From assembly GCA_020345745.1 (NCBI GenBank), contig CP070768.1:145398-179991 (forward strand): a stretch of DNA of 34,594 nucleotides. The letters run 5' to 3'. The position numbers and the translations under genes were made by a program. The first letter of the stretch is position 1. Each line of letters opens with the position of its first letter. Positions 1 to 34,594 of the stretch are shown here, piece after piece. Origin of the DNA: Desulfobacterales bacterium. GTDB taxonomy: Bacteria > Desulfobacterota > Desulfobacteria > Desulfobacterales > UBA11574. The notes below the pieces were generated by a model. That model ran no database searches, was not told the origin of the DNA, and saw nothing but the letters and a program-made list of their open reading frames with translations.

Positions 1-252
1 GACCGCTTTTTGCTCACTAACAACATCGGCAAGCTATTTGTAGCGTTTTATTACAAGCATTCGCCTAATCTGGCTGAGGTTATTGAAAAGTACGCAAAAT
101 TGAAGGCGGCCGTGCGCATCAGTCTGTTGCCGATTGTAGGAGCGAGCTGGGTTGCCTTGAAGCTTGGCCCCATAGCGACCATGGCAATATTGATTCTACT
201 GTGTACTGGTTTTATAAAAAGCAGAAGAAAAGTAGACAAAAATAAAAAATGA
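1..252 (+). CDS. CFI-box-CTERM protein, 3' end only
   Basis: The reading frame is open from the first base, so this is the C-terminal 83 residues of a longer protein whose start lies outside the window. The visible part begins DRFLLTNNIGKLFVAFYY and continues with YKHSP, the LLPIVGASWVALKLGP segment, a hydrophobic stretch (about residues 55-72) and a basic tail (KSRRKVDKNKK). This matches the segment that normally follows the CFIATAAYGS box in CFI-box-CTERM proteins; the box itself would be upstream. Family proteins are often exported and variable at the N-terminus, and the hydrophobic plus basic end suggests membrane retention. The stop overlaps the start of the next gene (ATGA), so the two are probably co-transcribed. 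The function of the missing N-terminal part cannot be judged. Confidence 0.7.
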   Translation, partial: DRFLLTNNIGKLFVAFYYKHSPNLAEVIEKYAKLKAAVRISLLPIVGASWVALKLGPIATMAILILLCTGFIKSRRKVDKNKK

Positions 253-791
253 ATGTCATTAAAAAGTTTAACCAATTAACGTGGAAAATAAGACTCGCAA
301 TAGTTATTTCTGTTCTTTGGTTTTTATTTTGGATGCTTGCTGGTTTGGAAGAGGAAGCATTTTTCTGGGGTCTGGGTTTTGGCGGCTTTCCTATCCTTTT
401 GTTTTGGGGATTTTGCTTGATGGCAATCCATCCGGGTAAAGAAAAAGACGCCGCAGTTATGGAAAATATTGAAAAGATCGCAAAGGAGAGAATGGCGGAA
501 AGGAGAGAATTTGCAAGATTAGAATATCCGGATACAAAAAGGCCCTTGCTAAAATATGGGGAATATGAGTTTCCAATTATTAATATTTCCGAAAGAGGAC
601 TTAAACTTTTTAACGAAAAGAGAATAAAGATAGATCATGTGGTCAATGGAGAGGCCGTACTGTTAAGTGGCAGATCAATCATCGTAAACGGAAAAGCCTC
701 ATGGAGCCTTAGCTATGAATTCGGCTTGCTTATGGACCCCATATCGACTTCCATTATAACCGAAGAGAAGGGCATTCTGGCAATTGATTGA
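249..791 (+). CDS. Membrane-anchored PilZ-domain protein
   Basis: The protein has 180 residues. Two hydrophobic segments lie near residues 15-32 and 40-60, followed by a short charged helix (KEKDAAVMENIEKIAKERMAE). A PilZ-like domain then fills the C-terminal half: the RxxxR signature is in RREFAR (about residues 86-91) and the N/DxSxxG signature is NISERG (about residues 112-117). These two motifs are what PilZ proteins use to bind cyclic di-GMP, so this is probably a membrane-bound c-di-GMP receptor; its target is unknown. The ATG overlaps the stop of the CFI-box gene by four bases, which fixes the start and suggests translational coupling. No enzyme domain is visible. The PilZ assignment rests on the motifs and the beta-rich sequence after them. 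Confidence 0.72.
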   Translation: MNVIKKFNQLTWKIRLAIVISVLWFLFWMLAGLEEEAFFWGLGFGGFPILLFWGFCLMAIHPGKEKDAAVMENIEKIAKERMAERREFARLEYPDTKRPLLKYGEYEFPIINISERGLKLFNEKRIKIDHVVNGEAVLLSGRSIIVNGKASWSLSYEFGLLMDPISTSIITEEKGILAID

Positions 792-863
792 ATGAATAAA
801 AATCTTTATTTTATAAAGTGTAAACCTCATTTTATCTTCACTTGACCGGCCTGCTCCCCTCGA

Positions 864-920
864 CCCCGCCTTTTAAGGCGGGGAGCTTCACTTCATTTCC
901 CGCTGCTAGCAGCGGGAAAT
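864..920. repeat. Tandem GC-rich palindromes
   Basis: Two strong inverted repeats lie between the convergent PilZ and cyclase genes. The first (864-883) has a 9-bp stem CCCCGCCTT/AAGGCGGGG with a TT loop. The second (895-920) is a perfect 26-bp palindrome, ATTTCCCGCTGCT and its complement. Neither is followed by a clean T-run on either strand, although the plus side after the second is AT-rich, so they could act as weak bidirectional terminators. The CCCGC..GCGGG core recurs at 6897-6918 and 6970-6985, which suggests a REP-like repeat family. Confidence 0.65.
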
Positions 921-931
921 TCAAATTTATT

Positions 932-3817
932 TTACTTCTTTTGTGTTATCCACACGCCGTTCCAGTCCGGAGAGGGTGGTCTCTCCTTAAGTTCCTGGCA
1001 GCGGGACAGATAAACCCGACTGGGCGGATCGGTTTCTGAACCCAGTTCAAAAAGGGTGCATGCCTTTTCGAATTCTTGTTTCCGATAATGTTCCATCCCC
1101 TGGCAAAAATATTCCTCTGATTTGGACAGGCGATAACCCTTTTGCCCCAAAACCTCAAAAATCTGAACCGGTTGAGACTTTCCTTTCACGACCAGATGAT
1201 CAATGGTTCTTGTTACAAACTTTTCGCCTATTTCTCGATAGGTGGACTCGCTGATTAAAATATTTGTACTGTACTGTTTATTAAGACTTTCCAAACGTGA
1301 GGAAATGTTAACATCATCGCCGATAACCGTGAAATCCATTCGTTTTTCAGAACCGATATTGCCTGAAATAACATCACCCGTGCATATACCGATGCCAATC
1401 TCAAAGGGTTTGAGCCCCAATCTCTTTCTATCCATATTAAATGACTCCAAAACCGACTGCATTTTAAGAGCGGTCCTAACCGCTCTTTCAGCATCGTCGT
1501 CTTGGGCAAAGGGAACACCAAAAACAGCCAAAATGGCATCGCCGATGTACATGTCAAGCACACCCTTGTTTTGGAAAATAACATCAACCATTAAACTAAA
1601 ATACTGATTAAGCATCTCAACGGTCTCTTCGGCACTAAGCATCTCTGCCAGTCCGGTAAACCCTCGAATGTCCGAAAATAAAATACTGGCTTTGCTGCGA
1701 ACGCCTCCCAGGGTTTGCTTGTCGGGATCATCGAGCACTTTATCCACGATATCTTTAGCCATATAACGTGTCAGTGTACTTTTTATTCGTTTTTCCCGGC
1801 TAATGTCCTCGAAAACAAGGACCAATCCTTGATGCGCCTTCTTATGGTCCAATAAGGGAAGAAAGTTGAGGTTGAGCGAATGTTGTTTATCGCCGGGCAA
1901 TAATGTCTCTACATCGTAATCGACGACAAAATTATGAGAGGTATACACATTCTCTATGTGGTCAATGATCCGTTTGTTTGATTCGCTCAATATCTGTCGA
2001 ATATCTTTTTGGATAATAGAGTCCGAGCCGTATTGAAAAAGGTTGATAGCTGCCTGGTTAGCTGTAACCACGCTGTAGTCATTGTCTAACGTAATGATAC
2101 TGTTGGTGATGCTTTCTTGAACGCTCTCCAAATAATTCTTCATGTTGAGGGTCATCTCATAGAGCTGGGCATTCTCTAAAGCTACCGCGGTTTGAGAAGA
2201 AAGGGCTTGCAGGAGGTCTTCATCTTCATCGTCGAACACACCCTCTTTTTTATTGATTCCTTGGATAACACCAATGGTTTTTCCTTCTCGATTAATCACC
2301 GGGGAACAGATGACACTTTTGGTTCTGAATCCGGTCTCTTTATCAACAGCTGGATTGAAACGAGGATCTTGATAAGCATCAGCGATGTTCAACACTTCAC
2401 CTGTAGAAACAGCATGACCGGATAGTCCCTCTGAACACGGAAATCGAATCTCAGCCGACTCTGTTCCTTCCGCTACTTTCGACCACAATTCATCTGTTTC
2501 ATGATCCAAAAGAAAAAGAGAGCTTCTTTCCGCGTTAAGAATTTCCGTTACCTTTTGGATGATGTTATGAATGAGGGTGTCCAAATCGAGGGTCTGTGAC
2601 AAAGACGTGGCCACATCCAGCAGGATGGCCATCTTTGTATGATTCGACAGTATTTTTTTGTAAAGCTGGAAATTTTCTACGGCAATTGTCGTTTGATAGG
2701 CAAATGCTCGGAACAGTGCTTCATCTTCTGGAGAAAAACCGTCGTCCTTTTTGTCGAGAACCGCCTCACTTTTTTTGTTGATAACCTGGATAACGCCGAT
2801 GGTCTCCCCGGAGAAGTTCTTTATGGGGCCGCATAAAATGGATTTGGTACGGTAGCCGGTCTGTTTATCAACTTCAGGATTAAAACGATCGTCATTGTAT
2901 GCATCCCTGATATTAAGCAGCTGATTGTGTTTTGCCACCCAGCCGGCAATGCCCTCTCCAATGGGGATCCTGATCTCACGGCTGCCTTCACCTTCCGCAA
3001 CTTTTGACCAAAGTTCTTGAGAAGATGTATCAACTAAAAACAGAGACGCGCGATCCGCATCCATCACGCTGCTCGCCATAAGGACGGTTCGGTCGATCAG
3101 TCCTTCAATACCAGTTTGCAGTGCCATGATTTCAGACATGTCCAGAAAGCTGCGCAAATTCTCTAAAGATTTTTCAATAATTCGGCCTTTTTGAATGGTT
3201 TCTTGAAACCTAATTCCTGATCTGCGCAACCGACCGGTTAAAATTTCAAGAAAATATCTTGCTATGGTTGGAGCAAATTCAAAGGATTTACCTAATTCTT
3301 TATAGTTTATTCTAATAACTTGAGAATCAACGAGTGCGCGGACGGAGGCCGAGCGTTTGCCATCAGAAAAATAACCCATCTCCCCTATGCACTCACCGGG
3401 CCCTACCACCGAAAATGTGGTCTCGTCATCAAAATCTCCAACCCGGTAGATCTGGACTTCCCCTGTAACGATTAAATAAAAGCAGTCGCCATATGTGTCT
3501 TGATGTATGAACGTCTCACCAGCTGAAATGGTTTGCTCTTGGACCATCTCGCTGAGGTGCTTTAAATCTTCATCACTCAGATCTCGAAACAACTGGGTGA
3601 TTTTCAAGCGTTCGTACCTTTGAAGATGAATAGCTTCATTCAGATCGTCTTGCGTAATCGCCTTTAAATCGATCAGCACTTCACCCAGAAGTTTTCTGAT
3701 GCCTTTAAAGGCCAATTGTCGCTGTGATTCTAAACCCGCATTGATTATTTCAAGATCCAAAGAAAGGTATTGCCCAATTTTGTTAGCAGCTTGGTCGCCC
3801 ATTTGATCTTTTTTCAT
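932..3817 (-). CDS. cNMP-binding/GAF/GAF/PAS adenylate/guanylate cyclase
   Basis: A 961-residue soluble class III nucleotide cyclase. In order: an N-terminal segment like the T2SS-E/MshE N domain ([20 protein letters not shown], residues 43-62); a cyclic-nucleotide-binding domain (about 70-195, with GE and the GKRSASVRA phosphate-binding stretch); two GAF domains (about 225-380 and 400-550), each with an NK...F...DE signature; a PAS domain (about 560-680); the catalytic domain (about 705-895); and a short TPR-like tail. Catalytic residues seen are the metal Asp in FSDIRGFT (D716) and [10 protein letters not shown] (D760), the substrate Asp in [11 protein letters not shown] (D828), N837 and R841. 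The position usually held by the adenine-reading Lys (LDKYIGD) is Met756. Cyclic-nucleotide feedback through the first domain is likely. No strong promoter was seen. A GGGGG stretch just before the ATG may serve as ribosome binding site. Confidence 0.88.
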
Positions 3818-4002
3818 AAAGGCCCCCTGGTTACGATTACCTCAATTGAGCTTAAACAAAATGGAGAGATCGACACTCATTTATAACGAAGTATTAGCCA
3901 TGCTTTTTACCAGCTATCAATAAAACATACACCGAAACCCAGCCAAAAGCAAGGTGCGATAGTAATTGCAAAAATTGCGTTTCGCCTGTTATAGTGGTAG
4001 GC

Positions 4003-4872
4003 TTAAGAGGGTTTTTTTCTTACAATAAACCATGGATTCAAAAGGTTTTTTTTGTTGTATCGCAGAGGCTCATTGGTCTCGGAATTTAATACGCTTCCAT
4101 CAGCCTGTTCCACAATGATCTGGCCAGCAGCCGTATCCCACTCCATGGTTGGCCCCAGTCTGGGATAAATGTCTGCCTTACCTTCAGCAACCAAACACAG
4201 CTTTAAAGAACTTCCGGCCGAAATAAACTCGACGCTTTTATGCTTTTTTTTCATGTTTTCTACAAAGTTTTGCAGTTCCTTTGTAGGATGAGACCGACTA
4301 CCCACAATTGTCATTTGTGAATCGTTAACTGCTTGGTGTGGAGAGTAATACGGCAGTTTCGTGGAGCGATTAATGATCATATTTACAAATCCAGCGGGTT
4401 CTTTTTTAATCGCTTCATCCTTGGTCATCGTTAACAGATCTGGCTTTTCCGATTTATAGGCCCCCACACCGGTTGCACCAAAATACAGAACCTCTTTAAC
4501 CGGCACAGATATAATTCCCAGTACTGGCCGGGTTCCCTGTATAAGAGCGATATTGACTGTAAACTCACCATTTCTTTTAATAAACTCCTTTGTTCCATCT
4601 AAGGGATCTACCAACCAAAAATGGTCCCATTCCTTTCTTTTTTGAAAAGAAATATCTTGACCTTCTTCGCTGAGAATGGGGAGCTTATCGTCTGTTGGTT
4701 CAGAAAGACGAGCCACAATAATATCATGAGACTGTTTATCAGCCAAGGTAAGGGGGGACCTATCATCTTTGTATTGGATCATAAAATCTCTATTATAGAT
4801 CTCGAGAATTGCCAGGCCGGCTTCAATGGCTGCCAACAATCCGGTTTTCAGGCGGCGGTTTAAATGATACAT
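4003..4872 (-). CDS. cysQ: 3'(2'),5'-bisphosphate nucleotidase (CysQ type)
   Basis: A 289-residue inositol-monophosphatase-superfamily enzyme, close to the usual CysQ length. Metal-binding motifs are complete: SEEG at residues 68-71, DPLDGT at 89-94 and WDTAAG at 245-250. CysQ hydrolyses 3'-phosphoadenosine 5'-phosphate, the by-product of PAPS-dependent sulfotransfer or reduction, to AMP. The neighbouring Sat-CysC gene makes PAPS, so the assignment to PAP turnover is better supported than to inositol phosphate. A GGGG stretch lies about 9 nt before the ATG. The frame is open a further 90 nt or so upstream without a start codon; that extension is the repeated leader element at 4888-4939. Confidence 0.87.
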   Translation of the reverse strand: MYHLNRRLKTGLLAAIEAGLAILEIYNRDFMIQYKDDRSPLTLADKQSHDIIVARLSEPTDDKLPILSEEGQDISFQKRKEWDHFWLVDPLDGTKEFIKRNGEFTVNIALIQGTRPVLGIISVPVKEVLYFGATGVGAYKSEKPDLLTMTKDEAIKKEPAGFVNMIINRSTKLPYYSPHQAVNDSQMTIVGSRSHPTKELQNFVENMKKKHKSVEFISAGSSLKLCLVAEGKADIYPRLGPTMEWDTAAGQIIVEQADGSVLNSETNEPLRYNKKNLLNPWFIVRKKPS

Positions 4873-4887
4873 TTTGCCATCCCCTGT

Positions 4888-4939
4888 GAGACCTTTGAAA
4901 AACGTTCCCTTTTGTCCAATTTCTGTGTTAGGTTCAAAT
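4888..4939 (-). repeat. Repeated leader element, copy 1 (before cysQ)
   Basis: A 52-nt element, starting GAGACCTTTGAAAAACG on the plus strand, ends 15 nt upstream of the cysQ ATG. It aligns over its whole length with copy 2 at 6755-6806, upstream of sat-cysC, in the same orientation relative to the gene, at about three-quarters identity. Read on the minus strand it is open and in frame with cysQ, giving RFEPNTEIGQKGTFFKGL. Confidence 0.6.
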
Positions 4940-5017
4940 CTTAAAATATAAAACGATACAATTTATTGAAAATAAAATATATTTGATTCCCTTTATAATT
5001 TGAATCGCTCAGTTTAG

Positions 5018-6733
5018 TTAAATATATCCCTTATGACCCAGCAAAAGCAGAATTTCCTGGGCGGCTTCATCTGGAGTTAGATCGGTGGTGTCGATTCTCA
5101 CCTCCGGCGAACCGGGAATCTCGTAAGGGTCGTCCACACCGGTAAATCCTTTGATCAAACCTGCCCGGGCCTTAGCATACATCCCCTTTCGATCCCTTGT
5201 TTCACAGACTTCAATGGGAGTCGACACGTGAACCTCGATAAATCCACCATATTTTTCAATCGCTGACCTGATCTCCACTCGAGTTGCGTTATAAGGTGCA
5301 ATAGGTGCACAGATTGCAATGCCACGATTTTTTGTGATTTCACTGGCCACGAAACCAATACGGCGCACATTAATATCCCGGTGTTCCTTGGAAAACGTCA
5401 ACTGGCTCGACAAATTCTGTCTAACAATATCTCCATCAAGCAAGGTAACAGGACGCTCCCCAATCTCCAAAAACCGGGTATAGAGCACTTTAGCAATTGT
5501 CGATTTTCCGGCGCCGGAAAGTCCCGTCAGAAAGATGGTAAAACCTTGCATATTGGGTGGTGGATAAGCCTTTTTCAGTTCATTTACCACTTCAGGAAAA
5601 GTGGCCCATTCCGGTATTCGTCGTCCGGAACGAATCCTTGCTCGGATATCAGAACTTGAAAATGAGATATGTTGGGTTCCCTCAGGTATCTGGTCTGCAA
5701 GTCGGTATTCATCTTCAAAGGGAAGGTAGACAAGTTCTTCAAACGGAACAATGGTTACACCGATTTCATCGCTCCATGCTTCTGTTAAATTGCGGGCTTC
5801 ATGACTTTTGTAAAATGGATGACCACTGGCAGAAATCCCAGGGCTGGCATGGTCACGCCCGATAATAAAGTGGGTGCAACCGTAATTTTTGGCAATGATG
5901 GCATGTAAAAGTGCATCTCTTGGGCCTGCCAAACGTAGAGACAGCGGCAAAAGATTCAGAACAAAAGAATCCGGTGGATAATGGCGGGTCACTTCTCGAT
6001 AACACCTGACCCGGGTATAATGGTCAAAATCACCGGGTTTGGTCATACCTGTAACCATTTGCAGCAGAAGATTGGCCTTGGCCTGACGCATGGCTCTGAT
6101 GGTCATCTCAAATTGGATGCGTTGAATAGGATTACGCGTCTGAAAACCAACGATTCGACGCCATCCCAGTTTTTCGTAAATACCTCTGACTTCTTTGGGG
6201 GACATCCGAAACTGTTTAAAGTCAAAGTGAAGCGGAAGGCTTATCACTTCCAACCTGCCTCCGACATAATGATCTCCTTCAGATTCGAATAGATATTTGA
6301 CGCCCTGGTGGCTCCGATCAGATGTACCATAAATTCGGGAAGCTTCCTTTTCTCGTTCAACCGGCCACATATCTTCAATGTGCATAACGGCCAAAAGAAA
6401 TCCTTCGGGATCTCTGATCGCAATGGATTGGCCGGCCTCAATAGAGTTGGCCTGAGTATCGGAGATGCTAAGACAAATCGGCATCGGCCATAAAACGTCG
6501 GTTTGCAGCCGCATGCGATCCAAAACCGATTCATAGTCCGCCCGGTTCATAAAACCGTCCAAGGGCGAAAAGGCTCCGGTTGCCAATAGTTCGAGATCAC
6601 AAAGTTGCCGCTCACTTAAGGTCAGGTCCGGCAACTTCAAAGCAATATCTTTTAGTACGGCTGAACGCTCTTCACCCGTCAAAAGATCGATCAGCGAACC
6701 CCCATGGGGCTCAACCTTTGATCCACTTTTCAT
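5018..6733 (-). CDS. Bifunctional ATP sulfurylase / APS kinase (Sat-CysC fusion)
   Basis: A 571-residue fusion. Residues about 12-390 are an ATP sulfurylase domain (TGAFSPLDGF, QTRNP at 198-202, LRLAGPRDALLHA, GRDHASPG at 292-299). Residues about 397-571 are an APS kinase domain (P-loop GLSGAGKS at 404-411, LDGD at 432-435, RIGFVA, KARAGLIKGFTGVDDPYE). The pair would convert sulfate and ATP to APS and then PAPS. The Sat motif normally NPxHxxH reads NPIQRIQ: both active-site His are Gln (204 and 207), so sulfurylase activity is in doubt while the kinase half looks intact. The start at 6733 is chosen because GGAGG lies 5 nt before it; an in-frame ATG at 6898 adds 55 residues read from repeat DNA, unlike any Sat N-terminus. 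cysQ lies downstream in the same direction. Confidence 0.88.
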   Translation of the reverse strand: MKSGSKVEPHGGSLIDLLTGEERSAVLKDIALKLPDLTLSERQLCDLELLATGAFSPLDGFMNRADYESVLDRMRLQTDVLWPMPICLSISDTQANSIEAGQSIAIRDPEGFLLAVMHIEDMWPVEREKEASRIYGTSDRSHQGVKYLFESEGDHYVGGRLEVISLPLHFDFKQFRMSPKEVRGIYEKLGWRRIVGFQTRNPIQRIQFEMTIRAMRQAKANLLLQMVTGMTKPGDFDHYTRVRCYREVTRHYPPDSFVLNLLPLSLRLAGPRDALLHAIIAKNYGCTHFIIGRDHASPGISASGHPFYKSHEARNLTEAWSDEIGVTIVPFEELVYLPFEDEYRLADQIPEGTQHISFSSSDIRARIRSGRRIPEWATFPEVVNELKKAYPPPNMQGFTIFLTGLSGAGKSTIAKVLYTRFLEIGERPVTLLDGDIVRQNLSSQLTFSKEHRDINVRRIGFVASEITKNRGIAICAPIAPYNATRVEIRSAIEKYGGFIEVHVSTPIEVCETRDRKGMYAKARAGLIKGFTGVDDPYEIPGSPEVRIDTTDLTPDEAAQEILLLLGHKGYI

Positions 6734-6754
6734 AGAAACCTCCAATGCATACTT

Positions 6755-6806
6755 GAGACCTTTGATAAACGCCCTTTTTAACTCAATCTCGGTGTCAAAC
6801 TCAAAT
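6755..6806 (-). repeat. Repeated leader element, copy 2 (before sat-cysC)
   Basis: This copy matches 4888-4939 (GAGACCTTTGATAAACG on the plus strand here) and ends 21 nt before the preferred sat-cysC start. It is open in frame with the gene and reads FEFDTEIELKRAFIKGLK, similar to the peptide from copy 1 (shared NTEI/DTEI, K, F and KGL). Most differences between the copies are transitions plus two small compensating length changes. Confidence 0.6.
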
Positions 6807-6896
6807 TTTAATCCGCCAAAGTTTGGTGGCGAATTAATCCGCAAAATAATAGATGTATTCCTGTGGTTGAAATTCTCGCATTGGCTCAGGGCGTCC

Positions 6897-6985
6897 ATGC
6901 CCGAACGCTAGCGGGCATCTTGTCAGCTGTCCAATTCCGCTATACTGCAGGATTCTCCTTGACCTTGAGTCCCGCTTTAGCGGGA
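6897..6985. repeat. GC-rich palindromes upstream of sat-cysC
   Basis: Two inverted repeats: ATGCCCG/CGGGCAT with an 8-nt loop (6897-6918), and TCCCGCT/AGCGGGA with a TT loop (6970-6985). Both share the CCCGC..GCGGG core of the palindromes at 864-920. The in-frame ATG that would extend sat-cysC (6898) lies inside the first one, which argues against that start. Confidence 0.55.
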
Positions 6986-6989
6986 AACA

Positions 6990-7004
6990 TTTTTCAAAGG
7001 TCTC
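6990..7004 (+). repeat. Repeated leader element, copy 3 (partial, inverted)
   Basis: TTTTTCAAAGGTCTC here is the exact complement of the first 15 bases of copy 1 (4888-4902), on the opposite strand to copies 1, 2 and 4. It directly follows the palindrome at 6970-6985, with GGGAAACA between. No gene follows it in its own orientation before 7346. Confidence 0.45.
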
Positions 7005-7043
7005 TAGTTATAATTTAGCGTCTCAAAAGCTACGGGTGGAGGG

Positions 7044-7221
7044 CTTCAGGTTTTTTCTGAAAGGAGATATCTTTTTCGTTTATCACAACGCCAGCAGTGG
7101 CCCAATATTTATGATTTACTTTAAAAAACGAATTGGTTTTGCAAAAAAGAAGCTCAAATCATAAATATTAGGCCACACGGCTAAAACAAGATTGATATCG
7201 ACTGGAAGAAAAAGCCTGAAG
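7044..7221. repeat. 178-bp imperfect inverted repeat, MITE-like
   Basis: The outer arms are CTTCAGG (7044-7050) and CCTGAAG (7215-7221). The inner arms are 7097-7117 and 7156-7176, pairing 20 of 21 bases (GTGGCC.AATATTTATGATTT), with a 38-nt loop. Between them the arms stay recognisably complementary (T-rich tract, GATATC, GTTT). This would form one long stem. No convincing gene is present between 6734 and 7345; besides this element the stretch holds the leader repeats and palindromes listed separately. Whether it is a mobile non-autonomous element or a structured RNA cannot be decided from one copy. Confidence 0.6.
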
Positions 7222-7345
7222 ACCGTATATATGGAAATTAACCCAACCTTTTGATAAAATGCCTAAAGGACATTTATCTTTCTGTAATTACTTAATAAAT
7301 AATTCTATTTTTGAGGGTTTATGGTAATGAATAGCGATGTTGTTG

Positions 7346-9082
7346 TCAAGGGAAATTGGGATCGCAGACGCCGCAAATATGGCATGACTCCATAGGGCAT
7401 GGTGGGGACGTTTTTTCCTGTAAGGCTCTTTCATACTCTTTTTTAAGAAAAGATTTATTGATTCCGTTGTCGATAAATTCCCATGGAAACTGTTCGTCTA
7501 TCGCTCGCTCCCGGTAGATATAAAAATCAGGATTTACCGGCGATTCCTTTAAGGTTTTCGGCCAGTTTCCGCTGTTCTTATTCGCCAGTAACAATATCTG
7601 GGCAACCTTGCGGTCTCCGCGTGACAAAAGGGCCTGGATGTAGGCCCATCGGGGGACATCTGAGTGAACACGAACGTTTGCAACCCTTTTAAGGCCTTCC
7701 TTATCCTTCTTTATTTTTTTTTTCAAGGTTTGCACCTCATCCATTGCCACCCACTGGAAAGGCGTAAACGGCTTTGGGACAAAACAGTTCAAACTCACTG
7801 TAATTTCTCCGATACGCTTTCTGGCTCTGCTCGATTTCAGGAATCGGTGCTTTATTTTCTTACACAACGATACAATGGCCTCAACATCATCCATGGCTTC
7901 GGTGGGAAGCCCTACCATGAAATAGAGTTTTAAATTGGGAATACCGCCGTCTACAAGTATTTCTGCAGCATTGATTATATCATCTTCCGTTATTCCTTTG
8001 TTGATAACCTTTCTCATCCGCTCGGACCCGGCATCCGGCGCAATAGTGGCTGTTTTGGTCTTGCTCTGTCTAAGAATAGAAAGAAGTTCCGGTGAAAGGG
8101 CATCAGCCCTCAGCGAACTAAAAGATATTCTGATCTCTTTTTCAAACGCATGGCCACACAATTTATTTAAATCAGGAAAATCCGTAACAGCAGCACCGAC
8201 AAGCCCGATACGGTCAGTCATTGACTCACCTTGCACAAGACATTTATCAATGGTCGAATGATGTCTAAATCTCGGCGGTCTGTAGACAAATCCTGCACTG
8301 CAAAACCTGCATCCATGAGAGCATCCCCTCCCAACCTCAATTAAATATGTATTTTCAAACGTCGTATCAGGGGTTAATATGGCACTGCAAGTCGAGACAC
8401 TGTTCAGGTCTGCTAAATATCTTCGCTGCACCCTATCAGGAACATCACACACCGGTTCAAAAGCTTCAAGTGATCCATCCGGATAATATGTTGCCGTGTA
8501 AAATTGGGGTACATAGGTGCCAGGAACGTTTTGCGCGAGGGTTTTGAGACATCCTTTTTTGTCTTGAGCTATGCGTTCCAGACAATCGGTCCCAAAAAAT
8601 TGGGGGAGAATGACTTCAGCCTCTCCAATAAGAAAACAGTCGATAAATGGTGCTACAGGTTCCGGATTAGAAAAAAAAACAACTCCCCCTGCAATAACAA
8701 GAGGGTGGGGATTCTCTCTATCGACAGAAAGTAAGGGGAGCCCTGATTTTTCTATAATCGTTAGAATATTGGGGTAGTCATTTTCAAAAGAAACAGAGAA
8801 AGCGATGATGTCAAAAGCAGATATGGGTTTTCCGGACTCTATAGAGAATATACGGTGAGATGTTGTTTCGTTTTCATCCGGTAAAAATGCCCTTTCACAA
8901 ACCACGTGTTCAAGGGTGTTTAACAAATCATATACGGTCTGAAAACCAAGATTTGACATTCCCACATGATAAACATTGGGATAGACCAGGGCAACCTTAA
9001 TGCGCCCTTTCCACGGTTTTCTAATGGTTCCGATTTCTGCATCAGTAACATTTTTATAGGATTTGTCGGTTTTCCCTGGCAT
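7346..9082 (-). CDS. B12-binding-type radical SAM protein (TIGR03960-like)
   Basis: A 578-residue protein. The N-terminal part (about 28-160) is a degenerate cobalamin-binding-like domain (VALVYPNVYHVGMSNLGFQ, then AGGVVFFSNPEPVAPFID). The radical SAM core follows, with the CxxxCxxC cluster motif at Cys254, Cys258 and Cys261 (GRGCSHGCRFCSAGF). The C-terminus carries a small Cys cluster (CPMESCHICGVC) that may bind a further metal or iron-sulfur centre. The layout fits the uncharacterised family with TIGR03960-type N-terminus, without the DUF2344 half that some members carry. It follows ftsZ in the same direction after 144 bp, so co-transcription is possible. No good Shine-Dalgarno precedes the ATG. 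The substrate is unknown. Confidence 0.85.
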   Translation of the reverse strand: MPGKTDKSYKNVTDAEIGTIRKPWKGRIKVALVYPNVYHVGMSNLGFQTVYDLLNTLEHVVCERAFLPDENETTSHRIFSIESGKPISAFDIIAFSVSFENDYPNILTIIEKSGLPLLSVDRENPHPLVIAGGVVFFSNPEPVAPFIDCFLIGEAEVILPQFFGTDCLERIAQDKKGCLKTLAQNVPGTYVPQFYTATYYPDGSLEAFEPVCDVPDRVQRRYLADLNSVSTCSAILTPDTTFENTYLIEVGRGCSHGCRFCSAGFVYRPPRFRHHSTIDKCLVQGESMTDRIGLVGAAVTDFPDLNKLCGHAFEKEIRISFSSLRADALSPELLSILRQSKTKTATIAPDAGSERMRKVINKGITEDDIINAAEILVDGGIPNLKLYFMVGLPTEAMDDVEAIVSLCKKIKHRFLKSSRARKRIGEITVSLNCFVPKPFTPFQWVAMDEVQTLKKKIKKDKEGLKRVANVRVHSDVPRWAYIQALLSRGDRKVAQILLLANKNSGNWPKTLKESPVNPDFYIYRERAIDEQFPWEFIDNGINKSFLKKEYERALQEKTSPPCPMESCHICGVCDPNFP

Positions 9083-9204
9083 CGATTTTTTTGACCATTA
9101 ATGATTGACGTTGTTGAAATCACCGTTGTTCCGAAAAGGTTCAAATGGATCGAATTCTCATCGTTTTTTTTTTAATGTACGATCATTTATCGGATTATTC
9201 AACC

Positions 9205-9225
9205 CTCAATCCTCAATCGTCAATA
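9205..9225. repeat. Three tandem 7-mers
   Basis: CTCAATC, CTCAATC and GTCAATA stand head to tail immediately downstream of the ftsZ stop. The array is short and may only be a slippage product. No intrinsic terminator was recognised between ftsZ and the radical SAM gene. Confidence 0.4.
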
Positions 9226-9226
9226 A

Positions 9227-10396
9227 TTAATCGGCCTTCCTGCGTAAAAATGTGGGGACATCCAGGTCATTGTTGTCGATAACAATGCCTTTGTATCCTC
9301 TATATGTTCCACCGTGCGATTCCCCCACGGCTTGGTTTTTTCGGATGAAGGTCGGTTCATCATAATCTACGGCGTCAGTAACATCATCAGGGGTAACATC
9401 CCTGACTTTTCCTCTTAGCTGGTCTTTTGCTGTGGATTCAGAATCAGAACCGATGCCGGTCGCAATAACCGTCACACTCATTTCTTCGCCTATATTGTCA
9501 TCTATTACGGCGCCCCAAATAATATCCGCATCCTCACCGACTTCACTGTATATTCGTTCAGAAGCTTCGGTCATCTCTTCCATTGTCAAATCACTGTTAC
9601 TCGTTATATTCATCAAAACACCTGTGGCGCCGGATATGGAAATATCTTCAAGGAGGGGGTGGGATATGGCACGTTCGGCCGCCTCTATCGATCGATTTTC
9701 ACCACTGGCGATACCAATACCCATAATGGCCATTCCGGCCTTGGACATGGTCGTTTTAACATCAGCAAAATCGAGATTAACCAGCCCCGGCATGGTGATA
9801 AGGTCAGTAATTCCCTTTACTGAATGGAGTAGAACTTCATCGGCTTTGATGAACATATCGATCATTTTGGCATTTTTTGACGCAAGTCCCCGCAGCCTGT
9901 CATTGGGTATGGTGATAACCGTGTCAGCGACCTTCTTTAAGATTTCAATCCCCTCTTCTGCTTGTTTGGCCCTTTTCATGCCTTCAAAGGAGAAGGGTTT
10001 CGTCACAACTGCAACGGTAAGCGCATCAAGTTCTTTGCAGATTTCAGCTATCACAGGCGCTGCTCCAGTGCCGGTGCCACCACCGAATCCAGCAGTGATG
10101 AACACCATATGGCTGTTCTCCAAAGCTTTTCTAATGGCATCGGCGTTTTCTAACGCCGCTTCTTTACCGATCTGAGGGTTGGCGCCAGCCCCTAGCCCTT
10201 CTGTAAGTTTTTCTCCCATTTGCAGTTTCACAGATGCCTTCGAAATCTCAAGGGCCTGGGCGTCTGTGTTGGCTGCAATGAACTTGACGCCCTTGAGCTT
10301 GGAATCGATCATGTTATTGATCGCATTTCCACCAGCGCCCCCAACTCCAATTACTTTGATTTTTGCGGATTTTTCATTCTCAATTAAAGTAAACAT
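9227..10396 (-). CDS. ftsZ: Cell division protein FtsZ
   Basis: The tubulin-like GTPase that forms the cytokinetic ring. The glycine-rich GTP-binding loop GGGTGTGAAP, the N-terminal VGVGGAGGNA, the T7-loop region (NLDFADV) and the C-terminal partner-binding peptide (LDVPTFLRRKAD) are all present. The linker between core and tail is about 55 residues. The start is placed at the second in-frame ATG (MFTLIENE, 389 residues): GGGGGAG lies just before it, while the ATG four codons upstream directly abuts its AAGGAG and begins with atypical residues. ftsZ is the last dcw gene here, 91 bp after ftsA, enough room for a promoter or leader, though none was convincing. Confidence 0.97.
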   Translation of the reverse strand: MFTLIENEKSAKIKVIGVGGAGGNAINNMIDSKLKGVKFIAANTDAQALEISKASVKLQMGEKLTEGLGAGANPQIGKEAALENADAIRKALENSHMVFITAGFGGGTGTGAAPVIAEICKELDALTVAVVTKPFSFEGMKRAKQAEEGIEILKKVADTVITIPNDRLRGLASKNAKMIDMFIKADEVLLHSVKGITDLITMPGLVNLDFADVKTTMSKAGMAIMGIGIASGENRSIEAAERAISHPLLEDISISGATGVLMNITSNSDLTMEEMTEASERIYSEVGEDADIIWGAVIDDNIGEEMSVTVIATGIGSDSESTAKDQLRGKVRDVTPDDVTDAVDYDEPTFIRKNQAVGESHGGTYRGYKGIVIDNNDLDVPTFLRRKAD

Positions 10397-10487
10397 AATC
10401 TCCCCCATCTCCTTGAAGTAATTATTACTATTTTCAAAGGTTTCCCTTTAATACAGTTATGTCTTTACCGCTGTTTACTTGTCTTCT

Positions 10488-11714
10488 TTAAATGACGTCT
10501 TTGAACCACCTTTTCATCCGGGTCATGACGCGGTTAAAAATATTGCTGTCTCGAATTCTAAATTTCTTTGCCGGTTCTATTCTCGCACCATACAAAACCA
10601 ATCCAACGCCTGTGGCATACATGGGATTGTTGACAACATCAACAAGACCGCTGATGCCCATCGGTTTGCCCAATCGAGTCGGAAGATCGAATATCGATTC
10701 CGCAACCTCAGTTCCGCCTTCCAAAAGGGATGTGCCTCCGGTTAGTACCACACCAGACGTAATGACGTTTTCCATCCCGGCCCTGTAGATCTCCCGTTTG
10801 ATCAGCGTGAAGATTTCTTCCATTCGCGGCTCCAGTATTTCGCCGAGTATTTGTCTTGGAAGTTTTCTTGGCTTACGCCCACCCATGCCAGGAACTTCAA
10901 TCGTCTCTTCAGCACTAATATTTTTGGCAATACAAGTGCCATATTTTTTCTTAATTTTTTCGGCATCCGTCTGTGAAGCTCTCAAACCAATAGCAATATC
11001 GTTGGTTAAGTTATTACCGCCCAGAGACAGGACAAACGTGTGTTTGATATGTTTCCCAGAAAAAATCGCTAAATCACTTGTGCCACCGCCAAGATCAAGA
11101 AGTGCTGTTCCAAGGTCCTTTTCTTCTCCGGTCAGAACCGCTTCCCCTGAAGCGAGCGGCTCCAAGACAATATCACATACATCGAGACCCGACCTGTTGG
11201 CGCATTTGACAATATTATGCGCAGAGGTTACCGCACCTGTTACGATGTGGATTTTTGCTTCAAGCCTCACACCGGACATTCCCACCGGGTTCTGAATCCC
11301 TTTCTGGTCATCGACAATAAACTCCTGAGGAAGGACATGGATGACCTCGCGGTCCATAGGAATGGCCACAGCACGCGCCGCATCAATCACTCGATCAACA
11401 TCAAGCTTTGTCACTTCAGGACCTTTGATTGCTACAATTCCCCTACTATTAAAACCGGTTATATGCCCTCCGGCTATTCCTGCATAAACGGAAGATATTT
11501 CACATCCGGCCATAAGTTCGGCTTCTTCAACGGCCTTTTGAATCGATTCCACCGTCGACTCAATGTTAACCACAACCCCCTTCCTGAGTCCGATTGATGG
11601 GTGTGTGCCGATACCAATGATGTTGATTTCACCACCGGATACTTCCCCAACTACGGTACAAATTTTAGTCGTGCCTACATCAAGACCGACGATGATATTT
11701 TCCTGTCCACGCAT
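10488..11714 (-). CDS. ftsA: Cell division protein FtsA
   Basis: A 408-residue actin-like ATPase that ties FtsZ to the membrane. ATP-binding motifs are GLDVGTTKI near the N-terminus, LLDLGGGTSDLAIF and VVLTGGTSLLEGG. The C-terminal 15 residues (NRVMTRMKRWFKDVI) form the amphipathic membrane-targeting helix typical of FtsA. The ATG follows the ftsQ stop with no gap (TAAATG), and an AAGGAGGT ribosome binding site is inside the last ftsQ codons, so the two are translationally coupled. Confidence 0.97.
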   Translation of the reverse strand: MRGQENIIVGLDVGTTKICTVVGEVSGGEINIIGIGTHPSIGLRKGVVVNIESTVESIQKAVEEAELMAGCEISSVYAGIAGGHITGFNSRGIVAIKGPEVTKLDVDRVIDAARAVAIPMDREVIHVLPQEFIVDDQKGIQNPVGMSGVRLEAKIHIVTGAVTSAHNIVKCANRSGLDVCDIVLEPLASGEAVLTGEEKDLGTALLDLGGGTSDLAIFSGKHIKHTFVLSLGGNNLTNDIAIGLRASQTDAEKIKKKYGTCIAKNISAEETIEVPGMGGRKPRKLPRQILGEILEPRMEEIFTLIKREIYRAGMENVITSGVVLTGGTSLLEGGTEVAESIFDLPTRLGKPMGISGLVDVVNNPMYATGVGLVLYGARIEPAKKFRIRDSNIFNRVMTRMKRWFKDVI

Positions 11715-12587
11715 TTAAACCTCCTTGTGGTCTCCGACAGGCAATTTTACTCTACTCGGATTCACGACAATTCTATTTAAGTTATTCAAGTCAATCGATT
11801 CGAGATGTGAAAAATCACGTTTTTTCCTCAGGTATAAAAGCACATCTTTGAGTCTAGCATATTTATTCGGGTAGTCATCGTATCCAATCTTTACTGCTTT
11901 AATTCGATCAGAAGTAAAAACGGTAAGACCGATTTCCCGGTCCACTTGGATTCCTTTTATTATATTATAGGGCAGAACGCTTTCCGATTTTTGCCCCAGC
12001 GCCAAAACCTCCATTACGGCACTAAAGGCGGCACTGTGGGGTTTTCCTTGAACATTGATGTCTGAAAACTCCAGTCCTTTGATGGCCGGCAGGTTGCTAG
12101 GATCCGATACCGTCATTTCTTTGAATACTTCTCCGTGGGTGTTGATAATAAACTTTCGGCCAAAATCCAAAATAGCAAGAGGTCTGTGCTCTTTTATCTT
12201 AATAGTTATTTTATCAGGAAGTTCCCGGCTAACCTCGACGTCGTCAACCCAAGAATAGGAAAGAAGTCTTTTCCTGGCCATTGAAAGATTTACAGAAAGA
12301 ATGTTTATGCCTTTATATACCCTTGCATGATTTAAGACCTGTTTTTTGGTTATTCTATTCGCTCCGGTAACAACGATGCTTTTGGCATTAAAATAGTCGC
12401 ACTGGGTTAGAAAATCGTAACTAAAAATAAAGAGAAAGCTAACAAACTGCAGGGCTGCAACAACAATGACCGCTTTTATACAGAACAGAAATCGCTGGAT
12501 AACCTTAGCACGTCTCTTGGCTGCGCTGTTTTTATAATAGTTGCTTCGAATCCGTTTACGACCCAACAACCTTAACCTCTCTTTCAA
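11715..12587 (-). CDS. ftsQ: Cell division protein FtsQ
   Basis: A bitopic divisome protein of up to 290 residues. A basic cytoplasmic N-terminus is followed by one membrane span (about residues 32-55), a POTRA domain (about 63-135, FNAKSIVVTGANRITKKQVL onward) and the FtsQ beta domain. It bridges the cytoplasmic ring and the FtsL/FtsB/FtsI/FtsW machinery. The frame begins with TTG, overlapping the end of murB by 32 bases; a TTG a few codons later would also do. The length and order (murB-ftsQ-ftsA) are usual for the cluster; ddl, often found before ftsQ, is absent here. Confidence 0.9.
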   Translation of the reverse strand: MKERLRLLGRKRIRSNYYKNSAAKRRAKVIQRFLFCIKAVIVVAALQFVSFLFIFSYDFLTQCDYFNAKSIVVTGANRITKKQVLNHARVYKGINILSVNLSMARKRLLSYSWVDDVEVSRELPDKITIKIKEHRPLAILDFGRKFIINTHGEVFKEMTVSDPSNLPAIKGLEFSDINVQGKPHSAAFSAVMEVLALGQKSESVLPYNIIKGIQVDREIGLTVFTSDRIKAVKIGYDDYPNKYARLKDVLLYLRKKRDFSHLESIDLNNLNRIVVNPSRVKLPVGDHKEV

Positions 12588-13506
12588 GGATCACGTTGAA
12601 TACCTTTGATACCGTTTCTTCAATATGCTCCATCAATGCCAGAACGTCATCAGCAGATGCGTTTTCGCGGTTAATGATATAATTAGCATGCTTGGAAGAG
12701 ACTTCTGCCCCGCCAATCGACTTTCCTTTTAGACCAGCCTGTTCAATCAGTTCACCCGCCGTTTTACCGGAAACAGGGTTTTTGTAAAAACACCCAGCGG
12801 TACGCATACCTATCGGCTGTCTTTCCCTTCGTATTTTCAACATTTCCATCGCTTCTTCTCTCAGCATTTCAGGATCTGACGGTCTAAGGCAGAAGCAGCC
12901 GCTCAGTATAATCGGCTGTTCCCGACCCGCACGGGTAAATGTCCAATTCAAAGAAAGCTTTCGATATGAAAAATCGAGTCGATCTCTGTTAATGCTAACG
13001 GACTGACCTGTCGGCAGCAGAATGCTTATGGATTCTATTACGCCTTCCATAGACCCATAAGATGTTCCCGCATTCATCATAATTCCTCCGCCGACCGTCC
13101 CAGGAATCCCGATGGCAAAATTCATTCCTTTTAAACCTCGTTCTATCGAATATGTGCAAAGCGATCGCAATCGAGCGCCCGCCATGGCTGTAATGAGAGT
13201 TTTCTCGGATTCAACACCCGTCCGTGTTATGGTTTTAAGACATTCAGTTAACACGATGACAATGCCGCTAATACCACCGTCCTTGACAAGAAGATTGGTT
13301 CCGTCACCAATGACCAAAAATTGAAGCTGTTTTTCCCTCGACCAGGTAATCAACGCTTTAAGCGCTTCAAGATTTTCAGGTATTACAAAAGCCTCGGCAG
13401 GCCCGCCAATACGAAGCGATGTATGCCTTGACATGGGTTCGTCAAATTTGACATTGTCTCCGAAAACATTTTTGAGCCATTCTTTCGATTCACGGTTGAG
13501 TGCCAT
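12556..13506 (-). CDS. murB: UDP-N-acetylenolpyruvoylglucosamine reductase MurB
   Basis: A 316-residue FAD enzyme that reduces UDP-GlcNAc-enolpyruvate to UDP-MurNAc in the cytoplasm. FAD-binding features are VIGDGTNLLVKDGGI and GIPGTVGGGIMMNAG; the C-terminal lobe has GELIEQAGLKG. The residue that protonates the flavin semi-product, Ser in the best-studied enzymes (SAGSxFKNP), is Cys239 here (RTAGCFYKNP); Cys at this place is known in other MurB proteins. The gap to murC is 25 bp and the 3' end overlaps ftsQ. No clear ribosome binding site was seen. Confidence 0.96.
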   Translation of the reverse strand: MALNRESKEWLKNVFGDNVKFDEPMSRHTSLRIGGPAEAFVIPENLEALKALITWSREKQLQFLVIGDGTNLLVKDGGISGIVIVLTECLKTITRTGVESEKTLITAMAGARLRSLCTYSIERGLKGMNFAIGIPGTVGGGIMMNAGTSYGSMEGVIESISILLPTGQSVSINRDRLDFSYRKLSLNWTFTRAGREQPIILSGCFCLRPSDPEMLREEAMEMLKIRRERQPIGMRTAGCFYKNPVSGKTAGELIEQAGLKGKSIGGAEVSSKHANYIINRENASADDVLALMEHIEETVSKVFNVILEREVKVVGS

Positions 13507-13531
13507 TAAAATTACGTCTAGCCATATTAAT

Positions 13532-14899
13532 TTACAGTTCTTCTAGTACCATCTCTCCCAGTTTCCACACATCCCCTGCACCGAGCGTAAGCAGGATATC
13601 TCCGGAAACAAGAGCCTCTTTCAGATACGAGACAGCTGCCTGGAAATCTTCTACATAAACGACGTTTCTGTGTCCGTGACTCCGAATTCCTTCAAACAGA
13701 TCGCGACCGGTTACGCCCTCTATTTTTTCTTCACCTGCTGAATATATGGGAAGAACAACGACCAGGTCCGATTGATAGAACGCGCGTGTAAAATCATCAA
13801 AAAGTGCTTGTGCCCTTGAATAACGGTGGGGTTGAAACACCGCAACAATACGCCTCCCAGGCCAGCTTTCTCTCACAGCTTCCAATGTTATTTTGATTTC
13901 TGCCGGGTGATGTCCGTAGTCATCTATAACGACAATCCCCCTGGACTCTCCTTTTATTTCGAGTCTGCGTTGAACACCCTCGACGGTTTGCAGAGCTAAC
14001 GTTATTACATCAAAGGGAATATCGAGCTCCATCCCAACAGCAATGCTTGCAAGAGAGTTGTATACGTTATGCACACCCGGGAGATTAAGTGTAATGCCCC
14101 CGAGTTCTTTCCCAAGGTGATAGACTCGAAACTTGCTCCTTAGCCCCTCGAAAACAATATCTTTGGCCTGGAAATCAGCTTGCGTGCTCATCCCGTATGT
14201 CGTAAAGCGTTTATGAATATGAGGAATAATATCTTGAATCGGTTCGTCATCCAAACAAAGGACGGCGATACCATAAAATGGTATCCTGTCAATAAAACTT
14301 AAAAAGACCTCCTTAATGTGATTTAGGTCTCGGTAATAGTCCAGGTGCTCACGATCGATGTTGGTTACAACGGCTATCGTCGGAGACATTTTAAGAAAAG
14401 ATCCGTCACTTTCATCAGCCTCGGCTACGATATAATCTCCCTCTCCAAGAAGTGCATTGGAACCAATACTTTTGAGTTTACCACCGATAACCACAGTAGG
14501 ATCAAGACCGCCCTCATCAAGTACGGAGGCAACGATTGACGTCGTCGATGTTTTTCCGAGAGCGCCCGCAATGGCAACACTGTACTTTAAACGCATCAGT
14601 TCGGCCAGCATCTCAGCTCTGGGTATCACCGGAATCGATGCCTGGTCGGCTGCCATAACCTCAGGATTCCCGGAACCGACAGCCGATGATGTAACAACAA
14701 CATCCGCACCTTGAATTTGCTCTTGTGAATGTCCTTCAAATATAATTCCCCCCAAGCTTTCCAGGCGACGGGTTAAGTCTGACGAACTGGTGTCAGATCC
14801 TGATACCTTGTACCCCAAGTTGAGAAGAAGTTCAGCTATACCGCTCATTCCGATACCGCCAATGCCGACAAAGTGAATATGGTATTTTTTTAGATACAT
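13532..14899 (-). CDS. murC: UDP-N-acetylmuramate--L-alanine ligase MurC
   Basis: A 455-residue ATP-dependent ligase that adds the first stem residue, L-Ala. The N-terminal HFVGIGGIGMSGIAELL nucleotide-sugar domain, the central ATP domain and the C-terminal domain (DDYGHHPAEI, FQPHRYSR) are all recognisable. The P-loop reads GALGKTSTT, where the family usually has GTHGKTTTT; the catalytic Lys (K116) and following Thr are kept, but the TH pair is AL (His to Leu is one base change). It lies in the dcw operon with an 87-bp gap after murG. Confidence 0.96.
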   Translation of the reverse strand: MYLKKYHIHFVGIGGIGMSGIAELLLNLGYKVSGSDTSSSDLTRRLESLGGIIFEGHSQEQIQGADVVVTSSAVGSGNPEVMAADQASIPVIPRAEMLAELMRLKYSVAIAGALGKTSTTSIVASVLDEGGLDPTVVIGGKLKSIGSNALLGEGDYIVAEADESDGSFLKMSPTIAVVTNIDREHLDYYRDLNHIKEVFLSFIDRIPFYGIAVLCLDDEPIQDIIPHIHKRFTTYGMSTQADFQAKDIVFEGLRSKFRVYHLGKELGGITLNLPGVHNVYNSLASIAVGMELDIPFDVITLALQTVEGVQRRLEIKGESRGIVVIDDYGHHPAEIKITLEAVRESWPGRRIVAVFQPHRYSRAQALFDDFTRAFYQSDLVVVLPIYSAGEEKIEGVTGRDLFEGIRSHGHRNVVYVEDFQAAVSYLKEALVSGDILLTLGAGDVWKLGEMVLEEL

Positions 14900-14986
14900 A
14901 TATTTTTGTTCTATAATCTTTTCTGGTTAGTATTCTTCCACTATTGTAAAATGGATACAGTGAGTTTCGTTTTTAATCATTCTGTT

Positions 14987-16150
14987 TTATGTTACTGATT
15001 CAACCAATCGATAGCAGTCATCCACAATATCCGCGGCTGCATCAGGACGTCCCAATTCCTTTGCACGAGCAGCCATTTGATATAGGGCCTCTCGATGGGA
15101 TGCAAAAAAATTGATTTTTTCAGCCAGAATTTTACCGCTGAGATCTTTTTCAAGAATCAACTCTGCAGCACCTGACTTTTCCAGCGATTGCGCATTTAAA
15201 ACCTGATGATTGTCAGCAGCATAAGGAAAAGGGATAAAAATAACGCCCTTTCCCATGGTAGTAATTTCCGCTACTGTCGTGGCTCCAGCCCGGCATATAG
15301 TAAGATCAGCCTCCTTATATCGCCTGTCCATATCGTTAAAAAATGCCTGGACCTCGCAGAAAATTGCGTTGTCCGCATAGGCTCTTTTCACCTGCGCTTC
15401 ATCCTGAATACCGGTTTGGTGCACGATAAAAAATTGATCTTTGTTCTCAATACGTTTAATGGCTTCTAAAAGTGCCATATTGATACTGTGGGCCCCCTGG
15501 CTTCCGCCTATGACCAGAACATTAAACACCTTACCAGTTGTAACGTCTGTAACTGATGTATGATTGTGTTGTTTTGCGCATTTTAGAATTTCTTTACGAA
15601 CAGGATTCCCTGTTAAACGAATTTTATCCAAACGGGCACCGACCTGGGTACCGTTAAACGAAACATATATTCGGTGAGCAAAGCGGAACAACATTCGATT
15701 GGTCATTCCCGGTAAAATGTTTTGCTCATGAAGTGCGATCTTAATACCCAACAACCATGCCGCTACCACCAATGGGCCTGCAGCGTAGCCGCCTACCCCG
15801 ATGACGATATCCGGTCTGAATCGTTTAAGAATGAATAAGGACTCAAATATACCCTTTGGTACTTTGGCAATGGACAGAACTCGATTTCGCAAACGCCGCC
15901 CCTTGATCCCTTCAGCCGTAATCCGTTGATGTTTGAATCCCATTTTTGCTAGAATCGACAATTCAAATGATTTACCCGTTCCGACAAACAAGATGCGGTT
16001 CTTTGGATTTCTGGCTAAAAATTCCTGAGCCATGGCTATTCCCGGAAAAAGGTGTCCGCCGGTTCCTCCACCGGCAATCACCACACCTAAAGCGCGTTGC
16101 GCAGTGTGAATCGAACGACCCGCATTGTCTTTATGTTTGTTATTTTCCAT
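14987..16150 (-). CDS. murG: Lipid II synthase MurG
   Basis: A GT28-family glycosyltransferase of up to 387 residues that transfers GlcNAc from UDP-GlcNAc to lipid I on the inner face of the membrane. Both glycine-rich loops are present (GGGTGGHLFPGIAMA and GVGGYAAGP), as are HEQN, VIGGSQGAHSIN and the donor-site region CRAGATTVAEI. About 22 residues precede the usual first strand (VVIAGGG), so the annotated ATG may be upstream of the true start; GTG codons occur just before VVIAGG. The gap to ftsW is 66 bp. Confidence 0.96.
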   Translation of the reverse strand: MENNKHKDNAGRSIHTAQRALGVVIAGGGTGGHLFPGIAMAQEFLARNPKNRILFVGTGKSFELSILAKMGFKHQRITAEGIKGRRLRNRVLSIAKVPKGIFESLFILKRFRPDIVIGVGGYAAGPLVVAAWLLGIKIALHEQNILPGMTNRMLFRFAHRIYVSFNGTQVGARLDKIRLTGNPVRKEILKCAKQHNHTSVTDVTTGKVFNVLVIGGSQGAHSINMALLEAIKRIENKDQFFIVHQTGIQDEAQVKRAYADNAIFCEVQAFFNDMDRRYKEADLTICRAGATTVAEITTMGKGVIFIPFPYAADNHQVLNAQSLEKSGAAELILEKDLSGKILAEKINFFASHREALYQMAARAKELGRPDAAADIVDDCYRLVESVT

Positions 16151-16216
16151 TTAATGCATGTTTGCCACGGGGTGCCTATCACTCACAAGTTGTCATTCGA
16201 CACCTTTTACTTGCCA

Positions 16217-17398
16217 CTAAGTTTTCCTTTTAGCGCTTTTTATTTTATGCGTTTTCACTCGTTTTTTAGCTGTTCCGATGTTCATAAGTATCCCAATAGA
16301 GGCCATATTGATCAAAAGTGATGTGCCGCCGTAACTCAAGAAAGGCAACGTAAGTCCTTTGGTCGGAAGGAGTCCGAGAGCAACTCCCATGTTAATACAA
16401 ACCTGAAGACCTATTGCCGTCGTCAAACCAATTGCCACCAGTGATCCAAAAGAGTCCCGGCTATTTTTTGCAATAATAACACCTCTCCATATGATCATCA
16501 CATATAGCCCCAAGATAATCAGAACACCAAAAAGGCCGAACTCTTCTCCAATGACCGAAAAGATAAAATCAGTATGAGGCTCAGGGAGATAAAATAGCTT
16601 CTGATACCCCTTTCCGATGCCCGTGCCCCATATCCCCCCTGAACCAAAAGCCATGAGGGAATGAACAATTTGATAACCTTCACCGGCTGGATACTGCCAC
16701 GGGTTTAGAAAGCTCATAATCCGATTCATGCGATACTCGGCATTCACCATGAAAAAATAGGCGATGGGAATCATCACGGTCAATGACAGCAAAAGATGGG
16801 TAACACGAACGCCTCCAACAAAAAGCATGATCCAGGTAATGGCCCCCAAAATTACCGTTGAACCGAAATCGGGTTGGACAATTATCAGCGTGGCAAATAT
16901 ACTAAAAACCAGCACATGAGGAAGAAAGCCGACGTAGAAATCCTTGAGTTTATCCTTTTTCTTACTCATGGAATAGGCCAGATAGATTACCAATGAAAAA
17001 CGAGCCAATTCAGAAGGCTGAAAAGTAAAGACGCCAAAACGAAACCAGCGTGTCGAACCCCCTGCTGAATACCCAAACCCGGAAATCAGGATCGCGACCA
17101 GAAAGGCCAGGGCTAAAATAAGCAACGGATATGTCAAAGAACGAAGAAATTTGTATGGAAAGTTTCTGCAAAATACCAAGATAACGATACCTAAAAGAGC
17201 AAATATAGCCTGCTTTTTTAAGAAATGGTAATCGCTTCCAAAATTTTTTAGGGCAAGGGCAGAGCTCGCGCTGTAGACCATCACGACACCAATCCCCACC
17301 AGAAAAAGAACCGGAAACAAAAGCTTGATATCATAATGCAACGGTTCCTGATCAGCTGGGCGATGAGGCCGGCTATCTCTGGTCGTTTTTTTTTTCAT
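16217..17398 (-). CDS. ftsW: Septal peptidoglycan polymerase FtsW
   Basis: A 393-residue SEDS-family membrane protein with about ten hydrophobic segments and the family's PAGEGYQIVHSLMAFGSGG loop and FIFSVIGEEFG segment. FtsW polymerises lipid II together with FtsI. Its position between murD and murG in a dcw cluster supports FtsW rather than RodA. The ATG is one base after the murD stop (TGACATG). Confidence 0.95.
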   Translation of the reverse strand: MKKKTTRDSRPHRPADQEPLHYDIKLLFPVLFLVGIGVVMVYSASSALALKNFGSDYHFLKKQAIFALLGIVILVFCRNFPYKFLRSLTYPLLILALAFLVAILISGFGYSAGGSTRWFRFGVFTFQPSELARFSLVIYLAYSMSKKKDKLKDFYVGFLPHVLVFSIFATLIIVQPDFGSTVILGAITWIMLFVGGVRVTHLLLSLTVMIPIAYFFMVNAEYRMNRIMSFLNPWQYPAGEGYQIVHSLMAFGSGGIWGTGIGKGYQKLFYLPEPHTDFIFSVIGEEFGLFGVLIILGLYVMIIWRGVIIAKNSRDSFGSLVAIGLTTAIGLQVCINMGVALGLLPTKGLTLPFLSYGGTSLLINMASIGILMNIGTAKKRVKTHKIKSAKRKT

Positions 17399-17399
17399 G

Positions 17400-18794
17400 T
17401 CAGACCTGTTTCTTTAGCTTATCGACAGCCTGGCAAAAATCGTTACCCCGCTCTGCATAACTATTATACATATCAAAACTCGAACATGCAGGAGATAAGA
17501 GCACAACATCTCCAGGGACGGCTTCTTGATATGCCAATAAGACCGCCTCATCCATCGATGATGCTGTTCGAGCCCCCCCCCTGCAAACGTCTCCAAGAAC
17601 CGATTTTATCTCCTCCTTTGCCTCACCCATAACGATTAATTTTTTCGTATGAAGGCGCACATGCTTTTCTAACGCCTCAAATGTTCCGCCCTTATCACGG
17701 CCGCCCATGATAAGGACAACTGGTTGATCGAAAGTTTCAAGTGCTCTTGCCACTGCATCAACGTTTGTCGCCTTTGAATCGTCAAAAAATCGGACATTAT
17801 CTATCTTGTTGACAAACTCTAGCCGATGAGAAAGCCCCTTAAAGTCGTTCAAGGCTGATTGAACACCCTCTAATGTCCCACCCACTGCCAACGCTGCCAG
17901 CGATGCAGCGGCTGCGTTTTCAATATTGTGACGCCCCGGAAGATTTACCATGGAAAAGTCGATGCGTAAGTTGTGACTTTCATTTGAATGGATGGTGATA
18001 TGCTGGTGATTTTTTGCCTGACCCAAACTGATGACTGCGCCCTCTTTTATCCCCACATGATGATTATTTTGATAATAAAACGGCAATTTCCGAGCCTTAA
18101 GATTCTTTCCAATCGATCGAACCAACCGGTCAGAACCATTTAACACTGCAGCATCGCTTTCTTTTTGATTCTCGAAGATCCGGGCCTTGGATCTGACGTA
18201 AGCCTCAAAATTCGAGTAACGGTCCAGGTGATCCGCACTAATGTTCAACAAAACACCAACGTTCGGTTTAAAGGTATCGATCGTATCGAGTTGGAAGCTG
18301 CTCACCTCAGCCACGACAATTGCAGCAGATTCTTTTTGTTCAACATACTCGAGTAAGGGATTACCAATATTACCGCCCACAAAAACCTTTAAACCCGATC
18401 TATCCAGCATTTCACCTAAAAGCTTAGTGGTTGTGGTCTTACCGTTAGTGCCGGTTATGGCAACAATGGGTTCCTGGATATATTTAGAAGCAAGTTCGAA
18501 CTCCCCAATAACCGGTATGCCTTTTTCTTTAGCCTGTTGAATCGGCAATAAATCATGAGGAACACCCGGGCTAAGAACGATCATATCAGCATTTACAAAG
18601 GTTTCGATATGATGTTGTTCCAATTCCATTGCTAGATTCAGACTGCGCGCTATCGGCATAAAGGGCGCCAACTCTTTTTCGCTGGCGATATCGGTGACGA
18701 TCACGGATGCGCCTCTATTTTTTGCAAACCGTGCCACAGCAATTCCTGACACCCCAAGCCCAACGATTACAATATGTCTATTTGCGAGATCCAT
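17400..18794 (-). CDS. murD: UDP-N-acetylmuramoylalanine--D-glutamate ligase MurD
   Basis: A 464-residue Mur ligase adding D-Glu to UDP-MurNAc-L-Ala. The N-terminal Rossmann part (IVIVGLGVSGIAVARFA), P-loop [12 protein letters not shown], the conserved HLDRY in the central domain, and DDSKATNVDAV and IMGGRDKG in the C-terminal domain are all present. The start is three bases after the mraY stop, so translation is likely coupled. Nothing unusual was seen. Confidence 0.96.
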   Translation of the reverse strand: MDLANRHIVIVGLGVSGIAVARFAKNRGASVIVTDIASEKELAPFMPIARSLNLAMELEQHHIETFVNADMIVLSPGVPHDLLPIQQAKEKGIPVIGEFELASKYIQEPIVAITGTNGKTTTTKLLGEMLDRSGLKVFVGGNIGNPLLEYVEQKESAAIVVAEVSSFQLDTIDTFKPNVGVLLNISADHLDRYSNFEAYVRSKARIFENQKESDAAVLNGSDRLVRSIGKNLKARKLPFYYQNNHHVGIKEGAVISLGQAKNHQHITIHSNESHNLRIDFSMVNLPGRHNIENAAAASLAALAVGGTLEGVQSALNDFKGLSHRLEFVNKIDNVRFFDDSKATNVDAVARALETFDQPVVLIMGGRDKGGTFEALEKHVRLHTKKLIVMGEAKEEIKSVLGDVCRGGARTASSMDEAVLLAYQEAVPGDVVLLSPACSSFDMYNSYAERGNDFCQAVDKLKKQV

Positions 18795-18797
18795 CTT

Positions 18798-19877
18798 TTA
18801 TCTGAGTTTTAGTGTGCTCATTGAAAGCAGCGCCAGTGCAATGGCTATGATCCAAAACCTTACAATGACTTTGGGTTCCGGCCACCCTTTAAGCTCGAAA
18901 TGGTGATGTAAAGGGGCCATTTTAAAGATTCTGCGGCCGTTCGTCACTTTGAAAAAACCGACCTGAAAGATAACCGATAGCGTTTCAATAACAAAGAGCC
19001 CTCCTACCAAAACCAGCAGTATCTCTTGCTTGGTAATAACAGCCACGGTGCCGATAGCTCCCCCTAAGGCAAGGGATCCGACATCTCCCATAAAAATTTG
19101 GGCGGGATAGGTATTGAACCATAAAAATCCCAAACCTGATCCAGCCAAAGCACCACAAAAAATAGCAATTTCTCCGCTTCCGGCGACATATTGAATTTGC
19201 AGATAATTGGCGATTCTAATATGCCCCGCTACATAGGCAAACACCATATATGCGCTAGAAGCGATAATAAATGGTCCAATGGCCAGGCCGTCAAGACCAT
19301 CTGTGATGTTGACTGCATTTGATGTCCCGATGATTACAAATGCGGCGAACAGGATATATCCCCATTTTAGATCAGGGGAAATATTTTTAAAAAATGGGAA
19401 GGTTACCTGGGTTGAAAAGTCTGGATTTAGATAGACCAATCCCCCCGTAATAATTGCAATCATCGACTGCAGTAGAAATTTATTTCGGCCGGTCAATCCT
19501 TTGTTTTGCTTTTTAATTTGCATGAGATAGTCATCAATAAAGCCAATGCATCCGTAACCTGCGGTAACCATGAGAACAATCCAGACATAACGATTGGTTA
19601 AATTGGTCCAGAGAAGCGTTGAAATGATAACCGAAAAAATAATGAGTGTTCCTCCCATTGTGGGTGTCCCGGCTTTTTTATGGTGGGTTTCCGGTCCGTC
19701 TTCTCTTATATACTGCCCGATCTGTAGATGGCTCATTTTTTTAATGACCCAAGGACCAAGTATAAAACAGATCAAAAAGGCCGTAAGACTTGCATAAATC
19801 GTCCGAAACGTAATGTATCGAAAGACATTAAAGGCCGAAATGGTTTTATGAAGCGGATATAGTAAGTGATAAAGCAT
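18798..19877 (-). CDS. mraY: Phospho-MurNAc-pentapeptide transferase MraY
   Basis: A 359-residue polytopic membrane enzyme that forms lipid I from undecaprenyl phosphate and UDP-MurNAc-pentapeptide. It has about ten hydrophobic segments. Active-site sequences are seen: [29 protein letters not shown] and the histidine-rich [14 protein letters not shown] loop. The length equals the usual 360. The start follows the murE-murF stop by five bases. Confidence 0.97.
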
Positions 19878-19882
19878 ATATT

Positions 19883-22800
19883 TTACTGGTTAGCCCACTC
19901 AATGAGCCCTTCAACAATTGTTTCCATTGTCATCCCTCTTGAGCCTTTGACCAAAACCCAGTCGTTCGGTTCAAGCTGATATATGATGTCATTAAAAATC
20001 TCTTCCTTGGTGCCGGTAAATATATCATTCGATTTCATATCACCTTCTATGGCGCCTGTTGCCACGGCCTCAGCATAATCACCGGTGACATACAGCTTCC
20101 ATATATCTGATTTGGCGGACATTGATCCTATTTGTCGATGCAAGGATTCTGCATGTTCCCCAAGCTCAAGCATATCACCTGCCACCAGAATCCCTCGATT
20201 CCGCTTTTTTAGCGCCTTAAGGGTTTTAATGGCGGCCTCCATGGAGGCTGGATTCGCATTATACGTATCATCGATGATGTTGATTCCTTTTCGGGTCTCA
20301 ACAACATTCATCCTCCCCTTAACCGGTTCGAAATCTTCTAAACCGTCTTTTATTTCTTTTTCCGTTAAACCCATACAATAACCCACAGCTGCGGCTGCAA
20401 GTGCATTCGATACCATAAAGCCTGCCGGTGTTTTCAATTCGATATAAATGCCTGCCGTTGGCAGAAGCAAGGTAAACGACGTCCCTTCTCCATGCTCATT
20501 GACAGCCTGCGATCTGATGTCAGCCTTCTCTGAAAACCCATACAGCAGAACATTGACAGACACATCGCTAGCCAAATGTAACACTCTCGGGTCGTCAGCA
20601 TTCAGAACTGCTGTTCCAGACGGTTTGATTTTTCCCAAAAGTTCCCCTTTGGCTTTCATAACAGCATCCAAGGAGCCCAACCCTTCCAAATGTGCCGGTC
20701 CGATATTCGTAATCACCCCGATATCAGGCGAACAAATTTCCGCCAGCCTTGCAATCTCACCAGGTCTATTCATGCCCATCTCGAGAACAGCCCACTCGTG
20801 ATCGTGTGAAAGTTTCAGCAACATCAATGGCAGACCGATTTCATTGTTTAAATTTCCTCGAGTGGACAACGTACAAAAGCGTGAAGAAACGACCCCTGCA
20901 GTCATTCTTCGTGTGCTCGTTTTTCCGTTCGATCCCGTTATACCAACGACCGAAACACTTGTACGCCTACGATTAAATGCAGCAAGATCCCCAAGTGCCT
21001 TTGTCGTATTTTTTACCCCCACACAAACCACATCTCCATCGATCCCTTGTTTACCGGACAATCTATCCACTCTGTTTTTGCTGATAAGACACCCTTTTAC
21101 GCCATAGTCTAAGACATCATCTACAAATCGATGTCCGTCATGCACATCCCCTTGAATGGCAACAAAAAGTTCATCGGTCAATATCTTGCGCGAGTCGATG
21201 GAGATGTTTGAAAAAGAGTGACTCTCATCACCGCATATGAGTTCTCCTCCGGTTGCTTCAAGAATTTCTCTGGTAGTCCATGGGATGGGGCTTAAATCGA
21301 ATGTTTTCGGGTTTTTGGCTTTCAGACGCAAATGTCCTGCTTTTGGCGTATTCGGGATTTTAAGATCTGATTTAGGAGCGGCCAATTCCAAAAGCGCGGC
21401 TCTTGCTTCTTCCCGGTCATCAAAAGTAGTCGTATGGTTACCTATGATTTGGTATGTTTCATCTCCTTTTCCTGCAATGAGAACAATATCTTTTGGCCTG
21501 GCTAGCGAAATTGCCAACTTTATGGCTCGCTTTCGATCTGGCTCGACGATATATCCTTTTTTCTCAAAACCTTTATCCAGCGCTGATGGCTTATAGGCAT
21601 GGGAAGTTACGTTTTGTGTTCCCAAAATGATCTCATTAATAATCTCCATGGGCTGTTCCGTTCGCGGATTATCCGATGTGATAATGCTAAGATCACAAAA
21701 CTCTGCCACAATTTGACCCATCAAGGGTCGCTTGGTTTTGTCACGATCACCGCCACAACCGAACACACAAATGACTTTCCCTTCAGCTGATAAGCTTAAA
21801 GTAGACAACACATTTTCAAGCGCATCAGGAGTGTGAGCATAATCGACATATACGAATCGCCCTGTCTCATTCTTAATCCTTTCAAGGCGTCCCGGTACTG
21901 CCGCAACGGTTTCGATGCCAGCCTTGATGGTGGTCAGTGAAAGGTCGAGTGCAACACCTGTCCCCACGGCACAAAGAATATTTTCAAAATTGTATGGCCC
22001 AACCAAATGAGATTTTAACTCAACAGAACCTAGCGGGGTTAAAACAATTCCGGTAATGCCGTTCAGGTCGTGTTGAAAACCTTGGGGTCGTATATGGTTA
22101 TCATTCGAAAAACCTACCGAAATCACGGACGATTTCCCAAATTTTCCCTCCAGTAACTCGACCAGTTCTTGCCCTTTTTCATCGTTGCAGTTGAGCACGG
22201 CCAATATTCGCTCATTTTTGTTCTCATCACTGGAGATCTCGTTAAACAATCTCTTTTTGCAGGACCAATATGTATTCATGTCTCCGTGATAGTCTAGGTG
22301 GTCCTGACTTAGATTGGTAAAAATCCTAAGCCCGAATCGACACCCGTAAATCCTATCCAGATCAATGGCGTGCGAAGTAACTTCCATTACAACATGGGTG
22401 ATGCCAGCGCTGACCATTTCTGCCAAAATTTTTTGAAGATCAAGAGATTCTGGCGTTGTCATGGGGTTTTTAAAAATTTTTCCTGAATAGCGATAGTTTA
22501 ACGTTCCAATGACACCAACTTTCATGCCGGCTTCTGCAAGTAAATGTTCAATCAGTAGTGCGGTGGTCGTTTTGCCATTCGTGCCGGTTATCCCTATCAA
22601 AAATAATTCTTCCGAAGGGGCGGAGTAGAACTGACTCGATATTGACGCAAGAGCTTTTCTCGTACTTTCAACTTCTATGATGATCGAGTCTTTCCTAAGA
22701 GCCTTCTGGGTCACTACGGCTGACGCTCCCCTGTTGAGTGCCTCATCAATGAAATCATGACCGTCGGCGGCAAGACCCTGGATTGCTACAAACAGGCCGC

Positions 22801-23005
22801 CTGGTTTAACGTCTTGAGACCGGTAGTGAATCGATACTATTTCCGGGTCCGGTGAAAAGGAAAAAGCAGCCATGTTTGATGGGTCCACTTTCGTTGTTTT
22901 ACGATCTGTCCCCTCATCTTTGCGCTCTAAACGGGTGCCATTAACACTCACCGGATCGATCGTTTGTAGCAAATTTGAGAGTTTCATCCTACGCTTTTGC
23001 TTCAC
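19883..23005 (-). CDS. Fused MurE-MurF ligase
   Basis: One uninterrupted 1040-residue frame holds two complete Mur ligases. Residues about 1-543 are MurE: the N domain, P-loop GTNGKTTT (141-148), a KKRLF carbamylated-Lys region (about 250) and DNPR (445-448), the signature of meso-diaminopimelate-adding enzymes. Residues about 573-1040 are MurF: P-loop GSNGKTST (691-698), [29 protein letters not shown] and [10 protein letters not shown] linker of about 30 residues rich in Lys and Pro joins them. The product would add meso-Dap and then D-Ala-D-Ala. MurE-MurF fusions are known in some bacteria such as Bordetella. The MurE N-terminus has an extra charged insert (about residues 22-45). The start is GTG, overlapping the ftsI stop (GTGA). 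Confidence 0.94.
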
Positions 23006-24720
23006 AATGCGACCATTAATTTTTCTGATTTACCTGTTGGAGATATATCCATATAATCGATGATTTTCTCAGCGATATTTTTGAAAGCTGGTGCAGCCAC
23101 CACTCCACCGTAATGATTTTTCTGGGGTTCATCAACCACAACCAAAATTGCAACTTTCGGGCTTTCGGCGGGTAAGAATCCAACAAAAGACGATATATAT
23201 TTATCTTTGGTATATTCTCCTTTTTGGTTTATTTTTTGCGCGGTTCCGGTTTTACCACAAACAGAATACCCTTCAATGGCAGCATTAACACCCGTGCCGC
23301 CTTCTGTAACCACCGTTCGCATCAGTCGTCTCACGGTAAGTGCTGTTTTGCTCGAAACCGCTCGTCGATTTTTTTTTGGCCTAAAACTTTTAATCAAGCG
23401 TCCATTCTGATCGGTTATCCCCTGCACGATATAAGGCCTCATGAGTATTCCATCATTGGCGATAGCACATGTCGCCGTAATCAGTTGCAAGGCGGATACA
23501 GAAATCCCCTGGCCAAAGGATATGGCACCGGTATCAATCTTTGTCCATCTTTGATAAGGTGCAAGACTTCCTGCCGACTCCCCGGGACAATCGACCCCGG
23601 TCTTTGTTCCAAATCCAAAGTCACGCAAGGTTTTGTATAGCCGTTTAGCACCGGTGGTTTCGATAAATTTTATTGCACCTATATTGCTCGAATGTTTGAT
23701 GATCTGCTGCAAGGATAACCATCCGTGCTTGTGGGTGTCGTGAACAACATTGCGGCCGATCTTGTAAGCACCGTTTTCGCAATAAAAAATGCTATTGGGC
23801 GTAGAGCTGCCCGACTCTATTGCAGCCGCGGCACTGAAAACCTTCATGGTGGATCCCGGTTCAAATGGATCGGTTATAATCCTATTTCTCCACAGTTCTT
23901 GGTTAAAGTTGCTGACCGTATTTGGATTAAAAAAGGGAACGTGGGCTAGCGCCAATATGGCTCCTGTTTTGGGTACCATGACAATGGCCATTCCGGATCT
24001 CGCTGAAAACGCTGCAACTGCATCGCTGAGCGCTTTTTCGGTGATGTATTGGATGGTTCGATCAATGGTAAGGACAAGATTGTTCCCACTATAATTCAAA
24101 AAGGTTATTTTCTCAGCATCGAATCCGCGACCTAAGGCATCTTTTAAAATCATAAATTTTGATGTTTTGCCTCTAAGATAACTGTCATAATAGAATTCTA
24201 AGCCCTCGATGCCTTGATCATCGATATCTGTGAATCCTAGAACTTGAGCAGCACTGATTTTGCTGGGGTAGAACCGGTTGTGCTCTGGAATAAAATCGAT
24301 ACCGGTGATACCAAGATTTCTCACAGCCTCACCTTCTCTTGGCGTAACCTGGCGTTTGATCCATACAAACTTTTTTCCAGAAGTCAGTTTTCGAACAAGC
24401 ACATTCTTGTCTATTTTAAGAACTTTTGACAGCAACCTTGCGGTTGTTTTTTTATTATCAACCTGCACAGGATGTGCAGCTATCGATGTAACATCGATAC
24501 TCACGGCCATTTCTCTGAGATTTTTATCGTATATCTTGCCCCGTTTTCCAGACGATTTTACGATCGACTCATATTGGTTTGCCGCTTTTTGTGACAACCA
24601 CGCACCGCAATACACCTGCAGATAAACTGCCTTGGCACCGATCGTTGCAAAAAAGCAGCTAAAAACGATACCAACCAGTATCATTCGAAAGCGAATATAT
24701 TTTTTATCATCGGTTTTCAT
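23002..24720 (-). CDS. ftsI: Septal transpeptidase FtsI (PBP3-type)
   Basis: A 572-residue class B penicillin-binding protein that cross-links septal peptidoglycan. One N-terminal membrane span (about residues 13-35), the dimerisation domain with GKRGKIYDKN, then the transpeptidase domain with the three active-site motifs: STMK (Ser290, Lys293), SSN (344-346) and KTGT (490-493). There is no PASTA domain. Four-base overlaps with ftsL upstream (ATGA) and murE-murF downstream (GTGA) indicate tight coupling. Confidence 0.95.
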   Translation of the reverse strand: MKTDDKKYIRFRMILVGIVFSCFFATIGAKAVYLQVYCGAWLSQKAANQYESIVKSSGKRGKIYDKNLREMAVSIDVTSIAAHPVQVDNKKTTARLLSKVLKIDKNVLVRKLTSGKKFVWIKRQVTPREGEAVRNLGITGIDFIPEHNRFYPSKISAAQVLGFTDIDDQGIEGLEFYYDSYLRGKTSKFMILKDALGRGFDAEKITFLNYSGNNLVLTIDRTIQYITEKALSDAVAAFSARSGMAIVMVPKTGAILALAHVPFFNPNTVSNFNQELWRNRIITDPFEPGSTMKVFSAAAAIESGSSTPNSIFYCENGAYKIGRNVVHDTHKHGWLSLQQIIKHSSNIGAIKFIETTGAKRLYKTLRDFGFGTKTGVDCPGESAGSLAPYQRWTKIDTGAISFGQGISVSALQLITATCAIANDGILMRPYIVQGITDQNGRLIKSFRPKKNRRAVSSKTALTVRRLMRTVVTEGGTGVNAAIEGYSVCGKTGTAQKINQKGEYTKDKYISSFVGFLPAESPKVAILVVVDEPQKNHYGGVVAAPAFKNIAEKIIDYMDISPTGKSEKLMVAL

Positions 24721-25013
24721 GGAACGATAATCATCTGCTCCGGTTTTGGTGTGTCTAGACCCAGTTGTTTTTTTGCAATTGCTGCGATCCGATCTGGAGA
24801 TTTCAGACTAGCAAGCTCAATTTTCAAGTTATTTTGTAAGGCAACAAGTTCCTGGTGATAACGAGATGCATTTAAGATGTCATATCCAACCCCGATATAT
24901 TGAACCCGGCACCATGCATACAAAAAGAGCTCAGAGATAAATATCGTCAGAAAGACAATCCACATACCGATCGTCTTCACTTTGTTGCTTTTTTTTGGCG
25001 CTTTATGTGACAC
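24717..25013 (-). CDS. ftsL: Cell division protein FtsL
   Basis: A 98-residue bitopic protein with a basic N-terminus, one membrane span (about residues 17-35) and a short periplasmic coiled-coil part (YHQELVALQNNLKIELASLK) ending in an RIAAIAKKQLGL motif common to FtsL. The sequence is poorly conserved, so the call leans on its size, topology and place between rsmH and ftsI. It starts with GTG sharing one base with the rsmH stop (TAGTG). Confidence 0.87.
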   Translation of the reverse strand: MSHKAPKKSNKVKTIGMWIVFLTIFISELFLYAWCRVQYIGVGYDILNASRYHQELVALQNNLKIELASLKSPDRIAAIAKKQLGLDTPKPEQMIIVP

Positions 25014-25954
25014 TATATTCTCTCTATGGCCCTTAGCTTTGCACTTCTCGCCATGGGATTTTTTATAATTTCTTCTTCAGAAGGGCGGACGGGTTTTTTC
25101 GTCAAAGAACAGACTTTTCTTTTTTTATTGCAAACACACTCCGGGAAGTCCGGTGGACACACACACGTCTTTTCCAGATCTCTTATTCGCGTTTTTACGA
25201 TTCTGTCTTCAAGGGAGTGAAAAGAAAGAATACAGAGACGGCCTTTGGGACTTAGGAGATCCTCAACATTTGCCATGAATAATTCGAGCTTTTCTAGCTC
25301 TTTGTTGACGGCGATTCTAAGCGCCATAAACGCGCGTGTGGCGGGATGAATTTTTTGATTAAATTTTGCTCTTCCAGGAACGGCGTCATACACAATTTGA
25401 GCAAGCTGCGAACTCGATCGGATTGATTTTCGCTTTCTTTCCTTAACTATCTTTTTGGCTATCTGTCCTGCCCAGCGCTCTTCCCCATATTCTTGAAATA
25501 TTTTCCGAAGGTTTTTTTCCTCCATGTTGTTGATTAAATCTTCAGCCTTTGTGCCAGCCCCTTGATTCATCCGCATATCGAGCGGTTCATCTTTTTTAAA
25601 ACTGAAACCCCTGCCACTCGATTCGATTTGAAAAAGCGAAACACCAAGATCAAGCAGAATACCGTCTACCGCAGTTATTTCTAACCGCTTTAAAATATTA
25701 GGAAGGTTTACAAAGTCGTCATGAAAAAGACGGACATTGAATTCAAACGATTTTAAAACTTTCCTTGCATTTTCGACCGCAACGATGTCTTGATCTATGC
25801 CGATGAGCAAGCCATCTGGAAGAATCCTAGCGCAAACGGCTCTCGCATGCCCCGAACCACCAAGCGTGCAGTCCACATAGATTTTTCCTGGCCTACAGTT
25901 AAGATAACCAAGCACTTCTGGCAGCATCACTGGGATATGTCTGAACAGCACCAA
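25013..25954 (-). CDS. rsmH: 16S rRNA m4C1402 methyltransferase RsmH
   Basis: A 313-residue SAM-dependent enzyme (formerly MraW) that methylates N4 of C1402 in the ribosomal P site. SAM-binding motifs are DCTLGGSGHA and DGILLDLGVS; the family-specific GRGFSF, DMRM and ILSFHSLEDRIVK are all present, as is the C-terminal RPSEEEI...NPMARSAKLRA. The start is TTG at 25954 or GTG one codon later, just after the mraZ stop. Confidence 0.95.
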   Translation of the reverse strand: MVLFRHIPVMLPEVLGYLNCRPGKIYVDCTLGGSGHARAVCARILPDGLLIGIDQDIVAVENARKVLKSFEFNVRLFHDDFVNLPNILKRLEITAVDGILLDLGVSLFQIESSGRGFSFKKDEPLDMRMNQGAGTKAEDLINNMEEKNLRKIFQEYGEERWAGQIAKKIVKERKRKSIRSSSQLAQIVYDAVPGRAKFNQKIHPATRAFMALRIAVNKELEKLELFMANVEDLLSPKGRLCILSFHSLEDRIVKTRIRDLEKTCVCPPDFPECVCNKKRKVCSLTKKPVRPSEEEIIKNPMARSAKLRAIERI

Positions 25955-25955
25955 A

Positions 25956-26402
25956 TTATAGCCCTAATTTTGCAATTTCGTTTCTTACGTCCTCCTTTTT
26001 CATATCTTCTTCCAAATTAATATTTTCCTTATCCCAGTTTTCCCGAGCCCAGATTTCAAAGTGATCGAGGACGCCAACAAGCACGACTTCTTTGTCAAAC
26101 TCCGCATATTGCCTTAAGGTTGGAGGGATCAAAATACGATCCTGCTTATCACAATTACACTCAAAAGCTCCTCCAATGAAGACCCTTCTGAACCGGCGCA
26201 TGCTTTCGCTTTTTTCAGCAAGGGACAATATTCGGCTTTCTATTTTATGCCATTCATTAAAGGTATAGGCCACAAGGCCTTTATCCATCCTTGAAACCAT
26301 CAAACCATTTGAGCCATCGGCTTTAATGACGTCTCGGAACCTGGCCGGTATGATTAAGCGTCCCTTTACATCGATAGTATGAAATGAGCTGCCTCTAAAC
26401 AT
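25956..26402 (-). CDS. mraZ: Transcriptional regulator MraZ
   Basis: A 148-residue double-SpoVT/AbrB-like protein. The two DxxxR repeats are in DVKGRLIIPARF and CDKQDRILIPPTLR. MraZ forms rings that bind repeated boxes upstream of its own gene and controls the dcw operon, of which it is the first gene. Three such boxes and a promoter are visible at 26409-26470. A GGTG ribosome binding site is four bases before the ATG and overlaps the proximal box. Confidence 0.96.
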   Translation of the reverse strand: MFRGSSFHTIDVKGRLIIPARFRDVIKADGSNGLMVSRMDKGLVAYTFNEWHKIESRILSLAEKSESMRRFRRVFIGGAFECNCDKQDRILIPPTLRQYAEFDKEVVLVGVLDHFEIWARENWDKENINLEEDMKKEDVRNEIAKLGL

Positions 26403-26408
26403 TTTTCA

Positions 26409-26435
26409 CCATATGAAACCACTTTAATCCACTTT
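26409..26435 (-). promoter_or_regulatory. MraZ operator, three boxes
   Basis: Read on the minus strand, AAAGTGG (26429-26435), AAAGTGG (26419-26425) and CATATGG (26409-26415) repeat with an exact 10-bp period. MraZ operators in Escherichia coli and Mycoplasma are TGG(G)- or AAAGTG-type boxes at this spacing. They lie between the promoter and the mraZ ATG, so binding would block transcription start and perhaps the ribosome binding site. Confidence 0.75.
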
Positions 26436-26441
26436 ACTAAA

Positions 26442-26470
26442 ATCAAAGTACATTTTTCAGTAAGTGTCAA
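26442..26470 (-). promoter_or_regulatory. Sigma-70-like promoter of the dcw operon
   Basis: A perfect -35 TTGACA (26465-26470) and a -10 TTTGAT (26442-26447, four of six consensus bases) are separated by exactly 17 bp on the minus strand. Initiation about 7 nt downstream would give a leader of roughly 30 nt containing the MraZ boxes. Confidence 0.7.
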
Positions 26471-26767
26471 GGGAAAAATGAATAGAAGAATAAAAATTTT
26501 TATAATAATTCATAAATGTTAAATCAATAATGAAGGTTCTGATATGAGGTGGATCATTGTGGATTAATATGATTTAACGAGGTCATATAGGTGTTATGTT
26601 CAAGTGAACGCCAAAAAAAACGTTCCAGAAAATCGCCGGATCATTTCATTCAGGCTCACAAAAAATGGGCCCGCGCTTAGGGTCTTTAATTAAAGGTTGC
26701 AAAGGATTTCAGGGGATGTCCGGAAAAAAATAGTGAGAAAAATCAGGCATATAATAAATGGCCTCGT
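26471..26767. other. Gene-free spacer upstream of the dcw promoter
   Basis: About 300 bp between the dcw promoter and the small membrane protein gene. It holds only short AT-rich palindromes (GTTCAAGTGAAC near 26599-26610; GAACG/CGTTC around an A-run near 26608-26627). No open frame, terminator or recognised RNA was found. Confidence 0.5.
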
Positions 26768-27064
26768 TCAATAATAGACCGGGTCGGAATCAAATTTTTT
26801 TTCCAAGGATTCTTTTTTCTCTTCGCTTATTCTTCCAATTTCAACGAGAATATCACCGATGCCGGCTTCTCTAAGCGTATCAATTCTTAGAATAGATTCA
26901 ACGCTTTGATTCGAGGCATAAACAAATGTATAATCAGAAGTTAGCCTTTTTTTATTCAATAATTTAATGCTGTTGCCTAAATAAATGAAATGATAGTTTA
27001 ATAGAAAATATCCGGCAGCCCCCAACAAGGCCGTTAGAAAAAGCAACTTAATTTTTTTACGCAT
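26768..27064 (-). CDS. Small membrane-anchored protein, unknown
   Basis: A 98-residue protein that I do not recognise. The N-terminus is basic (MRKKIK), followed by a hydrophobic stretch (about residues 7-28) that is either a signal anchor or an uncleaved signal peptide. The remainder is charged and probably periplasmic, ending LEKKFDSDPVYY. An AGGGA ribosome binding site is about 9 nt before the ATG. It is not adjacent to either neighbour (365 bp from mraZ, about 340 bp from tsaC). Codon use and the ribosome site support a real gene. Confidence 0.6.
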   Translation of the reverse strand: MRKKIKLLFLTALLGAAGYFLLNYHFIYLGNSIKLLNKKRLTSDYTFVYASNQSVESILRIDTLREAGIGDILVEIGRISEEKKESLEKKFDSDPVYY

Positions 27065-27260
27065 CGGGTTATTCCCTTGATTTAATTTTATGATTCACTG
27101 TCGCTACATTAAGACTTTGGTTTTCCATGCTTCATTTATTTAGATGATGGCGTTGTAGTAAAATCCGTTTATCAGTTTATTTATTAATATTCAATAACTA
27201 TTCAAATCTAACTGACCACTTGTATTCAAACACCTCGACCGATTTAGAAACAGTGCTACA

Positions 27261-27291
27261 AGACCTTTGAAAACACCTTCTTTTGCCCAAT
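27261..27291 (-). repeat. Repeated leader element, copy 4 (partial)
   Basis: AGACCTTTGAAAA followed by CTTTTGCCCAAT matches copy 1 (AGACCTTTGAAAA ... CTTTTGTCCAAT) with a one-base length difference and several transitions. It lies in the gap between the small membrane protein and tsaC, with no start codon just downstream of it on the minus strand, unlike copies 1 and 2. Confidence 0.4.
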
Positions 27292-27405
27292 CCCGGCGCC
27301 TGCCACCTGAAATGCTGGGTCTTGGGTTTATGGGCCAGCAGATAATACGTATCTTCCAGTCGAACATAAGCGCTCGATGAGGGTTGTAGAATGTCAGTCG
27401 GATGA

Positions 27406-28035
27406 TTAAAGGAATGGAAAAAGATCTTTTGCAGGAATGGCACCTTCTCTTAGAATTTTTGGAGGATCGAAAGTAACATCAACAACTGTTGAGCCGATAC
27501 CGCCTTTAAGCGGCCCAACATCGAGTATGAAATCCAGTTTCTCTATTATCAGAGGATCCATATCAAGGATTTGTGAACACCCTGGATCGCCTGTAATATT
27601 CGCGCTTGTTGCGGTTATTGGGCCTGCAACAGCTCGAGTCAAAGCAACTGCCACAGGATGCTCCGGCATCCTGACCCCGATCCGGCGAGTACCGGCGGTG
27701 AGGTTAGCCGGCAACGTATCTTTAGATTCAAGAACAATCGTTATTGCGCCCGGCCAGAAATTTTTCATAATACGTTCCGCTGCTAATGGCACTTTATTTA
27801 CCAGCGCATTCAAATCGTCTTGCTTATGTATCAACACCAGTAACGGCTTATGGTAAGGTCGCCGTTTTATCTCAAAGACCTTGCCGACAGCCTCGCCATT
27901 GAAAGCATCTACCCCCAACCCGTATAAATATTTTGTGGGAAATGCAACAACACCGCCGGCTTTTATTCGTCCGGCAGCCTTAATGATCAGATCCTTTCGT
28001 GGATTAAGCGGATCTAGCTTAATGGTTTTAGACAT
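27406..28035 (-). CDS. tsaC: L-threonylcarbamoyladenylate synthase (Sua5/YrdC/TsaC)
   Basis: A 209-residue YrdC-fold enzyme that makes threonylcarbamoyl-AMP from Thr, bicarbonate and ATP for the t6A37 tRNA modification. Family features are FPTKYLYGLG, the basic KRRPYHKPLLVLI strand and GPITATSANITG; RRIGVRMPEHP and GSTVVDV are also typical. It is the short form without the Sua5 C-terminal domain. The N-terminal motif usually reads PTETxYGL, so the KYL variant is slightly unusual. The ATG at 28035 is preferred over a TTG six codons upstream. Neither has a clear ribosome site. Confidence 0.88.
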   Translation of the reverse strand: MSKTIKLDPLNPRKDLIIKAAGRIKAGGVVAFPTKYLYGLGVDAFNGEAVGKVFEIKRRPYHKPLLVLIHKQDDLNALVNKVPLAAERIMKNFWPGAITIVLESKDTLPANLTAGTRRIGVRMPEHPVAVALTRAVAGPITATSANITGDPGCSQILDMDPLIIEKLDFILDVGPLKGGIGSTVVDVTFDPPKILREGAIPAKDLFPFL

Positions 28036-28247
28036 GGTACAATAATGATTCAACGTCCGGAAGACGTGCCTTTAATTGGTTCCAGGGAGAGGGTTATTTT
28101 TGATGTTTGAGGGGTATGAAGTGACGACATAAGAACTACCCGACACCCGAACACTCTCCTTACTCCATAAATCCTTTTGCCCGTCGTCGTGCAACATCTT
28201 CTGGCTATGACCAAAACAAGAAAGAAAGGGTTTTTTTGCATCCGGGG

Positions 28248-28781
28248 TTATCCCAAAACAAAGTGTTTTTTTGCTTTTTGCTCAACCTGATCTGCAAGAT
28301 CTTGTTTAAATGCTGCAAGCGCTTCTGCCAGTTTTGAATCTGAAAGGGCGAGGATCTGGACCGCCAAGATACCTGCGTTTCTTGCACCTGGCTTTCCAAT
28401 AGATACTGTTGCGACAGGAACACCCGGTGGCATCTGAACCGTGGAAAGAAGGGAATCGAACCCTTTAAGGCAAGACGAATCGATGGGTACCCCAATGATA
28501 GGAATTGAAGTGAAAGCCGCCATTGTTCCTGCCAGATGCGCAGCATGTCCTGCCCCTGCTATGATAACTTTTATTCCTCGCTTGCGTGCTAAAGATGCAA
28601 ATTCAGCCGCCCTTTTTGGGCTCCTGTGAGCTGATGCAATGGTCATTTCAAAAGGAATGTCAAATTGCCTTAAAACAGTAGCGGCCTCTTCCATTATTTC
28701 GAGGTCAGAATCACTCCCCATCACAATCCCCACTTCGGGTGATCTTCTCCGACCGTTCTCAGCCTTTTTTCCTTCTTTCAA
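28248..28781 (-). CDS. purE: N5-carboxyaminoimidazole ribonucleotide mutase PurE
   Basis: A 177-residue class I PurE, which converts N5-CAIR to CAIR in purine synthesis. Diagnostic sequences are GIVMGSDSDLEIMEEA, SAHRSPKR, AGAGHAAHLAG and GVPIDSS. The start is TTG with an AGGAGGT ribosome site six bases before it. It lies 15 bp after the ATP-grasp gene and is probably in the same operon as ddl. No purK is seen in the window. Confidence 0.95.
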   Translation of the reverse strand: MKEGKKAENGRRRSPEVGIVMGSDSDLEIMEEAATVLRQFDIPFEMTIASAHRSPKRAAEFASLARKRGIKVIIAGAGHAAHLAGTMAAFTSIPIIGVPIDSSCLKGFDSLLSTVQMPPGVPVATVSIGKPGARNAGILAVQILALSDSKLAEALAAFKQDLADQVEQKAKKHFVLG

Positions 28782-28796
28782 AATACCTCCTGTTAT

Positions 28797-29543
28797 TTAT
28801 AATATCTTTGCCATTCCCTCCAGCAGATTTTGTTTTTTTAAATCGAGTTCTTTCCTACTTATGCTGGCTCCTTTTACACCACCGTCCAATGCTATCTCCG
28901 AAAGATAACAGGTTCCATTATCGGTTATTTGAAGATCCAGATGGGCAAAGGGAAATTTGCCCCGCTCCATTACCTGACGACAAAACATCTCTTTATCCTT
29001 TTCAAGGGTATAGGGATAGTTTTTTCCGCCAAACGACAAATTCATTCTAAAATTATTGGGATTATGGCGGATATAGGCCTCAAGGTAATTGCCCACAATA
29101 ATTACCCGAACATCGGTAAATTGCTCTAAAAAGGGTTGTAGGACGAAAGGATATGAAGATTCCGACATTGCCATGAAGCTGTACACGGTTTCGATGGTAT
29201 CCCATTTTCTTACACCATGACCGCAGTGCATATGATCTTCCTTGGTTACCACAGATCCAATGCCATTCTTGTTGTACTCATTGATGGTATTAATTAGATC
29301 TATCCGGCGCGTAATAACGCAAGTATGAGGCAACATCCATTTCTTCAATATTAGTGCCTGCGCAGCTTTGGAGCTATTTAAAGATTGCGAGAGAGGAGAA
29401 GGGTAACAAGAAACTCCCTGTTCGAGAAAATCGATGAGCACCGTTTGTTTCAAGTGTTTATAAGTCAGTTTGCCTATAAAGATATCACCGGAACAAATAT
29501 CGTTATAGAGCGCTTTTAATTCACTGCTGCTTTTAATGATCAT
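28797..29543 (-). CDS. RimK-like ATP-grasp protein, unknown substrate
   Basis: A 248-residue protein resembling the ATP-grasp domain of the RimK group. DVRVIIVGNYLEAYIRHNP (about residues 143-161) and FAHLDLQITDNGTCYLSEIA (about 199-218) are the typical substrate and metal-binding strands, with Asp/Glu ligands in the second. The first 60 residues are a poorly recognised pre-ATP-grasp part. Such enzymes join a carboxylate to an amine. The gene lies 20 bp after ddl and 15 bp before purE on the same strand, which suggests co-expression with D-Ala-D-Ala synthesis, but the substrate cannot be named. Confidence 0.72.
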   Translation of the reverse strand: MIIKSSSELKALYNDICSGDIFIGKLTYKHLKQTVLIDFLEQGVSCYPSPLSQSLNSSKAAQALILKKWMLPHTCVITRRIDLINTINEYNKNGIGSVVTKEDHMHCGHGVRKWDTIETVYSFMAMSESSYPFVLQPFLEQFTDVRVIIVGNYLEAYIRHNPNNFRMNLSFGGKNYPYTLEKDKEMFCRQVMERGKFPFAHLDLQITDNGTCYLSEIALDGGVKGASISRKELDLKKQNLLEGMAKIL

Positions 29544-29563
29544 ATGAGCACCCTGCCGCTTCT

Positions 29564-30493
29564 TTATTCCTCAAGGCTCAACTCGATCAATCTATCCAGC
29601 AGATCGCTGAAAGAGATCCCTGCTGCTGCGGCTGCTTGCGGTAAAAGGCTTGTCGGGGTCATGCCGGGAATAGTGTTGGTTTCAAGGACGTATACTTCCT
29701 CACCCGACAGTATCATATCGGTTCGGCTGTATCCTTTGCAAAATATCGCACGATGCGCCGTTTTTGCACAAGCCTGCGCCTTTTCAGTCATGGCATCGTC
29801 AATACGGGCCGGACATATTTCCTCGGTCACACCTGCCGTATATTTGGCAACATAATCAAAAAATTCGTGTGAATCATCAGGAATAATTTCAATAATAGGC
29901 AACGCCTGAAGCATTTGGTTGCCAATAACCCCACCGGTGAGTTCGATGCCTTTGATAAACATCTCGACCAAAATTTCGTCGTCTTCAACAAAAGCCTTTG
30001 CCATGGCATCTTTCAAATCATCTTTTGCTTTTACAATTGAAATTCCGACACTCGAACCACTGCCAACCGGCTTAACCACAAGGGGCAGACCCAGCTGATC
30101 TACCAAATTATCTGAATCCAAAACATCATCTCTTTTGAAAACCATGTATGGTGGAATTCTAAGACCCGCTTTTTCATAAAGCAGTTTTGAAGCAACTTTG
30201 TTCATCCCTATGGCACTGCCCAAGACGCCGGCCCCCTGGTAGGGTATATTAAGAAGATCTAAAAGTCCCTGAACGGTACCGTCTTCACCAAAGGGGCCGT
30301 GAAGGATAATAAGCGCGGCGTCTAGGTTCGGTGCATCGTCTAGCAACTTTGGCAAATCTGATTTAGGATCATATCGGATGATATCATACTTTTCTCGATC
30401 TAGAGCCTCGTAAACCTGGTTTCCGCTGGCGATAGAAACATCACGCTCGGATGATATACCGCCAGAAAGGAGTGCAATGGTCATTTTTTTCAT
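29564..30493 (-). CDS. ddl: D-alanine--D-alanine ligase
   Basis: A 309-residue ATP-grasp ligase making the D-Ala-D-Ala used by the MurF half of the fused ligase. The N-terminal LLSGGISSERDVSIASG, LHGPFGEDGTVQGLL, ATP-binding VVKPVGSGSSVGI and metal-binding LETNTIPGMT (usually EVNTxPGMT; the Glu and Asn ligands are kept) are all visible. A strong ribosome site (GAGGTGA) lies five bases before the ATG. ddl is often inside the dcw cluster; here it is about 3.2 kb upstream of mraZ on the same strand, with other genes between. Confidence 0.94.
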   Translation of the reverse strand: MKKMTIALLSGGISSERDVSIASGNQVYEALDREKYDIIRYDPKSDLPKLLDDAPNLDAALIILHGPFGEDGTVQGLLDLLNIPYQGAGVLGSAIGMNKVASKLLYEKAGLRIPPYMVFKRDDVLDSDNLVDQLGLPLVVKPVGSGSSVGISIVKAKDDLKDAMAKAFVEDDEILVEMFIKGIELTGGVIGNQMLQALPIIEIIPDDSHEFFDYVAKYTAGVTEEICPARIDDAMTEKAQACAKTAHRAIFCKGYSRTDMILSGEEVYVLETNTIPGMTPTSLLPQAAAAAGISFSDLLDRLIELSLEE

Positions 30494-30513
30494 AAGTTCA
30501 CCTCTCAGCTTGG

Positions 30514-30999
30514 CTATGACTTGAAAATATTTTCTTTGTATCTATGGTATTCATCAAGTGTAATCAGGTTTTTTTCAAGCAGGCGGACAAGATCAGAGAG
30601 CTCCTTAATGCGGACCGTATCAGGGTCTTCGAGTTGTTTGACTTGTCCGGATGATCTGCCATCCAAAGCCGGACGATTATAGGCTTTTCCAATTTTTAAA
30701 GATGCAAGGCCGCCCAAAACACTAACTTCAACGGTTCTATCTATATTATGCGGCAAGCTAAGCATTTCTCGAAGTGTCTTTTTTTCTCTTTTCATGCGTG
30801 TATAAAATTTATAACAAGAGGCAATGACAATAACCGAACCGCCAAGAAAAACCCATATCATATAGTTTAAAATGCCACGGAAAAAAATGACCATAAGGAC
30901 AAGGCCTGCAGCCAAAATAACATGCAGGACCAAAATAAAATAGGCCATCATGACACTTTTTAAATGTTTATCATCTTCCTTTTTTTTGTTTAATATCAT
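30514..30999 (-). CDS. Membrane protein with SHOCT-like C-terminus
   Basis: A 161-residue protein with two membrane spans (about residues 15-37 and 44-64), a basic loop, and a C-terminal segment IKELSDLVRLLEKNLITLDE that fits the short SHOCT pattern (L..L...L..G.IT..EY...K). SHOCT modules often end proteins of unknown function. The gene ends 20 bp before ddl on the same strand, so it may lead that operon. Function unknown. Confidence 0.65.
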   Translation of the reverse strand: MILNKKKEDDKHLKSVMMAYFILVLHVILAAGLVLMVIFFRGILNYMIWVFLGGSVIVIASCYKFYTRMKREKKTLREMLSLPHNIDRTVEVSVLGGLASLKIGKAYNRPALDGRSSGQVKQLEDPDTVRIKELSDLVRLLEKNLITLDEYHRYKENIFKS

Positions 31000-31065
31000 T
31001 CTCTGATAAACCTTAATTGATCAGAAACAAAATTGAGTATGATTTTTGTTTATTAGAAGTGACTA

Positions 31066-31452
31066 TTATTTTTTGAATTGAGATGATCCAAAGTGATCGA
31101 CCAATTTCTCTGTATATAACTGTGGCATGTCAAATGTGACTGATGTATCTCGTGAGGCGTTTAATTTCATGATTAAATAGTTCAGTTTTTTTATGATACG
31201 GTATTTTTCATGCGTTTCTTCCATACCCTCGAGTAATTCTTCGGTCTGCTGAATCTCTTTTTTCAATTCAATTTCCGGTGGCAGACAATCAGCATTTTTT
31301 AATATTTTATGTGCCAGCCGCAATTCTTCCGAAACATGATATCCATCTCTCAAATCCAAAGGTTTACCACTACCAACCAGATTGTCAAACTCACCGTTTT
31401 TCTGAGCCCTTATAATCCGTTCTTCCACAATTTTTTGAAACCCTGAAAGCAT
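31066..31452 (-). CDS. DUF1992 / DnaJ-C28-like protein
   Basis: A 128-residue protein carrying the DUF1992 domain (DnaJ homologue subfamily C member 28, conserved region): the N-terminal VEERIIRAQKNGEFDNLVGS, then GKPLDL and the ELRLAHKILKNADCLPPEIE stretch are characteristic. There is no J domain and no membrane span. The cellular role of the family is not established. It stands alone, 66 bp upstream of the SHOCT-like gene on the same strand. Confidence 0.8.
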   Translation of the reverse strand: MLSGFQKIVEERIIRAQKNGEFDNLVGSGKPLDLRDGYHVSEELRLAHKILKNADCLPPEIELKKEIQQTEELLEGMEETHEKYRIIKKLNYLIMKLNASRDTSVTFDMPQLYTEKLVDHFGSSQFKK

Positions 31453-31684
31453 ATTTAAAAACTTTATTCTTTTGGAATGCGTTTAACTATAGCCTCTTTA
31501 TACGCGATTTTTCTCGCTTGGAAAAGCTGCATGCAACTCATAAGCTAAAAGAAATATGATATTATTGAAATGATATAATACAACACAACCTATCTTTTCA
31601 AGGGATAACCTTATATGCGCTAAACAAAATAGAAAAAAGCTATCAAAAACTGATCCATTACCTAAAACGATTCTCCGTGTCAAT
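31453..31684. other. Gene-free AT-rich stretch
   Basis: Together with the decayed frame at 31685-31930 this fills the 553 bp between the DUF1992 gene and the YbaK gene. It contains only short open frames of poor composition, no recognised RNA, and no hairpin with a T-run. Confidence 0.45.
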
Positions 31685-31930
31685 TTATTTAACTTTTAAT
31701 AATGAAAACAGATTCGATACTTTTTTAGGTTCAATATGGGTTTGAAAATCATATAGATCTTCTTTAAATCCATATTCAATTCTTCGAATGTATGAGGGTA
31801 GTAATACGGGAGGTTTATTCTGTTTCGCAAGAATGATAGGCGTCTTACTGTCTATTGCCGGATATTATTTTGTAGCTGACGGCAGGTTAATATATTTTCT
31901 CGCTGTAGCTTTAAGGGCAGTAGGTTGCAT
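31685..31930 (-). pseudogene. Decayed or repeat-borne reading frame
   Basis: On the minus strand an ATG at 31930 opens a frame of 80 sense codons broken by one in-frame TAA at codon 22. It reads MQPTALKATARKYINLPSAT, stop, then YPAIDSKTPIILAKQNKPP through to FSLLKVK and a final TAA. The composition after the stop is protein-like and keeps the same frame. I do not recognise a family. It may be a gene remnant or part of an interspersed repeat. Confidence 0.35.
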
Positions 31931-32005
31931 TGGAATTAAAAAAGCAAGTGGCGCTATATGTATAAAATATTCTCCTTTGCAAAATATTCCATGCTGTTTT
32001 GAGCG

Positions 32006-32485
32006 TCAAATGACAGAAACGACTTTACCACCTGTCATTTCTACAAGGTTATCCGGAGTGAGTTTGAAAAGCGCACGGGGATTTCCAGCTGCCGCCCAAA
32101 TGTCATCATATTCAAACAGATCTTCATCAATGAAGGTCACCAACTTCTCAAAGTGACCCAGCGGGGGTACGCCTCCGATAGCAAATCCCGTCTTCTTTCG
32201 GACAAAATCAGCATGGGCCATTTTAATGGGCTCAGAAACCATCTTACTGATCTTTGCCTCATTAACCCGGTTTGAACCACTGGCAACCACTAAAATGGGT
32301 GTTTGGCTTTTTTTCCCTTTGAATACTAATGACTTTACAATCTGCCCTACCTGGCATCCAACCGCCTGGGCAGCCTCCTTTGCCGTGCGAGTCGACTCGG
32401 ACAGCTCTAGTACGGTACAGTTGAACCCATGTTCCAACAGAGTTGTTTGAACCCTATGAGCACTTGGACTTAATTCATTCGTCAT
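32006..32485 (-). CDS. YbaK/EbsC-type aminoacyl-tRNA deacylase
   Basis: A 159-residue YbaK-superfamily protein. These single-domain enzymes hydrolyse mischarged tRNA, for example Cys- or Ala-tRNA(Pro). The conserved Lys is in GQIVKSLVFKG; ASGSNRVNEAKI and FAIGGVPPLGH are also family features. The ATG at 32485 follows a GGGGA site by five bases; an upstream TTG would add 11 residues without a better site. Which amino acid is cleared cannot be read from the sequence. Confidence 0.85.
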   Translation of the reverse strand: MTNELSPSAHRVQTTLLEHGFNCTVLELSESTRTAKEAAQAVGCQVGQIVKSLVFKGKKSQTPILVVASGSNRVNEAKISKMVSEPIKMAHADFVRKKTGFAIGGVPPLGHFEKLVTFIDEDLFEYDDIWAAAGNPRALFKLTPDNLVEMTGGKVVSVI

Positions 32486-32546
32486 TTTTTCCCCAATAGC
32501 TGGAACTATACAATTCATAGGGGTTTTTACTATCGGTTTTGCTTTT

Positions 32547-32831
32547 CTATTCTCCGTTAACCCGGTCCCTCAGCTTCTGTGAACACTTAAAGGTAACAAC
32601 TTTTCTTGGCGCCAGCATCATGGCTTCACCGGTTGCAGGATTTCGTCCTCGGCGTTCATTCTTTTCCTTAACACAGAACTTACCAAATCCACTGATTAAC
32701 ACGTCTTCCCCTGATGAAAGGGTTGATTTGACGATTTCAAGCAATGTTTCAACCGCCTCCGTGGACTTTTTCCTTGTAAATCCGCTTTTATTACTAATCT
32801 CTTCGATGATTTGAGATTTGATAAGTGCCAT
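32547..32831 (-). CDS. ihfA: Integration host factor subunit alpha
   Basis: A 94-residue HU/IHF-family DNA-bending protein. ISGFGKFCVKEKNERRGRNP and GEAM form the arm with the intercalating Pro, and the ending VVTFKCSQKLRDRVN is closer to IHF alpha than to HU. An AGGAGG site lies about eight bases before the ATG at 32831; the longer frame from a TTG overlaps that site and is not used. A perfect TTGACA (32905-32910) lies upstream but lacks a good -10 at 17 bp, so the promoter is uncertain. Confidence 0.87.
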   Translation of the reverse strand: MALIKSQIIEEISNKSGFTRKKSTEAVETLLEIVKSTLSSGEDVLISGFGKFCVKEKNERRGRNPATGEAMMLAPRKVVTFKCSQKLRDRVNGE

Positions 32832-33177
32832 GATGTATGCCTCCTTTTGCAACTATCAATAGAAAAGTTTGTGACCACTTGTATTTGCCAGTATAAATCT
32901 TGTTTGTCAATAAACGATTGAAATCTCATCAATCCTAATTAATCTAAGAAATCTTATAAAAAACCAATATGCAAAGCCTCCATAATTGAGCACGGGCGGG
33001 AGCAATCCCTAGCAAATAGGATTTAACCCCATAAAAATGAACCTTTTGTCCTATGGACATGGATTATGATATCGTCAATAATATTTATGAGCCATTCAAA
33101 TGTCACTCAGCTTCAACATATTCATTTAAACCATGTTTTGGCATTATCTAAACAAAGGTTACGCTGAAATAAGAGGA
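32832..33177. other. Gene-free region upstream of ihfA
   Basis: About 345 bp forming the left part of a 542-bp gap. It would hold the ihfA leader and promoter. Small palindromes are seen near 33009-33028 (AATCC.TA/TAGGATT) and 33047-33060 (TGTCC/GGACA). No gene or recognised riboswitch was found. Confidence 0.45.
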
Positions 33178-33264
33178 GCATGATGTGGCATTTATAAAGC
33201 TTCTCGGATGTATGTTTAAATGGCCTTTTAAACGGCATCACGGGAAGCTTCAAAATCGCCATGC
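33178..33264. repeat. 87-bp imperfect palindrome
   Basis: The two halves pair in successive blocks: GCATG, GC, ATTT, AAGCTTC, CG, GATG, GTTTAAA and GG/CC at the centre, interrupted by short bulges. It could form a cruciform in DNA or one long hairpin in RNA. It stands 32 bp before the terminator at 33297-33329. A 46-codon frame on the minus strand inside it has no ribosome site. Confidence 0.6.
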
Positions 33265-33296
33265 TAGGTAGTCAAAAAAGGGGAGGCTACTTTACC

Positions 33297-33329
33297 AAAA
33301 GGCAGGTCATATTTGATACTGCCTTTTTT
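33297..33329 (+). terminator. Intrinsic terminator
   Basis: AAAAGGCAG (33297-33305) pairs with CTGCCTTTT (from 33319), with a 13-nt loop, followed by a T-run of six on the plus strand. On the minus strand it lies 45 bp after the stop of the SH3 protein gene, with a shorter T-tract there, so it may act in both directions. On the plus strand there is no annotated gene before it. Confidence 0.75.
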
Positions 33330-33373
33330 ATTTTCTGTTCATTTTTCCTTTCTAAAAACGGGTCATTTAAAAA

Positions 33374-34036
33374 CTACCTTAAAATTCTCGTCCTTTTCTC
33401 TTTTCTTGCGGATCTTCCGATCATAAATCCAAAAAGAAGAACTCCCGCCCCAACAATAAACCACTGAAGGCTTTTCGATTTTATTGGGCCCTTATTTGAT
33501 TTTTTAAGATGGCTTACTTCTGATTTAAGCTTTACATTTTCTTTTTTAAGCCTTTCCATTTCTTTTTCTCTATTTGAAGCCATCTGCTGATGTGTTTGTA
33601 GTGTATGTTCAAATTTTTTAATTTTCTGTTCATAATTCTGTTTGGTTGACGAAAATTGATTGGAAGCATCGACTGTTTGGTTTTCAAATGTCTCGATTTT
33701 CTCCTGGAAATGATTTATCTCAGCCCGCAAATCTTTAATTATCATGGCTTTGGGTTTTTCTGATGTTATATATTTTGCATTAACCCAACCCTCTAGACCA
33801 TTTTCGGCTTTTATCTTGAAATACTGCCCTTCCTTTTCGAGAACTTCAACAGGTGAATCCGATTTGATGTGCCCTAAAACATCACTTGAATTGGTTTGTC
33901 CGGCGCGGACAGAAATAATTAATCTATCAGAAACATATCGGGTGTCGGCAAAAAGAGATTCATTGGCAACACCCAGGTAAAACATAAACAAAAAAAGAAT
34001 TGCAGATGTGGCGTTTCTTACCCCCACCCAACGCAT
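33374..34036 (-). CDS. SH3-domain and membrane-anchor protein (TIGR04211-like)
   Basis: A 220-residue exported protein. In order: signal peptide (about residues 5-30), a bacterial SH3 domain (VSDRLIISVRAGQTNSSD to EGWVNAKYI, about 33-93), a long coiled coil (about 100-180), and a C-terminal membrane span (about 190-207) with a basic RSARKEKR tail. This layout matches the SH3-and-anchor family (YgiM-like), thought to act at the cell envelope, perhaps on peptidoglycan. The second ATG (34036) is preferred: GGTGAT lies just before it, and the probable -10 box (34058-34063) is too close to the first ATG at 34048. Confidence 0.82.
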   Translation of the reverse strand: MRWVGVRNATSAILFLFMFYLGVANESLFADTRYVSDRLIISVRAGQTNSSDVLGHIKSDSPVEVLEKEGQYFKIKAENGLEGWVNAKYITSEKPKAMIIKDLRAEINHFQEKIETFENQTVDASNQFSSTKQNYEQKIKKFEHTLQTHQQMASNREKEMERLKKENVKLKSEVSHLKKSNKGPIKSKSLQWFIVGAGVLLFGFMIGRSARKEKRTRILR

Positions 34037-34057
34037 ATGATCACCCATTCTATTTTA

Positions 34058-34086
34058 ATTATATTCCCTAAATGAGCGCAAGTAAA
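34058..34086 (-). promoter_or_regulatory. Probable promoter of the SH3 protein gene
   Basis: A consensus -10 TATAAT (34058-34063) and a -35 TTTACT (34081-34086, four of six) are 17 bp apart on the minus strand. Start would be around 34051, giving a leader of about 15 nt before the ATG at 34036. Confidence 0.5.
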
Positions 34087-34125
34087 ATGAAGCAGCTTGT
34101 CATTATATTATAAACAATATTGGGG

Positions 34126-34497
34126 TTAAATAATCCAAGATAAGACGGCGGTTCCAAGGAGTATCGAAATTATACCATAAAATCTATGGGTTTGATCCGT
34201 CAGCGAATCAAGATAGTAATCAATAGATTTTTCGTAAAAACCTTTTGGGTTAAGAAAAATAAAAATGGCTTTGAATATACCAATCAATCCAAATAATCTT
34301 ATAAGCCACGGATGACGACTGGCAGATGTAGAAAATAAAAACAGGATGCCTGCTACAAATGGCAATGTAGAGAGAAATTTCTGATCAACGGATTTTAACA
34401 AATTTCTCACAACACTTCTAAATTGGCTGGTATAAAGAATCGTAGAACATCCAACTGCGATCCATATCACACTGATTGCATAGAGAAACCATTTCAT
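34126..34497 (-). CDS. Small four-span membrane protein, unknown
   Basis: A 123-residue protein with four hydrophobic segments (about 1-22, 42-58, 66-83 and 104-122) and few charged residues between them. I do not recognise a family. The ATG at 34497 is preferred because AGAAGG lies nine bases upstream; a GTG 14 codons earlier is the only other candidate. It reads toward the SH3 gene on the same strand, 89 bp away, but that gene appears to have its own promoter. Confidence 0.6.
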   Translation of the reverse strand: MKWFLYAISVIWIAVGCSTILYTSQFRSVVRNLLKSVDQKFLSTLPFVAGILFLFSTSASRHPWLIRLFGLIGIFKAIFIFLNPKGFYEKSIDYYLDSLTDQTHRFYGIISILLGTAVLSWII

Positions 34498-34594
34498 AGC
34501 CCATGTCCTTCTATCTTTAGCAACATATAACGTATTCACCCAGTCAAATCAATAAAAATCCATATTTTCAGGATTCTATAACCATTCTCAAACA

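Follow-up and report, generated by a model that had tools for sequence, protein, structure and literature searches.

Based on comparisons within and between genomes, we propose that a palindromic unit in the window, that is, the whole 34,594-nucleotide stretch of Desulfobacterales DNA that was analysed (contig CP070768.1, positions 145,398 to 179,991), is an old, gene-free copy of a MITE whose ends are recognised in trans by an IS66-type transposase, a reading that we hold with high confidence. The original prediction had described a 178-bp imperfect inverted repeat at this place and had offered either a non-autonomous transposable element or a structured transcript as its explanation. The first of these is borne out: copies are dispersed through the genome, their ends are defined, the family carries an 8-bp target duplication, and IS66-type insertion sequences with the same ends occur in relatives.

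The inverted repeat sits between sat and a TIGR03960 radical SAM gene, and it is a real one, as its fold lies far above chance on both strands (z about -8.1). RNA of positions 7034-7231 folds at -68.5 kcal/mol on the plus strand and -65.1 kcal/mol on the minus strand, against shuffle means of -37.4 and -34.1, and 0 of 200 shuffles fold as well. The predicted 20-of-21 core is found at 95% complementarity, the matching ends CTTCAGG and CCTGAAG stand at 7044-7050 and 7215-7221, and the interior, said to be gene-free, contains 0 ORFs of at least 100 aa. What did not stand is 178 bp as the extent of the repeat: comparison with copies elsewhere reveals it to be only the inner hairpin of a longer unit (Table 1), to which the match of the family profile spans 7011-7261.

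Table 1. Coordinates of the window copy, its parts and the adjoining repeat
Feature	Position	Strand	Description
Whole MITE copy	7015..7262	+	Tip-to-tip coordinates; 248 bp here, family mode 249 bp
Worn 5' terminal inverted repeat tip	7015..7030	+	Window TTAGCGTCTCAAAAGC, family GTAACTTCTCAAAAAC; 4/16 mismatches
Inner hairpin of the original prediction	7044..7221	+	Conserved stems; compensatory changes across copies
Innermost stem, 5' arm	7097..7117	+	20/21 against 7156-7176
Central loop	7118..7155	+	Poor conservation among copies
Innermost stem, 3' arm	7156..7176	+	Partner of 7097-7117
Worn 3' terminal inverted repeat tip	7247..7262	+	Window CCTTTTGATAAAATGC, family TTTATTGAGAAGTTAC; 7/16 mismatches
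Second, different palindromic repeat	6755..7004		Ends GAGACCTTTGA / TCAAAGGTCTC; between MITE and sat, directly adjoining the MITE

The unit belongs to a large family in its own genome, which is a single contig of 3.42 Mb. The 178-bp sequence returned at least 40 matches at 78-100% identity, the window copy included (40 scored of 162 candidates), plus one self-complementary match of the window copy, giving 41 matches in all. Patterns of 30 and 36 nt from the arm, with up to 3 mismatches, occurred at 56 and 46 sites respectively, and at 0 sites in the reversed control in both cases. A profile built from 41 copies and searched in 68 own-genome stretches and the window gave 129 matches, which resolve into 72 places; at 54 of these the copy is nearly complete. 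When the copies are aligned outwards, conservation runs on to the tips GTAACTTCTCAAAAAC and TTTATTGAGAAGTTAC, and the family ends are the terminal inverted repeats GTAACTTCTCAA...TTGAGAAGTTAC. The length from tip to tip is 243-254 bp with a mode of 249 among the 50 copies without masked bases; the copies in L009, L010 and L012 have no clear tip pair. Shorter forms with these tips also exist in the genome, one of 78 bp with an 8/8 duplication and one of 153 bp with 7/8. As a separate observation, eight copies (L023, L032, L035, L039, L040, L130, L132 and L151) apparently lie inside a larger repeated unit: their left flanks resemble one another (GGCGG.GTCGCTTCGTCATTTC), as do their right flanks (GAGACCGCAGCCA...), which would fit a MITE nested there in another element that later multiplied.

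Mobility was predicted to leave a short target duplication, and at the level of the family it has done so. The octamers beside the tips of the 46 usable copies out of 51 (five lacked readable flanks or recognisable tips) have a mean identity of 0.478 versus 0.265 in shuffled pairs. The signal is sharp at length 8 without offset (z 9.3, compared with 3.9 at length 7 and 3.0 at length 9). At least six of eight bases match in 15 of the 46 copies, where 0.24 are expected from mismatched partners, and at least seven match in 8 of them, where 0.04 are expected. No duplication can be recognised at the window copy itself, as its octamers GTTATAAT and CTAAAGGA agree at 2/8; this and the 31 of 46 own copies that fall below 6/8 count against the IS66-type MITE reading.

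The same ends recur in related genomes. The 178-bp sequence finds matches in 8 of 59 other genomes, the best at 74% and 72% identity. A search with the tip alone (GTAACTTCTCAAWAA, one mismatch allowed) gave, in genomes of the same bacterial family, 134 sites against 3 in the control for G008, 104 against 4 for G019, 53 against 3 for G013 and 42 against 3 for G009; the own genome has 36 against 2. There is little or no excess over the control in G001 (1 and 0), G010 (0 and 0) and G014 (2 and 2). At loci L196-L245 the tip pairs, an inner pair of L226 apart, enclose 65-78, 109-113, 249-256, 269-272 or 314 bp. Among the 26 pairs in which neither tip has more than one mismatch, one of which is an own-genome element and one the inner pair of L226, 19 have a duplication of at least 6/8, perfect in 7 of them, compared with 1.2% in a mismatched control. 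The interiors of these same-tip elements differ between genomes, and the folded ones are often long fold-backs. Folding energies are -94 and -89 kcal/mol for two 249-bp copies in G013, which match the profile of our family, and -80 to -99 kcal/mol for three of 269-270 bp in G008, which do not. G008 also contains a 113-bp element (L241 1973-2085) with the same tips, a perfect 8-bp duplication and an almost perfect GC-rich hairpin (CCCCCCTCACCCTGCCCTCTCCCC...) as its interior. About 130 near-perfect tips are present in this genome, several near contig ends, and its transposase match is only weak; perhaps MITEs were recently active there without a parent that is seen in the assembly.

Which transposase might act on such ends? 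A 1538-bp unit in G019 (L226) has both tips without mismatch, an 8/8 duplication and broken transposase ORFs. Its nearest inner tip pair, 1412 bp, was rejected as the element, having a 1/8 duplication where the outer pair has 8/8. One piece of this unit finds relatives in 12 of 146 genomes of the order. Among the 14 relative loci, whole elements with these tips and 8/8 duplications stand at L246, L247, L249, L250 and L253 (1785, 1764, 1916, 1689 and 1841 bp); L248, L251 and L252 have the tips with 5, 1 and 3 of 8 bases duplicated, five loci (L254, L255, L257, L258 and L259) have no tip pair, and the pair at L256 is another end sequence. The two transposases tested (L246 and L249; 533 and 524 aa) match PF03050 (DDE_Tnp_IS66) at 70.9 and 64.5 bits, with a cut-off of 23.1. 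Both score below the cut-off of 180 bits for the NCBIfam IS66 equivalog NF033517 (131.3 and 122.4 bits), which speaks against the IS66-type MITE reading, and we therefore call the parent IS66-type, not a typical IS66 member. According to one account, IS66 elements have ends beginning GTAA and 8-bp duplications (PMC11946415); both the own family and the whole elements in relatives have ends that start with GTAA and an 8-bp duplication. ISDge4, a single-ORF IS66 member of the ISBst12 type, has the ends GTGACTACTCAGCA and GTAACTGCTCAGCA and an 8-base repeat, and single-gene elements of this type are described with GTAA or GTGA starts, an 8-base duplication and one transposase ORF (PMC12898284). 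The elements found here resemble them in these respects, and the transposases of the relatives carry the IS66 DDE domain. Unlike those elements, the window unit is gene-free, and its length is about one seventh of theirs. Likeness between the MITE and the insertion sequences is limited to about the first 20 bases, so that a common origin of their interiors is not demonstrated, a further point against the IS66-type MITE reading.

No parent-type transposase was found in the own genome, whose assembly is rated 91.84% complete and has some masked stretches, and this too weighs against the IS66-type MITE reading. Across the 24 genomes of the family-level set, the parent transposase has clear matches in G019 alone, all of them broken or partial, and weak ones in G019, G008, G016 and G021; the own genome has none. 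A parent-type transposase fragment at L173 in G019, which shares 83% identity with residues 388-533 of L246, stops about 110 bases before a perfect tip. Several other candidates were rejected as parents. The own genome's only PF03050 match (L160 1507-2496, about 1.818 Mb) is without ends of this type; the sequence GTAAGTTCTGACTG near this partly masked locus resembles other IS66 ends in G019 (GTAAGTTCAAACTG), and L160 seems to belong to another IS66 subgroup. The PF03050 loci L162, L167, L168 and L175 of family relatives have 8/8 duplications but different ends. Finally, 19 further tip sites in the own genome yielded no convincing 1-3 kb pair that could be an autonomous copy.

Taken as a mechanism, the IS66-type MITE reading would run as follows. 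The ends GTAACTTCTCAA...TTGAGAAGTTAC would be recognised in trans by the transposase of a same-ended IS66-type insertion sequence, which would have inserted the element, by moving or copying it, at a staggered cut, giving rise to the 8-bp duplication. Because a search for such a transposase in the own genome came up empty and the tips have become worn, the element is presumably now immobile there; for the former reason the family as a whole, which we take to be ancient, is probably stranded in this genome. An effect on sat, if any, would be limited to local spacing or folding upstream of the gene.

The position of the unit beside sat could also suggest a feature of that gene, either a conserved intergenic RNA or an attenuator. 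sat, which encodes a bifunctional sulfate adenylyltransferase/APS kinase, occupies 5018 to about 6733 on the minus strand; the radical SAM gene follows at 7346-9082, also on the minus strand, and then ftsZ and ftsA. The longest sat ORF begins at 6898, inside the second palindromic repeat. A start at 6733 is likelier, because GGAGG precedes this ATG on the minus strand and the family match begins at residue 62. The second repeat folds at -78.6 kcal/mol (6755-7008) and recurs in part at further own loci, among them L044 3622-3842 (70.7% over 256 bases), L046 and L142. An attenuator of sat would fit the distance of the MITE unit, about 280 nt upstream of the likely start, and a weak profile match (E 0.0025) in the relative L077, about 150 bases beyond its radical SAM gene. 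We nevertheless regard such an element as exceedingly improbable. Dozens of copies lie beside other genes in all orientations, and so many copies elsewhere refute a feature specific to sat. The L077 match aligns poorly, its best tip pair having 3 and 6 mismatches, and there are 0 other profile matches at E 0.01 in the examined flanks of 80 named relatives. Nor does sat stand beside the radical SAM gene in the examined flanks, some of them short, of any of these 80. Judged by the radical SAM protein, the named genomes closest to this one belong to uncultured Desulfobacterales and deltaproteobacteria, with at best 69% identity in a comparison that may leave out the own or very near genomes. The ftsZ-radical SAM order is widely kept (window 5018-9082 versus relatives L048-L127), and the sat/radical SAM junction looks lineage-specific. 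With synteny differing in the relatives, no exact empty site of this junction emerged from them, which also counts against the IS66-type MITE reading.

Unusually, the family has retained its inner hairpin well, whereas its ends have decayed. In an alignment of 50 copies with 55 pairs, 88.5% of cells are paired and 24 pairs have changed on both sides versus 16.2 in shuffles. This covariation resides in the inner 36 pairs, where 97.1% of cells are paired and double changes affect 12 pairs and 46 cells, compared with 4.4 and 8.7 in shuffles, 0 of 500 of which are as high on any of five measures. The 19 end pairs are at chance level: 72.2% of their cells are paired, double changes affect 12 pairs and 30 cells versus 11.7 and 31.2 shuffled, and 276 of 500 shuffles are as high. 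The ends thus act as a control for relatedness, which speaks against relatedness alone as the source of the inner covariation. The inner structure was taken from RNAalifold on the same alignment and is favoured on that account in the slid control, and some inner double changes are common to many copies (12 and 9 cells), so that cells are not independent events; others are private to single copies (L047, L040, L149, L129, L033, L002 and L028). Compensatory changes among copies had been named as support for a structured transcript, and in the inner stems they exceed chance; what this idea lacks is a preferred orientation to genes, and it is supported only in part. Neither a single copy at this locus nor an absence of compensatory changes, which together would have spoken against the original prediction, was encountered.

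Conservation follows the same division. Mean pairwise identity is 0.850 in the inner part, 0.616 in the ends and 0.636 in the loop, and in 44 of 46 copies the inner part is closer to the consensus than the ends are. As the inner part had served to find most copies, the comparison was repeated on 62 sites found by the tip pattern only (1 masked, 61 readable; six elements are counted twice, both of their tips having matched). Inner identity to the consensus is at least 0.75 in 41 of the 61, and here the inner part surpasses the far tip in 36 sites, with one tie and four lower, and the loop in 40. The other 20 sites, at 0.50-0.69, comprise short forms, truncated copies and elements with another interior; we read their rows as near the level of unrelated sequence for this alignment. 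Since the asymmetry persists in sites found by tips alone, it is not only a search artefact, although this repetition removes the bias towards the inner part only partly.

How might the stems have been kept? Selection on the hairpin after insertion is possible. The MITE, once spread, might have been domesticated, its inner hairpin being kept for its structure while the unneeded ends drift. The structure could be an RNA stem, for example a target of RNase III or another protein in transcripts, or else a DNA cruciform or protein site. We consider domestication rather unlikely on present evidence. The nearly complete pairing of the inner stems, double changes far above shuffles and in some cases private to single copies, ends at chance, and the asymmetry of inner part and ends, seen again in tip-only sites, all argue for it. 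In the inner stems G-U exceeds A-C by 26 to 12 (p 0.034), which hints at an RNA role; the ends have 94 and 85, and the difference between inner part and ends is not significant (Fisher p 0.105). An RNA role sits less well with orientation to genes, for which 50 copies show no preference (14 ++, 14 --, 11 -+, 10 +- and 1 unclassified, with background gaps at the same loci of 32 ++, 27 --, 23 -+ and 19 +-; gene calls were made by a simple longest-ORF heuristic). Likewise, none of the 15 Rfam matches reaches its gathering score. As a test of age, copies with and without a recognisable duplication differ neither in inner identity (0.903 and 0.909) nor in that of the ends (0.805 and 0.771, p 0.25), so that the asymmetry may date from source copies before insertion or from a later time. 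The origin of the structure in the same alignment, the shared double changes and the partly remaining search bias count against domestication as well.

Complementarity of the arms could instead be maintained without selection, if template switching between the arms during replication, or conversion among copies, improves imperfect palindromes. This explanation appears to us just as doubtful as domestication. Covariation of the arms is indeed seen within single copies, and L028 has it at two neighbouring pairs together (97/172 and 99/170); the inner-only and ends-only covariation controls do not separate template switching from selection. Against template switching, similarity among copies is also raised at unpaired inner positions, with a mean of 0.863 compared with 0.748 for the loop and 0.759 for the ends; conversion among copies should have homogenised the central loop too.

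In general kind, the window family resembles ERIC, REP and Correia-type repeats, which are dispersed intergenic imperfect palindromes. What sets it apart is that its ends, its duplication and a parent-type transposase have been identified. MITEs of this kind are already known; the variant traits are the parent family, the many gene-free derivatives with one end sequence and the better-kept interior. Judging by title and the start of the abstract, we found no description of an IS66-derived MITE in the literature searched, which left most subscription journals outside its scope. MITECca01 of Cardinium has 169 copies, mostly intergenic, and a parent of the IS982 family (PMC9769881), and it and MITEPsy1/2 (PMC3189936) are short and gene-free with inverted ends, as is the window family. 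The window family differs from both in its parent family, in that its parent was not found in the host, in that nearly the whole length folds back, and in that its inner hairpin has been preserved better than its ends.

What are the implications of these findings? An unnamed palindrome becomes a mobile element with defined ends, a duplication length and a parent-type transposase. Within one bacterial family, several genera harbour many different gene-free elements (65 to 314 bp) that have one end sequence in common. A further step, to which we give somewhat less credence than to either explanation of the stems, would be that a stranded MITE family has turned into structurally constrained hairpins throughout the genome, whose ends, required for transposition, decay with no covariation while their inner stems are kept by paired substitutions in dozens of intergenic copies whatever the gene orientation, implying that the hairpin has a function for the host or the element. 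If the inner hairpin is truly kept after insertion, its copies would provide an example, open to testing, of a stranded transposon that turns into a structural component of a genome.
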